Assembly (NCBI GenBank): GCA_029212405.1
Contig: JARGNR010000031.1
Coordinates: forward strand, 1-64,000
DNA length: 64,000 nt
Direction of reading: 5' to 3'
Source: Saprospiraceae bacterium
GTDB lineage: Bacteria > Bacteroidota > Bacteroidia > Chitinophagales > Saprospiraceae
The translations under genes were made by a program, and so were the position numbers. Under the pieces are notes generated by a model. The model did not search any database. It had not been told where the DNA came from and saw nothing but the letters and a program-made list of their open reading frames with translations. Positions 1 through 64,000 of this stretch are shown one piece after another. The stretch's first letter is position 1, and each line of letters begins with the position of its first letter.

Positions 1-4
1 AAAC

Positions 5-31
5 AAAAAAAGCCGATGCAACTGCACCGAC
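5..31 (-). terminator. Intrinsic terminator of small secreted gene, copy 1
   Basis: On the minus strand GTCGGTGC and GCATCGGC form an eight-pair stem with two G-T pairs around a four-base loop, followed directly by seven T. It lies about 43 bases beyond the stop codon of the gene at 74-400. The same hairpin follows the duplicate gene. Confidence 0.85.
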
Positions 32-73
32 TTTTGATTCATAATTATGGTTATAACTATGAAAAAACGCTCA

Positions 74-400
74 CTACTTCTTAAGCACTACAGGTAGTGT
101 ATAGGTCTTGTTGACAAGCATGTCAGTAGATTCCAACTTTTTATAATTCAAAGTTGACTTAATGGTGCTGTCTAAGTTTTCTTGATCAGTTGATGTAACA
201 ATGATTTCATTTTTTTCATTGACCATAAATGTTACATGAACAGTAATATCTTTTTGCAGGTTCTCTGCTAAGTTTGCTTTTTGAATCCAGGTTTTAATTT
301 CTTTTCTGGCCGTTGTATTCTCAGGATTAGTGTTTGCAGAAGCCGTTCCTAAAATCAAAGCAAAAAGGGCAGTAAACATTAAATTCTTAGTAATTCTCAT
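74..400 (-). CDS. Small exported protein, tandem paralogue 1
   Basis: Encodes a 108-residue protein with a clear Sec signal peptide: MRITK followed by a hydrophobic stretch to about residue 21, with likely cleavage near TASA-N. The mature part of about 86 residues has alternating beta-like strands (VTVHVTFMVN, EIIVTST) and ends TYTLPVVLKK. The pattern of a strand 'V-x-F-x-V-N-x-x-x-E-I' followed by a helix resembles small Bacteroidota secreted proteins with a TonB-C-terminus-like fold, but I cannot assign a function. It is about 84% identical to the neighbour at 791-1120 (17 differences over 108 residues) and has its own terminator and upstream region, so the two are independently expressed duplicates. 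It probably acts in the periplasm. Confidence 0.8.
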   Translation of the reverse strand: MRITKNLMFTALFALILGTASANTNPENTTARKEIKTWIQKANLAENLQKDITVHVTFMVNEKNEIIVTSTDQENLDSTIKSTLNYKKLESTDMLVNKTYTLPVVLKK

Positions 401-726
401 AATCTGTTAATCTTTAAAATGGGTTAATTGTAATGTTGCTTTTCAGCGGTTGTAAATTGTAATTCGAGATAAAGACGCCCAAAGTAATATTTAGTTGCAA
501 GCACTTCGACCAAGGATAAAGTGAAAGTCTACCAACGCATCAAAATAATCTGCAAAAGGATTTTCGGTCATTTTTTCACTGTGGCAATGGTAGACGGAGG
601 ATGGTAATTTGGGTGAATGCGTGAAGCTGTGGAAATACATCGCCAAGCTTGAATGATGCCTGATTTGATTGAGACTGATCGAATACTAAATACGGGGAAG
701 AAGGCCGTTTCTAGCTGTGGTAAAAC
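401..726. other. Intergenic region between the duplicated genes
   Basis: The half next to the gene at 74-400 (about 401-561) is the duplicated upstream region and should carry its promoter on the minus strand. It shares GTAATTCGAGATA(A/T)AGACGCCC and GCACTTCGACCAAGGATAA with the second copy. The part from about 562 to 721 is unique, looks less AT-rich than its surroundings, and contains no reading frame I would support. Confidence 0.6.
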
Positions 727-753
727 AAAAAAAGCCGATGCAACTGCACCGAC
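727..753 (-). terminator. Intrinsic terminator of small secreted gene, copy 2
   Basis: Same hairpin as at 5-31: an eight-pair GC-rich stem on the minus strand followed by seven T. It ends the transcript of the gene at 791-1120 and keeps the two duplicates transcriptionally separate. Confidence 0.85.
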
Positions 754-790
754 TTTTGATTCATAATTATAAATAAGTATGAAAAATCGC

Positions 791-1120
791 TCAATACTTC
801 TTTAAAACAACAGGTAGCGTATAGGTCTTATTTAACTGCATGTCCGTTGATTCTAATTTTTTATAGTTAAGTGTGTACTTAATAATTCTATCAAGGTTTG
901 CTTTATCCGTTGATGTAACAATGATTTCATTTTTATCATTGACCATAAATGTTACATGCACAGTCACATCTTTTTGTATGTCAGCCGCCAAATTTGATTT
1001 TTGGATTAAAGTCTTTATCTCTTTTCTTGCAGTTTTATTTTCTGGATTTGTAGTTGCTGATGCTGTTCCTAATATCAATGCAAAAAGTGCCGTAAACATT
1101 AAACTTTTAGTAATTCTCAT
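791..1120 (-). CDS. Small exported protein, tandem paralogue 2
   Basis: Encodes 109 residues, with a Sec signal peptide ending near TASA-T, and the same mature region as its neighbour (74-400) plus one extra C-terminal Tyr. Differences cluster in the predicted helices and at charged surface positions, while the strands TVHVTFMVN and EIIVTSTD are kept, which suggests both copies are under selection for the same fold. Function unknown; a periplasmic or surface location is inferred from the signal peptide. The overlapping plus-strand frame at 873-1154 is a shadow. Confidence 0.8.
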   Translation of the reverse strand: MRITKSLMFTALFALILGTASATTNPENKTARKEIKTLIQKSNLAADIQKDVTVHVTFMVNDKNEIIVTSTDKANLDRIIKYTLNYKKLESTDMQLNKTYTLPVVLKKY

Positions 1121-1456
1121 AATCTGTAATTCTTTAAAAAGGGTTAATAAATAATTTGCTTTTCAGCGTTTGTAAATTGTAATTCGAGATATAGACGCCC
1201 CATTCAGGTCAATGTTGCATGCACTTCGACCAAGGATAATCTAGGTCTCTACCAATGCATAACATTATTCTGCGAATGGATTGTATCTGAATATTATTGT
1301 TTAATAGAATGCAACTCCTTTGAACTTGTTTGGTAAGAATTCTATTTATACGGATGATCAAATAGAGTGTTTGAAGTATTATGACTACGCTTTTCTAAAT
1401 CATAAATAAAAAAACTCTATTTTTGTCTTCATTTTTTAATAAACGCAATTCATTTT
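1121..1456. other. Divergent intergenic region before lysS
   Basis: The left part, to about 1281, is the duplicated upstream region of the small exported gene and probably carries its minus-strand promoter. The right part leads to lysS and contains the plus-strand -7 box at 1418-1425. No further gene seen. Confidence 0.6.
1418..1425 (+). promoter_or_regulatory. -7 element TATTTTTG upstream of lysS
   Basis: TATTTTTG fits the Bacteroidota housekeeping -7 consensus TAnnTTTG and lies 31 bases before the lysS start codon. I see no clear TTG -33 box at the usual spacing. Supported by motif only. Confidence 0.5.
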
Positions 1457-2977
1457 ATGCAAAATCATCTCAGTGAACAGGAAATAGTACGTAGAGACAA
1501 TCTACAAGCCATGCGTGATTTGGGTATCGACCCTTATCCAGCAGCCACTTTTGAAGTCAATGCTAAATCCAAAGAGATAAAGGCTAATTTTAAAGAAGGT
1601 GACTCTACTTATCAGGAAGTGTGTCTAGCAGGTAGATTGATGAGTAGAAGAATTATGGGAAAAGCTTCTTTTGCTGAGATTCAAGATTCAGATGGAAGAA
1701 TACAACTGTATGTGTCAAGAGATGATATTTGTCCTGGTGAAAATAAAGACCTATATAATAAGGTGTTTAAGAAGTTATTGGATTTTGGAGACTTTATTGG
1801 GGTAAAGGGATATGCGTTTTATACGAGAGTTGGAGAATGTTCTATTCATGTTACTGAATTAACCATTTTGTCCAAATCACTTAAACCTTTACCGATTGTA
1901 AAAGTAGATGCTGAAGGGAATACATACGACGAATTTACAGATCCAGAGGCTAGATATCGAATGAGGTACGTGGACATGGTAGTAAATCCTGAAGTAAGAG
2001 AAGTGTTTAGAAAGAGAACGAAGATGTATACTTCAATGAGAGAGTATTTAGATGAAAAAGGGTACCTCGAAGTAGAAACTCCAATTTTGCAACCTTTGTA
2101 TGGAGGAGCTGCTGCTAGACCATTTAAGACGCATCACAATACATTGGACATGACTCTTTATATGCGAATAGCAAATGAGTTATATCTTAAACGATTAATC
2201 GTAGGAGGGTATGATGGGGTATATGAATTCAGTAAAGATTTTAGAAACGAAGGAATGAGTCGTTTCCATAATCCAGAATTCACACAAATTGAATTGTATG
2301 TTGCTTATAAGGACTACGAATGGATGATGAATCTTGTAGAAGAGATGGTGGAGAAAGTAGCATTGGATTTGCATGGGACTACTGAAGTTCAAGTAGGAGA
2401 TAATGTCATCAATTTTAAAAGACCGTGGAAGAGATTTACCATGTATGAGGCAATTGAGCATTTTACTGGAGTAGATATTTCGGAGATGAATGAAGAGGAG
2501 TTGGTGAAAACGGCAAAAGAACTTCATGTACCCGTTGATGCTACGATGGGTAAAGGGAAATTAATTGATGAAATTTTTGGTGAAAAGTGTGAGCACTTAT
2601 TGATTCAACCTACATTTATTACGGACTATCCAGTAGAGATGTCGCCATTAGCAAAAAAGCATAGAAGTAAGCCAGGTTTAGTTGAGCGTTTCGAAGCGGT
2701 TTGCAATGCCAAAGAAATTTGCAATTCATTTTCAGAGCTCAATGATCCGATTGATCAAAGAGAGCGATTTGAATCTCAATTGGAATTAGGTAAACGAGGG
2801 GACGATGAAGCGATGGTTTTGGATGAAGACTTTTTACGTTCCTTAGAATTTGGTATGCCCCCCACTGCGGGCCTTGGAATAGGAATGGATAGATTGGCGA
2901 TGATCATGACCAATCAAGATAGTATTCAAGATGTTTTATTTTTTCCGCAAATGAAACCTGAAAATAAAGACGCTTAA
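1457..2977 (+). CDS. lysS: Lysyl-tRNA synthetase, class II
   Basis: Charges tRNA-Lys with lysine using ATP, in the cytoplasm. The 506-residue protein has the N-terminal OB-fold anticodon-binding domain (about residues 55-150, with [20 protein letters not shown]) followed by a class II catalytic core. Motif 1 lies around [18 protein letters not shown]; motif 2 is [18 protein letters not shown] with F262-E265; motif 3 is [11 protein letters not shown] with the ATP-binding Arg at 479. Length matches the usual bacterial enzyme of about 500 residues and lacks the C-terminal extension seen in some Bacteroidota. There is no Shine-Dalgarno; the start follows an A/T-rich leader, as is usual in this phylum. 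plsC follows after 19 bases, probably on the same transcript. Confidence 0.97.
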
Positions 2978-2996
2978 AAGATAAGGTGAGAGTTGA

Positions 2997-3755
2997 ATGA
3001 AGATATTCTGGTACATAATTGCAGCATTAAGAGGGCTAGGTATCTTACTTACCATGATACTCTTTTTGTTATTTTATGCTTTTTCACGTATCTTTTTAAA
3101 ACATACAAAAGCTTCTGGACTTCGATTGCGAAGAGTTTGGATTACATACGTTGCGTATCCAATTCTTAATCTAAAAGTAAAAGTAGAAGGTACACCTCCC
3201 AAAGAGGCGGCACTTTATGTAAGCAACCATAGATCATTTACTGATCCCATTGTAGTATCTAAATTTATTGATGCTTTTGTAATTGCCAAAGCGGAAGTAG
3301 CGTCGTATCCTGTAATTAATAAAGGAGCGGAAGTAACAGGAATACTATATGTGAAACGATCAGACAAGAACAGTCGAACAGAAACTAGGAAGGCATTCGT
3401 CGATGTAATCAGAGCTGGATATAATATTTTGGTATATCCTGAAGGGACCATTAGTACCAATAAGTCTCCTTTACCTTTTAAAAAGGGCACTTTTTATGAA
3501 GCTGCTAAAGAAGGGATCAAAATTGTACCTGTAGCTATTGAATTTAAAAATGAGAAGGATTTATGGACCATTCATAATTTCATTGGTCAATATTTCAATC
3601 AGTTTAGCAAGTGGAAAACTGAGGTGAAACTTACTTTTGGACCATTGATGCAATCACATAACGGAGATGATATCTATGAGGAAGCATATGATTGGATTGA
3701 AAAAGAGTTACACTCCATGCAAGAAGGATGGGCAGAAATAGAATGGAAGGCTTGA
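2997..3755 (+). CDS. plsC: 1-acyl-sn-glycerol-3-phosphate acyltransferase (PlsC family)
   Basis: Transfers an acyl chain to lysophosphatidic acid to make phosphatidic acid, an early step of phospholipid synthesis at the inner membrane. The 252-residue protein begins with a hydrophobic anchor (about residues 5-30) and carries the catalytic motif NHRSFTD (N77, H78, D83) and the substrate-binding motif YPEGT (E149). Family assignment is firm; whether the acceptor is lysophosphatidate or another lysolipid cannot be told. It sits 19 bases after lysS and is probably co-transcribed. The minus-strand frame across it is a shadow. Confidence 0.92.
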   Translation: MKIFWYIIAALRGLGILLTMILFLLFYAFSRIFLKHTKASGLRLRRVWITYVAYPILNLKVKVEGTPPKEAALYVSNHRSFTDPIVVSKFIDAFVIAKAEVASYPVINKGAEVTGILYVKRSDKNSRTETRKAFVDVIRAGYNILVYPEGTISTNKSPLPFKKGTFYEAAKEGIKIVPVAIEFKNEKDLWTIHNFIGQYFNQFSKWKTEVKLTFGPLMQSHNGDDIYEEAYDWIEKELHSMQEGWAEIEWKA

Positions 3756-3855
3756 TTGTCTAGAACCCGATGGTTTGAGTGCTATTTTTTACTGCATTTT
3801 GTAATTTGATTGATCAAAAAAAGTGTTTCTTTGATAACGAATAATGATTATCATG

Positions 3856-5238
3856 AAAGCTAACGTACTTATTTTTTTCTTGTGTTTGATATCGAGTATT
3901 CCAAGTTTTGCTCAAGTCAATTCGCATTACTGGTCACATCAATATGGTTCTAAAGGTTTGTTGTTGAATGGATCTGTCATTGCATCCGTCAATGATGAAA
4001 CAGCGATTTTTTATAATCCTGGAGCAATGGGATTTACAGAAGATTTTGGATTGTCGGTATCATTAATAACACCCACCTACTCTTTGCTAAGAACTACCGA
4101 TTTTTTAGGAGATGGAACATCTTTCTCAGATCAAGGTTTGGGTTTAGCTCCGGGTTTGGTTGCTGCTATGCTAAAGCCTTTTGGTACAGACCGAGTGACA
4201 ATGGGAATAACTACCTTCACTAGATTTAAATCGGAAGTTAGTGTCGAAGATAGGGTAGTGAACGAAGTTCTTAATAGTTCTAATCAACTGTTCTTGGGAG
4301 ACGTAGACTTTAATCGAAGATTATCTGAAACTTGGCTTGGGTTAGGACTTTCAGTTCGAATATTGGATAATTTGGCTTTTGGTTTCACACAGTTTTTAAC
4401 CTGGAGAGGAGAAAAAGTAGCCCTTAACTTTCGTAAAGAAATACTAAATAAGTTTGATCCATCTTTCTTAATTGCAGGATGGAGATCTAATTTTGAATAT
4501 GGATATTCTGCCAATGGTGGATCGTTGACTAAATTTGGTTTATGTTGGCAACCCTGGGGGATAAAACTTGGTGCAACTCTTACTACCAGTACCTATGGTC
4601 TTATATTAAGAGGTGCAGATTATGCATTTGAGGATCAAAAAGTATTTATTGATAATTCTTCGACTGCAACATCGAATGATAGATCGGTGGACTTAAATGA
4701 TTATAAAACACCATGGTCGGCAGGTTTTGGAATTGAAATTCCAGTAGGGGGGAGTAAGCTATCTATTTCTACGGAATATTTTTCAAAGGTGGAAAAGTAC
4801 TTTTTGATTGATGATACCGATGACCCATTGGATGGATTGTCTTCTCAATCAGTACCAACAACAATTCGTATAGGACAGGCCAATGAAAGAGTATTGAATG
4901 TAGGAATAGGAATAGAAAGAAGTTGGAAAGAAAGGTACACATGGTTTTATGGTTTTAGGACAGACTTTAGCCCCCGAAGTTTATTTGAATTAAGAGAAGG
5001 AGTTACTTTTTTAGCGAGTACACCTAGTATTTATCATATTTCTACTGGAGGGGCGTATGCCTATAGGAAATCTCAATTTAGTGTAGGAATTGATTATGGG
5101 TTTGGTTATAAAAAAGGAGGAGAACAACTGACCGATATATCAGAAGTTACCACGGATAATATTTTTCAATTTAGCGGTGAAGATGATGTGAAAACATTCG
5201 TTCATCAAATATCCCTATATATCACCTATGATTTGTAA
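3856..5238 (+). CDS. FadL/OmpP1-like outer-membrane barrel protein
   Basis: Exported protein of about 460 residues. A start at 3856 (MKANVLIFF...) rather than 3844 gives a standard signal peptide ending in SFAQ. Right after the mature N terminus, the segment with DETAIFYNPGAMGF matches the FadL/OmpP1 signature (an N-x-P-A-x-(M/L)-G-like motif), and the remainder alternates beta strands typical of a 14-strand barrel, ending in an aromatic-rich strand (ISLYITYDL). FadL proteins let hydrophobic molecules such as fatty acids across the outer membrane; the actual substrate here is unknown. PorV, the T9SS shuttle protein, belongs to the same superfamily, so that role cannot be excluded from sequence alone. 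Confidence 0.8.
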   Translation, partial: KANVLIFFLCLISSIPSFAQVNSHYWSHQYGSKGLLLNGSVIASVNDETAIFYNPGAMGFTEDFGLSVSLITPTYSLLRTTDFLGDGTSFSDQGLGLAPGLVAAMLKPFGTDRVTMGITTFTRFKSEVSVEDRVVNEVLNSSNQLFLGDVDFNRRLSETWLGLGLSVRILDNLAFGFTQFLTWRGEKVALNFRKEILNKFDPSFLIAGWRSNFEYGYSANGGSLTKFGLCWQPWGIKLGATLTTSTYGLILRGADYAFEDQKVFIDNSSTATSNDRSVDLNDYKTPWSAGFGIEIPVGGSKLSISTEYFSKVEKYFLIDDTDDPLDGLSSQSVPTTIRIGQANERVLNVGIGIERSWKERYTWFYGFRTDFSPRSLFELREGVTFLASTPSIYHISTGGAYAYRKSQFSVGIDYGFGYKKGGEQLTDISEVTTDNIFQFSGEDDVKTFVHQISLYITYDL

Positions 5239-5420
5239 CTTAGACCTTAGTTAAGATTTTAGGTATTAGTCATTTAGTTTTAGATAGTATCCTCTATCTG
5301 ATTCTTTCCTGATAATATATTGACATTTAATTTACAAAGATCTACAATCTTTATGGCTGTGAATGCTATTAGTTGTACGCGTGTATTCGTAGAACCAATT
5401 CTGAAATAAAATAAATAGTA

Positions 5421-7376
5421 ATGGGAAACAAAAGAGAATTAATAGATCGAGAGATTTTTTTTGGTAATCCTGAAATAGCTGCAGGAAATATTTCACCAGA
5501 TGGTCAGAGAATTGCCTTCATGAAAACGTATGAAGGGATCATGAACCTTTATGTGAAAAATGTAGATCAGCCCTTTGATGAAGCAAAGGTGCTTACTAAG
5601 AGTAAATCTCCAATAATGGGTTACTTGTGGACAAAAGACTCTAAATATATATTGTTTGTCAATGACAAAAATGGAGATGAAAACTTTAATATTTTCAGTG
5701 TAGATCCATCTGAGGAATGGTCAGAAAAATCCAATCCGAATTTAACTCCTTTGGATGATGTCAATGTCCAGATATATAAAGTTAGCAGAGTTAATCCTGA
5801 TAAAATATGGATTGGAATTAACGATAGAGACAAAGCATGGCATGATTTATATGAATTACAAATAAGCACTCGAAAACTTACCATGTTGTTTCAAAATGAT
5901 CAAAGAATTACCGGATGGGAATTTGATTGGGATGAAAAGATACGGTTAGCGTATAGAACAGATGAGAATGGTCATTCAGAAATATTAACCGTAGACAATC
6001 TGAGTGACTTCAAACTTTTGTATACAACAAATTTACAAGAGAGTGCGCAGATTACAGGATGGGATGAAACAAACACCAATGCATTTATTGTGTCGAATAA
6101 AGGAGAAACAGATTTGTCTACATTGTACTCATTAGATATAAGTACTGGAGTTGTAAAAGAACTGGAGAGTGACCCAGAGAATGAAGTAGATTTTGGTAAT
6201 TTAATTATCCATCAAAAGACAAGAGAGATTATTGGAACCATTTACGTTGGGGACAAAGTGAGAAGATATTGGAAGAATCAACAATGGAAAGATATGTTTT
6301 CGAAACTAGAAGGTAAATTTTCAAATAAAGAAGTCAGTATTATTAGTCATACGGAGGACTATAAAAAGTTGCTGATTTCTGTAGGTGGGGATAGATATGC
6401 TTCTGAAGTATGGATGTATGATTGGGAAAAGGATACACTATTGCATCAATATACGGTAAGACCGGAATTGAAAGCTGTGGAGGATAGACTATCGCCCATG
6501 AACCCCATATCTTACGATAGTAGTGATGGGCTAAGAATTACAGGATATCTTACTTTACCTGTTTCAGCTCAAAAGAAAGAAAATTTGCCATGTGTTATTT
6601 TGGTTCATGGAGGACCCAAAGGCCCTAGGGATTATTGGGGATATAATGGAGAAGTTCAATTTTTAGCGGATAGAGGATACGCAGTTTTACAACCTAATTT
6701 TAGAGCCAGTGGAGGATATGGCAAAAGATTTTTGAATGCAGGAGATAAGCAATGGGGTAGATTGATGCAAGATGACATCACATGGGGAGTAAAATATTTA
6801 ATTGATCAAGGAATTGCGGATCCTGAGAAAATCGCGATTATGGGAGGAAGCTATGGTGGGTATGCCACCTTGGCTGGTTTGGCGTTTACACCTGATGTAT
6901 ATGCATGTGGTGTAGACATAGTAGGTCCGAGTAATCTATTTACACTCTTAGACAGTATTCCACCATATTGGGAAGCCGGTAGGAAGTGGTTATATGAAAT
7001 GACAGGTGATCCTTCTACAGAGGAAGGACAGGAGTTACTGAAAAATGCCAGTCCTTTGTTTTCTGCTTCAAAAATTATAAAGCCACTCATGATTGTTCAA
7101 GGGGCCAATGATCCGAGGGTTAAACAAGCTGAATCTGAACAAATAGTGGCCGCATTAAAAGAGAATGGTCAGTCTTATTCTTATTTACTTGCTGAAGATG
7201 AAGGGCATGGCTTTAGAAAACCATTAAATAGAAGAGCATTGCATGCAGAAATTGAAAAGTTTTTTGCGACTCATTTAGGCGGAGAATATCAGGAAGAAGT
7301 AAATGAAGAAGTGAGTGAAACGCTTAAATTATTGACCCAATTAGATATAGATCAATCTGAAATGATTGTGAATTAA
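5421..7376 (+). CDS. S9 family prolyl oligopeptidase / acylaminoacyl-peptidase-like
   Basis: Serine peptidase of 651 residues. The N-terminal part (about 1-370) is a beta-propeller built of WD40-like PD40 repeats ([20 protein letters not shown]) that limits access to short peptides. The C-terminal part (about 390-640) is an alpha/beta-hydrolase with oxyanion motif [12 protein letters not shown] and the triad S477 (GGSYGGY), D564 (GANDPRV) and H596 (DEGHGF). No signal peptide, so it is probably cytoplasmic, unlike many Bacteroidota DPP-type S9 enzymes. It is monocistronic by appearance: 182 bases separate it from the previous gene. Exact peptide preference cannot be inferred; the S9C type is most likely. 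Confidence 0.9.
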
Positions 7377-7425
7377 AAAGGCATATTATAAAGAGATATT
7401 GCTTATTATATTATCCCTAAAAAAA

Positions 7426-7455
7426 AAGAGGGTTGAATGAAAATCCAACCCTCTT
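7426..7455 (-). terminator. Terminator between convergent genes (S9 peptidase / DUF2853)
   Basis: AAGAGGGTTG and CAACCCTCTT form a ten-pair stem with a ten-base loop. On the minus strand it is followed by a run of about eight T, making a strong terminator for the DUF2853 gene. On the plus strand the tail is ACTTGTTTTT, so it may also stop transcription of the S9 peptidase. Confidence 0.85.
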
Positions 7456-7476
7456 ACTTGTTTTTATAAGTAAAGC

Positions 7477-7821
7477 TTATTTATAAGCCTTTTCTTGACC
7501 TAATTCTTTTACCAAAAGATAATAGAATACTGCTCTGTACTTATTTTTATTTGAGCTACCCATGATGTCGATAACTTTTGCAATTGCGTCATCTAACTTA
7601 GCACCATCTTTTAGTCCTAGTTTTTTGATGAGGAAATTGTTTTTTACTCGGTCCATTTCGTCTTTATCTGAGCTTGATACTAAACTAGCATCAGCTTTGT
7701 AAATGTTTGGTCCAACTCCTTTTGTTACAGCAGTAAGAAGGTCTTTGTCTACATTACTAAGTCCTAGTTTACCGGTCATGTTCTCGTAGTAACTATCTAC
7801 TTTTTCTTGAAATTTTGACAT
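7477..7821 (-). CDS. DUF2853 family protein
   Basis: Cytoplasmic 114-residue, mostly helical protein. It carries the recognisable DUF2853 pattern: MSKFQEKVDSYYE at the start, TKGVGPNIYKADASLVS in the middle, and the block FLIKKLGLKDG...MGSSNKNKYRAVFYYLLVK near the end. The family is common in Bacteroidota and Proteobacteria; no biochemical role is established. It is a single-gene unit with a strong terminator 22 bases after the stop codon. The 245-base gap upstream probably holds its promoter, but I see no clean TAnnTTTG box. Confidence 0.85.
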   Translation of the reverse strand: MSKFQEKVDSYYENMTGKLGLSNVDKDLLTAVTKGVGPNIYKADASLVSSSDKDEMDRVKNNFLIKKLGLKDGAKLDDAIAKVIDIMGSSNKNKYRAVFYYLLVKELGQEKAYK

Positions 7822-8066
7822 ATTTTATTTTTAAGTTAACAACAATAAGCAGGAACATATAATTCTATAAAATCCCCTATCTTAAAGCACTAAGTTAACA
7901 AATTATTTTTTTTCATAATGTGTAATCTAAGTAAACTTTTATTGGAGCTTTCGGATTATTTGCCCTTTTTTAATTATGACAAAAAAATATTTAAAAAGTA
8001 ACGTTTTAAGAGCTTATTTTAACATAAAATCTAAAATAATATTGATTGACAAATTAATTTACCACA

Positions 8067-9113
8067 TCAGCATACTTTGAGGTATCTTTTTTGAGACCCT
8101 TTTTGTATGGTGTCAAAAATAATCTTACTTACCTTTTGACTCTCAGTAAGAAATCCGTCATGTCCCAAGTCAGAAGATATTTCATAGTATTTCGAGTTGG
8201 GAATATGCAAGGCAATGTCTTTTTGTTCCTGTACTGGGAATAAAACATCAGAATCTATTCCTATAACTGTTGTATTGGATGTTATTGAGGAAAGCGCTTC
8301 TTGAATTCCACCTCTATTCCTGCCAATATTATGACTGTCCATGGCCTTAGTTAAAACCCAATAAGAAAATGCATTAAATCTATTCACTAATTTATCTCCT
8401 TGATATCTTTGGTAAGATGAAACTCTATAGTGATCCAATTTCTCTTCATTGTCCGACTGTGTCCGATTGTACCCTTTACTAGTTCGATAGCTCAGTAAAG
8501 CTATCGATCTTGCAGCTTTCAATCCTTTTAGTCCTGCTTCGTCTTTTCTTTCAATCCAAGTTTGATCTGCTTCAATAGCCAGTCGTTGACTTTCGTTGAA
8601 TGCTATACCGTAAGCAGAATGTTTTGAGTTTGTTGCGATCAATACCAAATTCACAATAGAATCAGATTCTGAATATGCCCATTCCATCGCTTGTTGTCCA
8701 CCCAAGCTTGCTCCAATTAGCGTATGGATGGATTCAAGTCCCAGATACTCTTTTAATGCTATAAATGTGTTTACGATATCCCTATTTGTAAGTTGAGGAA
8801 AATCATGGTAGTATTTTGTACCATTTTCTGGATTGATCGATAGTGGATTAGTACTACCATAATGGGAGCCTAATGCATTGGCACAAACTATAAAATGTTC
8901 TTCAGGATTGATCACCTTATCTTTACCCACAACGTCTGACCACCAATCTGTAGGGTCAGAGTTAGCCGTTAAAGCATGAATGACCCAAACCACATTAGAT
9001 TTATCTGCGTTGAGAGATCCAAAAGTTTGGTAGGCCAACTTGAATCCGGAGAGAGATTCTCCAGATTCAAGAGGAAATTGTCTATCAAAATTAAATTCTT
9101 TATAATTCGGCAT
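8067..9113 (-). CDS. metX: Homoserine O-acetyltransferase
   Basis: Acetylates homoserine with acetyl-CoA to give O-acetylhomoserine, the committed step of methionine synthesis. The 348-residue cytoplasmic alpha/beta-hydrolase has the nucleophile elbow GASLGGQQAMEWA (S136), the acid D289 (SDVLFP) and H318 (LGHDGFL), plus the family block VWVIHALTANSDP near the N terminus. Some family members use succinyl-CoA, which sequence inspection alone cannot rule out. It lies 11 bases downstream of metY, whose product consumes its product, so the two form an operon controlled from the leader at 10487-10884. Length is normal for the family. Confidence 0.95.
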   Translation of the reverse strand: MPNYKEFNFDRQFPLESGESLSGFKLAYQTFGSLNADKSNVVWVIHALTANSDPTDWWSDVVGKDKVINPEEHFIVCANALGSHYGSTNPLSINPENGTKYYHDFPQLTNRDIVNTFIALKEYLGLESIHTLIGASLGGQQAMEWAYSESDSIVNLVLIATNSKHSAYGIAFNESQRLAIEADQTWIERKDEAGLKGLKAARSIALLSYRTSKGYNRTQSDNEEKLDHYRVSSYQRYQGDKLVNRFNAFSYWVLTKAMDSHNIGRNRGGIQEALSSITSNTTVIGIDSDVLFPVQEQKDIALHIPNSKYYEISSDLGHDGFLTESQKVSKIIFDTIQKGSQKRYLKVC

Positions 9114-9124
9114 GCCTTTGTGAT

Positions 9125-10588
<1,464 letters not shown>

Positions 10589-10638
10589 TTACGATTCTCC
10601 GACTTATTGAAATGGTAAAATATAGAATGAAGTGTCGA

Positions 10639-10764
10639 TTAGTTGCAACAACAGCAACAACAACACATCATAGATTGCATAAGAAATACTTGAGAAATTG
10701 AGCCCTCCTGAGGCCTGTTTTTTGTTCCGATGTTTGAAGAATTGTTAAACATTTTTTTATTCAT
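10639..10764 (-). CDS. Polycysteine leader peptide upstream of metY
   Basis: A 41-codon open frame starts at ATG 10764, just beyond the SAM aptamer, and ends MQSMMCCCCCCCN-stop: seven consecutive Cys codons (TGT TGT TGT TGC TGT TGT TGC), then AAC and TAA. The first part reads MNKKMFNNSSNIGTKN. Further in-frame ATGs at 10752, 10680, 10671 and 10668 could serve as starts, giving 37, 13, 10 or 9 residues. The A-rich context at 10764 (ATTAATGAATAAAAAA) suits Bacteroidota initiation. A run of Cys codons is what a cysteine-sensing translational leader needs: ribosomes stall there when charged tRNA-Cys is scarce. The frame sits 152 bases before metY. The ORF is directly visible; its regulatory role is inferred by analogy with amino-acid attenuators and actinobacterial polycysteine leaders. 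Confidence 0.8.
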   Translation of the reverse strand: MNKKMFNNSSNIGTKNRPQEGSISQVFLMQSMMCCCCCCCN

Positions 10765-10776
10765 TAATATTTATAG

Positions 10777-10860
10777 TTCCCAAAATTGGGTAGGAATTGG
10801 CACCTTGCTTTTAGCAGGTTGCCTGAGGGTCTTCGAGCCTAATCTCTCGCCTCATCAGTA
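10777..10860 (-). promoter_or_regulatory. SAM-I-type riboswitch (S-box) upstream of metY-metX
   Basis: Read on the minus strand, the segment contains the S-box landmarks: TGATGAGGCGAGAGA at the 5' side, GACCCTCAGGCAACC, then a short stem TGCTAAAAGCA and the diagnostic AGGTGCCAATTCC. These are the conserved GGCAACC and GGTGC(C/T)AATTCC blocks of the SAM-I aptamer, which binds S-adenosylmethionine. The 5' half is more compact than the textbook form. A -7 box lies just upstream (10877-10884) and the methionine genes downstream, so the position is exactly right. I do not see a convincing terminator right after the aptamer, so it may act through the leader frame that starts 13 bases later. Confidence 0.87.
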
Positions 10861-10876
10861 TAAAGTATTACGAATC

Positions 10877-10884
10877 CAAAAATA
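10877..10884 (-). promoter_or_regulatory. -7 element TATTTTTG of the metY-metX operon
   Basis: On the minus strand TATTTTTG matches TAnnTTTG. Transcription would start about 10 bases before the SAM aptamer, which puts aptamer, leader frame and both genes on one transcript. No clear TTG box at the -33 distance. Confidence 0.55.
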
Positions 10885-11130
10885 TTTTTTCGGATAGTGT
10901 CGTATACTTTCGACGATGTAAATGTATGGTATAATTTTTCAATTTTCCAAACTTCAATATTGATCTTAACAGTATTTAACATTGCGTATTGGGAAGGGGA
11001 TTTTCAATAAATTGATTTAATTAGTAGAAAATCAATGGGTTAGGTATCTGGAAATAGTTTATAATAATTTTTGAAAAAAAATGAAAGAAAACTTTGTCGG
11101 ACAGATATTGAATGAATATTTGAATAGATC
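10885..11130. other. Intergenic region upstream of the met leader
   Basis: AT-rich stretch between the met operon promoter and the end of the secreted hydrolase gene. It presumably contains the -33 region of the met promoter. I see no gene, RNA or clear terminator in it. Confidence 0.4.
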
Positions 11131-12114
11131 CTACTCACTTTTGGTTGATGGAAGAAGTTTTAATCTTCTAGGATGTTTCATTTCTTTTTTGAACGAGCTA
11201 AAATCTTTGGACCATAAAACACGTTTAAGATCTTCTCTTACCGAAGGGCTGGTGTAAAAATATCGATGATTTCCGATCTTACTTGAAAGGTCGTCGTGAT
11301 CTTTTATTAATGATACATCAATGGTCCTATAATTTTCAGGAAGAGCAGTAATATCAGGTACCCCATTGAGACCTAATCGATCAGAAGAATTCAATAAGCG
11401 TGACATGCCCAAAGTACGATCATTATTGTGGATGTAAATCGTAATATCTTTTACAATTTGGTTCAGTCCGTGTAACGGTTGCCCTTTCTCAAAGGTATTA
11501 CTTTCAATATCCGCTCCGATAGAGACAAATTGATCGATCAAAATGGTGTTTTGATCAATTAAGTCGCTTTCGTTGATAATATGTTGAAACACTCTGTTGC
11601 CCATAGAGTGACAAAGGAAATTGATTTTGTAATTTGAGGTATTGCTGGTCAATAGGGAGGTAACAAAAGGGCTCAAAAAGTCACCTTTGAGCCGAGCGAT
11701 CCGGACACCTTTTTTATAATCAATCGAACTATCCCAGATAATGGACAACATAATTTTTTGTTTGCCATCATTGTTTTCGTACGTGTCCTTGCTAATACTT
11801 TTAATCATTTCTTCCCAGGCAAACTTTGAGTCAGCCCAAATTCCATGGATGAAAATATTTAGTTTTTCAGAGGTATTAGGTTCTGATAATGAAGAATATA
11901 GTTGATGTGTGAGTTGTTCCATTGATCCAATATCTTTTTTAGGAACCCTCTTCGGGAAATATTTATCATTATATTCAATCTGACCAAATTCTACCTTGAA
12001 ATTTGATGGCTTATTTCCATCTACCTTTATATAATAGTGAGATAAATCTTTTTGCGAATAGGTTTGTACAGACAGTGTTGAAAGCATTAAAAATAAAATT
12101 AATCGGTGCACCAT
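11131..12114 (-). CDS. Secreted alpha/beta hydrolase (DUF900-like)
   Basis: Exported 327-residue protein with a signal peptide ending near VQTYSQ. The core resembles the DUF900/lipase-like alpha/beta-hydrolases: strand IFIHGIWADSKFAWEEM (oxyanion region) and nucleophile elbow INFLCHSMGNRV with S170. The residue before His is Cys rather than the common Gly, as also seen in DUF900 proteins. The acid and base residues are less certain; DHDDLSSKIGNHRYFY near residue 280 may supply the His. The substrate is unknown; an ester or cell-envelope lipid is plausible. It follows an OmpA-like lipoprotein gene after 16 bases and is probably translated from the same message. Confidence 0.72.
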   Translation of the reverse strand: MVHRLILFLMLSTLSVQTYSQKDLSHYYIKVDGNKPSNFKVEFGQIEYNDKYFPKRVPKKDIGSMEQLTHQLYSSLSEPNTSEKLNIFIHGIWADSKFAWEEMIKSISKDTYENNDGKQKIMLSIIWDSSIDYKKGVRIARLKGDFLSPFVTSLLTSNTSNYKINFLCHSMGNRVFQHIINESDLIDQNTILIDQFVSIGADIESNTFEKGQPLHGLNQIVKDITIYIHNNDRTLGMSRLLNSSDRLGLNGVPDITALPENYRTIDVSLIKDHDDLSSKIGNHRYFYTSPSVREDLKRVLWSKDFSSFKKEMKHPRRLKLLPSTKSE

Positions 12115-12130
12115 AACACAAATATAAAAA

Positions 12131-12892
12131 TTAATCTAGTGGTTCTGATGTTTCTAGAAGTTGAAAAAACTGATCTAGTCTAGGTTGTATAATAATCTCT
12201 GTTCTGCGATTCTTACTTCTGCCCTCTACCGTATCATTATCGTTTTTGGGAATATAATACGACCTTCCTGCAGCAGTAAGTCTTTCTGGAGAAACATAAT
12301 GATCATCAGCTAACGAACGAACCACAGCAGTAGCTCTCATTACACTGAGATCCCAATTGTCTGCAATACAACTCGTATTCATTGGTACATTATCCGTATG
12401 ACCTTCTACCAATATTTGTAATTCGTAATGATCATTAATTACTTGAGCAATTTTTCCAAGCACCAATTTTGCGTCAGCGTTAATTGTAGAACTCCCTGAC
12501 TTAAAAAGAAGTTTGTCAGAAATTGATACATGCACGAGTCCTCCTCTAACCTCGACTTGAATGTCTGAGTCATTTATATCTGAAAGTGATCTTTTGAGAT
12601 TCATTACCAGTGAAAGATTGACGGAGTCTTTTGATTGCACTTTTTTATTTAAATCCTCAATGTAGGCGGTTTGACGACTGATGTTTTCCAACGACTTTTG
12701 GATACTTTCAGCCCCCGTTTTACTGACTACAGAGAGATCTGACATACGGTCCAATAATCCAGCATTCGTAGACTTCATGATATCTATCTGATCCTTTAAT
12801 TGTGCAATTTGCTGATTTTTAAGATCGATTTCTTTATTCTCACATGATAAAAAGATGAGGGTCAGGATTAAAATTTGTGCTAAATACTTCAT
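12131..12892 (-). CDS. OmpA-family peptidoglycan-binding lipoprotein
   Basis: A start at 12892 (MKYLAQILILTLIFLSC) gives a lipoprotein signal with lipobox FLSC; the frame also has an upstream ATG at 12913. Mature order: Cys anchor, a coiled-coil helix (about residues 15-100, heptad-like QIAQLKDQIDIMKS), then an OmpA/MotB C-terminal domain (about 120-240) with FKSGSSTINADA, the peptidoglycan-binding block VEGHTDNVP, and NRRTEIIIQP. It should tether the membrane to the peptidoglycan from the periplasm. The downstream gene encodes a secreted hydrolase with a 16-base gap, suggesting a functional pair. Related to the MotB-like periplasmic part, but with no transmembrane helix, so it is not a stator subunit. 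Confidence 0.85.
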   Translation of the reverse strand: MKYLAQILILTLIFLSCENKEIDLKNQQIAQLKDQIDIMKSTNAGLLDRMSDLSVVSKTGAESIQKSLENISRQTAYIEDLNKKVQSKDSVNLSLVMNLKRSLSDINDSDIQVEVRGGLVHVSISDKLLFKSGSSTINADAKLVLGKIAQVINDHYELQILVEGHTDNVPMNTSCIADNWDLSVMRATAVVRSLADDHYVSPERLTAAGRSYYIPKNDNDTVEGRSKNRRTEIIIQPRLDQFFQLLETSEPLD

Positions 12893-13010
12893 AATCGTAA
12901 ATTTAAACAACATTAAAAAAGCTCAATTGAGATAGGAGGGGGGAAACTTTGCTTCTTGATTAAAACTCAATCTAAAACGATAATAGTTCATTTTCAAGTA
13001 TTAAAAAACA

Positions 13011-13040
13011 AAAAAAGGGAGAAAACTATTGCCTTCTCCC
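13011..13040 (-). terminator. Terminator of the saccharopine-dehydrogenase-like gene
   Basis: On the minus strand GGGAGAA and TTCTCCC pair over a loop of about ten bases and run directly into TTTTTT. It lies about 27 bases after the stop codon of the gene at 13067-14206. Confidence 0.85.
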
Positions 13041-13066
13041 TCCCTATTATTTTAGAGTCTTGAATT

Positions 13067-14206
13067 TTAATCTTTATAGATTGCAGAAACGTAAGGTCCA
13101 TTCATAAACGATTCGGGATCTATTTGTGATTGTAATATCGTCCCTTTCCAGTTCTTTTCTATCATCATTCTGGCCATCTCACATAAAGGAGCGGCAGTTG
13201 TTGATTGAATAGCCCTCAAATATTTGTTTCCGACTTTTGAAGGAGCAACTTCATAGGCTTTTTCGATTTTTCGTAGACGGCCATTGCTGTCCTTGCCTGT
13301 AACAGAAGCATATACCACTACAATATCATCTTCCACAGAAGGAACTTGGTCTAACATTGTTTTCTCCAAGGTATCGATTCTATCATTTCCCTCTGGAATT
13401 TCTTTTAGAATACTGTCTACCCACTCATAATGGCCAGGAAGGCGAAGGGTTTTGTAATCCAAATCTTTAATTTTTCCTTCGAATGCTGATGGAAGATCTG
13501 CTGCTCCACCAGAAGTGAAATTATCTTCGTATTCTTTTCCATTAATGTACAATGTCTCTCTTCCTGATAATGCTGGAATATTTAATGTCTTGTAATCTTT
13601 GACAACAACGGCATCTTTAAGATATTCTGTCGCTACTCCAATGGGACTCCATGTAAAGGCATAATAATGAGGCGCCAACGCATGAGGAGTAACTGCTCCC
13701 ACTTTCATGGTCATTTGATCAAGTGTATCATTATCGTATTCAGCTTTAAACTTATTGTACAATTGACAAGCCAGCACATTAATAAACCCTGGGGCTAAGC
13801 CAGTTTGCAAAACAAATGCTGTGTCTGCTCCTTTAGACAACTCCATAATGTCATTTGTTTCTTGGACATATTCGGTCAAATTTGCATAATGACACCGATT
13901 GTCTAGGGCAAGTTTAGCCATTCTTGGCGCTTGACTTCCTGGTAAACAATCTAGGATAACATCACATTTAGTGAGCACATCATCGAGTTCAGCAGATGAT
14001 CCTGATTTAGGCATCAATACAGTATGCACCTCAGCTTCATGGCTACATCCATGGATAACAAATGTTCTAGAATTATGCAGTGCATTTTCATTGATGTCTC
14101 CCAAGTAAATCGTGACATCCATGATTGAATTATATTCGCAAAGGATAAGTGCAGCAGCTTGACCTATACCGCCTGCTCCTGCTATAAAAATAGTTTTAGT
14201 TGTCAT
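13067..14206 (-). CDS. Saccharopine dehydrogenase family protein
   Basis: Cytoplasmic 379-residue oxidoreductase. The N terminus is a Rossmann fold with dinucleotide motif FIAGAGGIGQAAA (residues 7-19), followed by DVILDCLPGSQAPRMAKLAL, the block that is usual in saccharopine dehydrogenase/carboxynorspermidine-synthase-like enzymes, and LQTGLAPGFINVLA around residue 145. In Bacteroidota such proteins are often called saccharopine dehydrogenase, for lysine breakdown or synthesis, but related enzymes make carboxyspermidine, and the substrate is not settled by sequence. Stand-alone gene with its own terminator; no lysine or polyamine genes are adjacent. Confidence 0.75.
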   Translation of the reverse strand: MTTKTIFIAGAGGIGQAAALILCEYNSIMDVTIYLGDINENALHNSRTFVIHGCSHEAEVHTVLMPKSGSSAELDDVLTKCDVILDCLPGSQAPRMAKLALDNRCHYANLTEYVQETNDIMELSKGADTAFVLQTGLAPGFINVLACQLYNKFKAEYDNDTLDQMTMKVGAVTPHALAPHYYAFTWSPIGVATEYLKDAVVVKDYKTLNIPALSGRETLYINGKEYEDNFTSGGAADLPSAFEGKIKDLDYKTLRLPGHYEWVDSILKEIPEGNDRIDTLEKTMLDQVPSVEDDIVVVYASVTGKDSNGRLRKIEKAYEVAPSKVGNKYLRAIQSTTAAPLCEMARMMIEKNWKGTILQSQIDPESFMNGPYVSAIYKD

Positions 14207-14872
14207 ATATAAAAATAGTATTGTGGAGGGACCAAGTACGAATAAGTTTTCGAATTTGATTCATCCTGTCATTTGAATTAGGGTAACAAAATTTGCGCTA
14301 ATGTATTATTATTTTTTTACTATGATATTCAATTTAGAGAGCGAATTTGGGTGGCTTTTATATTAAATAAAATTTATAAGTATAAAAGTCAATATAATAG
14401 ATTGTTATAGAAATAATGGTGAAATATTTATTGGTTTTGAACGTTGTTTTAAAAATAGTTTACTAAAAGATGATCATAATTTTTTAACTATAGATTATTG
14501 CAAAGGAAGAGGATCCAATAAGTAAGAAGTAAATAATTAACAGGATTGATAGTCTAATCACTTTTATGTTAAATGAATCTCCAATAATTTATTTATAAGT
14601 TGTAGGACCAAATCTACAAATCTAAAGACACCATACTGGATAATGTTTATTTTCTAGAAGTTGAGCTAAATGTGTACATTTAATAAAAGATGGAGGCAAT
14701 CGTTAACGTGCTTTTAGAATGAATGTAAGTCTCTAGAATCTCTCGTGTTCGAGGAATAAAGTAGAAGAACAATCCAAGGAATAGGGTGCTTTGGAAACGT
14801 CGATTATTACATATTATTATAAATAGCAATATGTAATTAATTAATATTTAGTTAAAAATAATTTGCATTTTA
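14207..14872. other. Long divergent intergenic region
   Basis: About 670 bases, strongly AT-rich, between the divergent dehydrogenase gene and ftsK. It holds the ftsK promoter at its right end and must hold the dehydrogenase promoter at its left. I looked for tRNA-like cloverleaves, riboswitch cores and reading frames and found none I would defend; the longest frames with a start codon are below about 20 codons. A small RNA cannot be ruled out. Confidence 0.4.
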
Positions 14873-14903
14873 TTGTAATATGTAAAAAGTGCTCTTATAT
14901 TTG
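14873..14903 (+). promoter_or_regulatory. ftsK promoter (TTG-N20-TATATTTG)
   Basis: TTG at 14873-14875 and TATATTTG at 14896-14903 are separated by 20 bases, an excellent match to the Bacteroidota consensus TTG-N(17-23)-TAnnTTTG. It lies inside the upstream extension of the ftsK reading frame, which shows that the true start codon is the later ATG at 14974. Confidence 0.8.
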
Positions 14904-14973
14904 CACAAGCATTGTTTCCCAAAGACAATGTTTAAACACTAATTTTCTAAGGATTCTCAAAACCCGATTTACC

Positions 14974-17544
14974 ATGGCAAAGTCCAAGGCAAAAAAGTCG
15001 ACTGCTAAAAAACCGCTTAAATCTTCACTTCAGGATGAACGTGTTCCGAAGATAGTTGGAGTGATATGTATTTTATTGGCTATCTATCTTACTGTTTCTT
15101 TTATTTCATACCTATATACATGGAAGACAGATCAAGATAAAGTACTCGCATTTAGTTGGGAGGTACTATTTCAAAAAGATTTAACAGTAGATAACTGGTT
15201 GGGTAGATTAGGAGCCTTGGTCTCCAATGCATTTTTCTATTGGGGATTTGGATTGCCATCCAGTGCGGTTATTGTATTGTTATCAAAATTAGGTTTGGAT
15301 TTAATTCGAAAACGATCTTTGGTTGAGTTCTGGAACATGGCTAAACATGTTTTACTATTTATGGCTTTTGCATCCTTATCACTAGAATTTTTATTCAGAG
15401 ATAGTGATTTTACATGGGGAGGAGCATTTGGTCAAAGCACGTATATATGGTTAAGTAATTTTGTAGGTCAGATAGGGTTGTTTTTCCTATTAATGTTTAC
15501 GATGTTGATATTTGTGGTATGGAAATTTAATCCGAACCTTGATCATATAGAATTTTCTACTCCATTGGGTAATCTAAAGATGCCATCCATGGATTTTCTA
15601 ACCAATTTCAATTTAGACAGTGATCTCGATGGTATTTCATCTGAGAATAAGAATAAAAATAAAGCTGCGACTGCAAAAGTCCCTGAGAATGACGATACGT
15701 CGTACGTAGCCTTACGACCATCCGGGCAGGCTCAAGAGGCCATTCCAAAAACCTCGGATTTTAGTGAAAGTACGGGAAGTTCATCTTCTGATTTAGAATT
15801 TGAACTTCCCGAATCACTTAGGAAAAAAAGAAAGAAAGTAGCAACATCCGCCAAAACAGATCTTGAAATGGAGGTAAATATACCGGGTGGGGCAAGCGAA
15901 ATTAAAGAAGAAGTGGATCCTAGGGAATTGCATCCATTTGATGAATTGGTACCCAAGTTTCAGGAGACAACTGTACCAGAACAAATGGTTGTGGACAAGG
16001 AAAATGATATAAAAACAACTGAACCTTACGACCCGACATTGGATTTATCTAATTATGAATACCCAAAGATTGAGTATTTAGAAACCTATGAGGATCAAAA
16101 AGTTTCAATTGATAGGACTGAGTTAGAAGCAAATAAGGATCAGATTATAGAGACTTTACTCAATTATAAGATTGAAATAACAAAAATTAGAGCTACTATA
16201 GGACCTACGGTAACCTTGTATGAGATCGTTCCTGCTCCAGGTGTGAAGATCAGTAAAATCAAAAATCTTGAAGACGATATTGCGTTGAGTTTAGCCGCAT
16301 TAGGCATAAGAATCATTGCACCTATCCCAGGAAAAGGAACCATCGGAATTGAAGTTCCGAACAAGAAAAAGCAGATCGTTTCCTTGCGAGAAATGTTGGA
16401 GTCTGAAAAATTTCAGAATACAAAAATGGCATTACCTATTGCATTGGGTAAAACCATATCTAATGAAGTATTCATAGCTGATTTGGCGAAAATGCCTCAC
16501 TTGCTGATTGCTGGTGCAACGGGACAAGGTAAGTCAGTAGGGATAAATACTATTTTGTGTTCATTACTGTATAAAAAACATCCATCTCAGCTCAAATTGA
16601 TATTAGTCGATCCTAAAAAGGTGGAGCTTTTCCCATACAATAGTATTGATAAGCACTTTTTAGGTATGTTGCCAGATCAGAAAGAGCCTATCATTACAGA
16701 TACTTCAAAGGTGGTAGAGACCATTAATTCATTGTGTATCGAAATGGATGAACGATATGATTTATTGAAAAAAGCGAGAGCTAGAAATATAAAAGAGTAC
16801 AACGAGAAATTTACATCGAGAAAGCTGAATCCAAATGATGGACACAAATTTTTGCCATACATCGTATTGGTGATTGATGAGTTTGCCGATTTGATTATGA
16901 CAGCTGGCAAGGAGATTGAAATGCCGATTGCACGATTGGCTCAACTGGCCAGGGCTATTGGTATTCATTTGGTAATTGCAACTCAAAGGCCTTCGGTAAA
17001 TATTATTACAGGTATTATCAAAGCAAATTTTCCTGCTAGATTAGCATTCAAAGTGACATCAAAAATTGATTCAAGGACCATATTAGATGCAGGAGGAGCA
17101 GATCAATTGATCGGTCGAGGAGATATGTTATTAAATGTAGGAAGTAATATCGTACGATTACAATGTGCATTCGTTGATACACCTGAAGTAGAGCAAGTTA
17201 TTGATCATATTGCCGAACAACAAAGTTATCCTACACCTTTCTATTTACCTGAATTTAAAGGAGAGGAAGAATTAGGTGGAGAAGGATCCAACTTAAAATT
17301 CAGTGATTTGGATTCAATGTTTGAAGATGCAGCACGTATGGTTGTTGGAAATCAGAATGGATCTACCTCTAGTATACAAAGAACGATGCAATTGGGGTAT
17401 AACCGTGCGGGACGAATCATGGACCAGATGGAAAAACTGGGCATAGTTGGACCTGCGAGGGGAAGTAAACCTCGGGAAGTCAATTTCTATAGTCTGGAAG
17501 AATTTGAAAACTTCTGGGATAATCTGAAAAAGAATAAACTTTAA
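14974..17544 (+). CDS. ftsK: DNA translocase FtsK/SpoIIIE
   Basis: Septum-anchored DNA pump that clears chromosome dimers and termini during division. A start at 14974 (MAKSKAKKSTAKK) gives 856 residues; an upstream ATG at 14863 is in frame but lies before the promoter. Order: four hydrophobic membrane segments (about 30-200), an acidic variable linker (about 225-370), the alpha/beta RecA-like motor with Walker A GATGQGKS (G514-S521, K520) and Walker B YIVLVIDEFADL, and a C-terminal gamma winged helix (GYNRAGRIMDQME) that reads the KOPS orientation sequences. Length and order are normal for Bacteroidota FtsK. The terminator follows six bases after the stop codon. Confidence 0.96.
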   Translation: MAKSKAKKSTAKKPLKSSLQDERVPKIVGVICILLAIYLTVSFISYLYTWKTDQDKVLAFSWEVLFQKDLTVDNWLGRLGALVSNAFFYWGFGLPSSAVIVLLSKLGLDLIRKRSLVEFWNMAKHVLLFMAFASLSLEFLFRDSDFTWGGAFGQSTYIWLSNFVGQIGLFFLLMFTMLIFVVWKFNPNLDHIEFSTPLGNLKMPSMDFLTNFNLDSDLDGISSENKNKNKAATAKVPENDDTSYVALRPSGQAQEAIPKTSDFSESTGSSSSDLEFELPESLRKKRKKVATSAKTDLEMEVNIPGGASEIKEEVDPRELHPFDELVPKFQETTVPEQMVVDKENDIKTTEPYDPTLDLSNYEYPKIEYLETYEDQKVSIDRTELEANKDQIIETLLNYKIEITKIRATIGPTVTLYEIVPAPGVKISKIKNLEDDIALSLAALGIRIIAPIPGKGTIGIEVPNKKKQIVSLREMLESEKFQNTKMALPIALGKTISNEVFIADLAKMPHLLIAGATGQGKSVGINTILCSLLYKKHPSQLKLILVDPKKVELFPYNSIDKHFLGMLPDQKEPIITDTSKVVETINSLCIEMDERYDLLKKARARNIKEYNEKFTSRKLNPNDGHKFLPYIVLVIDEFADLIMTAGKEIEMPIARLAQLARAIGIHLVIATQRPSVNIITGIIKANFPARLAFKVTSKIDSRTILDAGGADQLIGRGDMLLNVGSNIVRLQCAFVDTPEVEQVIDHIAEQQSYPTPFYLPEFKGEEELGGEGSNLKFSDLDSMFEDAARMVVGNQNGSTSSIQRTMQLGYNRAGRIMDQMEKLGIVGPARGSKPREVNFYSLEEFENFWDNLKKNKL

Positions 17545-17549
17545 ATAAC

Positions 17550-17579
17550 AAAGGGACTATCATTATGGTCCCTTTTTTT
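17550..17579 (+). terminator. ftsK terminator
   Basis: AAAGGGAC and GTCCCTTT form an eight-pair stem over a ten-base loop, followed by a T run. It starts six bases after the ftsK stop codon. Confidence 0.9.
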
Positions 17580-17662
17580 ATGTTAAAAATTAAGATTCTG
17601 CGATCTCTATAATGAAACAATCTTTTAATTTGTCTTGTTAAAAACTTCCTTATCTTCACTTT

Positions 17663-18481
17663 ATGCATTCCAAGAAAGAAAAGATCAATGACAATCTATT
17701 TTTGCTCCGAACTTGGCAAGTAGATCAACCAAAAGCCAATGTGCTTATTGTTCATGGTTACGCTGAACATTCGGCCCGATATGAAGAAACTGCTTCGAAA
17801 CTGAATGAAGAAGGATATAGTGTGTATGCTTTTGATAGAAGAGGAGAAGGAGAATCAGAAGGCAAACGTGCCATCGTTAATAATTTTGCTGTTCAGGTAC
17901 ACGATATGAAGCAAATCATAGGAATGATTGAGAAAAAGGATGTAAAACTGTTTCTATATGGACATAGTCTTGGAGGATTGATTGTTACTAAATATATAGT
18001 AGATTATGATGCCGAGGGAATTGATGGGTTTATTTTGTCAGGTCCATTGTTGATGCCAGATGAAGACATGTCTCCGTTCCTTCAGAAAATTGCTGGACTA
18101 GTTGGCCGACTGCTTCCTTTTTTGCCTGTTGTCAATCTTGATTCATCGTTACTTTCTCAAGATGTTGAAGAAGTGAAAGCATATGATGCGGATCCTTTGG
18201 TCTATCATGGAAGTACAAAGGCCAGAACGGCGTTTGAATTCTTACGCACTATGAAATTTGTTCAAAAACGATTCCACTCTATTCGAATTCCTTTTTTAGT
18301 AATGCATGGAAGTGCCGATAAGATTACCAACCCGAAAGGCAGCCAAATGTTATACAATTTGGCCAGTTCAGAAGACAAAACAATTCGGATATTTGATGGA
18401 TGGTACCATGAAATTATGAGAGAACCTAAAAAGGAAATGTTTTTCAATTCTATGCTCTCTTGGCTAAAAGAAAGAGTGTAA
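17663..18481 (+). CDS. Monoacylglycerol-lipase-like alpha/beta hydrolase (S33 type)
   Basis: Cytoplasmic 272-residue hydrolase of the lysophospholipase/monoglyceride lipase group. It has the oxyanion motif VHGYAEHSARYE, the nucleophile elbow GHSLGG with S102, the acid D219 (HGSADKIT) and the base H249 (WYHEIM). The block FDRRGEGESEGKRA is the usual DHxGHGxSxGxR segment of this family. It likely removes acyl chains from monoglycerides or lysophospholipids. The gene has its own start after the ftsK terminator and is convergent with the operon at 18488; the two stop codons are only 6 bases apart and share a short inverted repeat (TGTAAAT/ATTTACA, 18477-18492). Confidence 0.87.
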   Translation: MHSKKEKINDNLFLLRTWQVDQPKANVLIVHGYAEHSARYEETASKLNEEGYSVYAFDRRGEGESEGKRAIVNNFAVQVHDMKQIIGMIEKKDVKLFLYGHSLGGLIVTKYIVDYDAEGIDGFILSGPLLMPDEDMSPFLQKIAGLVGRLLPFLPVVNLDSSLLSQDVEEVKAYDADPLVYHGSTKARTAFEFLRTMKFVQKRFHSIRIPFLVMHGSADKITNPKGSQMLYNLASSEDKTIRIFDGWYHEIMREPKKEMFFNSMLSWLKERV

Positions 18482-18487
18482 ATCTAT

Positions 18488-20875
18488 TTACAACACAACC
18501 AGCCTCTCATATTCAATAGCATCATCTACATTCAGCTCTACATTAAAGATTCCCGAATCAAATTTCTTGGTTCTGATTCGTTTGGTATATACCCCACTGT
18601 TTTTAAATTCATGTTCCAGTAATGTAAAGACCGTCGCACCACTTTTGTCAGAAATAGACAACTTGACTTTTCCACCTTTGGGTAGATAAAACTGAATGAT
18701 TTGTTCATCTGAGTTTTCTACTGGTATTAGTTTCAATCCTTCAATCTTGGCGAGTTCCTGTGCTTCTTTTATTTTATCAATGATATCTTGTCTGGATTCC
18801 AAAAGTGCAACACGTTCTGCGGATTCTTCACACGTGTCGATGGCAGCTAGGAAGAGGGTGTTTTCTCCCGTTTCGAATCCCACATCTAATACAATGGATT
18901 GTCCACCAATAAAACTAACCACGTTGTCCCCTGCAATTTGACTTATTGAATTAATGTATTGTTCAGCACTGTATTTTTCTGTGAATAGAGTTGAATCTCC
19001 AAGAGTGATGCTTTCCTCTAAACAATCATTTTCATCAAAAGGAATACCAACGCATTCACAATTTGAGTCATATTTGTCATCTAACGTATAAATATCTCCA
19101 TCATCACATGCTGTACCTACCAATGGGCAGTAGACAGCGGTAAAGGCGATTTTACCTAATCCCTTGCATTCTGGATCGATGTCTAAACAGGTAATCATTA
19201 CGTATCTTGCATATGTTCCTTGAAAATCAGGACCACTAAATCCTGAATATCCGGAATTCCCTGGAGCCATTGGCCAAGTGTAACTACCATATTCGCTCCA
19301 CGATACTCCATCATCGGAATAATCTATCGCTACATTTTCGAAACCTTTCTCTGTTTCATTTAAGACGTTATAGTTCCACACCTGAGTTTGGTGCAGTTCA
19401 TGCCTTGCTCCTAAATCATACATGATCCAATGGCCTTCACTTCGCATCGGGTTTGGATTGGCTGTTGTAGTACAAGAAAGCCAGTTGTTCTCTGGATTGT
19501 TGTCCAATTGATCCGTTACACTGCACTTGTCATAAGGAACATAATTGGCAAGCGGACTATCACAATCAGGTCCAGAGCAAGGGGTACCTACACATTCACA
19601 TGCATCATTGTACATGTCATTGTTGGTAAAAATATTCCCATCATCACATACCGTATTTTCTGGAATACAAGCCACTTCACAATCATAATCATAGAAATAG
19701 AGGTCTGGGATTCGTTTCCATACACCAGCTTCGGTAAATGGAGTTTGCCAGAAAGCTGAAAAATGTTCTGATCCTGACCCATCTTTATGGTTTAATTCTA
19801 CGTAATAGTAGGTATTTGCTTCTAAATAGATAAATGAGGTGCTTTGCCAAATAAATTTGTCATGTTCTGTCATTCCAGTGCTACTTGTTAGCAGTGCTTG
19901 ATGTGCTTGTTTGTTTTCTGGGTCATCGTTTGAACTAATAAACAAAATAGCATTATAATTTCCAGTGACATTAAATTTGTAGTTGCCAGAAACGGGTACA
20001 GTCAAATAAGCTTGAATTAATGTGCCAAAATTATCTACAACATTGACCGAAGGAGTTCCAAGTTGATCAAGGGATTCACTATAATCGGGTGTGCCCGGAA
20101 AAGTAGGAGCTTCATATAAGTCATTTAAATAGCTTCCAGGAATATTGTCATATCGATAATTCAATATTTTTCCTCTTTCGCCAATACAATTATTGGTGGA
20201 AATTTTTGATCCCATACAATTACAGAAGCCATCTTCGATATCATTTTCAGTAGTACTGTCTCCATCGTTACATGCAGTGCCTTCTTCAGGACACATGTCT
20301 ACCAGACAATCGACACCTTTTAAGTAGGATGCCGTAATAATATTCCAAGTCGATGTGTCTACTAAGTCTGTTTTCCAATAGACAGTAGCATGATCCCCTC
20401 CACTTCCTTCTACATGTAAAAGTTCAAAATAATAGTTGATATTCGGTTGCAATGTGATCACATCTGAAGTTTGCTCTGGATATTCATCATGATTTGCAAT
20501 ACTGGTGTATCCAGGTAAATTGGATGCTAATGTCATATTTTCTGGATATTCATCCGTGCTTAAGAAAAACTGAGCCTTGTCATCTCCAGTCAAGTTGAAT
20601 GTCACATCAGTAGTGGATGGAACGTAGATAAAACCTCTGATTCTGCTGCCTAATTTGTTGTCATAGTTGATAGGTGTTTGCAGCCTAAATACCGGTTTAG
20701 TTAGGGAAGGTCGGGTAGGGTAATCGGGCATGGCAGTCAATTGGTCGATTTCATCATCGATTAGGCCTTGCCACAGTTCCCATTGTAATACTCCTTCTTC
20801 GCCAGGACAAATCTGGGCTGTAGTGTGGAAAGCATAAAATAGAATACAAACGATATATATGATTTTTATTTTCAT
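18488..20875 (-). CDS. Large T9SS-exported protein with PA14 and discoidin domains
   Basis: About 795 residues from the start at 20875 (MKIKIIYIVC); an ATG at 20887 is also in frame. A signal peptide ends near TTAQ. Two PA14-like ligand-binding modules (about 25-190 and 230-400; NLTGDDKAQFFLSTDEYPEN, ELLHVEGSGGDHATVYWKT) are followed by an F5/8 type C (discoidin) module (about 470-590; YDLGARHELHQTQVWN, YARYVMITC). Three short Cys-rich linkers of the form C-x-DG-(D/N)...T...C-x-C-x-G separate them. The end (KVKLSISDKSGATVFTLLE... to ERLVVL) looks like a type A T9SS sorting domain. Inferred role: surface-attached carbohydrate binding. It is last in the four-gene operon starting at 24661, eight bases after the DUF1501 gene. 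Confidence 0.83.
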   Translation of the reverse strand: MKIKIIYIVCILFYAFHTTAQICPGEEGVLQWELWQGLIDDEIDQLTAMPDYPTRPSLTKPVFRLQTPINYDNKLGSRIRGFIYVPSTTDVTFNLTGDDKAQFFLSTDEYPENMTLASNLPGYTSIANHDEYPEQTSDVITLQPNINYYFELLHVEGSGGDHATVYWKTDLVDTSTWNIITASYLKGVDCLVDMCPEEGTACNDGDSTTENDIEDGFCNCMGSKISTNNCIGERGKILNYRYDNIPGSYLNDLYEAPTFPGTPDYSESLDQLGTPSVNVVDNFGTLIQAYLTVPVSGNYKFNVTGNYNAILFISSNDDPENKQAHQALLTSSTGMTEHDKFIWQSTSFIYLEANTYYYVELNHKDGSGSEHFSAFWQTPFTEAGVWKRIPDLYFYDYDCEVACIPENTVCDDGNIFTNNDMYNDACECVGTPCSGPDCDSPLANYVPYDKCSVTDQLDNNPENNWLSCTTTANPNPMRSEGHWIMYDLGARHELHQTQVWNYNVLNETEKGFENVAIDYSDDGVSWSEYGSYTWPMAPGNSGYSGFSGPDFQGTYARYVMITCLDIDPECKGLGKIAFTAVYCPLVGTACDDGDIYTLDDKYDSNCECVGIPFDENDCLEESITLGDSTLFTEKYSAEQYINSISQIAGDNVVSFIGGQSIVLDVGFETGENTLFLAAIDTCEESAERVALLESRQDIIDKIKEAQELAKIEGLKLIPVENSDEQIIQFYLPKGGKVKLSISDKSGATVFTLLEHEFKNSGVYTKRIRTKKFDSGIFNVELNVDDAIEYERLVVL

Positions 20876-20895
20876 TTTGATGGTCATTTCTGGTT

Positions 20896-22359
20896 TTATG
20901 AAAACATTCCGATTGGACTATAATCTCCCGCAGGTGGTACGGTACAATTGCTACTAGAATAAAAATTACATAGATTTGGTAGGATGTAATCTAAATCATT
21001 TGGCGATACTCCAAACCAAAGAGCTAATTCAGCATAAAATTCATCAACAGAAGTGGTAGGTAAGATTCTACCTCTTCCGGAAAGGTTGAGGTCATTACCA
21101 TCTAATGCTAAAGAGGGATAATTTCCAAAAATCTGACCACCGTTTACAGGACCTCCCATAATCATTTGGTTGCCTCCCCAAGCGTGATCGGAGCCATTTC
21201 CATTTGTAGTAAGGGTCCGCGCAAAATCAGAAATAGTAAAAGTAACCACATCATTTTGCATTCCAATTTCTGTCAACGCATCATTAAATTCAGATAATGC
21301 ATTGCTGACCACAGGCAACATCGCGTTTTGGTTGAGAATCACATTGTCGTGATGATCCCATCCTCCTATGGTTACAAAAAATATCTGTCGATTTGCACCC
21401 AAATAGGACTTGACACTAATTGTTTCAGCAATTTTTTTCAAGTCCTTGGATAGATTTGTATCTGAGAATTCGGTAGCTAAGGGTACTATATTTCCAAATG
21501 CTTTTTGGAATACTTCTATGCTCCCAGCGGTCTGTTCAGTGAGAGACGACATTGTTCTTTCAAATATGTTATTATATTCTTGTTCAACAGCATTATTAAT
21601 AACACCATTTTTAATGTCATTCAAAAAGCCAGAATTGCTCCACCATGAGGGTAATCCATCATAGCCAATATTTGCACTTGTGGTATTGTTTGAAATGGAA
21701 TATTCGTTATATTCTTTTCCAGTTTGGAACCGATTTTTTCCTGCCAGAGAGATATTCATAGATACCTGTGGAATAGTATTCATATCTTGAAGAATATCGG
21801 CCATTCTTCCTCCAACACCTACGGCAGATCTACTCTGAGGTACTGAAGTTTGCCACTGCATGATCTGATCACTATGCGAATATAAGCCCAATGGAATCTT
21901 CTTGGTGCCAGATTGATAATCAGCTTTATTAGCTATCGGCTCAATCAATGTTCCGATGTTGGAGATAAAGGAAAGATTGTTATTATCAAACATGTCTCTC
22001 ACTTTGGTCATTCCAGCATGTACAGCAAAAGTTCGACCATTATCATCATAGTCAAGATCGATCAATTGTGCAGGGTTGGTCGCATTTTTATCCAAAGCTA
22101 AAGAGCCTCGAGTAGCCACATAGTCATCATATTCGGATGACTCAGTTGGAACGAGGACATTGTATGTATCTGCTCCACCAGCTAACAAAATACAAACCAT
22201 CGCTTTGTAATCATTCGTATTTGAAATGATATGTGGTCTTGCAGCGAGCGTGTTGATCATTCCAAGATTAAGAAAAGAAGAGAGAAATGCTGTTGAACCT
22301 ATGGCCGCACAGCTCGCTTCTCCTAAAAATGTTCTTCTAGATATTTTTCTTTTACACAT
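20896..22359 (-). CDS. DUF1501 family protein with Tat signal
   Basis: 487-residue protein with a twin-arginine signal (ISRRTFLG, R8-R9, followed by a hydrophobic stretch ending in AARP), so it is exported folded, probably with a bound metal. The family block VCILLAGGADTYNVLVP, the catalytic-like region FVTIGGWDHHDN and FTISDFARTLTTNGNGSDHAWGG are diagnostic of DUF1501, which belongs to the alkaline-phosphatase/sulfatase-like fold. No biochemical activity is established for the family. It is co-encoded with DUF1800 (four-base gap) as in many Bacteroidota and Planctomycetota, and the partner genes here suggest surface or periplasmic substrate handling. Confidence 0.88.
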   Translation of the reverse strand: MCKRKISRRTFLGEASCAAIGSTAFLSSFLNLGMINTLAARPHIISNTNDYKAMVCILLAGGADTYNVLVPTESSEYDDYVATRGSLALDKNATNPAQLIDLDYDDNGRTFAVHAGMTKVRDMFDNNNLSFISNIGTLIEPIANKADYQSGTKKIPLGLYSHSDQIMQWQTSVPQSRSAVGVGGRMADILQDMNTIPQVSMNISLAGKNRFQTGKEYNEYSISNNTTSANIGYDGLPSWWSNSGFLNDIKNGVINNAVEQEYNNIFERTMSSLTEQTAGSIEVFQKAFGNIVPLATEFSDTNLSKDLKKIAETISVKSYLGANRQIFFVTIGGWDHHDNVILNQNAMLPVVSNALSEFNDALTEIGMQNDVVTFTISDFARTLTTNGNGSDHAWGGNQMIMGGPVNGGQIFGNYPSLALDGNDLNLSGRGRILPTTSVDEFYAELALWFGVSPNDLDYILPNLCNFYSSSNCTVPPAGDYSPIGMFS

Positions 22360-22363
22360 ATGC

Positions 22364-24157
22364 TTATCTGTTTATAAGGTATTCAGGAGTTGTCATAACT
22401 AAGTAAATAGCCAGTTTGGCTCGTAATTCAAAATCATCTTCATCAGATTGGTCAAACTTTTTCAATGCTTCTATAATTGTATTGACCGTCATATCACTCA
22501 GCCTTCCCTGAGCAAGAATTAAATTCAATCGATCGACCAGAATATGTAATTTGTCATCTGTTGTATACATGATTTCAGTAGATAAATCCAATTGAGAAAT
22601 TTCGTCCTCATAAAGGGCATTATCTTCACCATTGAACAGGTCATATTCATCTGCTATATTTTCGTTGATGACAAATCTATAGAGTGAATTGATCCACCCT
22701 GTAATGGTTTGTGCATTGGTGATCTGAAACTCTGGAGCAAACAAATCGGCTTCTTCGACCGGTCCAATAGGTTGATAATCGTATTGGTAGAAATTAAAAA
22801 CACTTGGTGAAGTCAACGGCTTTTGTTCGACATATTTATAGATGTAATCCATATCATTTCTATAATTACCGCTTGTAGTCGAGGCATTGAATGCTTTATT
22901 GATTTGGAAATATCGGACAAACGGTTCTCTAAGTTTTCCAAACGTATAGTCTTCACCAGAATCGCATGATTTTGCTATCGGATCGAGCAAAATTGCTTTT
23001 ACCACAGCTTTCATATCACCTCGAACTCCTTCTCCATTATCGTTGAATTTTTGTACTACGCGCTCAACGTAGGATGGAGGTGGATTGGATGTGACCATTC
23101 TTTGAATTAATAATTTGCATATGAATGGTCCTACATTTTGATGATTGAATAAGTTGTCTAAGGCATCTGTTATATCTGCATTTCCATCTACTGGATTTCT
23201 ATCAGGGACCACAAAGTCATTGAGTAAGTATTTTTCTCCTGGTTCGTGATGCTCATTCCACATGGCCATTTGAGGAATGTAACTGGTATCTTTTAGTGCA
23301 CCTTTTCCATATTTGTCTCTGTCTGCCCAAGTTAACCCTGTGAATATTTTTGAGAATTCAATAATGTCTGAATTGTCATAGGTAGGAACTGGCAAGCCAA
23401 GGCTATCAACGATTACTGTTCCATCATCATTGAGCAGATTGAGCCCAATAGTAAATAACTGCATAATTTCACGTGCATAGTTTTCATCAGGGAATTGATT
23501 GGTTTCAATATTTGATTTATAGTTATTCATATGAGTCAAATAGACGCCCATGGATGCGTGATACGTAACTTCTTCCAATATATCCCGATAGTTGCCAAAT
23601 GCATTTTGTAGTAAAATGTCATAGAAGTCAGATAAGGCATATGGATTGTTTCCGAAATTGGATTTATCAGATATGACAACTATTTCACTTAGTGCCATGG
23701 CCACTCTTTGGCGCACATAATCATCTGTTGTCATATGGTATTGCCACCAAGAATAATCCCACATTCTTGCATTACTTCCATATTCTGGATTCCCAGTTTG
23801 ATCTTTTACATATTGATGATATTCTTTTGATTTAGTCAAAAGGGTATAGGGCATTGGAGTATTCAACTGGTTTTCTAACCAATCTTCTATACCCATATTT
23901 GTTACTGTTTCAATTTCTGCTTGATTATATCCAATGGTCGCTTGGGATAAAAATCGAGCAGCAGCATTTAAGTTGGGCAGAAAACCATCTTGATTAAGTG
24001 TGTTTTCTGGATCGAACTGGCTATCATCGCTGGATGTGATAGACACACCATCATAGCCACCAAATCCGATGACTATAGTATCTACTTGTCCGTAGGATTG
24101 AAGCACTAGCAGGAGGCAAGAAGATATCAGAAATACAATATTCATTATCTTATTCAT
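22364..24157 (-). CDS. DUF1800 family protein
   Basis: About 597 residues from the start at 24157 (MNKIMNIVFLIS); the earlier ATG at 24187 gives a less usual N terminus. Signal peptide to about LQSYGQ. The DUF1800 blocks are clear: AARFLSQATIGYNQAEIETV near residue 55, WLENQL, YHASMGVYLTHMNN, and DENYAREIMQLFTIGLN, then FICKLLIQRMVTSNPPPSYVERVV. The protein is probably periplasmic. The family's function is unknown; it is nearly always next to DUF1501, here by a four-base gap. It is preceded by a small coiled-coil protein gene in the same operon. Confidence 0.88.
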   Translation of the reverse strand: MNKIMNIVFLISSCLLLVLQSYGQVDTIVIGFGGYDGVSITSSDDSQFDPENTLNQDGFLPNLNAAARFLSQATIGYNQAEIETVTNMGIEDWLENQLNTPMPYTLLTKSKEYHQYVKDQTGNPEYGSNARMWDYSWWQYHMTTDDYVRQRVAMALSEIVVISDKSNFGNNPYALSDFYDILLQNAFGNYRDILEEVTYHASMGVYLTHMNNYKSNIETNQFPDENYAREIMQLFTIGLNLLNDDGTVIVDSLGLPVPTYDNSDIIEFSKIFTGLTWADRDKYGKGALKDTSYIPQMAMWNEHHEPGEKYLLNDFVVPDRNPVDGNADITDALDNLFNHQNVGPFICKLLIQRMVTSNPPPSYVERVVQKFNDNGEGVRGDMKAVVKAILLDPIAKSCDSGEDYTFGKLREPFVRYFQINKAFNASTTSGNYRNDMDYIYKYVEQKPLTSPSVFNFYQYDYQPIGPVEEADLFAPEFQITNAQTITGWINSLYRFVINENIADEYDLFNGEDNALYEDEISQLDLSTEIMYTTDDKLHILVDRLNLILAQGRLSDMTVNTIIEALKKFDQSDEDDFELRAKLAIYLVMTTPEYLINR

Positions 24158-24205
24158 GATAATAATTTTAATAAGAAAGCAGGTCAAAAATTTGAATGGA
24201 GGATA

Positions 24206-24661
24206 TTACAAGTCTAATTTCTTTTTGATGAGTTCCAGCTCTTGCTTTAGTTTTTTGTTTTCGTTGTCGAGTTGGATTGTATGTTGCCATAGCCACTCTA
24301 TTTGGGCTAATAATTTGGCGTCCATATCTTTTAATTCATATCCCTCTTTCACCAATTCTTTTGCAGATGGGATTTGAGGTAGATGTTTGTTGTTTTTAAT
24401 GGATAGATCGACTTCCGTCAGGCTAGGTGTACTTTCAAATGCATCATCCGACCATTCTGAAGCATCTCGAAGTGCAACTTTGACTTTTTCGGTGAGGATT
24501 CCATTTTGAACGTAGAGATTGTAGGGCCCTGGGGTAGATATTAAACTCGTATCACCTATGACTACTTTTCCGCTAGTTTTTAATAATAATATATCCTGCG
24601 ACTGAGTTGAGGATAATACAAATAGGAAAAAAATAGGTAGAAGAAACAAATGCTTTTTCAT
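24206..24661 (-). CDS. Small exported S74-tail-like coiled-coil protein
   Basis: About 151 residues from 24661 (MKKHLFLLPIFFLFV); the frame extends upstream to 24724 but the signal peptide defines the start. After cleavage near STQSQ comes a beta-rich stretch (GKVVIGD, YNLYVQNGILTEKVKVAL), then ENNKHLP-like NNKHLPQIPSAKELVKEGYE and a C-terminal coiled coil (MDAKLLAQIEWLWQHTIQLDNENKKLKQELELIKKKL). The same block ends many large Bacteroidota surface proteins of the tail-fibre/S74 type; here it stands alone, without a peptidase S74 domain. It is first in the DUF1800-DUF1501-PA14 operon. A trimeric or dimeric stalk is plausible; function unknown. Confidence 0.75.
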   Translation of the reverse strand: MKKHLFLLPIFFLFVLSSTQSQDILLLKTSGKVVIGDTSLISTPGPYNLYVQNGILTEKVKVALRDASEWSDDAFESTPSLTEVDLSIKNNKHLPQIPSAKELVKEGYELKDMDAKLLAQIEWLWQHTIQLDNENKKLKQELELIKKKLDL

Positions 24662-25001
24662 CGTTGATTTTTTAAATATTATAATTTGAGAAGTCTTAAA
24701 AGGGAATTTCTGATATATTATCAATAAAATTCATATTACCGACTCACTTTGTAAGCTGTTTTGCTTTTTAGATTATTGAAAAGCCAACTAAATACAATTA
24801 GTCCTAAATTTCTCAGTGGGATATATAAGGGTATTGTGTGGAGGGTGGGTTGAAGATGTCATATATGGTATGAAACATCGACAAGGCAAATTTAAGACAT
24901 TGACCTTTAATTCTTTCAGGGGTTTTCCTTAAAATATAAGGAATTAGATTCAGGGTTTACCCCCTAAAGTAAGCAAAAATAGCATCAATAAATATTGAAT
25001 T
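24662..25001. other. Intergenic region upstream of the DUF1800 operon
   Basis: This 340-base stretch should carry the minus-strand promoter of the operon and the end of the barrel transcript. A seven-pair inverted repeat TTCCTTA/TAAGGAA lies at 24925-24943 but lacks a T tail on the relevant strand. No TAnnTTTG box or gene seen. Confidence 0.4.
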
Positions 25002-26666
25002 CTAAAACTTAAAAAGTAGACCGCCTAAAATATTTCTTCCAAATTCTGGATAGTTACTAAATCTAAGATATTCTCTGTCGAGAAGATTGTTGGCTCTCAG
25101 CCAAATGCCTACATTATCCGTCATATTTATATCGACACCAAGGCTTAAATCAATTTGACTATTTCCTAACAATTCATTCCCGAAATTATCGATATATGAG
25201 ATCTTATCCATGAGGTTTAGGTCAGCTGAAAAAACAATTCTGTTATCCAATAATCTGACTTTTGAATATCCAGAATACTTATATTCCGGTGTATTTGGAA
25301 GACGATCTATTTCTTCTGGGGAGAAGAAATTCTGACTCACATTGGCTCCCAATGAAACATTTTTAGTCAAATTAAATTCGATATTCGCATTAATAAAAAC
25401 ATTTGTCATGTCTGTGTGCCTGACCCATAGTCTGAAATCTGCTACATCATCGTAATAGAATTGATCTTTTATATCAGCATATCCACCCATGAAATTAAAT
25501 GTGATAAAATCTTTCATTTTTCCTGAAATACCACCAAAAAACTGTTTCGAGAGCGTGGTTTTTCTAATAGGAATGAAACTGGAAACAAAAGGATTATTTA
25601 GGTAATGATTCCAAAGTGTATTTGCGATAGCTACTTGGTTTGCCCCAGCATAAATCTGTAAGTTGTTGTCCATTAAACTATAGGATGCTTTTATATCTAC
25701 GAATGGACTTGTTTGGAAGTCGTCGACAAAGATATCAGCCGCTGCATCCAACATGAAATTTCCTAATGAGAGTTGTAATCCAGGATTTGCAGAAAAAGCA
25801 TTTCGGTCGTTGGATCCACCTGTTGAAAGTGATATAGTATGCAAAGATCCATCTCCTTTGACGTAAAGGGATAAAAATGAAGAAAGTTTATTGTCAACAA
25901 AAATATTCAAACCGATACCTGCTTCATCGGAGTCCAATAGTCCATCAAGTTTGATTCGTTGTCCAGTTAATTTGAATCCATAATTGAAATTTGCATCGGT
26001 TCGTTCAATATTTTGAATTCCAATTGCTGCTTGTGTTTTTATAATGTTTCTTTCAATATCTAAGCCCTCAATAGGATCAGGACCATTTATTATTGTGGTA
26101 TCGTATAGATTTCTTCGGTCATATCCTCCTTGTAGATCCGCAGTTAATTTGTGGTTTTCTCCTAATCTATACCCAAAATTTATATTTAATTCTGACTCGT
26201 AAAATTTACGAAAGTCTACCACTTCGGAATCATCGGCCCCATAATAATGTCCTGAAACGGTGTAATCATATTCATCTCCTTTTTGGTTGTGAAAAGAGAT
26301 GTCTGCATATGGGGAGTTGAGATCTCCATAACCTAAACGACTATAAAACTTTTTTACAGGTTTGGGAGGGTCAGGATTCATCGCCAGCGGTCTGATTACA
26401 GGGTCGGGGTATTCTATATTTAATGGTACAATTGTTATGTCATAGTTATAGGTCTTCTCTACAGGGATTGTCGGTTTTATTGATGGACGTAAAAAGACCT
26501 TTTTTGCATCCATTAGATTCGCTTCAAAAGCCTTTATAACCTCTACTTGGTCTACTTCAATAACACCCGTGTTAGTGATAATTGTATCACTTTCTGTGAT
26601 TAAAGTGTCTTGCGACCAAGATGTAAATGGAATGACAAGTGCTATATATAGGATAAGATTTTTCAT
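25002..26666 (-). CDS. Plug-less TonB-receptor-like outer-membrane barrel
   Basis: About 555 residues from 26666 (MKNLILYIALVIPF); signal peptide ends near SWSQ. After a short N-terminal segment with EVDQVEVIKAFEANLMDAKK and the Pro-rich block PLNIEYPDPVIRPLAMNPDPPKPVKK, the rest is a series of amphipathic strands ending with a C-terminal aromatic (NILGGLLFKF), as in TonB-dependent receptors. The usual N-terminal plug (about 120 residues) and a TonB box are missing, so a passive or partner-gated pore is likelier. The C-terminal WLRANNLLDREYLRFSNYPEFGRNI is the family's barrel-closing block. It is 56 bases downstream of the TPR gene, and such TPR/barrel pairs recur in Bacteroidota. Confidence 0.8.
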   Translation of the reverse strand: MKNLILYIALVIPFTSWSQDTLITESDTIITNTGVIEVDQVEVIKAFEANLMDAKKVFLRPSIKPTIPVEKTYNYDITIVPLNIEYPDPVIRPLAMNPDPPKPVKKFYSRLGYGDLNSPYADISFHNQKGDEYDYTVSGHYYGADDSEVVDFRKFYESELNINFGYRLGENHKLTADLQGGYDRRNLYDTTIINGPDPIEGLDIERNIIKTQAAIGIQNIERTDANFNYGFKLTGQRIKLDGLLDSDEAGIGLNIFVDNKLSSFLSLYVKGDGSLHTISLSTGGSNDRNAFSANPGLQLSLGNFMLDAAADIFVDDFQTSPFVDIKASYSLMDNNLQIYAGANQVAIANTLWNHYLNNPFVSSFIPIRKTTLSKQFFGGISGKMKDFITFNFMGGYADIKDQFYYDDVADFRLWVRHTDMTNVFINANIEFNLTKNVSLGANVSQNFFSPEEIDRLPNTPEYKYSGYSKVRLLDNRIVFSADLNLMDKISYIDNFGNELLGNSQIDLSLGVDINMTDNVGIWLRANNLLDREYLRFSNYPEFGRNILGGLLFKF

Positions 26667-26722
26667 CTTAGTGATTTTTGATAAACGCTGATTGTAGTTC
26701 AAATTTCTCAATCTAATATATT

Positions 26723-29700
26723 TTAATTTCCAGTGGTGTCAAGTTCTAAAGTGCCATCTGGAATTTCTATTTTAATTCGATTGCTTTCTTGCTCTTTTTG
26801 TGTGATTCTGACCAGTGTTGCATTCGCGATTTTAAGAAGTTCTTCGTCATCTTTAAAGTTTTCAGCAACCGCTTCAGCAGCAGCTCTTGCATTGAGCAGA
26901 TCGCCATTTTCAATATAAATGTCCGCAAGTAGAAGTATGCTCTTAGCTATCCAAGTAGGGTAGTTGGCATTCTTTTCGTTCGCATCATTGGCAGCCTGCT
27001 CAGCTTCTTGAAAAGCGGATTGTTCAAATAAGATTTTTGCAATCATGTATCGAGATTCCGCAGCCTGATTATTGTTTGACAGTTCAGCTACTTGAGCAAA
27101 GGCAGCAGCAGCTTGTTGCAATTGTACTTTTTTGTAAGAGACTTTACCCAAGTAATACATTGCTGTTGATTTTTCATCTTTGTTTACTAAGGAATTGGTA
27201 GTTACCTTATTGGCGTAGGTGATTACATCTTCATCCTTACCTAAACGAAATGCACTTCTCATGGCACCCAATTGAGCTTGATATGCATCCTCTTGAGACG
27301 AGGTGTGACTTTCTAGAAGGGTATAATATTGTAAGGCTTTATTGAAGTTTTGGCTATGGTTATAACTTATAAGTGCCGCTTTCTTCAAGGCTCTTTCATA
27401 ATTGTCACTAATTCCTTCTTGTATGATCACTTCATAGTCTGTTAATGCCTTGGAGTAGTTTTTTAAGAGGGCATGACTCTCACCTCGATAGTATCGTGCC
27501 TCTAATCTGTAATAGCCAGCTTTGTATTTGCTCAAATACTCATTAAAGGCGTCCACGGCTTTAGCATAATTGGCATTTTGGTATTGTATTTCTCCGATTC
27601 TATAGTCCAATGAATCCTTACTAAATGCAGTTAATTCGTATCCTGGTATGGTTTGGAGGAAATTGAAATACTCTTCAGTTTTACCTAAGTCATCAATGTA
27701 AATCTCTTCTATGGAAACCAATGCTTCTTGTGATTCTTTAGGATTTGGGTTGTTCTGGAAAACACTTTTATAATAGGCCAATGCTCCTTCCATATCTCCT
27801 TGATTATAGTTAATCAATCCTAATTTTAAGTTTGCCGCGTTGATTAAATTCGATCTTCCTTTAAAATCAGTTCGTAAGGTTCGGAATGCATTTGCAGCAT
27901 TAATTGGATTTCCAACCGCAAGATAGGTGTCTCCTAACTGCCAGTACGCATCATCAGCATAGTCCGAATCAGGATTTGTTTCAATCAATTCTTCTAACGT
28001 CAAGATTTTTTCAAATGGTTGACCAACCAAGCCTTCTATCAAGCCTCTTTGATACAAAGCATAGTCATATCCATTGGCTTTTAATTGAATACTTTGATCA
28101 TAATACGTCACGGCATCATCATACATGTTTTCCTTGAATAAACAATCACCAGCTCTTAAATAGGCATCAGGGAGGATTCTATTCTTAATCGCTCCATTTT
28201 TTATCTGGGTCTGTTCTTGATTGATTAGGATTATTGTTGACTTGAACTCATCCACAGCAGACAGATACTCACCTAGCTTTAGATGATTGTAGGCATTGTA
28301 GTAGCGAGCCATATAAGGACTACTTTCTTCTGGGAGATTGGGTGCTTGTCGTTGAAATAAATGATATCTTTTATAAGAGGATATGCTCTCTTTATAATTG
28401 CCTTCTGATGCATGAAAAGCAGCTTCCCAAAATACAATTTGAGTGAGTATCGATGCATCATGTGTATACTTCATTGATTTAGCAAACATGGCTTTGGTAT
28501 CTTCTTTCTTGTTTTCTGCCAGCAATTGCAATCCTAAATTAAACGTCACTTTTTGATAAGTTTCTTCTAGCTTTTTATTGAGAGAAGGAAGAGATTCTAA
28601 TATTGAAATGGCATTTTCAAAATCACCTGTATTTACTAATATGTCGTTGATAATATCTTGTGTTTCAGCGTAGTAAGGAGAACGTTCTTCAATAGTTATT
28701 AGGATGTTTATTGCTTCTCTTTCGAATCCAAGCTCAGCAGATAATTTGCCATAATTAAAAGTGGATTCTTCTTGCATTCCTTGATCATAATTCATTTGAC
28801 TTACTTTCTTGAATGCAGCTCTAGCGGAGGACTTATCTCCTTTTTTCTCGTAGCAATCGGCTAAATAATAATTGACAACTTGCCCCAGTTTACTATCTTC
28901 CAAATTGATCTCTAGAAAATTATCTATAGCTCTATCACAGAAACCAGATTGATATTGAGCGAAGGCCAATTGATAAAATTCTTCTATGGTCAACGCATCG
29001 GTATTTGCTTCATGAAATTCAAGGTGGGGGAGTGCTTTTTCATAGTTGTTTCTTTGAAAATACGCTTGACCTAATAAGAGTCTAATTTCCTTTATTTTCT
29101 TTGTTCCAGGCTGACGAATTACGTTTTCACCATAGTTTAATAGTTGGTCAAAATTTTCTTCCGCAAAATAGATTTGTGAGATGTAATAGGGGATTTGTTC
29201 TCTGTATACAGAATTACTTTCGACGCGTTGAAAACTTTTTATGGCACCTTTATAATCACCGGCAAAGTATTCACACATCCCGTAGTAATAATTTGTAGGG
29301 TAGAAGAATCTATTTTGAAGATCTTTGGTATAGCTAAAATTATATTGAGCTTCATTAAATTCTTTTCGCACAAAGTGGCAATACCCTTTTTTGAAAACTA
29401 CCTCAGACATTTTTAATTCTGCTACTTCATCGATATCAATCTTGTCAAAATACTCAATGCACTTTACATACTGTTTTTCATTATAATAATAATCTCCCAT
29501 TTCAAATATAGCATTCACTAAAAGAGGATTTGGATGATGGTTTTCTATGAATTTAGCCATGGCAGATTCCGCTTCAGGAAGATCAAGCCTTAAAGCTGAA
29601 ATGTGGTAAAGAGATTGTGCATCTATATTATAAATGGCATTGGTTTCCGAATCCGGGAGAAATCTGTTTTCATAGAGAAATAGTTCAAGACTTTCAATAG

Positions 29701-29857
29701 CTTGACCATACAATTCCTGATCAAAATATGACTTACCTTGAATATAAGTTTCAAATGTGTTATTATGAAATGCAGTTTCCTGTCCTTTGATAGATAGAAA
29801 TGACAAAGAAAGTAGAAAACACAAAAATATATTACGTGCTGTATTGTTATTCTTCAT
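26723..29857 (-). CDS. Large periplasmic TPR-repeat protein
   Basis: About 1044 residues from 29857 (MKNNNTARNIFLCFLLSLSFLS), with a signal peptide ending near SIKGQ. Nearly the whole mature protein is tetratricopeptide repeats of about 34 residues (for example YFAGDYKGAIKSFQRVE, YNQGDMEGALAYYKSV, YQNANYAKAVDAFNEYL), more than 20 in number, with an acidic/Thr tail. TPR arrays hold other proteins; an outer-membrane assembly or gating scaffold for the neighbouring barrel (25002-26666) is a reasonable guess. There is no lipobox, so it is soluble in the periplasm or bound through its partner. It is not obviously SprE/PorW, which is a lipoprotein. Confidence 0.82.
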   Translation of the reverse strand: MKNNNTARNIFLCFLLSLSFLSIKGQETAFHNNTFETYIQGKSYFDQELYGQAIESLELFLYENRFLPDSETNAIYNIDAQSLYHISALRLDLPEAESAMAKFIENHHPNPLLVNAIFEMGDYYYNEKQYVKCIEYFDKIDIDEVAELKMSEVVFKKGYCHFVRKEFNEAQYNFSYTKDLQNRFFYPTNYYYGMCEYFAGDYKGAIKSFQRVESNSVYREQIPYYISQIYFAEENFDQLLNYGENVIRQPGTKKIKEIRLLLGQAYFQRNNYEKALPHLEFHEANTDALTIEEFYQLAFAQYQSGFCDRAIDNFLEINLEDSKLGQVVNYYLADCYEKKGDKSSARAAFKKVSQMNYDQGMQEESTFNYGKLSAELGFEREAINILITIEERSPYYAETQDIINDILVNTGDFENAISILESLPSLNKKLEETYQKVTFNLGLQLLAENKKEDTKAMFAKSMKYTHDASILTQIVFWEAAFHASEGNYKESISSYKRYHLFQRQAPNLPEESSPYMARYYNAYNHLKLGEYLSAVDEFKSTIILINQEQTQIKNGAIKNRILPDAYLRAGDCLFKENMYDDAVTYYDQSIQLKANGYDYALYQRGLIEGLVGQPFEKILTLEELIETNPDSDYADDAYWQLGDTYLAVGNPINAANAFRTLRTDFKGRSNLINAANLKLGLINYNQGDMEGALAYYKSVFQNNPNPKESQEALVSIEEIYIDDLGKTEEYFNFLQTIPGYELTAFSKDSLDYRIGEIQYQNANYAKAVDAFNEYLSKYKAGYYRLEARYYRGESHALLKNYSKALTDYEVIIQEGISDNYERALKKAALISYNHSQNFNKALQYYTLLESHTSSQEDAYQAQLGAMRSAFRLGKDEDVITYANKVTTNSLVNKDEKSTAMYYLGKVSYKKVQLQQAAAAFAQVAELSNNNQAAESRYMIAKILFEQSAFQEAEQAANDANEKNANYPTWIAKSILLLADIYIENGDLLNARAAAEAVAENFKDDEELLKIANATLVRITQKEQESNRIKIEIPDGTLELDTTGN

Positions 29858-30056
29858 AGTATTGCTTTTTCCCATTGGAAATATGCTATTTACATAGTTG
29901 GGATGTACTACTTATATTATAATTAAACTTCAACTATAACTGTAAAAGTATGAAAGAGATACGTATCAATATAATTATTGATATTTTAATTATGTTAAAA
30001 TGAGCGTAACTCTTAATTTGAGGTAGTTTAAACCTCTTTTATCCTAATAAAATTGT

Positions 30057-30707
30057 CTAGAATTGATAATTTGTAGCTACGCGCAATCCAATAAAGTAGG
30101 GGAAATAGGGAGGGTTAACGGAAAATGTGGCTGCATAATCTTTTACTGACAGTTTGAATAGGACTCCAATAGTGGTAAAGAAATTTTTAGAATGAAGTGG
30201 GTATTGGTATCCAAGGAATCCAGAAAATGAATAAGAGTCAACTTGTCTAAGGTTTAGCCTAGTTGCGTTGAAATTCCTATCCATATGGAATCTAATACCA
30301 GATTCTGCAATAATAAATCCATTTTTAAATGAGGGAAACCTGCCCAGATAAGATGCGCCCAGTTCTTTAGTTGTTGCACTATATGTATCGACAATAAAAG
30401 ACTGATCAAAAGTGCTTGTCCCTTCTACAGTCAATCCATTTTCAGCTATTACAAAACTGAGTTTTATGCCTGAGGTTTCATTAAAATACCTGAATATACT
30501 GATTCCATAGTTTTTAACCCATATTGGTTTTATTTGCTCAGGAATTATAAAAATCGATTGTGAAAAGGTAGAAAATGCATTTACTTCATTGGATATATTA
30601 GAGAATCCTGAAGATGCATGGAACTCTATTCCATTCGTATAATAGGTTTGTCCAATAATGACAGGAGAAAACCAGCATAAAAGCAGAAGTGCCAGGCACT
30701 TCTGCAT
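30057..30707 (-). CDS. Small outer-membrane beta-barrel protein
   Basis: About 216 residues from 30707 (MQKCLALLLLCWFSPVIIGQ), or 226 from 30737. The signal peptide ends near IIGQ. The mature part alternates aromatic beta strands and ends in FIGLRVATNYQF, the C-terminal Phe signature for BAM insertion; about eight strands are expected. It resembles uncharacterised Bacteroidota OmpW/OmpX-size barrels. It lies between EttA (24 bases downstream of it) and the TPR gene (about 200 bases away). A strong inverted repeat at 30683-30705 covers the second start codon; see findings. Confidence 0.7.
   Translation of the reverse strand: MQKCLALLLLCWFSPVIIGQTYYTNGIEFHASSGFSNISNEVNAFSTFSQSIFIIPEQIKPIWVKNYGISIFRYFNETSGIKLSFVIAENGLTVEGTSTFDQSFIVDTYSATTKELGASYLGRFPSFKNGFIIAESGIRFHMDRNFNATRLNLRQVDSYSFSGFLGYQYPLHSKNFFTTIGVLFKLSVKDYAATFSVNPPYFPYFIGLRVATNYQF
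30683..30705. repeat. Near-perfect inverted repeat at a start codon
   Basis: GCAGAAGTGCC and GGCACTTCTGC are perfect 11-base complements separated by one base. The repeat begins inside the start codon at 30707-30705 and covers the first residues of the signal peptide. In RNA it would form a tight hairpin (about nine or ten pairs once a loop is allowed) over the ribosome landing site. Confidence 0.85.
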
Positions 30708-30761
30708 CGTTTGTTTTATAATTATTCTAATTGGCATTGATCGTGATTGTATTTCTAAAAT

Positions 30762-32432
30762 CTATAACAGACTTTTAAATCGAGGCCTTTTAGGAGTAAT
30801 ATCACCCAGTCGTTCTTTTTTACTCGCTTCATAGGCGCTAAAGTTTCCTTCAAAGAAAACGATTTCTCCTTCGTCTTCGTATGCAAGTATATGTGTAGCC
30901 AATCGGTCAATGAACCATCTGTCGTGACTGATTACCAAAACACAACCAGCAAAATTCTCAATGGCTTCTTCTAGAGATCGTAAAGTATTTACGTCAATGT
31001 CATTGGTAGGCTCATCTAGCAACAAAACATTTCCTCCTTCTTTTAAAGTCATGGCTAAGTGCAATCGATTTCGTTCACCACCAGATAAAACACCTACTTT
31101 TTTCTGTTGATCAGCACCTCCAAAATTAAATTTGCTGATGTATGCTCGGACATTGACTTCTTTGTTGCCGACATGAATAAAATCATCACCACCTCCTACA
31201 ACTTCAAATATTGTTTTTTCTGGGATGAGATCTTTATGGCTTTGATCTACATAAGATAGTTTTACAGTATCTCCAACATCAATAGAACCTTTATCTGGTT
31301 TTTCTTCCCCCATAATCATTCGGAATAGGGTAGATTTTCCGACTCCATTGGGGCCAATGATTCCTACAATTGCATTTTTCGGGATTTGTAAGGATAAATT
31401 ATCAATCAAGAGACGATTGTCGTACCCTTTTGAAATTCCTTCTAAATTAATCACTTTATCCCCTAGTCGTGGACCTGAAGGGATGACTAGTTCCAATTTA
31501 GCTTCTTTTTCTCTTGCTTCCTGATTGCTCAACGCATCGTAGGCATTTAGACGCGCTTTTCCCTTTGATTGTTTGGCTTTTTGTGCACTTCTAACCCATT
31601 CTAGTTCTCTTTTCAATGCCTTTTGCCTCTTAGACTCTTGTTTCTCTTCATTGGCTAATCGATTCGATTTTTGATCCAACCATGAAGAGTAATTTCCTTC
31701 CCACGGTATTCCTTCTCCTCTATCCAATTCAAGAATCCAACCCGCAACATTATCTAGAAAATAACGATCGTGGGTCACCGCAATGACAGTTCCCGGAAAT
31801 GACTTTAAGTATTGCTCCAACCAATGCACACTTTCTGCATCCAGGTGGTTGGTCGGTTCATCTAACAACAGTATGTCAGGTTTACTCAACAACAATCGGC
31901 ATAGGGCAACTCTTCTTCGCTCTCCTCCAGAGAGTACAGCTACTTTAGCATCATCTGGAGGGAGTCTAAGGGAATCCATTGCTACTTCCAGCGTGTGATC
32001 CAAATCCCATGCATTGAGATGGTCCATTTTCTCAAGCAACTCTCCTTGTTCTTCTATGACTTTCATCATCTCATCATCCCCCATCGGTTCAGCGAGTTTC
32101 AAAGAGATGGCTTCATAAGCGTCTACAACATCTGCAATATGCTTAGCTCCTTGACGAACGACCTCTTTTACAGTGAGATTGTCATCCAATTCTGGTTCTT
32201 GTGCGAGATAACCTATTTTATATTCTTTGTCAAAGGTTACTTTCCCTTCGAAGTTGGTATCTAAACCAGCAATTATTTTTAAAAGGCTTGATTTACCAGA
32301 GCCATTCAAACCCAGTACTCCGATCTTGGCTCCGTAATAAAATGAAAGCCAAATGTTTTTTAAAACTTGTTTGCTGGGGGGGTATGTTTTTGTAACCCCT
32401 TCCATTGAAAATATTATCTTTTTATCACTCAT
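30762..32432 (-). CDS. ettA: Energy-dependent translational throttle protein EttA (ABC-F)
   Basis: A start at 32432 (MSDKKIIFSMEGVTKTYPP) gives 556 residues, the same as EttA in other bacteria; an in-frame ATG at 32525 adds an unlikely 31-residue extension. Two ABC domains: the first with Walker A GLNGSGKSS and signature LSGGERRRVALCRLL, the second with GPNGVGKST and LSGGERNRLHLA, both followed by LLLDEPTNHLD/LLLDEPTNDID Walker B motifs. Between them is the PtIM linker with KRELEWVRSAQKAKQSKGKARL. It binds the ribosomal E site and tunes the first elongation step to ATP/ADP level. No membrane domain. Gene start is divergent from the DUF4249 gene. Confidence 0.95.
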   Translation of the reverse strand: MSDKKIIFSMEGVTKTYPPSKQVLKNIWLSFYYGAKIGVLGLNGSGKSSLLKIIAGLDTNFEGKVTFDKEYKIGYLAQEPELDDNLTVKEVVRQGAKHIADVVDAYEAISLKLAEPMGDDEMMKVIEEQGELLEKMDHLNAWDLDHTLEVAMDSLRLPPDDAKVAVLSGGERRRVALCRLLLSKPDILLLDEPTNHLDAESVHWLEQYLKSFPGTVIAVTHDRYFLDNVAGWILELDRGEGIPWEGNYSSWLDQKSNRLANEEKQESKRQKALKRELEWVRSAQKAKQSKGKARLNAYDALSNQEAREKEAKLELVIPSGPRLGDKVINLEGISKGYDNRLLIDNLSLQIPKNAIVGIIGPNGVGKSTLFRMIMGEEKPDKGSIDVGDTVKLSYVDQSHKDLIPEKTIFEVVGGGDDFIHVGNKEVNVRAYISKFNFGGADQQKKVGVLSGGERNRLHLAMTLKEGGNVLLLDEPTNDIDVNTLRSLEEAIENFAGCVLVISHDRWFIDRLATHILAYEDEGEIVFFEGNFSAYEASKKERLGDITPKRPRFKSLL

Positions 32433-32717
32433 TTGTGTTGTTTTATATTGAATATAAATAGGGTTGAAAGACCTTGTGCCTTCCATTTTCATTGAATTTA
32501 AAGCCGAAAATATAACTTCTTTCATTGATTTGTTGGTTTGTGTCGATCAAATATTTATTTCGAAATAATCTATGGTGTTTTTTATAAATTGAAGGCGAGA
32601 CAAAATTAAAGAATGTATTAAGTGGAATGGTGGAATTATATTCTGCTTTTTACGATTGGTCCTAGTATTAAGGGAGGTTGTGCTTGGAATTGAAGAATTT
32701 TATTTATACTTTTACAA

Positions 32718-32725
32718 TACGTTTG
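32718..32725 (+). promoter_or_regulatory. -7 element TACGTTTG before the DUF4249 gene
   Basis: TACGTTTG matches TAnnTTTG and lies 16 bases before the start codon, giving a very short 5' leader. No good -33 TTG at 17-23 bases. Confidence 0.5.
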
Positions 32726-32741
32726 ACTACATCTGTTACAA

Positions 32742-33779
32742 ATGATTAAAAGACCAAATCTATTCTTATTTTCTTTGCTCATAGCGTCATTGCTATGCAC
32801 TTCCTGTGAAGAAGAGATAATTTTGGAAAGAGATGATTTCAAAAGTGAATTGGTAGTAAACTCCCTATTTACTAATGATTCTCCATGGTCCGTTCATGTT
32901 TCGAATTCAAAATACATTTTTGATCCAGACACTAAAGTTGAGAATATTACCAATGCTCGGGTTGAAATTTATGATCAAAATGGAAATTACATTTATGACT
33001 TTTATCATGTCTCAGAATGGGTATATGCGCAAGACGATATAGCGCCTTATCCAAAAAGAAGCTATAGTATAAAAGTTTCTGTACCTGGGTATCACACTGT
33101 TACGGCAAAAAGTTTCGTGCCTGAAAAATCTACGCTGCTTATCAATAATTTTTCAATAACGGCAAATGAAACACAAAACGATGTGGAAGTAGATTTTGAG
33201 ATAGAAGATAAATCAAAATTAGAGTCCTATTATATTTGGGAAATTGTGAGTATTGGTGAAGATGGAGGAGATGGAGATGAGAATGGTCAATTGTCAAAAA
33301 CATGGATTGATGATTTGACAAACTATTCTGATGATTTAGTGAAAGGAAGTAGAGAAGTACTTGAAGGAACATCTTTTGGTGATGGTACTTACAAAGGAAC
33401 ATACAACTCTACAGAAGGAAATCGAAGTTTAGGGATAGGGATTGGAAATGGAGGTGAATTGTTAGATGATTTCTCGGAACAAATTTTAAATATTGCAAAA
33501 CTAGACCCGAATATAAATCTACCAGGTGATATTAATCTTAATGATCCGTTGAATGAAAATTCTGAAGATGAAGATGATCCCGATAAAGTAGAGGTCAATT
33601 ATGAATTAAGAGTAATGTCAATAAGTAAGGAACTGTATTATTATTACTCAAGCGTTGAAGAATATTTGCAAAATAATCAAGGCAACCATAGTAATCAAAC
33701 GCCTTATAGCATCTACACAAATGTTACTCACGGCCATGGTATTTTTGCTGGCTTTAGTGAGTCTGTTATTCAATTTTAA
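32742..33779 (+). CDS. DUF4249 family lipoprotein
   Basis: 345-residue outer-membrane lipoprotein: signal SLLIASLLCTSC with lipobox CTSC, then the DUF4249 opening ELVVNSLFTNDSPWSVHVSNSKYIFD and the beta-rich NARVEIYDQNGNYIYDF. The family is a beta-sandwich protein usually encoded beside a TonB-dependent receptor, for which it acts as a partner lipoprotein of unknown substrate. Here no such receptor is next to it, so it is an isolated member. An acidic, Asn-rich insertion (about 175-285, with EDEDDPDK) lies in the middle. A GNAT gene follows after 11 bases. Confidence 0.82.
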   Translation: MIKRPNLFLFSLLIASLLCTSCEEEIILERDDFKSELVVNSLFTNDSPWSVHVSNSKYIFDPDTKVENITNARVEIYDQNGNYIYDFYHVSEWVYAQDDIAPYPKRSYSIKVSVPGYHTVTAKSFVPEKSTLLINNFSITANETQNDVEVDFEIEDKSKLESYYIWEIVSIGEDGGDGDENGQLSKTWIDDLTNYSDDLVKGSREVLEGTSFGDGTYKGTYNSTEGNRSLGIGIGNGGELLDDFSEQILNIAKLDPNINLPGDINLNDPLNENSEDEDDPDKVEVNYELRVMSISKELYYYYSSVEEYLQNNQGNHSNQTPYSIYTNVTHGHGIFAGFSESVIQF

Positions 33780-33790
33780 ATCCATTTTTC

Positions 33791-34225
33791 TTGTACATTA
33801 CCCAAGTTGAATTTAATACTCCCAGTTATGGAGAGCTCATTTATTTGAGAGACTTGTTACTGAGAAAACCTATTGGCTTAGAATTTACTCCTGAAGATTT
33901 GTCTACAGAATACAATTCCACCCATATAGCGGCCTTTTCAAACATGGATGAACTCCTAGGAACGTTAGTAATGAAACCGCTCGATAAGCATCAAGTTAAG
34001 ATGAGACAAGTTGCCGTTTTTCCGTTCGCTCAAAGGAAAGGCATAGGTCAACAAATGGTGGCTGCATCAGAACGGTTTGCCATAGCGAATGGGTTTTCAG
34101 AAATAGTTTTAAGTGCCCGTGTCCCCGCAGTTCCATTTTATGAAAAATTGAATTATGAAGTTGTTAGTGATATCTACAAAGAAGTAGGGATCGATCACTA
34201 CAAAATGAAGAAAAAACTATCATAA
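33791..34225 (+). CDS. GNAT family N-acetyltransferase
   Basis: 144-residue cytoplasmic acetyltransferase. Acetyl-CoA motif A is MRQVAVFPFAQRKGIGQQMV (Q/R-x-x-G-x-G type), followed by AIANGFSEIVLSARVPAVPFYEKLNYEVV, as in ElaA/YitI-like GNATs. The reading frame needs a TTG start at 33791: no ATG occurs before residue 51, and an ATG start there would remove the first strands. It is 11 bases after the DUF4249 gene and is probably co-transcribed. Substrate unknown. Confidence 0.82.
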   Translation: MYITQVEFNTPSYGELIYLRDLLLRKPIGLEFTPEDLSTEYNSTHIAAFSNMDELLGTLVMKPLDKHQVKMRQVAVFPFAQRKGIGQQMVAASERFAIANGFSEIVLSARVPAVPFYEKLNYEVVSDIYKEVGIDHYKMKKKLS

Positions 34226-34262
34226 CATAGCTCACTTTATTGCACTTTTAGCCATGAATTCA

Positions 34263-34284
34263 ATTCAGGGCATTACTCCTGAAT
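34263..34284. terminator. Weak inverted repeat between convergent genes
   Basis: ATTCAGG and CCTGAAT form a seven-pair stem with an eight-base loop between the convergent GNAT and amylase genes. Neither strand has a good T run after it, so its role as a terminator is doubtful. Confidence 0.35.
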
Positions 34285-34312
34285 ATCTCCTATTAAACAC
34301 AAGTGATCTTTT

Positions 34313-37117
34313 CTATTCATTTTTGATAAAGCGATCTGTGAGATTCCAAGAGCTAGATTGTAAATTGAGATAATACAGTCCAGGTGGGAGATCATCAATA
34401 TCAAATTGAATCATTTTGTCTCCACTACCCAATCGGTAGGAATCAGACTTCACGACTTTACCATTGGCAGTATAGATGGATGATTTTACTTCTTGTGATT
34501 CCGATAAAGTCAATTTCAGTGATAAGAGAGATTGAGCTGGATTCGGGAAAATCAAGTAATCTTGAACAATCTCTTTGGGGTCCTCAATTCCTGAAATAAT
34601 GGTGGGGTCACCAATTTTTTCATCCAAATAGACCCTGTATTCACCAGCATTCAAAACGATGTTCATCAATTGATTTTCAACATTGAGACTATCTCCAGTT
34701 ATGTAGTCGTACCACCAACCTTTGTGCTGAAATCCAGGGGATAAGCTACGTGCACCAATTTCAAAATTTCCTACAACGATGGCATTCAAATCATCTGAGG
34801 ATAGTCGAATGTACTTTTTACCATCAGCAAGGCTATGGGCGTATGTCGTGGTTTTCGTAAGATCGTATTCTGTTTTTAATTTAATTAAAGCTGCGGTCAC
34901 GTCATACAACTGTTTTCTTTGCAAATCTTCCTTATAGTCCCACCGAATTGGTTTTGGAGATAGGCGGCAATCCGGATTTATACTTCCATTCGTACAGCGA
35001 TTGATTGAAAAATCATATCCGAGTTCCCCAAATTGCCAAAGCATTTTAGGACCAGGAATCATATATAAAAAAGCACTGGCCAATTCTATCCGCTCCAACG
35101 CAGTAGTCAAATCTTTTACATTGTAGGAGGAACTTGAATTTCCAAAATTTAGATTTTTATACATTAACCGTTCTTCATCGTGGCTTTCCATATATCCTAC
35201 AGCATGAGGGTCGTTCCAGCCCTTTCTTTTATAATCAATCCATTCAAAGTTGGAAGCTTCATTTGTATTGAAACCAAGTGTGCCTTCGTTAAAACTATGA
35301 TTGTGATTACTCCACAACATCATACCATAATTAGAAAGTACTTTCTCCTCACTATTCGAGGCAAAGTGTTCTAGGATTACATACACATCCGAATTTACAT
35401 CCCAAATATTGTCGGCATAATCTTGCAATATGTTTATTCTAGTAGCATCATAGGCTGCAAATACACCATCGTTATTACTTTCTTTTTGCGTAAACCCTTT
35501 TGATAAATCAAATCTAAAACCATCAATGTGGTATTCTTCTATCCAATATCTAGTCACTCTATTCACAAATGCCTTAGTGAATTCACTTTCATGATTAAAG
35601 TCATATCCTACATTAAATGGATGTTTTGCGATGGGATTAAGAAATGGACTGTCTGAAGAAGGTCTAAAATTGGCAGCGTCCCAATACAATTGCGCAAATG
35701 GACTCTGACTAAAGGCATGATTATAAACCACATCTAAAATAACGGCAATTCCTCTTCTATGACATTCATCTACCACAGTTTTGAAGGCTGTTGGCGTTCC
35801 GTAATATTTATCCAGTGCCATGTGAAATGAAGGATTGTACCCCCAACTTTCGTTTCCTTCAAATTCGTTAATTGGCATAAACTGCAGTGCATTAATGCCT
35901 AAACGGTCTAAGTAATCTAACGTATCTAATAGTGTTTGGTAATTCTTTTCATTTGTGAAATCACGCATGAGCAATTCGTAGATGACTAGGTTTTCTTTTG
36001 CTGGTGAAACAAAGTCATGTTGCCATTGGTAGTCTTCTGCCCCCGTTTTCATTAAAGAAACATAACCATCGGCTGCAGCAGGGTAGGGATGCATATTTGG
36101 AAAAGTAGCTTCACTTATAAATGGATCATTATTTTTGTCCAAGACGATTTCACTGAATGGGTCTGCTATGAAAATTGTGCCATCCACCAGATACTGAAAA
36201 GCATAATTAGTGTTTTCATCCAACCCTTCAATATCAATCCAGAAATAGGAACCATCTGGAGTTTGTTTCATGAAATAATCAGTACTGATGGTCCAATCAT
36301 TAAAATCTCCTAAAACGTATGCATTATTCTTTTGAGGAGCCATAAGAACTAATCTAGTTCGATCTGGTCCTATTTTGTTAATACCAGGCAATGCGCCTTG
36401 AGGTAAGGCTTCAACAACTATCTCAGGATTAACAGTTATACTAAAGCTTGATTCTAAAGTTTCGTTATTTAAACTGGCTACTATTCTGATCGTGTGATCT
36501 CCAATTTCTGATACAGTATACATGTATTCTATGTAATCTGTGGTCTCTTGAAAAATACTTATTTCATTATCAGTCAGCTCTATTTCCGAAACTTCAGAGG
36601 TGGCATATTTAATTGATATCTCATCACCGAGATTAGCGATGATGTTTGTTTGAGTTGGACTTATTAATTGAGCGGCAAACCCATCTGTATTTACAAAGTC
36701 TAAAAAGATATCTTGATTCTGAGCAGTTTTACCTTCTTTTGATCCATTTACATTTCGAAATACAAATGCTAGTTTTTCTATTTCAACATCATTGGGCACA
36801 TTGTAAAATTCATCGATAACAAAACTCAACGTGTGTTTATCATTTCCGATGTTTGTCATTTTAACTCTGGGGTCGTCAGTCCCCCAATTTCCAACCACAA
36901 ATTTCCAGTCTGACCCTGAATTTGAAGTGTTGGTTATTAAGCCAGTATGCATATATACTTGATTCTCTCCTGCCAAGCCACCATTGCCTTGCGTAGCATC
37001 ATATGTTATGGTCACGGTCTCCGTTCGTTTAGGAAAAACAGGATCAATAGATACAATTTGAGCACTAATTGCACTTGAAAATAATATTGCAAATAAGAAG
37101 AAGGTCAAATATTTCAT
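34313..37117 (-). CDS. T9SS-exported GH13 alpha-amylase-family enzyme
   Basis: 934-residue secreted glucan hydrolase. Signal peptide ends near AISAQ. The N-terminal 230 residues are beta-sandwich modules; then a CBM48-like starch-binding E-set (KNNAYVLGDFNDW, about 255-345); then the GH13 TIM barrel (about 375-780) with DVVYNHAF, the nucleophile D537 in GFRFDLSKGF, the acid/base E583 in ILEHF and D647 in ESHDEER. The last 80 residues (IFPNPAQSLLSLKLTL... to TDRFIKNE) are a type A T9SS sorting domain, so the enzyme is shown on the surface or released. It would start breakdown of extracellular alpha-glucan whose products feed the maltose operon at 38958-44810. Confidence 0.93.
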   Translation of the reverse strand: MKYLTFFLFAILFSSAISAQIVSIDPVFPKRTETVTITYDATQGNGGLAGENQVYMHTGLITNTSNSGSDWKFVVGNWGTDDPRVKMTNIGNDKHTLSFVIDEFYNVPNDVEIEKLAFVFRNVNGSKEGKTAQNQDIFLDFVNTDGFAAQLISPTQTNIIANLGDEISIKYATSEVSEIELTDNEISIFQETTDYIEYMYTVSEIGDHTIRIVASLNNETLESSFSITVNPEIVVEALPQGALPGINKIGPDRTRLVLMAPQKNNAYVLGDFNDWTISTDYFMKQTPDGSYFWIDIEGLDENTNYAFQYLVDGTIFIADPFSEIVLDKNNDPFISEATFPNMHPYPAAADGYVSLMKTGAEDYQWQHDFVSPAKENLVIYELLMRDFTNEKNYQTLLDTLDYLDRLGINALQFMPINEFEGNESWGYNPSFHMALDKYYGTPTAFKTVVDECHRRGIAVILDVVYNHAFSQSPFAQLYWDAANFRPSSDSPFLNPIAKHPFNVGYDFNHESEFTKAFVNRVTRYWIEEYHIDGFRFDLSKGFTQKESNNDGVFAAYDATRINILQDYADNIWDVNSDVYVILEHFASNSEEKVLSNYGMMLWSNHNHSFNEGTLGFNTNEASNFEWIDYKRKGWNDPHAVGYMESHDEERLMYKNLNFGNSSSSYNVKDLTTALERIELASAFLYMIPGPKMLWQFGELGYDFSINRCTNGSINPDCRLSPKPIRWDYKEDLQRKQLYDVTAALIKLKTEYDLTKTTTYAHSLADGKKYIRLSSDDLNAIVVGNFEIGARSLSPGFQHKGWWYDYITGDSLNVENQLMNIVLNAGEYRVYLDEKIGDPTIISGIEDPKEIVQDYLIFPNPAQSLLSLKLTLSESQEVKSSIYTANGKVVKSDSYRLGSGDKMIQFDIDDLPPGLYYLNLQSSSWNLTDRFIKNE

Positions 37118-37253
37118 TCACTTAGGTTTATGATTCGAATCGAAATATACAGATAAAGTGTCACATTAACACTAAGTATTTTTAAAATTCTTATAAACTT
37201 GATTTGTCAAGACAGAATAGTCTATTTTTCAATTGATCTAGTGGAAAGATTTC

Positions 37254-37649
37254 TTAAACAAACTCTTCTTCATTGTCTTCCCATTTATCTTTCAAGGCTT
37301 CAATGTCTTTTAATTCTAAATGGGAATCATCGTCGTTAAGAGGATCATTGGACTTTTGAAGCCTATAAATTTTAACCATTTCTAATTCGATTTCTTCTTG
37401 ACTAAGTTCGTCTGAGTCACTAAGAAATGGAATTCCAAATACGGAGAAATAAATAATGGCATAGACCAAAGCCAAAACCAGAATTGGAAATTTTATCCAA
37501 TATGCTACGAATGGATGAAAATTTAAACTGATCACATACAGAATGATTGCTACTGAGGAAAAGATTGCCCCTACCGTATAGACGGCTCGTTTTTTCTTTT
37601 TTTTCTGCTTTAAGTTCTCAATGGCAGTCGCTTTGATATCATCGTACAT
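37254..37649 (-). CDS. 2TM domain protein
   Basis: 131 residues: a basic N terminus with KKKKKRAVYT, two hydrophobic helices (about 23-45 and 50-75, with ISLNFHPFVAYWIKFPILVLALVYAIIYF), then an acidic cytoplasmic tail (ELSQEEIELEMVKIYRLQ... EDNEEEFV). This matches the 2TM family, found also fused to histidine kinases in Bacteroidota. Function unknown. It follows the beta-helix lipoprotein gene by 26 bases. Confidence 0.75.
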   Translation of the reverse strand: MYDDIKATAIENLKQKKKKKRAVYTVGAIFSSVAIILYVISLNFHPFVAYWIKFPILVLALVYAIIYFSVFGIPFLSDSDELSQEEIELEMVKIYRLQKSNDPLNDDDSHLELKDIEALKDKWEDNEEEFV

Positions 37650-37675
37650 GATTCGTAACTTTTATACGCTTAAAA

Positions 37676-38809
37676 TTAATTAGGATCTTGGTACCCAATT
37701 GATGTAGCATTCAAACCAGCAGGGAATTGATTGCTGATTATAGTGAAATCATTATTTGTTGGGTCTTGAAACTCTATGTCGCCCACAAGGTTATTTGTGC
37801 CCTCTGGCAATGATTCGTCACTCAAACAATCACCTAATATTGCAATAGATCTAGGATTTACAGAAGCGGGTAGATCACTATTTACAACAACAGAACGAAA
37901 CATTTCTGCTTTACTAACTCGTGTACTATCTGCATCTGTATAGATATCCAGACTTATTTCATTATTGAAGAAAGTGGCATTTTCTATTCTTGCAAAGGAG
38001 GATTCCTTAACATTGACGGCTACCCTACAACCGACAAATAAGTTATTGATTACAAATAGAGAATCACTGCTGCCAAATTTCTCACTGCCTAGTTCTAGCG
38101 CTTTATCTTTTACATTAAAGAAGGTATTATCCTTAATAAGAGTATTAAAACAGTGGTTTTGATCAACAGCATCGTCATTCATCCCTTCAAAATGATTGCC
38201 AAGAATTTGGCCATTATTGCAATGGATATATTCAATCGCATCCGGCACTTTCTTAAAAGTACAGTTTTGTACAAGAGGGCTTTGGACATTATGTAATAAG
38301 AATCCTTCCCCTTGATTGTTCCAATCTACAAAACAATCCTCGATTAATATTTTACCATACCAAAAACGAGCTGCTGCATCATCCCATTTCAATTGTTTTG
38401 TATTTCTGAATGTAACATATTGAAAGTGATTATCTGTAGAGTAGGAAGTGACTAATCCATCAATTATTTCTGTATGTCTTAGTTTAAATATTTTACATCC
38501 ACTTTTAGCAGAAATGATTCTGTGATCCTCAATAGGATCTTCAGCAATTAATACAATTGGATTGTCTTCAGTGCCTTCAATTGTAAGGTTTCCATGGGCA
38601 ATAAAAATAGCACCGGGAGAAAATGTAATTTCTGAGCCAGGCATAATGACCAATTCTTTTCCCTCACGAATTTCAAATGTGTCTTGAATTCTAACAATTC
38701 CCTCAAGTATGATTATATCATTCTCCGATGGTTCATCAGAATCTGAACAAGCGTAAAATCCTAAACAGAAAAGAGCAATCAGAATGGTAAATAGCTTAGA
38801 AATGTGCAT
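37676..38809 (-). CDS. Lipoprotein with right-handed parallel beta-helix
   Basis: 377 residues with a lipoprotein signal (CLGFYACSDSD, Cys near residue 21). The mature part contains the coil repeats of a pectate-lyase-like parallel beta-helix (IIILEGIVRIQDTFEI, LVIMPGSEITFSPGAIFIAHGNLTIEG, then FKKVPDAIEYIHCNNGQILGNHFEGM, LIKDNTFFNVKDKALELG). These folds often bind or cleave polysaccharides, but no catalytic set can be named here. It lies between the maltose operon and the amylase gene, which hints at glucan use. Surface exposure is inferred from the lipobox. Confidence 0.78.
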   Translation of the reverse strand: MHISKLFTILIALFCLGFYACSDSDEPSENDIIILEGIVRIQDTFEIREGKELVIMPGSEITFSPGAIFIAHGNLTIEGTEDNPIVLIAEDPIEDHRIISAKSGCKIFKLRHTEIIDGLVTSYSTDNHFQYVTFRNTKQLKWDDAAARFWYGKILIEDCFVDWNNQGEGFLLHNVQSPLVQNCTFKKVPDAIEYIHCNNGQILGNHFEGMNDDAVDQNHCFNTLIKDNTFFNVKDKALELGSEKFGSSDSLFVINNLFVGCRVAVNVKESSFARIENATFFNNEISLDIYTDADSTRVSKAEMFRSVVVNSDLPASVNPRSIAILGDCLSDESLPEGTNNLVGDIEFQDPTNNDFTIISNQFPAGLNATSIGYQDPN

Positions 38810-38957
38810 ATAGATTTTATTTGGAATATGAATATAACGAAATTTGTGAATTGAGTGTGCGCTACTTTTATATACTTTATTACTAGTTGTCTGCTTGAAT
38901 TCAAAACAGCAACAAAAATGTAATCATTCATTTTAGTCTGACCTTATTTTTCTAAGA

Positions 38958-40343
38958 TCAATGTCCAGACATAGGTTGAGTTGAAGGAGCATACACATCA
39001 TCTTTATCTTCTACCCATTTCACAGATATCGCTCCGATGATCATGAAAATACCTGCAGTCACTAACGCAAATATAGCTTGGTCACCATAGATGTTTTTCA
39101 CCATTGGCCCTCCAATAATTCCATTTGTAATTTGAGGTACCGTAATGAATAGATTAAAAAGACCCATGTAAATTCCCATCTTTTTAGCTGGAATAGAGCC
39201 AGCTAGAATAGCATAGGGCATGGCTAAAATACTAGCCCATGCAATACCAACACCGATCATTGATAAAATGAGCATATTAGGAGATGACATGAAGTAAATG
39301 GAAATTAAACCGATTCCACCAGCAATCAAAGAAAGAGAATACGTAGATTTTCTACCTATTTTCTTAGCAATGGTTGGTAAGAAAAAAGCGTAAATAGCAG
39401 ATACTCCATTATATATACCAAATAAGACTCCAACCCAGTCTCCTGCCTTATTGTATAATTCAGAGGATGAGTCAGTTGAAGGAAGATCATAAATGTGCTG
39501 GGCAATGGCAGGAGTGAAAAATACCCACATTCCAAATAATGCAAACCATGAGCAGAATTGTACTACGCCCAATTGTTTCATTGTAGTTGGCATTTTCTTG
39601 AAATCCTCTACCAAAGCTTCAATAAATGGTCTTTTTTTCATTGTTTCAACAACCTCATCTCCTGCATCTTCATTTTCATCTTGAAATTGAGCCATTTCTT
39701 CTGGAGAATATTCTGGCGTTTTGAATACAGTAACTAAAATGGCCAAAATGAGTACAGTTGCACCTATAATAAAAGAATAAATTACAGTATCTGGAACATG
39801 ACCTTCGTCGGCTTTAACAGATACTCCAAAAAAGTTGGTCAACACATAGGGGAGGATAGAACCCATTACTGCACCAATGCCAATTAATACAGTTTGTATA
39901 CTAAAACCTAAGGTTCTTTGATCTACGGGAAGTTTATCAGCGACTAGTGCTCTAAATGGTTCCATGGCCACATTAAAACTTGCATCCATGATCATAAGCA
40001 TTCCTGCTCCTACAAATAGTGCAGGCATTAGTGCTGTAAACATCGCTGCATTCGGCATAAGGCACATTCCGATTGAAGCGACTAAGGCTCCTGCCAGGAA
40101 ATATGGTTTTCTTCTTCCCAATCGAGTCCAAGTGTTATCACTGTAATGACCGATAATTGGTTGCACAATCATACCTGTTAATGGAGCGACCAGCCAAAAC
40201 CAAGATAATTGATGTACATCTGCACCAAGGTTTTGTAGTATTCTACTGGCATTTGCATTTTGTAGAGCAAATCCAAACTGGATACCTAAAAAACCGAAAC
40301 TCATGTTCCAGATGTCCCAAAATGATAACTTTGGCTTTTTCAT
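38958..40343 (-). CDS. MFS sugar transporter (maltose-type)
   Basis: 461-residue inner-membrane protein with 12 predicted membrane helices. The N-terminal block SFWDIWNMSFGFLGIQFGFALQNANASRILQNLG and the loop GHYSDNTWTRLGRRKPYFLAGA are characteristic of the SLC45/GPH-like maltose and sucrose MFS carriers found in Bacteroidota maltose clusters. It should bring maltose or maltodextrin into the cytoplasm by proton symport. It is the last gene of the cluster pgmB - GH65 - GH13 - MFS, with small gaps (26, 16 and 42 bases between neighbours). Substrate is inferred from context. Confidence 0.86.
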   Translation of the reverse strand: MKKPKLSFWDIWNMSFGFLGIQFGFALQNANASRILQNLGADVHQLSWFWLVAPLTGMIVQPIIGHYSDNTWTRLGRRKPYFLAGALVASIGMCLMPNAAMFTALMPALFVGAGMLMIMDASFNVAMEPFRALVADKLPVDQRTLGFSIQTVLIGIGAVMGSILPYVLTNFFGVSVKADEGHVPDTVIYSFIIGATVLILAILVTVFKTPEYSPEEMAQFQDENEDAGDEVVETMKKRPFIEALVEDFKKMPTTMKQLGVVQFCSWFALFGMWVFFTPAIAQHIYDLPSTDSSSELYNKAGDWVGVLFGIYNGVSAIYAFFLPTIAKKIGRKSTYSLSLIAGGIGLISIYFMSSPNMLILSMIGVGIAWASILAMPYAILAGSIPAKKMGIYMGLFNLFITVPQITNGIIGGPMVKNIYGDQAIFALVTAGIFMIIGAISVKWVEDKDDVYAPSTQPMSGH

Positions 40344-40369
40344 ATTTATCTTTGTTTTAATTCCAATGT

Positions 40370-41776
40370 TTACCTATTACTTGCTACCCAATATTCCCAA
40401 GGGTCAAAACTTTTTATTGTGCCGGGACCCATTTCAACTTGTCTGCCATTAAATATGTTGGTTAGACCCGTGACAGCTTTTGACAAGCGGATTTGTTGTT
40501 TTTCATTACTTAAGTTAACCATTACAGCTATCTTGTCACCATCTTTTTCTTTCATAAATGCATAGATGTGATCAGAATCACCAACTTTTATTATTGGTGA
40601 ACTGAATGAACCATTGCCCAATGCCTTATTTCTACTCTTTAAAGAAAGTAAAGTCTTAAAGAATTTTTGCTTTTCATATTTTTTAAATCCGATATCATCC
40701 TTCTCAAAGAACTCAAGTCTCTTTTTCAGTGGCTCTTCTTGCCCTCCATAGATTAGCGGTATTCCATCAAAGGTTGCAGCAAGGACGGCAAATGCATCAG
40801 CTCCATCTCCCATTCTTTCCTCGATGGTTCCTGCCCATGAATTTTCATCATGATTGGAAATGAAATTCATATACATACCTTGACCGATTGCTCCTTTTTT
40901 CTCAAGAAGAAGTGAATCTATTGCACTAGCAGTTCGATTTCCTTTGGCAATGTCATTTAATAAGTGATGCATTCCCCAGCCGTAGATTGCATGGAAATAC
41001 CCTTCATTTAAGTGATCGGTTGTTTCGGACTCTGCGAGCATGAAAATTGAGTCATTGGCAGCATATAATTGATCCGTGGCTTGTTTCCAAAAATCATTAG
41101 GAACATTGTGCGCAACATCCATTCTGAATCCATCAATCGCATAATTATTGATCCAAAATAACATGTCATTAATCATTTCCTTTCTCATTTCCTGATTGTC
41201 AAAATTGAGATCGGCCACATCGGTCCAGCCCCATGATTCCCCTGTTGAAGGATCAATGGGGTCAACTACATTACCATTTTCATCTTGTGTGTAAAATTCA
41301 GGATTGCTCTTCAACCATATGTGATCCCAACCGGTATGATTAGGAACCCAGTCTAGAATGACTTTTATACCCAATTGGTGTGCTTGATCTATAACATTTT
41401 GAAATTCTTCAATTGTACCAAATTCGGGGTTGGTTTTTTTGAAATCTGTAACGGCATAGTAACTTCCTAAACTTCCTTTTTTCTTAGTTTCGCTAATGGG
41501 GAAAATAGGCATAAACCAAAGAATTTTTACACCCATCGCCCTTAGCCTAGGAAGATGTTTTGAGAATGCTACAAAAGTACCTTCAGGAGTATATTGTCTG
41601 ATGTTGACTTCGTAGATGTTTGCCTGACTTGCCCAATGTGGAAGAGCTCTAGCTTTGGCCGTATCGATTTGTACTGATACAGTGGGTTCTGAAGTGTCGG
41701 AATTGGTATTCTTATCCGTTTTACACCCTGTTCCCAAGATGATGAATATGGCGAATAAGGTATAAACGATTTTCAT
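40370..41776 (-). CDS. GH13 alpha-amylase-family lipoprotein
   Basis: 468 residues with a lipoprotein signal (IILGTGCKTDK, Cys at about residue 18). The catalytic barrel follows directly: VILDWVPNHTGWDHIW, nucleophile D220 in GFRMDVAHN, acid/base E249 in MLAESET, and D310 in SNHDENSW, with a short C-terminal beta domain. Membrane anchoring places it in the periplasm or at the surface, where it would cut maltodextrins before uptake. It lies between the phosphorylase and transporter genes of the maltose operon. Exact specificity (alpha-amylase, neopullulanase) cannot be told. Confidence 0.9.
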   Translation of the reverse strand: MKIVYTLFAIFIILGTGCKTDKNTNSDTSEPTVSVQIDTAKARALPHWASQANIYEVNIRQYTPEGTFVAFSKHLPRLRAMGVKILWFMPIFPISETKKKGSLGSYYAVTDFKKTNPEFGTIEEFQNVIDQAHQLGIKVILDWVPNHTGWDHIWLKSNPEFYTQDENGNVVDPIDPSTGESWGWTDVADLNFDNQEMRKEMINDMLFWINNYAIDGFRMDVAHNVPNDFWKQATDQLYAANDSIFMLAESETTDHLNEGYFHAIYGWGMHHLLNDIAKGNRTASAIDSLLLEKKGAIGQGMYMNFISNHDENSWAGTIEERMGDGADAFAVLAATFDGIPLIYGGQEEPLKKRLEFFEKDDIGFKKYEKQKFFKTLLSLKSRNKALGNGSFSSPIIKVGDSDHIYAFMKEKDGDKIAVMVNLSNEKQQIRLSKAVTGLTNIFNGRQVEMGPGTIKSFDPWEYWVASNR

Positions 41777-41792
41777 GTATTATGTTTTGATT

Positions 41793-44111
41793 TTAATTTA
41801 ATGTGGATATGGTAGCAAGACTTTTCGTTGTTATCAATTGACCATTAAGATACAATTCAGAAGCAGGACCTTCTAAGTTTAGGATTTCGGTTTTATCTTG
41901 TCCAATAATTACTTCAAATAGATTTGCTCTAAATTTAATTTTAAATCTTAACTCTTCCCATTTTTTAGGGATGGAAGTAGTAAATGATAATTTGTTCTCC
42001 TGGACTCGCTGCCCACCAAACCCTTTTACTATAGACAGCCAGGTACCAGCCATACTGGTGATATGGCAGCCGTCTTCTGTATCGTTGTTATAGTCATCTA
42101 AATCCAATCTAGACGTACGCAAATACATTTCATATGCCTTGTCATGGAGTTCAAGTTTACTGGCTAAAATTCCGTGGACACATGGACTTAGAGAAGATTC
42201 ATGAACTGTTCTTGGCTCATAAAATCTGAAATTATTCATATGTTCTTCAAGACTGAAATCCTCTTCGAAGAAATACATTCCTTGTAAGACATCGGCTTGT
42301 TTGATAAAACACGATCTGAGAATACGATCCCACGACCATTTTTGATTGATCGGTCGATGTTTTTTGTCCAATTGATCGACAGTGATTTGTTCCTTGTCCA
42401 AGTAATTGTCCTGTTGTAGGAAAATACCTAAATCTTCATCCTCTGGATAATACATGTTTGCAACAATATCTTTCCACTTAGACAACTCACCTTCTACAAA
42501 ATCTATTTTTTTAATGATTTCAATGTACCTAGAAGGGTTGGTTTCTTTTACGTATACCAAACTCTCGTCTGCGTATTTAAGGCACCAACATGCGATATAA
42601 TTTGTATACCAATTGTTATTGACATTATTTTCATATTCGTTAGGTCCTGTCACCCCTAACATAACATATTTCTCTCTTTTGCTCGACCAATTTACGCGTT
42701 GAGCCCAAAATCTTGCAATGGCTACCAATACTTCAATGCCATATTCTTCTAGATAACTATGGTCTCCTGTGTATCGGATATAATCAAAAATGGCATATGC
42801 AATGGCACCATTTCTGTGGATTTCTTCAAATGTAATCTCCCATTCGTTGTGGCACTCCTCTCCGGTCATGGTCACCATAGGGTATAAAGCTGCACCACAT
42901 GTAAAACCCAATTTTTCTGCATTTTCAATGGCCTTATCCAGCTGTTTATACCTATAAATTAATAAATTTTTACCGACTTCCGTATTGGTAGTGCTGAGAT
43001 AGAATGGAAGGCAGTAGGCTTCCGTATCCCAATATGTACTTCCTCCGTATTTCTCTCCTGTGAATCCTTTTGGTCCAATATTCAATCTGTCGTCTTGACC
43101 TGTGTAGGTTTGATACAATTGAAAAATATTGAATCGAATTCCTTGCTGAGCAGCAACATCACCTTTTATTTTAATGTCGCATGTCTCCCAGATATGACTC
43201 CACGCTTCTGTATGGCGATCAAGATGATGAGAAAAGGAATATTGCGCTGCGGTATTAGCAATTTGAATGGCATTGCGCTTTATATCCGAATTGGAATAAT
43301 GCATGGATGAAGTAAGGCCAGCATATTTTTCAATGGTAAGTGTATCTCCAGACGCAATGTTGAAAACGGTAGTTGCAATCGCTTTTTTGTCTTTTGTTTT
43401 ATATTCAATTGTGCTATTTATTTTTTCATCGTTTAGAAAAAAATTGTTTGTCATAGCCGCTCCTACAACAAATTCTGTTTTCTTTGTTGTGCAAGAAACA
43501 TAGCATTCATTCGAGTTGGCAATGGCTTCTTCAGACAGCCAAAATTTTTCGTCATAATTACTATCCTCATTAGCTACATCAAAATCTAAATACGGAGAAA
43601 GGGTAAGTGGGCCATCATAATTGACGGACTTAACGCTGTAAGAAATAGCGCCCAATTCGTCATTGGCCATGGAGTTGATTCGAGTACTTTCTATGATGAG
43701 CCGAGCATTATTATTAAGCGTTACTTCCATTTTTCGATAGAGATATCCCTTTTGCATGTCCAGTTCTCTATAAAAACTATGAATTGTCTTTGCTTTTGCG
43801 AGGTCTAATTGCTCGTTCCCTACTTTGACATCAATTCCGATCCAATTAACGGAGTTCAATACTTTAGCAAAATACTCTGGATATCCATTTTTCCACCAAC
43901 CTACTCTTGTTTTGTCTGGGTAATAGACACCAGCGATATAACTGCCTTGTAATGAAGGACCAGAAAAAGACTCTTCGTAATTCGCCCTTTGTCCCATTTT
44001 ACCGTTGCCTAAAGACATCAAACTTTCTGTTATTTGATTGTAATCAGAATTGTAAGACTCTTCAATTATTTTCCACTTATGTTCTACAATATAATCTTTC
44101 AAAATGTACAA
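41793..44111 (-). CDS. Glycoside hydrolase family 65 (maltose phosphorylase type)
   Basis: 772-residue cytoplasmic enzyme that would split maltose with phosphate into glucose and beta-glucose 1-phosphate. The family features are present: an N-terminal beta-sandwich (about 1-260), a linker, and an (alpha/alpha)6 barrel with GPKGFTGEKYGGSTYWDTEAYCLPFY for substrate/phosphate binding, and the general acid E492 in TGPNEYENNVNNN, then QKWSWDRILRS and EPRTVHESSLSPCVHGILA. Length is close to bacterial maltose phosphorylase (about 750-770). Neighbouring pgmB makes the phosphorylase role likelier than kojibiose or trehalose phosphorylase, though these close relatives also pair with pgmB. Confidence 0.92.
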   Translation of the reverse strand: MYILKDYIVEHKWKIIEESYNSDYNQITESLMSLGNGKMGQRANYEESFSGPSLQGSYIAGVYYPDKTRVGWWKNGYPEYFAKVLNSVNWIGIDVKVGNEQLDLAKAKTIHSFYRELDMQKGYLYRKMEVTLNNNARLIIESTRINSMANDELGAISYSVKSVNYDGPLTLSPYLDFDVANEDSNYDEKFWLSEEAIANSNECYVSCTTKKTEFVVGAAMTNNFFLNDEKINSTIEYKTKDKKAIATTVFNIASGDTLTIEKYAGLTSSMHYSNSDIKRNAIQIANTAAQYSFSHHLDRHTEAWSHIWETCDIKIKGDVAAQQGIRFNIFQLYQTYTGQDDRLNIGPKGFTGEKYGGSTYWDTEAYCLPFYLSTTNTEVGKNLLIYRYKQLDKAIENAEKLGFTCGAALYPMVTMTGEECHNEWEITFEEIHRNGAIAYAIFDYIRYTGDHSYLEEYGIEVLVAIARFWAQRVNWSSKREKYVMLGVTGPNEYENNVNNNWYTNYIACWCLKYADESLVYVKETNPSRYIEIIKKIDFVEGELSKWKDIVANMYYPEDEDLGIFLQQDNYLDKEQITVDQLDKKHRPINQKWSWDRILRSCFIKQADVLQGMYFFEEDFSLEEHMNNFRFYEPRTVHESSLSPCVHGILASKLELHDKAYEMYLRTSRLDLDDYNNDTEDGCHITSMAGTWLSIVKGFGGQRVQENKLSFTTSIPKKWEELRFKIKFRANLFEVIIGQDKTEILNLEGPASELYLNGQLITTKSLATISTLN

Positions 44112-44153
44112 TTTAAAGTCAAAATTAGATTTGACAGTTTTGGGTTATTCAAT

Positions 44154-44810
44154 TTAATGTTGTGCAATTAGACTGTTCAGTTTTTCGATGGTTATCCCTT
44201 CCAAGGAAGGAATCACAATGTCTGCTTCATGGAGGATTTTCTGGTCGCCCACGCCTATTGATACAAATCCTCCATTATTAGCGGCTTTGATACCATTAAT
44301 ACTATCTTCAAATACAATGCACTCTTCTGGTTTGAGCTTTAAGGCTTCTGCCCCCATTAAAAATACTTGGGGATGAGGTTTGGATTCAGTAGTTTTGGTA
44401 CCATCGATTACAGCGTCAAAATAGTCTATTAATTTTGTTGCTTTGAGTATTCTCATCGAATTTTTAGAGGCGCTTCCCAAACTAACTTTTAGTCCTTTGT
44501 TTTTGATTTCTTTGATCAATTCTTCAGAACCAGGGAGAAGTTCAGATTTATCCATATTACTGATGGATTCGACATACCAAGTATTCTTTTGCTCTGCCAT
44601 TTCCGCCATTTTTTGAGCAGAGAATTGCAAATTTCCAATACCTAGAATATACTCCAATGATTCAACCCTTGACACTCCTTTCAGGTTCTCGTTTTGTTCT
44701 TCCGTAATATCAAAATCTAAAGTGTTGGCAAGTCTTCTCCAGGCGTTGTAGTGGTATTTTGCTGTATCTACAATGACTCCGTCAAGATCAAAAATATAGC
44801 CTTTTATCAT
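44154..44810 (-). CDS. pgmB: Beta-phosphoglucomutase
   Basis: 218-residue HAD-superfamily enzyme converting beta-glucose 1-phosphate to glucose 6-phosphate. The catalytic pair is D8 and D10 in FDLDGVIVDT; the cap domain follows (residues 15-90), then LGSASKNS (motif II), K near KPHPQVF (motif III) and VFEDSINGIKAA (motif IV). It is the first gene of the maltose operon, where it handles the sugar phosphate made by the GH65 enzyme. The 42-base gap to the GH65 gene supports co-transcription. Confidence 0.94.
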   Translation of the reverse strand: MIKGYIFDLDGVIVDTAKYHYNAWRRLANTLDFDITEEQNENLKGVSRVESLEYILGIGNLQFSAQKMAEMAEQKNTWYVESISNMDKSELLPGSEELIKEIKNKGLKVSLGSASKNSMRILKATKLIDYFDAVIDGTKTTESKPHPQVFLMGAEALKLKPEECIVFEDSINGIKAANNGGFVSIGVGDQKILHEADIVIPSLEGITIEKLNSLIAQH

Positions 44811-44898
44811 CGAATCGTTTACTTTTAGTAGTTAATATGCACTTGTGCCTGCAATAATAATAAATACTTAGTGTAATTTAGACACCTTACTGTGTCAA

Positions 44899-46503
44899 TT
44901 ATGAAAAAGATGACAGAAACAGGCGGTGAGGGTATTCCGATGAGATATAATTTTTTAAGGAAGTCACCATTTTATGAGCTCTGATCTGTGTGAGATGATA
45001 GAATATTTCTTCAATGAATCTTGTGGCGATACTACCAGCATGATTGTCCAAGTATTTCTTCGTGGCTCTATGATAAATTCGTTCCAGATCGATGTAGTTG
45101 GTTTTGTAGAGGTTAAAATCGTATTTCATGATATGCCTTAAATCACACTCTTCTTCTAAAAGTGAAATTAGATCTGCTGTCATGGATTCTTTTTCATAAA
45201 ATCGAGCTTTAAAAACAGAAGAAGGCTTGGTACGCTCAATTTCTGCTAAAATCATGGATTTTATTGGTTCCCATGATTTTTCATTTGTCTGTTCTTTTAG
45301 CATCCGATAATACCGAACATCATCATTGGAAACATATAATTCAGTGCATAAATGGTGAAACTTGGATGTGAGTCCCAGCTTTTTATATGTTATGGCCAAT
45401 GTAAACTCCAACTTTTTGTTTTTGGGTTTTGTTTCACGATAGTTTTCCATGAATTCAATCGCTGTATCGCTTCGATCCATATCTACCAAAAATTGTAATG
45501 CTGAGATAATCACATCATTGGTAGATTGAATGTATTCATAATACCCATTTTGTATTTGTAAGGCTGTAATTACAGTTTTATTAATCTGTTTGATTTTTGC
45601 ATTTGGGGTTGTTTGCAATACTTCATTAAGTGTCCGAATCACTTCATTGCGTTCGTGTGCCTCGGCAATGTGGTAGATATTGACCACTTGAGGTAAATGA
45701 TTGTAATATGATTTCTGGAATAAGTTGATAATGAACAGGTCTAATTTGCTCAATAATTCAGGGGCCAATTGATTTTGATATAAGAGATCAATTTGTGCAT
45801 GAAACTTTTTTATCAATAGAATAATGTCATCAGTCCTTCTATTATAGTTGGAATAGAGATAGTGAATTTTTGGCAGACAAGATTCAAGAATAAAAAAGCC
45901 TTCTTCTAATTGATTGAGAGATAGAGCATCTTCTAACTGAGATAGAAATTCATGAATGACTTTAAGTCCAATTCGGAGATCGGCAGAATTGGATACTTTT
46001 TGTTCCGTAGTAATAGGTTTGATTAATGTACTTAATATGGATTCATACTTCTTGCTATTATCAGTCAGGTCAATTTTTCTTGCGAAAGAGGCCTTTAAAA
46101 GAATACCAAACATTCTATCAGATTGGGCATATGTTCTGACAAATTTTATCAAGTCTTCTGTTTCTACGTGATCAAGGATGGTTTTGAGGTTAAACGATTT
46201 TTTTTGAATGGACTTCTCCTTTCTTTTTTTTACCCTCAGTGCTTCCTCTTTTCTTAAGTGTAAGAGAGCAGTAGCTATATGTTCACATGATTTTTCAATG
46301 GTAAAGGTTGGACACTCGCAGGTGCTCTTTTGTTTTTTTGTGTTGGGGTTCTGAATTTCAACTTCCAGGATCCCATTATCCTTGATCATAACGCTCCATA
46401 GACTTTTTTCTACTTCTACCACTTCAAGTACAGCATTCGCATCAAAGAGAGCCTCTCCTTTAATGTAATGTTTTTCTAATATGGTACGTTCGAGAAATGA
46501 CAT
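44899..46503 (-). CDS. SWIM zinc-finger protein
   Basis: About 534 residues from 46503 (MSFLERTILEKHYIKGE); the ATG at 46524 is in frame but less likely. Near residue 60-80 it has a SWIM zinc-binding motif C-x-C...C-x-H (CECPTFTIEKSCEHIATALLHL), followed by a basic stretch KVKKRKEKSIQKK and a long, helical, TPR-like C-terminal region (about 120-530). SWIM proteins in bacteria usually pair with SNF2-type helicases, sometimes fused; here no helicase gene is adjacent. The motif suggests DNA or protein binding; function unknown. Divergent from the GT2 gene. Confidence 0.8.
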   Translation of the reverse strand: MSFLERTILEKHYIKGEALFDANAVLEVVEVEKSLWSVMIKDNGILEVEIQNPNTKKQKSTCECPTFTIEKSCEHIATALLHLRKEEALRVKKRKEKSIQKKSFNLKTILDHVETEDLIKFVRTYAQSDRMFGILLKASFARKIDLTDNSKKYESILSTLIKPITTEQKVSNSADLRIGLKVIHEFLSQLEDALSLNQLEEGFFILESCLPKIHYLYSNYNRRTDDIILLIKKFHAQIDLLYQNQLAPELLSKLDLFIINLFQKSYYNHLPQVVNIYHIAEAHERNEVIRTLNEVLQTTPNAKIKQINKTVITALQIQNGYYEYIQSTNDVIISALQFLVDMDRSDTAIEFMENYRETKPKNKKLEFTLAITYKKLGLTSKFHHLCTELYVSNDDVRYYRMLKEQTNEKSWEPIKSMILAEIERTKPSSVFKARFYEKESMTADLISLLEEECDLRHIMKYDFNLYKTNYIDLERIYHRATKKYLDNHAGSIATRFIEEIFYHLTQIRAHKMVTSLKNYISSEYPHRLFLSSFS

Positions 46504-46656
46504 TAATCTATATATTATAATCAAGCAAACTTAAAAGTAGGGTATTCAAACTAAATAATGTGGTTGACTATCAAAATATATGGGTTTAGACCCATAAAAA
46601 GGTGATTTGTATTTTTTTAAAGTTGTGGTATAAAATTTCAAATCATTGTATTCACG

Positions 46657-46664
46657 TATATTTG
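46657..46664 (+). promoter_or_regulatory. -7 element TATATTTG before the GT2 gene
   Basis: TATATTTG matches TAnnTTTG and ends 14 bases before the start codon, so the message would have a 5' leader of about ten bases or less. No TTG at the standard -33 distance. Confidence 0.55.
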
Positions 46665-46678
46665 CTTAAAATTTATCC

Positions 46679-47569
46679 ATGTTATCTATTTTGATTCCTG
46701 TCTATAATCAAAATGTTGTTCAATTAGTTAATGACATAAAGGACCAATGTGAATCCCTCGACATTCAATATCAGATCATGGTTTTTGATGATTTGAGTAA
46801 TGAAAATATCCGTCAACAAAATAAGTCCTTGGGTCATGAATTTGGAGTGAATTATTTGGAGTTGTCAGAAAACTTGGGTCGTGCCAAAATTCGTAACAGA
46901 CTTGCACGAATGGCTAGGTTCAAGCACCTATTATTTTTGGATGGAGATTCTGGTATTGTTAGAAAGAATTTTGTGCAATCCTACATTGATCAAATCGAAC
47001 ATGCTGAAATTGTATATGGGGGTAGGGTATATCAATCTCAAAAGCCTATTGATTCTGAACTGGTTTTGCATTGGAAATATGGTCGAACACGTGAAGCATT
47101 ACCCCTGAAAAAACGTTTATTGGACCCCTATTTAAACTTTCAATCCAACAATTTTATGATCACCGCTTGGTTGTTTAGTAAGTTGAAATTTGATGAAAGT
47201 GTAGAAGGGTATGGGTATGAAGATTTGCTTTTTGCACAAAAGATCAAACATATGGGAGGAGGTATTTTACATATTGATAACCCTGTTGAACATCAGGGAT
47301 TAGAAGAGGCCACTCAATTTATAAAAAAAACCAAAAATGCAGTAAAAAACCTTGTTAAGTTAAATCAAGCAGGTAAATTAGAAGATGTGCGATTGACAAA
47401 GTTTTATAAAAAGGTAAGTCGTCAAGGAATGAAAAATATTCTTGTATCCTATTTTAAATCAAATGAAGCTAAAATTTTAAAAGGGCTTTCTTCGAAAAAG
47501 CCGAGTATTTGGAAATTTAATTTAATGAAATTAGCTGAATACGATACAGAGATGAACCGTAAGAAATAG
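46679..47569 (+). CDS. Family 2 glycosyltransferase
   Basis: 296-residue cytoplasmic or membrane-associated GT-A enzyme. It opens with the nucleotide-sugar block LSILIPVYNQN, then FDDLSNENI, ENLGRAKIRNRLA and the metal-binding LLFLDGDSGI (DxD type, about residue 95). The later block VEGYGYEDLLFAQKIKHMGGGILHIDNPVEHQG corresponds to the acceptor/catalytic region with the ED base of GT2. The sugar and acceptor cannot be told; polysaccharide or lipid glycosylation is usual. Stand-alone gene ending at a strong terminator. Confidence 0.88.
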   Translation: MLSILIPVYNQNVVQLVNDIKDQCESLDIQYQIMVFDDLSNENIRQQNKSLGHEFGVNYLELSENLGRAKIRNRLARMARFKHLLFLDGDSGIVRKNFVQSYIDQIEHAEIVYGGRVYQSQKPIDSELVLHWKYGRTREALPLKKRLLDPYLNFQSNNFMITAWLFSKLKFDESVEGYGYEDLLFAQKIKHMGGGILHIDNPVEHQGLEEATQFIKKTKNAVKNLVKLNQAGKLEDVRLTKFYKKVSRQGMKNILVSYFKSNEAKILKGLSSKKPSIWKFNLMKLAEYDTEMNRKK

Positions 47570-47592
47570 AAGCTTTTCTAAGAGGGAAAACT

Positions 47593-47625
47593 AAAAAGCC
47601 CCTGCAGTTTTGCAGAGGCTTTTTT
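47593..47625. terminator. Bidirectional terminator (GT2 / Kbp-like)
   Basis: AAAAAGCC...GGCTTTTT plus CTGCA/TGCAG form a long stem with one C-A mismatch and a GTTT loop, flanked by A and T runs on both sides. It lies between convergent genes and can end transcription of both. Confidence 0.9.
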
Positions 47626-47643
47626 AGTTTTTAGCGACAATCC

Positions 47644-48105
47644 TTATAGATTTGGAATCCTAAGCATTTGGCCAGGATAAATTTTATCAGGATGGGTCAA
47701 CATTGGTTGATTCGCTTCGAATATGATGTTGTATTTCATAGCATCACCATACACTTCTTTTGAAATTTTAGAAAGTGTGTCTCCAGATTTTACTTCATGG
47801 AATCTAGATTGCACAGGAGCAACAACAGAAACTCTATCATCTACTGTAGCGATGCCTTCAACGTTTCCTGCTACTAAGACAATTTTTTCTTTGTCTTCAA
47901 TACACTCTGTTTGACCGTATACAGTAACTTTATCACCTTCGACTTCTACATCCAAATTTTCAATTGCTACACCAGAATTCTCAATAACTGATTTTAAAAG
48001 CGTGCTTCTATGTGCATTGTCAGCTGCTACATCTACTTCGTTACTCGCTGCTTCTCTTCCTAACAATTTTGCTCCAGCATTCTTTAAAAATGAAAATAAA
48101 CCCAT
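47644..48105 (-). CDS. kbp: Kbp/YgaU-like BON-LysM protein
   Basis: 153-residue cytoplasmic-looking protein without a signal peptide, starting MGLFSFLKNAGAKLLG, like E. coli Kbp (YgaU, 149 residues). A BON domain (about 35-90: VIENSGVAIENLDVEVEGDKVTVYGQ... GNVEGIATVDDRV) is followed by a LysM domain (about 103-152: FHEVKSGDTLSKISKEVYGDAMKYNIIFEANQ, HPDKIYPGQMLRIP). E. coli Kbp binds potassium ions and helps growth in high K. Near full-length domain match and similar size make an orthologue likely. Single gene; the promoter should lie in 48106-48297 but no TAnnTTTG box is obvious. Confidence 0.88.
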   Translation of the reverse strand: MGLFSFLKNAGAKLLGREAASNEVDVAADNAHRSTLLKSVIENSGVAIENLDVEVEGDKVTVYGQTECIEDKEKIVLVAGNVEGIATVDDRVSVVAPVQSRFHEVKSGDTLSKISKEVYGDAMKYNIIFEANQPMLTHPDKIYPGQMLRIPNL

Positions 48106-48297
48106 AATTATTCGTTTGTTTAGTTAAAAATTAATTGTTTCTTTCTCTTTTAATATGTAATATCAAATCGGAAAGACAATATATACAATTTGAAACCGTA
48201 TTACATTAGTTCCCGAGGATAATTTTTATTTTAAAATACTTTTATTTCATCGATCGAAACATCTTATTCGAATACCTTTATATAGTTTTTTGTCCAA

Positions 48298-49257
48298 TTA
48301 TAAGTTCACTACATTGAGCAATGATTCCTTATTTATAAAAGCATGAATGTTTTTTGCTATTCCTTCCAAGAGTTTTTTTCGCGCTTCCACAGATGTCCAT
48401 GCTATATGGGGAGTGATTATACAATTTTTGGCTTGGAGCAATGGATTATTGTCCAAAGGAGGCTCATGAGACAACACATCAAGGCAAGCACATGCAATTT
48501 CATCATTGTTTAATGCCTTAGCAAGATCTGACTCATGGATTAGACCCCCGCGAGCTGTATTGATAAGAATTGAAGATTTTTTCATTTTCTGAAAGACACG
48601 CTCATTAAAGATTTCTTTGGTAGTTAAATTTAAGGAGCTATGCAGGGTTAAAACATCAGAATTTTCTATCAATGTGTCAAAGTCTACATAGGTTATTGGG
48701 GCCTTTTCCTGTTGAATTTGAGTTCGGCGAGTAACGATAACATTCATTCCAAAAGCATTCGCCACGTTAGCCACTCGTTCACCTATCGTACCATATCCAT
48801 AAATACCCATGGTCATCCCTTTGATTTCACGGATGGAATGGTCGAAAAAGGTAAAATGATCACTCTCTTGCCACCGCCCACTCATCACTTCTTCATCATA
48901 ATATGCCACATTAATCATCGCATGAAAGAGTAATGAAAATACATGCTGGACTACGCTTTCTGTACTATATCCACTTACATTTGAGACCGGAATGCCTTTC
49001 TTTTTTGCTTCATCAGTATCAACATTATTATACCCGGTTGCACTTACACAAATATATTTTAGGTTTGGAAGTTGAGAAATAGTCTCCTCGTCCAGAACTA
49101 CTTTATTAACAATGACGATATCTGCATCTTTAGCACGTTCGATTACTTCCGTCTTTTTAGTACTCGGATAGGCTACAAAATTCTCAAATTGATCTAATGG
49201 CGATAAACTGATGCCATCCATTACGGTTGTGGTGGTATCTAGATGAACTATTTTCAT
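48298..49257 (-). CDS. D-2-hydroxyacid dehydrogenase
   Basis: 319-residue NAD-dependent dehydrogenase. The nucleotide-binding motif GIYGYGTIGERVA (about residue 147) sits in the inserted Rossmann domain, and the catalytic set is R236 (NTARGGLI), E265 (LSHEPPL) and H284 (TPHIAWTS). The N-terminal block IVNKVVLDEETISQLPNLKYI is of the glycerate/hydroxypyruvate type. Possible substrates are hydroxypyruvate/glycerate or another 2-oxo acid. It is 21 bases downstream of tex and likely co-transcribed. Confidence 0.88.
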   Translation of the reverse strand: MKIVHLDTTTTVMDGISLSPLDQFENFVAYPSTKKTEVIERAKDADIVIVNKVVLDEETISQLPNLKYICVSATGYNNVDTDEAKKKGIPVSNVSGYSTESVVQHVFSLLFHAMINVAYYDEEVMSGRWQESDHFTFFDHSIREIKGMTMGIYGYGTIGERVANVANAFGMNVIVTRRTQIQQEKAPITYVDFDTLIENSDVLTLHSSLNLTTKEIFNERVFQKMKKSSILINTARGGLIHESDLAKALNNDEIACACLDVLSHEPPLDNNPLLQAKNCIITPHIAWTSVEARKKLLEGIAKNIHAFINKESLLNVVNL

Positions 49258-49278
49258 TTTTACATTTTTTTATTGGAA

Positions 49279-51405
49279 TTAATTCACATCTTTCATGCTA
49301 AGATTTATCCGTCCACGTTTGATGTCTACTTCTAAGACTTTGACGGTGACTTGTTCTTGCAAATTCAGCACATCTGCTGGGTTACTGACGTATTTATTAG
49401 CAATTTGGGATATGTGTACCAATCCTCCTTGTTTGATCCCAATATCAATGAAGGCACCAAAATTAGTAATATTCGTTACAATGCCTGGTAGAATCATTCC
49501 TTCTCTTACATCTTCAATGGTTCGGACTCTGTTGTCAAAGGAAAAAGTGCTAACGGCTCCTCTTGGATCCAGTCCGGGTTTTTCTAATTCTTTAATGATG
49601 TCCTTCAACGTCGGCAAACCAAATTGGGAAGAACAGTATTGTCGTAAATCTATTTGATTTAATAGGGTTGAATTATTGACAAGATCTGTCACTTGTTTTT
49701 TAAGATCTTTTGCCATGGTATCAACAATTGGATAGGCTTCAGGATGAACACCTGTATCTTCCAAAGGATTTTTTCCATTTTTTATTCGAAGGAATCCAGC
49801 AGATTGTTCAAAAGCTTTTGCTCCTAATCGAGGAACTTTGTGCAGTTGACTTTTACTGGTAAAATTGCCATTTGCATTTCGATAGTCAACAATGTTTTTT
49901 GCGAGTGTATCGCCCAACCCTGATACATAGGTTAATAGATGTTTACTTGCTGTGTTTATATTGATCCCAACACTATTTACACAATTGATTACCGTATTGT
50001 CCAAGGATTCTTTTAATAAGCTCTGATTAATATCGTGCTGATATTGACCAACTCCAATCGATTTGGCATCGATTTTTACCAATTCAGCCAATGGATCCAT
50101 TAACCGCCGTCCAATAGATACGGCACCTCTTACAGTGATATCTTCTGTTGGAAACTCTTCTCTGGCAATCGTAGATGCCGAATATATAGAAGCACCATCT
50201 TCATTGACCATAAATATATCCACATCAAGATTTAGAGATTTTACAAAGGATTCAGTTTCTCTTCCAGCTGTCCCATTTCCTACAGCTACTGCTTTTAATC
50301 CATATTTAGTGACCATAGATTTAATCACTTCTGAGGATTTTGTATAATCTGATTGTGGAGGATTGGGAAATATTGTGGCGTATTTGAGAAGATTCCCGTT
50401 TTGATCAAGCGCTACAGTTTTACATCCGGTGCGGAAACCGGGATCTATAGCCAATGTAGGGACCTGACCCAAGGGGGCAGACAATAAAAGTTGTTTGAGG
50501 TTTTTAACAAATACATCAATTGCAATGAGATCAGCTTTTTCTTTGAATTCGTTGGTGATTTGGTTTTCTACACTCGGGAGAATCAATCTTTTGTATCCGT
50601 CTTCAATGGCCTCCTTTAATTCCATTGCACAGGGCGCATGAGCAGATACATACTTTCTATGGATGGATTCTACCATTCTTTCATTATCGATGGTCAAATT
50701 GACTCGCAATAACTTTTCATTAGATCCTCTTAGCATTGCTAGTAATCTGTGAGAAGGACATTTTGCTATTTTCTCCTCAAAATCAAAATAATCTCTATAT
50801 TTCTGAGCTTCTTCTTTTTTAGATTTTACTACTTTACTCGTGAGAATTCCATTTTTTCTCATGGTCGAGCGAGTTCGATCACGAATCTTTTCATCCTCAC
50901 TTATCCATTCAGCAATGATGAACTTTGCTCCTTCAATTGCATCTTGAATAGATTTTACATTGGTGCCAAGATATTTCTTTGCTTCACTTTTTAAATTTTG
51001 AATTCGTTGGGTTTTAATGCCTATGGCCAACGGTTCCAATCCATTCTCTCTGGCGACTCCGGCTTTCGTTTTTCTCTTTCTTTTGTAAGGGAGATAAAGA
51101 TCTTCCAACGCTACAGAATCATACGTATTTTTGATTTTCTGTTCTAGTGCAGGTGTGAGTTTGCCTTGTTCTATAATCGCTGCTAAAATGGTTTCTTTTC
51201 TAGATTCCAAGTCCTTAAAACTCTTCAAGGCTTTTTGAATATTTAGGATTTGGACTTCATCTAGAGATCCTGTTTTTTCTTTTCTATACCTTGAAATAAA
51301 AGGAACTGTAGCCCCTTCTTCAAGTAAATGTATGGTATTTCTAACTGAAGATTCTTGCAGTTGCAAAAGTCCTGAAATGTGTTGTATCGCTTTGTGTGTA
51401 ACCAA
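49279..51405 (-). CDS. tex: Tex family RNA-binding protein
   Basis: Transcription accessory protein. The probable start is TTG at 51405 (giving VTHKAIQHISGLLQLQESS), since Tex proteins begin close to this point; the frame reaches back to an ATG at 51525 with a poor 40-residue extension. About 708 residues from TTG: an N-terminal helical/YqgF region (VPFISRYRKEKTGSLDEVQI), the RuvC-like YqgF domain (ALDPGFRTGCKTVALD), helix-hairpin-helix (LTYVSGLGDTLAKNIVDYR), and a C-terminal S1 domain (GMILPGIVTNITNFGAFIDIGIKQGGLVHISQ). It binds RNA and is thought to affect transcription; function in Bacteroidota is not known. The 2-hydroxyacid dehydrogenase gene follows after 21 bases. Confidence 0.85.
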   Translation of the reverse strand: MVTHKAIQHISGLLQLQESSVRNTIHLLEEGATVPFISRYRKEKTGSLDEVQILNIQKALKSFKDLESRKETILAAIIEQGKLTPALEQKIKNTYDSVALEDLYLPYKRKRKTKAGVARENGLEPLAIGIKTQRIQNLKSEAKKYLGTNVKSIQDAIEGAKFIIAEWISEDEKIRDRTRSTMRKNGILTSKVVKSKKEEAQKYRDYFDFEEKIAKCPSHRLLAMLRGSNEKLLRVNLTIDNERMVESIHRKYVSAHAPCAMELKEAIEDGYKRLILPSVENQITNEFKEKADLIAIDVFVKNLKQLLLSAPLGQVPTLAIDPGFRTGCKTVALDQNGNLLKYATIFPNPPQSDYTKSSEVIKSMVTKYGLKAVAVGNGTAGRETESFVKSLNLDVDIFMVNEDGASIYSASTIAREEFPTEDITVRGAVSIGRRLMDPLAELVKIDAKSIGVGQYQHDINQSLLKESLDNTVINCVNSVGININTASKHLLTYVSGLGDTLAKNIVDYRNANGNFTSKSQLHKVPRLGAKAFEQSAGFLRIKNGKNPLEDTGVHPEAYPIVDTMAKDLKKQVTDLVNNSTLLNQIDLRQYCSSQFGLPTLKDIIKELEKPGLDPRGAVSTFSFDNRVRTIEDVREGMILPGIVTNITNFGAFIDIGIKQGGLVHISQIANKYVSNPADVLNLQEQVTVKVLEVDIKRGRINLSMKDVN

Positions 51406-51655
51406 GGAAATAGATTTTTTTACTAAAACGAAGGTAAACAAATGCTCGGGGTTTATCGAGGATAAATTAAGATTAGCATACAAAAAAAGGATCTGTTTTT
51501 GTGCCTGATAGATCTTCTGCACCAAATGAAATCGGTAAAATCAATGTGCATGTTGCAGTAGTTGTTTACCCTGATTTTTAATTGGTTTCTTCCAAAAAAT
51601 AGGTTGTGGATAGGTTTTTGGAGTTAGGGATGTGTTACCTTAGCTGTAGATGATC

Positions 51656-52057
51656 ATGCGACAAAAAATAATTATTCTTCTTTTTATTGGACTATTTACT
51701 GGATGTATGCCATTAGAGGAAAATGGAGTAACCTTATCTTTTTGGACCGATAGACCACAAGAAAATGAATCGTATAATATGATTTTTGCCAATGAGGTAC
51801 ACGTTGGAAATTTTATTGATTCGTTGAGTAATCCTATTTGTGGACAGAAGCAGCTTGTTGATTTTGACATCTACGATTCAACAGACCTTCATTTAACCAT
51901 TAGAAATGAGGAAGGCAATGCTAAAGAAATAGGAACCATTAATTTATATTCGATTTCTACAGGTATTAAGATTAAGCCAAGCGAACAAGGAGAAATCAAT
52001 GTGGAACAATCACTGGATGACATTTGCACACTGGTTTTCATAGATTGGAAAAACTAA
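51656..52057 (+). CDS. Small lipoprotein, no known family
   Basis: 133 residues from 51656 (MRQKIIILLFIGLFTGC); the ATG at 51650 adds two residues. The lipobox is FTGC. The mature part has two Cys (PICGQ and DDICTLVF) that may form a disulfide and a beta-rich pattern (DFDIYDSTDLHLTIRNEEG, GTINLYSISTG). I recognise no family. It is transcribed divergently from tex and convergent with the acyltransferase gene. Confidence 0.65.
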   Translation: MRQKIIILLFIGLFTGCMPLEENGVTLSFWTDRPQENESYNMIFANEVHVGNFIDSLSNPICGQKQLVDFDIYDSTDLHLTIRNEEGNAKEIGTINLYSISTGIKIKPSEQGEINVEQSLDDICTLVFIDWKN

Positions 52058-52085
52058 TCAAATTGAGTAATCATAATTTGATTAG
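52054..52085. terminator. Inverted repeat spanning convergent stop codons
   Basis: CTAATCAAATT and AATTTGATTAG are perfect 11-base complements over a ten-base loop. They overlap the last bases of both convergent genes, including both stop codons. On the minus strand the stem is followed by TTTTT; on the plus strand by AATGTTCTTTTTG. A shared bidirectional terminator is likely. Confidence 0.75.
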
Positions 52086-53162
52086 AATGTTCTTTTTGAA
52101 TAAAATATATGCTCCAATAAACACTACAAAAACGATACTGAGCGCGAAACTAAACGAACCCAGATAATTACCCAGAAGAGGTTGGTAAAGCGATGTGTAT
52201 AGTTTACTGTAACCATTTCCATCTTCAAATTTGAAAAGATAGATTAAGACTTTTACCAAGACAATAGAAAGTACATAAGAGAATAGTGCATTTCTACCAA
52301 ATACATTAAAAGGAAGGGACCATTTTTGAATTTTCTTTACATCCAAAATGTACACTAAAAGTCCTAATAATATGCACGATAGTCCAGAAGTGAAAAGTAC
52401 GTACGAAGGTGTCCAAAGAGGTTTGTTGATGGGAATAAATGGATCCAACCCAAAGTAAGCTACACCAGCTAGGACAATTCCAAAAGGGAATATATATTTG
52501 AGGAAAATGGAGGGATTTGCTTTATTATCAATCAAGTATTTACCCACTAAGAATCCAATAATTACGTGCATGGCAGAAGGGATACTTCCCAGCAAGCCTT
52601 CGGGATCGAAAGGGGTACCAAAACCTCCGTATATATTTTGATCAGGTAGGAGCATGGAATCTAACTTTTTGCCAAAATTATTTTCTAAGGTAAAATCACC
52701 ACCCATTTTCATAATAATGGTATAGCCCAGTAAACCTAATACAATGGTAGAGAGCAAGTATTTTTGTTTTTGGACAAATAAAATCAAGAGCGCTGCCAAA
52801 CCATAACTCAAGCCTATTCGTTGGAGCACACCAAATACCCTTACATCCAGTAAATTTTTATGGAAAAATGGAAACCAGTTTAAAAGAAAACCAACTAAAA
52901 ATATGAGTAATGTACGTTTCAATATTTTTGTAGTCCACTGACTGGTGGTCTTTTTTTGCAAATTTCGCATTGAAAATGCCATTGACAATCCAACAGCAAA
53001 AATAAAGAACGGGAATACCAAATCTGTGGGAGTGCATCCATGCCAACTTGCATGCCTGAGTGGTGCATAGACATATTCCCAAGAACCTGGAGAATTAACA
53101 ATTATCATAAAAGCGATCGTCATACCTCGAAATATGTCAATTGAAAGCAGTCTCTGTTGCAT
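52071..53162 (-). CDS. HGSNAT/DUF5009-like membrane acyltransferase
   Basis: 363-residue multi-pass inner-membrane protein with about ten hydrophobic helices. The N-terminal block LLSIDIFRGMTIAFMIIVNSPGSWEYVYAPLRHASWHGCTPTDLVFPFFIFAVGLSMAFS is the hallmark of the heparan-alpha-glucosaminide N-acetyltransferase (HGSNAT)/YeiB-like family, in which the conserved His and Asp take part in acyl transfer across the membrane. In Bacteroidota such proteins probably acetylate a sugar of cell-envelope or imported glycan. No glycan genes flank it, so the substrate is unknown. It ends at the shared inverted repeat 52054-52085. Confidence 0.85.
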   Translation of the reverse strand: MQQRLLSIDIFRGMTIAFMIIVNSPGSWEYVYAPLRHASWHGCTPTDLVFPFFIFAVGLSMAFSMRNLQKKTTSQWTTKILKRTLLIFLVGFLLNWFPFFHKNLLDVRVFGVLQRIGLSYGLAALLILFVQKQKYLLSTIVLGLLGYTIIMKMGGDFTLENNFGKKLDSMLLPDQNIYGGFGTPFDPEGLLGSIPSAMHVIIGFLVGKYLIDNKANPSIFLKYIFPFGIVLAGVAYFGLDPFIPINKPLWTPSYVLFTSGLSCILLGLLVYILDVKKIQKWSLPFNVFGRNALFSYVLSIVLVKVLIYLFKFEDGNGYSKLYTSLYQPLLGNYLGSFSFALSIVFVVFIGAYILFKKNILIKL

Positions 53163-53366
53163 GGGTAAAAGTTTTGCTAAATATAAAAATTATTATCGAG
53201 GTTAAATCAGTGATAAGGAATACCTATGATTGAAAGAATAAAATTATTAGATGAATTTTGTGCTAAAAAGACATGTGAACATCGGTCTGCTTATATACTT
53301 ATTATGATCTCCTTGATAACTTGGGGATTCCTTATAGATCAAAACCATTTCCTTTTCAAGACATTC

Positions 53367-54962
53367 CTATCTAACAATTTTAAATGTTTTTTGTGCATTG
53401 GTCTCCGAGTCTAGAAGAGAAACAAAATACAAGCCAAACGGTAAGTGATTTATAGAAATCTCATCGTTGGATTTTACATCTTTTATGGATTGAACCAATT
53501 GACCTTGTGTGTTTGTAATGCATAGCATATTTTCGGAAGCTTCAGCCCTTATAATTCGAATGGATTTATTGATGTTATCATACTGAATATCGAAAGGCTG
53601 GAGGTTTGTGGATTCTTTAGTGGATGTAAATAATTCACAATTATACGAGCTGCTAGGACTTTCTACTGTAGAACCTGGCGTGAGGTCTTTTCCTTCAAAT
53701 GCTGGATAGTCCCTTGGGTATTGCTCAGATCTAAAAATATAACTAGAATTGTCTAGACTATATTCCCATACAAGCGTACCGTCCGTTTTGACTTCAAGGA
53801 AATCAGAAGGCAAGCCAACAGTAATATAAATGTTTCCATTAGGTAGGACTTGAGCTCCTGAAGTATAGCCAGAATAGAAACTATTTCCAGTAGTGACTTC
53901 GTCTATGGTTATATCTGCCGTTTCCGGTTCAAATGCAAATCCCAAGGTGCGTTCATAATTACCGTCTGCATCTATTGGAGGATCGATAATATGGACAGAA
54001 GATATGTTACCAACTCCAGGGATGAATCTGTCTAAACCATTATTATAGACAATTATTTTTCCTTTGTGTTCTCCATATTTCACCCAATTAGGATTGTGCT
54101 GATAATATAGCACTCTATCTGATTCATTTCCATAACTGTAGTTTTGAGGATTTCCCCATCGATAGAGGATATCCCCACCTTTACCATACTTTCCTCCTAT
54201 ACTTCCCGCTGCCTCTTCGGTAGTAGTGGAATGATCGATGACCATTATTTCGCTGACTTTTCTTACTGAAATTAATATTTGATCCAGTTCTTTGTTGTAA
54301 TCCATACTATTGATCATGAAAGACTCTTCATTTGTCCAATCAAAGGTAGAGATGGCATTGATATCAACTCGCCCTGGAAAAATAGCCAAATTACCAAAGT
54401 TGGAAACATTAGAGTTTTTGTCTTGAATGGTATGGTCCCCAATATTCCATTCCCAAACGATATCTCCATTTTGGTTTACTTCAATAATTCCATCTGTTTG
54501 GCCCGGTTTGGGTAAATTTGGATCCCATCCTAAATTCGAAAAATAAGTTAGATTCCTTAATCTTCGAGCGACAGCTAAAAAGTTACCGTTGTCGAGTTTC
54601 ATAACCTCATAGTCTAATCGTATGTTTGAGGAATTTACCTGTATCACATTAAGAAAAGAACCATCCCAACCTCTTTCTATTATTGAGTTACCACTGATAT
54701 AGATAAGCGTACCTTCTTCGGTAAGTCTACAGTAATATTGTGGGTTGGTATTTACCCATTGGTGAACAATTTTTCCACAATTATCCAGTAAGTAAGTACG
54801 GTTTGCGAAATTAGAAGAACATAATTTATACCCTTTATAAGCCTCCTCTGTATTTAAACGTATACCTTTTTGGCCCTCAATTGGATATAAAAATGAAAAT
54901 AGAAATAATAGGAAGAAGATTGTTCGAAGATTGAATGCTGTAATCGGATTGATGTTTTTCAT
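53367..54962 (-). CDS. Arylsulfotransferase-like protein with T9SS sorting domain
   Basis: 531 residues; signal peptide ends near PIEGQ. The opening GYKLCSSNFANRTYLLDNCGKIVHQW and the repeated blades (EGTLIYISGNSIIERGWDGS, DNGNFLAVARRLRNLTYFS, NGDIVWEWNIGDHTIQD) match aryl-sulfate sulfotransferase beta-propellers (ASST), in which a His acts as nucleophile; H within HNPNWVKYGEHKGKIIVYNNG or IQDK regions would be candidates. The last 80 residues end with a T9SS type A sorting domain (SIRIIRAEASENMLCITNTQG... FGLYFVSLLDSETNAQKTFKIVR). True sulfotransferase activity is not certain, since many family members are only propellers. Next to a secreted esterase, 139 bases apart. Confidence 0.8.
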   Translation of the reverse strand: MKNINPITAFNLRTIFFLLFLFSFLYPIEGQKGIRLNTEEAYKGYKLCSSNFANRTYLLDNCGKIVHQWVNTNPQYYCRLTEEGTLIYISGNSIIERGWDGSFLNVIQVNSSNIRLDYEVMKLDNGNFLAVARRLRNLTYFSNLGWDPNLPKPGQTDGIIEVNQNGDIVWEWNIGDHTIQDKNSNVSNFGNLAIFPGRVDINAISTFDWTNEESFMINSMDYNKELDQILISVRKVSEIMVIDHSTTTEEAAGSIGGKYGKGGDILYRWGNPQNYSYGNESDRVLYYQHNPNWVKYGEHKGKIIVYNNGLDRFIPGVGNISSVHIIDPPIDADGNYERTLGFAFEPETADITIDEVTTGNSFYSGYTSGAQVLPNGNIYITVGLPSDFLEVKTDGTLVWEYSLDNSSYIFRSEQYPRDYPAFEGKDLTPGSTVESPSSSYNCELFTSTKESTNLQPFDIQYDNINKSIRIIRAEASENMLCITNTQGQLVQSIKDVKSNDEISINHLPFGLYFVSLLDSETNAQKTFKIVR

Positions 54963-55101
54963 TTTGCGTGTTGTATTATAGTGTGGTTATCAATAATAGT
55001 AATTTTATACGTGATCATTTAAAATTTACAGTGGTTTTGTCTCTTTCATTAACTTCCTGTGCTTTCGATTCCATGTGGTAAAGAAAAAATCGTCGGAAAT
55101 T

Positions 55102-56760
55102 TTAATCTTTTACTTTAACTTCTCCATTGTTTAGAATGGTGCTAGAAGCCTCCAAACTCACTTCATCTGTCATGCCATCATTGTGAATGGTTAAGGTCTC
55201 ATTGTTGATTATATTTCCATACACATGTAAGGCTGGGTACAATGCCAATGAAGTCTTTTGATGGATGAGAAAATCACTATTGTTGATCAAGGTAGTATTA
55301 CTTCCCAATTCCAATGAATTTATTTCGGTTTGATCTGAAATGAAAATATCGGTAGGAGCAACCACTTCGGCTATAAATACATCTTCACACGCAGTAGGGG
55401 GGTGGTTCAGTATCCAATTAGAACTGTCTGACCATTCATTTGAAGTGAAAAGAAATTGGTTGACATCATATCCTTGAATATCAATGTTCAAGTTGTAGGT
55501 AGCTCCTTTAGCATCCATCTGATTGAAAGGAGTAACGGCAATCGAATGATTTTCTGCAGTAGGACTCCAGTCGATCAAGACCTTATTGGAAAAAACAGAA
55601 GGGGAGAGTACGATGCCTCCTTCGACTTGCCAATCAAAATAAATTCCATCACCTCCGTCAAGAGAATAACTTTTAATCAGCTCATTGTCACAAACAATAG
55701 GATTTCCAGTTATACCATCATATATGGGTTTTAATTCTTCATCAAAAAACCAATCACTTATACCTGGCATGATATCCGTATACAAGGAGGATGAACTGCT
55801 TTCATGTACATCATGTCCTCGATTGGTATACGAACTAAAATCATAGGAAAGACCCAATTGATCTGCTTGTGTTGATATAGGTAAACTGCCATAAACATCA
55901 GGCAAATCTGATCCAATGACTAGCCAAAGTATGCTGCTAAAAGGTTGTCCAGAATCATAGGGGACTGTTCCATCATCTGTACTATGAAACATCACTACTT
56001 TGGGGTCTGAAGCAGATTCCATGAAAGAAGTGAATCCCAATGCACCTGCCAAACTGAAAATGGCATTTGCATGGCCACTGTAACCCACATTATCACCCAC
56101 ACAATCAATACAGTCTTGATCAGGAACAACCTCTCCATCTTGAATCCATTCATAGGTTGAAAGTGGTCGTTCAGTTTCTTTATCCAGGTAGGCATTATGA
56201 AGCGCCATGAAGGCCCCAGAACTGTGTCCACCAATGAAAATATGATCAGGGTCTATCTTATACGTGTTGGAATTAGCAGCATCGGCTCTGAAAAACCGAA
56301 CGGCTGATCTTGCATCCTGTAAGCCTCGATACACGGCTCTATTGGCCAAGTCAGAATCAAATATGTTCATACCTAAACGATAATCTATTGCGGCTGCCAC
56401 ATAGCCTCGTTTAGCAAGGTTTTGGCAGATTAATCGAATGCTCCAATGATCTTTAGAACCGGATAAGAAACCTCCACCAAAACAAACGATGACTAAGGGC
56501 CTTTTCTGTAACGTGTCTCCTGAAGGCTGAAAGATATCCATTTTTAAATCCACAGGAGAAGTATTGTACTCTTCCACATTGAGTGGATAGCCCGTTATCC
56601 ATTCATAGAATCCTCCTCCTTCATTTGGTTGAGGGACTCCTGTACTGAATTGAATGTCGTTGATTTCAGAGACAGTAAATAGTTCTGCATTGTACCTATT
56701 TGAAGGCGGTTGTGAAATAGCCAATATAGGAAGCAAAATGAATATGATCAACCCCTTCAC
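55102..56760 (-). CDS. Secreted carboxylesterase-type alpha/beta hydrolase
   Basis: 552 residues with a signal peptide (LLPILAISQ). The hydrolase domain (about 25-350) has the oxyanion motif VIVCFGGGFLSGSKDH, nucleophile S180 in GGHSSGAF, a candidate acid D262 or D263 (HSTDDGTVPYD), and H316 (NRGHDVHESS), as in BD-FAE-like/esterase_phb families. After it come an Ig/PKD-like segment and a module with WSDSSNWILNHPPTACEDVFIAEVV plus a short beta-solenoid (NNSDFLIHQKTSLALYPALHV), then it stops at VKVKD. The usual T9SS sorting domain is absent. Its start codon overlaps the previous gene's stop (ATGA). Confidence 0.82.
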   Translation of the reverse strand: MKGLIIFILLPILAISQPPSNRYNAELFTVSEINDIQFSTGVPQPNEGGGFYEWITGYPLNVEEYNTSPVDLKMDIFQPSGDTLQKRPLVIVCFGGGFLSGSKDHWSIRLICQNLAKRGYVAAAIDYRLGMNIFDSDLANRAVYRGLQDARSAVRFFRADAANSNTYKIDPDHIFIGGHSSGAFMALHNAYLDKETERPLSTYEWIQDGEVVPDQDCIDCVGDNVGYSGHANAIFSLAGALGFTSFMESASDPKVVMFHSTDDGTVPYDSGQPFSSILWLVIGSDLPDVYGSLPISTQADQLGLSYDFSSYTNRGHDVHESSSSSLYTDIMPGISDWFFDEELKPIYDGITGNPIVCDNELIKSYSLDGGDGIYFDWQVEGGIVLSPSVFSNKVLIDWSPTAENHSIAVTPFNQMDAKGATYNLNIDIQGYDVNQFLFTSNEWSDSSNWILNHPPTACEDVFIAEVVAPTDIFISDQTEINSLELGSNTTLINNSDFLIHQKTSLALYPALHVYGNIINNETLTIHNDGMTDEVSLEASSTILNNGEVKVKD

Positions 56761-57203
56761 TTTAATGCATTTAGATAGTCCGCGAAATAGGGTTTTAAAC
56801 TTCTTTGAAAAGGTAAGTCTGTATTGTACTGATGCAATATGCTCATGTATTTATCGAAAGAAAGTCCATGCTCTAAACATAAGGATTGAATGATTTCTGC
56901 TTGTTGATCTTTCACCTTTTTATTTTGATTTTCAATTTCCTTAATGAATGCTATTTCATTAGGTTTTAATTGAGTTTTCTCTTTTAAAAGGAGTTGCTTC
57001 GAGATAACTCTATAGCGTGCAGTTGAAATAGTATATTTTTGGAGTAGGGTAGAGTCCAACAAAGTGGGCCTCTTCTTCTTAATTTTAAACTCCATATAGA
57101 TGGAAACAAATTCTTCAAGTTCAGAATCTTCAAAAGAGTTCTGAGCATTGCTCACTAAAAAGAGGAATGAAAAAAAGAATATACCTATGAATCTGATTGT
57201 CAT
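56757..57203 (-). CDS. Small exported protein, possibly DUF4168-like
   Basis: About 148 residues from 57203 (MTIRFIGIFFFSFLFLVSNAQ); the frame extends to 57293 but the signal peptide defines the start. The mature part is helical: SELEEFVSIYMEFKIKKKR, LQKYTISTARYRVISKQLL, and FIKEIENQNKKVKDQQAEIIQSLCLEHGLSFDKYMSILHQYNTD. It resembles DUF4168-type helical periplasmic proteins by pattern only. The stop codon overlaps the start codon of the esterase gene at 56758-56760 (ATGA), which suggests coupled translation and a shared process. Confidence 0.65.
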   Translation of the reverse strand: MTIRFIGIFFFSFLFLVSNAQNSFEDSELEEFVSIYMEFKIKKKRPTLLDSTLLQKYTISTARYRVISKQLLLKEKTQLKPNEIAFIKEIENQNKKVKDQQAEIIQSLCLEHGLSFDKYMSILHQYNTDLPFQRSLKPYFADYLNALK

Positions 57204-57256
57204 ATTCTGAATTAGATTACTTTCCAAATGTACAAATTGAGAGGGAAAAATAGGAA

Positions 57257-57286
57257 CAAAAAATGGAATCCATTTTAGGATTCCAT
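57257..57286 (-). terminator. Terminator of the DUF1761 gene
   Basis: ATGGAATCC and GGATTCCAT are perfect nine-base complements around a six-base loop; on the minus strand they are followed by TTTTTTG. It sits about 28 bases after the DUF1761 stop codon. Confidence 0.9.
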
Positions 57287-57314
57287 GATTCATTTTACCG
57301 TTAGTAAAAATGAG

Positions 57315-57827
57315 TTAGGATAATGGGGCGTATTCTAAGGTAGAACAAATTAGTCCACCCACTAGAGCTAGGGTGATTAACCAATATCCAGTGTGGATTA
57401 AGATATACTTCCACCCCCTTCTTTCAAATAGTGCATTGATGGCGATAATTGGCGTTACAAAGAATAAGGTGGTAATAATACCATGAATTAGTCCATGTGT
57501 AAAACTACGTGAGTTTTCCCCATACATTTGCATCAGCTCATTGAAGTGTTTTTGAGTGTCACTTCCAGATACCATTACCTCAGGATACATCATTCCGAAA
57601 GCACCACCTTGGTGAATTGTGAAGTTTGCCATCATGAAGGCGATAAGTACACTACATATGTAAGAAAGTCCTAAAATCAATCCCATATTTCCACCTTTGA
57701 GGGATTCTTCAGTAAAATTGTTTGATTTCATCCAAGCATTTCCTGCGAGTTTTGGGCTGTAGTATAGAAAACCAATGATAAGAGGGATTAAACCAGCGAC
57801 AAAAAACATGTAAAAGTTAGTAGGCAT
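57315..57827 (-). CDS. DUF1761 membrane protein
   Basis: 170 residues with four predicted membrane helices (about 5-22, 49-70, 112-130 and 145-163). The N-terminal IPLIIGFLYYSPKLAGNAWMKSNNF matches the DUF1761 opening (a G-x-x-W/Y-Y-S-P pattern followed by W-M-K). Function unknown; the family is broad in Bacteroidota. Ends at a strong terminator before the next minus-strand gene. Confidence 0.8.
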   Translation of the reverse strand: MPTNFYMFFVAGLIPLIIGFLYYSPKLAGNAWMKSNNFTEESLKGGNMGLILGLSYICSVLIAFMMANFTIHQGGAFGMMYPEVMVSGSDTQKHFNELMQMYGENSRSFTHGLIHGIITTLFFVTPIIAINALFERRGWKYILIHTGYWLITLALVGGLICSTLEYAPLS

Positions 57828-58014
57828 AACAGTTGTTTTAGATAATTAAGAATGAAGGTCTACGGATAGTTATGCTTGACTAAGATAAGGAATATAGTTG
57901 AAAATGTGACCTTTGAGAAAATTATGGGTCTAAAGGTCAAAATAACGTTAGTAGTTAAGTTAGTAATTTTTAGTAGGTAGTGAATAAAGTTTCAGTAGTT
58001 TATCCCAATGAAAG

Positions 58015-58040
58015 AAGAGAGGTTTGGCAGAGCCTCTCTT
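58015..58040. terminator. Hairpin downstream of the DUF3820 gene
   Basis: AAGAGAGG and CCTCTCTT pair over a ten-base loop. The better T tail (TTTT) is on the plus strand; on the minus strand the tail is CTTTC after the stem. It lies 30 bases after the DUF3820 stop codon and may end that transcript. Confidence 0.6.
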
Positions 58041-58069
58041 TTTATGTTGCGTATTGTTTTAAATGGGAC

Positions 58070-58297
58070 TTACCACCTCTTTAATTCTTCAAGAATGTAA
58101 CCCAAGTTATTCGTTTTTATTTCCAAAACGTTCATCATCAGTTCTCCGATTTTGCCCTTAGGAAATGCTCCTTTCTGTTTGCACCATACTAAATAATGGA
58201 CAGGGACGTCACTTATAAGTCGTCCTTTATATTTTCCAAAAGGCATTCTAGTCGTAACAATATCTATCAATACCTTCTTATCTGGTTTAATTTCCAT
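58070..58297 (-). CDS. DUF3820 family protein
   Basis: 75 residues, cytoplasmic. The DUF3820 pattern is clear: MPFGKYKGRLISDVPVHYLVWCKQKGAFPKGKIGELM; this short module resembles the exonuclease-associated domain of RNase T/exodeoxyribonuclease neighbours. Function unknown. It follows a GNAT gene by only 5 bases. Confidence 0.8.
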   Translation of the reverse strand: MEIKPDKKVLIDIVTTRMPFGKYKGRLISDVPVHYLVWCKQKGAFPKGKIGELMMNVLEIKTNNLGYILEELKRW

Positions 58298-58302
58298 ATA
58301 GA

Positions 58303-58707
58303 TTAGTTGATTCGTTCAAGTAATTTTTCAGGGTGTTGGATGGAGTTGAATCCAAACTTATGATAAAGCTGGTGGGCATCTTTTGTAGCCAATATCCATT
58401 TTTCAATATGTAATAAATCTGGTTCTTTGAGCATATATTCCAATAGTTGTTTACTATATCCTTTTCCTCGTTGAGATGATACAATAAATACATCCATTAC
58501 ATAGGCAAAAATAGTTTTATCTGTAACGATTCGTGCAAAACCAATTTGTTTTTCATTCAAATAGACTCCAAAACAAATGCTATGTTCTATGGAATGGATT
58601 ACTTGCTTTTTTGTTCTTCCTTTGGACCAGTAGGCATTTTTCAAGAAATTATAAATCAGTAAGATGTCTAATTTGCTTTGATCCCTACTTATCACTAACT
58701 CATTCAT
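58303..58707 (-). CDS. GNAT family N-acetyltransferase
   Basis: 134 residues from 58707 (MNELVISRDQSKLD); an ATG at 58725 is also in frame. Acetyl-CoA motif A is FIVSSQRGKGYSKQLLEYML, preceded by the strand FAYVMDV, and the later block HQLYHKFGFNSI matches motif B. Substrate unknown. It overlaps the next upstream GNAT gene by eight bases and is followed after 5 bases by DUF3820, so the three form a small operon. Confidence 0.85.
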   Translation of the reverse strand: MNELVISRDQSKLDILLIYNFLKNAYWSKGRTKKQVIHSIEHSICFGVYLNEKQIGFARIVTDKTIFAYVMDVFIVSSQRGKGYSKQLLEYMLKEPDLLHIEKWILATKDAHQLYHKFGFNSIQHPEKLLERIN

Positions 58708-59308
58708 ACTTTTTAAGATTTGCAATTAGGTTTGATTTAACTGTAGAAAACCATTCATCTTTTAGGATACTAAGAATAATACTATCCCTTCTCCCATTCT
58801 TATGTGCGGCACAATTACTCCTTAAGACTCCTTCTTCTACACAGCCAATACTTTTCATTGCCTGAATGGACTTCTTATTGGTATAGTCAGCTCGAAACTC
58901 TACTCTTTCCACTTTGAGATGTTCGAATGCAAATTCTAGTAATAAATATTTACAATTCCTGTTTACATGTGTTCCTTGAAAATCTGCTCCATACCAAGTA
59001 TATCCCAACTGGACCGTATTGTGTTTTTCCTGGTAGTCATAGAATCTTGTGCTACCTGCATATCGATTCTTCTTTTTGTCAAATACAATAAAGGGATAAG
59101 AATCTTTTTCCTGTCTTTTAGAAATAGCAAAGTCTACGTAGCGTTGCATATTCTCTTTGCCACTGGCCTGCACCAATGAATATTTCCACAACTCTGGTTC
59201 ATGGATAGCAAAAGGGATAAAGTGCTCTAGATCTGCGGCTTCCAAGGCCCTCATGCATACGTAATCATTTTCTAAGGTAATGTCATCTTCAAAATGAAAA
59301 ATACTCAT
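58700..59308 (-). CDS. GNAT family N-acetyltransferase (RimJ/RimL type)
   Basis: 202 residues of the ribosomal-protein-alanine acetyltransferase type. It opens FHFEDDITLENDYVCMRALEAADLEHFIPFA, and carries VQLGYTWYGADFQGTHVNRNCKYLLLEFAFEHL (motif A region, with the Arg of R-x-x-G-x-G changed to a QGTHVN loop) and RVEFRADYTNKKSIQAMKSIGCVEEGVLRSNCAAHKNGRRDSIILSIL. The modification of the A loop is common in this subfamily. Target may be a ribosomal protein or a small amine; not known. Overlaps the following GNAT gene by eight bases. Confidence 0.85.
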   Translation of the reverse strand: MSIFHFEDDITLENDYVCMRALEAADLEHFIPFAIHEPELWKYSLVQASGKENMQRYVDFAISKRQEKDSYPFIVFDKKKNRYAGSTRFYDYQEKHNTVQLGYTWYGADFQGTHVNRNCKYLLLEFAFEHLKVERVEFRADYTNKKSIQAMKSIGCVEEGVLRSNCAAHKNGRRDSIILSILKDEWFSTVKSNLIANLKKYE

Positions 59309-59375
59309 GTGCTCATTTGTTTTTACAACCCAGTACGGTCGATTTCTTCAATTAAAAATTGATTGACTATTTGTG

Positions 59376-60080
59376 CTATTTCTGAATGATGTAAACACTT
59401 TTTAAAACTTCATCTATTCGTTCCATTGGAAGTGTAGATTGCGTAACGGTTAATGACAGCGTATTTTTGTTTTTATACCGATTGTTTTTTGGAGAGATGT
59501 ACAAGCCAGGAAGTTGATTGTCTTCTTGATAGTATTTATAAATAAAACCATCATTTTCTTCAAATGAAGTGGTATAGCCATTCATATTTAGTTGGCTTTC
59601 ACTTAATGTGGTAGGAAATAAGTATGTTTCTCCCATAAAAGTCAATTCAGCAGTTGTATTACAGGGCGTACATGGAAACATCAATTTGTCTTCTTGTGTT
59701 TTTAGACGAACAGTATTGATTTCAACAGAGTCCAAAAATATCTTATAGACTTTTGGGTCAATCATTCTATCTTCAAAAAATTTGATATGGTGATAGGTGT
59801 CAAAGGATCGAGTAAACTCTTCAATGGGGGTAAGCGGACCAGCGTTACTGAATTTTCCATAATCATATACCATAGTGATGTCTGTACAATTGATGGTTCC
59901 TACCTTGCTGTCTATGGCATTAGGGTTGATTTCTTCACTACATGAAAGTGCAGAAATACCCATGAAATCATTTTTAAACCCGCTGTCCTGCATCGATTTA
60001 TTTGATTTACATGAATATATTGCTAATCCAATGATGATAAAGAGCAGTCCTTGATTTACTTTAGTTTTCAATATTCGCAT
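59376..60080 (-). CDS. Lipoprotein of unknown function
   Basis: About 234 residues from 60080 (MRILKTKVNQGLLFIIIGLAIYSC); the ATG at 60104 is in frame. The lipobox is IYSC. The mature part has Cys pairs (SCSEEINPN...INCTD, FPCTPCNTTAEL) that may form disulfides, and a beta-rich pattern. I recognise no domain. It follows the beta-lactamase-family hydrolase gene by 4 bases in what looks like an operon with the BNR-repeat protein at 61436. Confidence 0.65.
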   Translation of the reverse strand: MRILKTKVNQGLLFIIIGLAIYSCKSNKSMQDSGFKNDFMGISALSCSEEINPNAIDSKVGTINCTDITMVYDYGKFSNAGPLTPIEEFTRSFDTYHHIKFFEDRMIDPKVYKIFLDSVEINTVRLKTQEDKLMFPCTPCNTTAELTFMGETYLFPTTLSESQLNMNGYTTSFEENDGFIYKYYQEDNQLPGLYISPKNNRYKNKNTLSLTVTQSTLPMERIDEVLKSVYIIQK

Positions 60081-60084
60081 AGAT

Positions 60085-61434
60085 TTATGTTTCAATACTG
60101 TCACAGATGTTTTTTATTAAGGTATTAAAGTCAAAGTTTTCACTCAAGCCCATCCTTACAATAATCAGATCTTTAGATGGAATGATAAATACTCTCTGTC
60201 CTTCATATCCATTTGCAGAAAACATGTCTTCTGGAGCATCTTTATGGAATTTTGGAGATGCATTGGTCCAGAAATGAGCTCCATAATTCCCATTACTATT
60301 TTTAGCGGGTGTTTTAGTATAGTCAACCCAACCTTCAGGGAGCAGTCTTTCATTGTTCCAAACTCCATCTCTTAAATATAAAGTGCCGAATCTTGCCCAA
60401 TCTCGAGTGGTCGCATAACAATAACTCGACCCTATATAACCGCCAGCTTCATCTACTTCTAATACAGCACTTTTCATATTTAATTTCTGAAAAATTCTTT
60501 CGTGCGGAAACAAAAGATAGTCATCGTGGGAGGAATATTGATTGCGTAAGTATTTTGAAATGATATTAGAAGTGCCTGATGAATACTCCCAATAAGTACC
60601 GGGAGGGAATTCTAAAGGCAGTTGTAAGGCTACCTTCCCATTGTCCTCTGAGTTGTAAAGCATCTTGGTTGCAGGTGAAATTTCACTGTATACTTCTTCC
60701 CATTTTAAACCCGATTGCATTTGCAGTAAGTCATTGATAGAAATGCTTTTTCTTTCGTCATTTTTCCAATCTTCAAATAGGTCTTTTTGTTTTATGTCCA
60801 CTTTGCCATCTTTCACCAACATTCCGATCCAAGTATTCATCAAACTTTTGGTCATGGACCACCCTAATATTTCCGTGCTGGAATCATACCCTTTTGCATA
60901 TCGTTCTAAAAGAATAGAGTCTTTGTGTAAAACCAATAATGACCTTGTTTTGAGTTGAGTCATTTCATTGTTTGGATCAAAAGCAGCATCGGCAGCAAGA
61001 TTCAGTTTTTTATAATCCACACCCTGAACCCTTGATTGTACAATTTTGTCTCCGTACGGAAAGGGTTTAGCGGCGGAAGTATCAATCGGTAGCACAATTT
61101 TTGGAAAATGAACTTTATAATCGTCTTCACCATGTACTAAAACACAACCCAATTTACCACGGTATTCTGCAGTTTTTGATTTCATCCCAAAAATGCTTGC
61201 AGTGGCAGATTTTTGTTCTCTATTTATGACCGTTTCAGATAGTGAAAGTGGAGACAAAGCCAAATCTTCATTTTGAATAGATTCTTGACTTCTTTCGGCG
61301 ATGAATGTACAGGAACACATCTTTTTGGCCGCATAAGCAGAAACAATTCCCAATTTAGGGTAGTTTGTTGAGACTCCATAGGTAAGTCCCCCAACAACCA
61401 ATACTAAAATTACAACTAAGATTTTTTTTCGCAT
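60085..61434 (-). CDS. Beta-lactamase-family serine hydrolase
   Basis: 449 residues with one N-terminal membrane helix (about 4-22). The class C beta-lactamase/esterase fold motifs are present: S193-M-T-K196 (GWSMTKSLMNTW), the tyrosine motif YSSGTSN (about residue 284) and the HFWTN region near the C terminus in place of KTG. Such enzymes hydrolyse esters, amides or D-peptides; this one is probably periplasmic and anchored. It is 1 base downstream of the BNR-repeat gene and 4 bases upstream of the lipoprotein gene at 59376. Confidence 0.85.
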   Translation of the reverse strand: MRKKILVVILVLVVGGLTYGVSTNYPKLGIVSAYAAKKMCSCTFIAERSQESIQNEDLALSPLSLSETVINREQKSATASIFGMKSKTAEYRGKLGCVLVHGEDDYKVHFPKIVLPIDTSAAKPFPYGDKIVQSRVQGVDYKKLNLAADAAFDPNNEMTQLKTRSLLVLHKDSILLERYAKGYDSSTEILGWSMTKSLMNTWIGMLVKDGKVDIKQKDLFEDWKNDERKSISINDLLQMQSGLKWEEVYSEISPATKMLYNSEDNGKVALQLPLEFPPGTYWEYSSGTSNIISKYLRNQYSSHDDYLLFPHERIFQKLNMKSAVLEVDEAGGYIGSSYCYATTRDWARFGTLYLRDGVWNNERLLPEGWVDYTKTPAKNSNGNYGAHFWTNASPKFHKDAPEDMFSANGYEGQRVFIIPSKDLIIVRMGLSENFDFNTLIKNICDSIET

Positions 61435-61435
61435 A

Positions 61436-64000
61436 TTACTTTAACTTAAATGTAGACGATGTGGTATGTCCATCTGCTTCTATTTTTATTTCATACGTAC
61501 CCGGCTGGATGTACATTTTTCCATTATCTGATGCTTCAATCGTTAGGTCTTTTTTGCTTTCATTTGCCTTAGCCAATGCTCCTTCGAATTTCTTTTTTTG
61601 TTTTTGATCAAACGATAAATCATAGGTGATCTCAGCGATACCTTTGGCCAACTGAATATCCATTTTTTGAATTTCTTCTCCTTCAAAAGAAACGATCAAT
61701 TTTGCCTTTCTACTTTTATCTGAAAAAACCGTCATTTTCAATTCAGGAGTAAAGGGTTCACTGTAGGGTCTTCTTTTGTCACCCCAACTGTCCCTATATC
61801 TCATTGAATTGATTTCATACAAGTACATCGGTTCTTGAGCGGCTTTGTCGATCTCTTGCAATGGACTAATATCCAATCGATAGATGGACCTACCGTGCGT
61901 TCCAACTAACAAATGGTGCTCTCTTTCTTGTACGACCAGGTCATGAACGGGTACACGAGGCATAGATTGATCAACAAGCATGAATGTGGTGCCTCCATCT
62001 TTGGATGCATACACACCGTGATCCGTTCCTACATACAAAAGATTTGGATTGCTTGGATCTTCCTTTATTACATTGACTGGTTCAGAAGGCAACGTGCTGC
62101 CTATATTCTTCCAAGTGTCTCCATAATCATCACTACGATATACATACGCAGAAAAATCATCGTCTCTATATCCATTTAGAGATACATACACTCTAGATTC
62201 CTCATGAGAGGAAGCCACCACACGGCTTATCCATTTGTTTTGTGGTAAGCTGAAACCTATGTTTGTCCAAGAACTACCGCCGTCTTTTGTTCGGTAAACT
62301 TTGCCATCGTCACTTCCTGTATAAATCAATCCAAATTTGAATTTTGATTCATCAATTGTCGCTAGCGTACCATAGGCAACATCTCCTTTCTTACCTCCAG
62401 CTGTCAGGTCATTGGAAATGGCCGTAAAACTATTTCCTTGATCCATGGATCTCAAAAGCTTATTACTGCCCATGTAAAATATATCCTGATTGTGTGGACT
62501 GAGCAAAATTGGTGATTGCCAATTCCATCGATACGGAGAATCTCCCAACTCATGCTTTGGTGTAATATATGCACGACTGCCTGTTTTTTTGTTGATTCTA
62601 AAGTAATTTCCAAATTGGTAACCCGTATACACAGTCGTATTGTCACGATTGTCAATTTGTACCTGCATTCCATCTCCTCCCATTAATCTATCATAAGGAT
62701 AATCGCCGCTCATTTGCCACCTTGTCCCTTCTCGATACGTGTTTGGGCCTCCCCAGACACCATTGTCTTGCGTGCCTCCATATACATTATAGGGTTGTGC
62801 ATTATCTACATTAATGTAATAAAATTGTCCTACTGTAGGCATGTTGCATTTAATCCAAGTTTCTCCTGCATCATAACTGATATTAATACCTCCATCATTT
62901 CCATTGACGATGTGATTTGTGTTTTTAGGATTTATCCACAGGGAATGATGATCTGAATGGACATTTTCACCATTGACATTTTTCCAATTGACACCGCCAT
63001 CATCAGATCGAAGAATCGGAACGCCCATAATGTACACCTGATTCGGATCGGTCGGGTTTACTTTTATTTGTCCAAAGTAATACCCATAGCTGTTGTAAAC
63101 CCCATCCAGATTGTATGTATGTGTCTTTTTCCATGACAATCCACCATCTTCACTGAGATAAACTTCCGCACCTATAACTGGTGTATCAAATAACAGGCTA
63201 TTTGCATTTTCTACATATTCTTTAAGTGCAATGGGCATGACTTTTCCATCTGCTACCATTGCCTTTACTTTTTCTGCACTATATTTTTCTGGGAAATTAT
63301 TTTGGTCAAGGTATTCTTGTAATTTTTCATTTGTTAACGACGCAAATTCATCTTTTGTCATAGTCGTAAAACTATTTTTTGTCAAACCTTCCTCTTTTTT
63401 GTCAGATTCTGCTGGCCTTCTGTTGTAATTGTCCAGTATAGCATAGAGGTATGACTTACCTCCTTTTCTCATAATGTCCAGCCCGATTCGACCTGTTCCT
63501 TCATTAAAAGGAAAACCCGAATCTTTTGTGTTCATTTTATTCCAAGTGTCGCCTCCATCTGTGGATTTATAGATTCCAGAACCAGTGCCTGATTCTTGGA
63601 AATTCCAAGCTTTTCGAATTCTTTCCCAGATAGCGGCATATAAGACGTTTGGATTAGCTGGATCAATAACCAAATCTACGGCCCCTGAATTATCATCAAC
63701 ATAGAGTGTCTTACTCCATGATTTTCCTCCATCTATTGTTTTGAATATGCCTCGTTCTTCATTGGTGGTATATAAGTGACCTAAGGCAGCCACCCATACA
63801 ATGTTTTTATTCGTGGGATGAAGGATGACACGACCAATGTGGTGTGTATCCGTCAGTCCAAGATGGGTCCATGATTTTCCTCCGTCAGTACTCTTGTACA
63901 TACCTACGCCTGCATAGGAGGATCGGCTGCTATTCACTTCACCCGTACCCAACCAGATAATTTCATTTGTCCAATCTACGGTTACGTCTCCAATGGTCAT
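61436..64000 (-). CDS. BNR/VPS10-like beta-propeller protein (partial)
   Basis: At least 854 residues; the 5' end lies beyond the window, since the Met at its edge is inside the first propeller repeats. The protein is built of BNR/Asp-box repeats of the form S-x-D-G-G-x-x-W (YKSTDGGKSWTHLG, FKTIDGGKSWSKT, YRSDDYGDTWKNIGSTLP) arranged as two beta-propellers, with a C-terminal FnIII-like domain (QPGTYEIKIEADGH) and no T9SS sorting domain visible. Such VPS10/sortilin-like or glycosyl-hydrolase-like propellers in Bacteroidota are exported; substrate unknown. It is the first of a three-gene unit (with the hydrolase 1 base away). Confidence 0.85.
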   Translation of the reverse strand: MTIGDVTVDWTNEIIWLGTGEVNSSRSSYAGVGMYKSTDGGKSWTHLGLTDTHHIGRVILHPTNKNIVWVAALGHLYTTNEERGIFKTIDGGKSWSKTLYVDDNSGAVDLVIDPANPNVLYAAIWERIRKAWNFQESGTGSGIYKSTDGGDTWNKMNTKDSGFPFNEGTGRIGLDIMRKGGKSYLYAILDNYNRRPAESDKKEEGLTKNSFTTMTKDEFASLTNEKLQEYLDQNNFPEKYSAEKVKAMVADGKVMPIALKEYVENANSLLFDTPVIGAEVYLSEDGGLSWKKTHTYNLDGVYNSYGYYFGQIKVNPTDPNQVYIMGVPILRSDDGGVNWKNVNGENVHSDHHSLWINPKNTNHIVNGNDGGINISYDAGETWIKCNMPTVGQFYYINVDNAQPYNVYGGTQDNGVWGGPNTYREGTRWQMSGDYPYDRLMGGDGMQVQIDNRDNTTVYTGYQFGNYFRINKKTGSRAYITPKHELGDSPYRWNWQSPILLSPHNQDIFYMGSNKLLRSMDQGNSFTAISNDLTAGGKKGDVAYGTLATIDESKFKFGLIYTGSDDGKVYRTKDGGSSWTNIGFSLPQNKWISRVVASSHEESRVYVSLNGYRDDDFSAYVYRSDDYGDTWKNIGSTLPSEPVNVIKEDPSNPNLLYVGTDHGVYASKDGGTTFMLVDQSMPRVPVHDLVVQEREHHLLVGTHGRSIYRLDISPLQEIDKAAQEPMYLYEINSMRYRDSWGDKRRPYSEPFTPELKMTVFSDKSRKAKLIVSFEGEEIQKMDIQLAKGIAEITYDLSFDQKQKKKFEGALAKANESKKDLTIEASDNGKMYIQPGTYEIKIEADGHTTSSTFKLK

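Follow-up and report, generated by a model that had tools for sequence, protein, structure and literature searches.

A conserved SAM-I aptamer and cysteine-codon leader frame ahead of metY in Bacteroidota, with a possible serial arrangement of the two sensors

The window analysed here is a stretch of 64,000 nucleotides from a Saprospiraceae bacterium (assembly GCA_029212405.1, contig JARGNR010000031.1, positions 1 to 64,000). On its minus strand metY and metX are preceded by a leader with the following features:

10919–10951, minus strand: candidate Bacteroidota sigma-A promoter, TTTG at 10948–10951 and TACATTTA at 10919–10926
10768–10866, minus strand: SAM-I aptamer (cmscan, RF00162), P1 5′ strand at about 10859–10866 and P1 3′ strand at about 10768–10775
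10639–10764, minus strand: leader frame (uORF) of 41 codons, ATG start, TAA stop, ending in seven Cys codons, Asn and stop
10645–10665, minus strand: run of seven Cys codons, TGT TGT TGT TGC TGT TGT TGC, with two Met codons before it
9125–10486, minus strand: metY, O-acetylhomoserine sulfhydrylase (TIGR01326, 656 bits, cut-off 495)
8067–9113, minus strand: metX, homoserine O-acetyltransferase-like (TIGR01392, 335 bits, cut-off 500; NF001209, 313 bits, cut-off 331)

The aptamer matches the SAM-I (S box) model RF00162 with 67.3 bits (E = 1.6e-13), above the gathering score of 44.4 bits, and the alignment covers positions 1–108 of the 108 in the model. The element is complete and qualifies as a family member by sequence and structure. 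A preliminary description of this DNA had placed a SAM-I-type aptamer at 10777–10860, which proves to be the core of this match, and had read the 41-codon frame at 10639–10764 with its seven Cys codons, Asn and stop correctly. The 13-base gap it gave between the two holds if measured from the core, but by the Rfam 3′ end of the aptamer the ATG follows after only 3 bases. The uORF reads MNKKMFNNSSNIGTKNRPQEGSISQVFLMQSMMCCCCCCCN, and 152 nt separate its stop from metY. For metX the two best models both describe MetX, yet each scores below its cut-off. The TTTG of the candidate promoter is what we take to be its −33 element, and the TACATTTA/TACATTTG element is retained across the alignment of the genus. 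The TAnnTTTG promoter consensus is that given in the accessible part of PMC9723704.

Within the 6.8 Mb genome the aptamer of the window is the only RF00162 match found. Runs of at least five consecutive TGY codons occur at four spots on the two strands of the whole genome, one of which is the uORF of the window, directly after this aptamer. Two others (G000:C143:32425-32520) lie opposite a poly-Gln coding stretch, in a protein that looks TPR-like by eye; the identity of the fourth, on contig C201, was not part of the comparison.

We also searched the genome for the enzymes around this pathway. No protein reached the cut-off of the CysK/CysKM models, and the best match in that search was a cystathionine beta-synthase-like protein with 488 bits, just below the cut-off of 510. 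Judged from these profile scores, MetX and MetY may stand upstream of both methionine and cysteine, and if so, control by both end products is to be expected. The preliminary description had considered joint control by SAM and cysteine sensible on the ground that MetY consumes sulfide that would otherwise make cysteine. Its expectation of joint control survives if the pair feeds both pathways, but the sulfide-diversion rationale may be wrong here since no CysK/CysKM model reaches its cut-off. The same genome contains a rho gene above the model cut-off.

SAM aptamers are present in 53 of 100 genomes from the family of the window. At 24 of the 59 family aptamer sites examined, an ATG frame with a terminal Cys run comes next; at the other 35 it does not. 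To scan more widely, we used a pattern that specified a portion of the aptamer plus four TGY codons and left the frame free. This frame-blind scan returned at least 120 stretches, to which we applied an aptamer model (R1) built in this analysis. Among the 120 matches listed, 75 contain the R1 aptamer (all E ≤ 3.3e-12), and in the remaining 45 no R1 aptamer was found at E 0.01. In 74 of these 75 listed loci, a start codon (ATG in 62, GTG in 12) at an offset of −1 to +18 nt past the aptamer shares its frame with the longest TGY run. The sole exception among them is L065, where a GTG at +9 likewise opens a frame that terminates in CCCC. Names were available for 80 of the 120 matches listed, of which 49 are aptamer-bearing; 48 of these come from Bacteroidota and one is named only "bacterium". 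Carriers among the matches listed include Mucilaginibacter, Hymenobacter, Pontibacter, Fulvivirga, Nafulsella, Cesiribacter, Marivirga, Haliscomenobacter, Crocinitomicaceae and Flavobacteriales.

In the class Bacteroidia, 7 of the best 110 aptamer matches from 197 genomes pass the strict tandem test (G028 and G080 were omitted because they already belong to the family set). The genes behind these best 110 aptamers are metH-like (67), CGS-like (14), metY (9) or other (20), as labelled with motifs that we take to be characteristic of these genes. The tandem is not general among the SAM aptamers of the class. It is nevertheless confirmed as real and conserved, and it is the conservation that settles this point. 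Loss of the short frame or of its Cys codons in related leaders was one of the outcomes that, according to the preliminary description, would have refuted the idea; with 24 of 59 family aptamers carrying the tandem, 74 of the 75 listed loci in frame and mostly silent changes at Cys codons in close pairs, the idea passes this test.

The codon-level comparison was made on 98 non-redundant leaders, which remained after removal of 13 near-duplicates from 111 records selected for CC within the last 15 residues. These last 15 residues consist of 40% Cys and 9% Met, compared with 0.6% Cys and 0.5% Met in the body of the peptide, and the Cys codons divide into 383 TGT and 224 TGC. In the 21 closest relative pairs, synonymous and nonsynonymous changes number 21:9 at Cys codons versus 69:210 in the body (odds ratio 7.1, p = 1.2e-6); over all 41 relative pairs the counts are 68:60 versus 128:565. 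The Cys run is conserved at the level of codons, which is what the preliminary description had proposed to check. Selecting the records for Cys builds in some of this constraint, but does not explain the silent alternation of TGT and TGC or the in-frame placement. With the same proviso about Cys-selected records, the uORF has the property expected of a leader peptide, that is, a short frame with a codon-conserved run for the amino acid to be sensed. A functional peptide can be rejected because the uORF body is without amino acid constraint in close pairs. Judged by its codons, then, the uORF is a codon counter and not a peptide gene.

The leaders also stand ahead of genes of the cognate pathway, by motif metY in 54 of the 98 and metX in 9, although one of the nine (L140) was scanned as RimK-like. 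The distance from uORF stop to downstream gene has a median of 130 nt (85 leaders). Profile scans of ten downstream genes gave phosphoadenylyl-sulfate reductase (two) and a YfhL-type ferredoxin above cut-off, and, below cut-off, nitrite/sulfite reductase-like, peroxiredoxin, thioredoxin reductase-like and OsmC-like proteins, RimK-type ligase (two) and an amino-acid permease. At one locus (L052) a tandem with nine terminal Cys codons precedes a peroxiredoxin-like gene. GTG-started Cys-rich uORFs, several of them from Hymenobacter, begin at +9 or +10 past the aptamer (L064, L093, L096, L101, L105, L119, L130, L137, L147, L158, L160, L162, L282, L284, L295). The N-termini of the genes behind such GTG-started frames resemble amino-acid permease, RimK-type ligase or cysH (only L065 and L130 were profile-scanned), and one genome with a GTG-started Cys uORF, G267, holds five SAM aptamers.

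The position of the uORF start suggests how the two elements may be connected. Measured from the aptamer end, the start codon lies at a median of 9 nt (98 leaders), which is within the reach of a riboswitch platform. Upstream of 82 ATG-started uORFs, A is found at −12 in 74%, at −13 in 62%, at −6 in 61% and at −3 in 56% of cases; for 85 downstream genes the corresponding values are 66%, 65%, 52% and 64%, while 258 other ATGs show A in only 29% at −6 and 22% at −3. These are positions that the accessible part of PMC6847099 names for Flavobacterium johnsoniae, whose phylum it describes as lacking Shine–Dalgarno sequences. At the median offset of 9 nt, positions −12 and −13 fall within the 3′ strand of P1, and −3 and −6 fall outside it. 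The A's at −12 and −13 are weak evidence when taken alone, because they come with the conserved P1. On this start-site signature, the uORF looks translated.

A second observation concerns the composition of P1. Behind aptamers with a P1 of A and U only, a start codon follows within 20 nt in 39 of 50 cases (35 Cys uORFs and 4 genes), compared with 6 of the 119 others (p = 5.6e-22). P1 types were assigned by pattern, and the statistic ignores common descent. The four genes are ordinary ones that start at +9 to +13 past the A/U-only aptamer (L018, L026, L027, L049). Since a gene can occupy the place of the uORF when the uORF is absent, the switch would act on initiation at this place. By motif, the genes of L018, L027 and L049 are metX and that of L026 is another gene, all in the usual place of the uORF. 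The accessible portion of PMC2258182 reports that in SAM-I riboswitches the 3′ side of P1 serves as the ribosome site. Without data on SAM binding, translation or expression, we can say that the start of the uORF looks gated by the P1 of the aptamer. The preliminary description had seen two sensors side by side in one leader. Both are present; the uORF starts where P1 can block it, and the sensors, to judge from their placement, are probably wired in series and not merely adjacent.

The RNA between the uORF and metY was folded with a ribosome at different positions, and three predicted elements matter here:

10640–10646, minus strand: GCAACUA, running from the close of the final Cys codon through Asn into the stop, and predicted to pair with 10559–10565 as the 5′ arm of an antiterminator-like helix
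10576–10632, minus strand: hairpin A of the minimum free energy (MFE) fold, 5′ arm CUUCAU-UCUAU at 10622–10632 and 3′ arm AUAGAUGAAG at 10576–10585
10556–10572, minus strand: hairpin B, candidate attenuator, AUAGCG-CUAGU-UGCUAU followed by UUAUUUG (weak U-tract), containing UAGUUGC at 10559–10565

The MFE fold of 10540–10641 has a z of −2.28. In the model the ribosome was assumed to cover 14 nt past the start of the first Cys codon or 11 nt past the stop. With the ribosome at the first Cys codon, the GCAACUA/UAGUUGC helix has a probability of 0.93, as against 0.00 with the ribosome at the stop and 0.00 in untranslated RNA. Hairpin B behaves in the opposite way (0.05 at the first Cys codon, 0.78 at the stop, 0.85 untranslated), and hairpin A has a probability of 0.91 with the ribosome at the first Cys codon. 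The average of the inner and outer stem in the window is 0.49 untranslated, 0.02 stalled and 0.48 at the stop. These predicted folds match the classical logic of attenuation, with the stalled state as ON and the completed or untranslated states as OFF. In our scoring for U-tract terminators hairpin B was not terminator-like. Hairpins at the place of hairpin A also occur in L056 and L152, and a joint RNAalifold alignment of five relatives including the window did not recover hairpin A.

Across relatives the pattern is retained only in part. The last hairpin of L056, from the same genus, rises from 0.02 stalled to 0.80 at the stop, but is also at 0.02 when untranslated, and in L152, again from this genus, the hairpin is kept in both the stalled and the stop states. 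Of 72 leaders, 15 show a last hairpin whose probability is more than 0.3 higher with the ribosome at the stop than at the first Cys codon, where draws from single shuffles give 4.7, and a strong effect of ribosome position is absent in the other 57. Averaged over the leaders, the hairpin probability is 0.58 without translation, 0.57 in the stalled state and 0.68 at the stop, which means that "untranslated = OFF" is not general, and a paired test of the position effect against shuffle means was not significant (Wilcoxon p = 0.23). The RNA from stop to gene is more folded than its shuffles, with a mean z of −1.58 in 83 leaders and values under −1.5 in 38 of these, while the uORF body is not (0.04). 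Pairing of the Cys run with the downstream 70 nt was hardly above shuffles (mean z −0.30), and at this near-chance value the Cys run can be discarded as a general RNA pairing arm. A single universal attenuator fold can be discarded as well, since no structure common to seven clade sets emerged from RNAalifold, which for the Saprospiraceae set returned no pairs at all. By these predictions the leader folds are clade-specific. In Mucilaginibacter, a hairpin ACACGT...ACGTGT starts about 5–9 bases past the uORF stop. Terminators with a U-tract lie behind the stop in 18 of 85 leaders (7.8 expected), the window not being among them; an intrinsic terminator behind every uORF was not seen.

Taken together, we somewhat favour a two-input leader in which a SAM aptamer gates a Cys-codon attenuator, most likely by transcription attenuation. 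The architecture, the conservation, the codon constraint, the start-site signature, the folded region after the stop and the predicted alternative folds of the window are the observed or computed basis of this reading, while SAM binding, blocking by P1, ribosome stalling and the direction and kind of output are inferred. According to this model, bound SAM would stabilise the A/U-only P1, which ends right before the start codon of the uORF. Because the 3′ strand of P1, UAUAAAU, also provides the A's at −12 and −13, translation of the uORF would then be shut. At low SAM the uORF would be translated, and the terminal Cys codons, with an occasional Met codon, would gauge charged tRNA-Cys. A ribosome paused on the Cys run would leave GCAACUA free to pair with UAGUUGC, destroying hairpin B; a ribosome at the stop would hide GCAACUA and let hairpin B form; and without translation the Cys run would pair elsewhere, so that hairpin B would form again. 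The sulfur genes would be ON only if SAM and cysteine are both low. The folding expected of a serial gate holds only in part across relatives, and the read-out may be intrinsic or depend on Rho.

A less likely but serious alternative is that Rho itself provides the read-out. On this account the C-rich, G-poor body of the uORF is a Rho loading region without an intrinsic terminator; SAM-bound P1 would halt translation, Rho would terminate on the bare RNA, and translation or pausing at Cys codons would shield it. In 96 of 98 leaders C outnumbers G in the body of the uORF, with C/(C + G) at 0.675 as against 0.512 over the opening 300 nt of the genes downstream. U-tract terminators occur in few of the leaders, and the genome of the window contains rho. 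The accessible part of PMC12810186 also offers a precedent in the Mbox of M. tuberculosis, where a riboswitch, uORF translation and Rho termination are combined. However, a low G content could merely keep the initiation region unstructured, and neither the folded region after the stop nor the response of the window to ribosome position would be needed for such a mechanism.

We consider it improbable that the aptamer works as an ordinary transcriptional SAM-I platform, controlling its own terminator and leaving the uORF ungated, with the Cys leader as a separate device. Terminator-like hairpins between aptamer and Cys run were found in 13 of 98 leaders where 3.9 are expected (the scanned stretch includes the last 12 nt of the aptamer), and a minority of leaders may use an ordinary terminator platform. 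The other 85 of 98 have no such hairpin, and the tight spacing of the starts, together with the four genes at an equal distance, argues for control of initiation. An equally low probability is assigned to translational attenuation in the mycobacterial style, in which the paused ribosome opens the initiation region of the downstream gene. Cysteine genes of M. smegmatis are regulated in this way according to the available text of PMC13236596 (citing Canestrari 2020). The predicted folds of our leaders leave the final 40 nt ahead of the downstream gene mostly unpaired (0.15 to 0.34 in four bins), and the median of 130 nt between stop and gene also speaks against it. Hiding of the downstream ribosome site is not supported by these folds, which are predictions only.

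Copper-responsive Cys-rich uORF peptides exist in other bacteria, and this leaves some room for a peptide that is itself the sensor or effector, by binding metal or copper or by redox chemistry. We regard this as very improbable, because the body drifts (nonsynonymous to synonymous 210:69 in close pairs), the number and spacing of Cys residues vary, Met is enriched next to Cys (9.0% of the tail versus 0.5% of the body) and the downstream genes are mainly metY or metX by motif. Chance, or a TGY trinucleotide repeat beside a riboswitch, has in its favour only that TGY runs occur elsewhere in the genome, for example opposite a poly-Gln stretch, and is ruled out by the in-frame placement at 74 of 75 frame-blind loci among the matches listed and by the codon constraint, with the spread of the tandem across many genera counting against it as well.

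Returning to the two-input leader, we compared metY leaders with and without an aptamer. From 91 loci of the family and class searches 90 leaders were used (L387 was excluded because it has no anchor). A Cys cluster is present in 46 of 56 leaders with an aptamer and in 21 of 34 without; ten of the 56 aptamer-bearing leaders lack it. The cluster holds a median of one Met with an aptamer versus four without (p = 0.0008), and in the aptamer-less leaders the frame runs on for a median of 8 residues past the cluster versus 0 with an aptamer. At least five Cys or Met within 12 residues occur in 16 of the 34 aptamer-less leaders, where 0.25 are expected from mononucleotide shuffles. Mixed Met/Cys uORFs without a SAM aptamer were seen at L310, L314, L317, L325, L330, L342, L353, L356, L364, L374, L376, L377 and L393, with runs such as MMMCMCCMMMC (L310) and CCCMCCCMEM (L314); L310 was counted as aptamer-less despite a weak score with the aptamer model (15.6 bits, E 0.54). 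There are also uORFs without a Cys run ahead of metY, as at L231, L254 and L208. At L231 and L254 the uORF starts at +9 past a SAM aptamer and has no Cys codon at all; it may be a frame that has outlived its Cys sensor or is used differently.

Judged from this comparison of leader sequences, Met codons and the SAM aptamer may be two alternative ways of sensing methionine, but the link is not proven. A MetY tree of 59 loci has at least 7 changes of the aptamer but only 2 to 4 independent contrasts. With so few a sign test cannot reach 0.05, and the association may reflect a small number of clades. As a tentative proposal, to which we give a little less than even chances, the leaders could form a phylum-wide family of Met/Cys attenuators with an exchangeable methionine arm, either Met codons or a SAM-I aptamer gating an almost purely Cys-reading peptide. 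The aptamer version would be the serial gate, ON without SAM and without cysteine. That lineages may switch between riboswitch and leader peptide is a general idea found in the accessible part of PMC2965389.

If these inferences are correct, many genera of one phylum carry a naturally occurring RNA gate with two inputs, in which a sensor that counts codons is under the control of a riboswitch. The small frame ahead of metY and other sulfur genes would have a likely function, and the A's within the P1 stem would give riboswitches a route to act on ribosomes that do not use Shine–Dalgarno sequences. It would also be a case of a metabolite aptamer and amino acid codons apparently replacing each other.

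The individual modules of this leader are known, and the combination was not found described in the literature searched. The preliminary description knew of no such tandem in Bacteroidota, and we also found no paper that joins a SAM riboswitch to a cysteine leader (subscription papers and preprints were outside the scope of this search). The sources used for the following comparison were available only in part. From the phylum itself, leader-peptide attenuation has been suspected in Flavobacterium psychrophilum (PMC9723704), and short frames are reported in long 5′ UTRs of Bacteroides thetaiotaomicron (PMC7366714). The polycysteine leaders of Actinobacteria resemble ours in being short frames with a C-terminal Cys run before sulfur genes (PMC1262725, PMC4633059). 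They differ in that they are leaderless or, in the text available, are described without mention of a riboswitch, whereas the Bacteroidota leaders begin with a SAM aptamer and often contain Met codons. Two features of the mycobacterial polycysteine attenuator are not met here, as a 99-nt aptamer precedes the uORF, which excludes a leaderless start, and pairing over the downstream ribosome site is not predicted, the last 40 nt being mostly unpaired. The uORFC-8-2 before cysS of Rhodobacterales shares tandem Cys codons and a proposed ribosome-mediated attenuation, but has two Cys codons and a U-tract terminator of its own, and the accessible part of the source mentions no riboswitch (PMC8632094). 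In the Mbox–uORF and B12 riboswitch–uORF leaders of M. tuberculosis translation of the uORF matters as well (PMC12810186, PMC11260477), and in the Mbox leader the switch directly controls the uORF (PMC12810186); there the ligands are Mg2+ and B12, and the uORFs are not described as amino acid sensors in the portions available. The closest likeness for the aptamer is the SAM-I/S-box family (RF00162), of which the window holds a complete member above the gathering score, and the 3′ side of P1 as ribosome site is a known translational platform for SAM-I (PMC2258182). The difference is that, in the window, the first start codon past the aptamer belongs to a leader peptide and not to the regulated gene.
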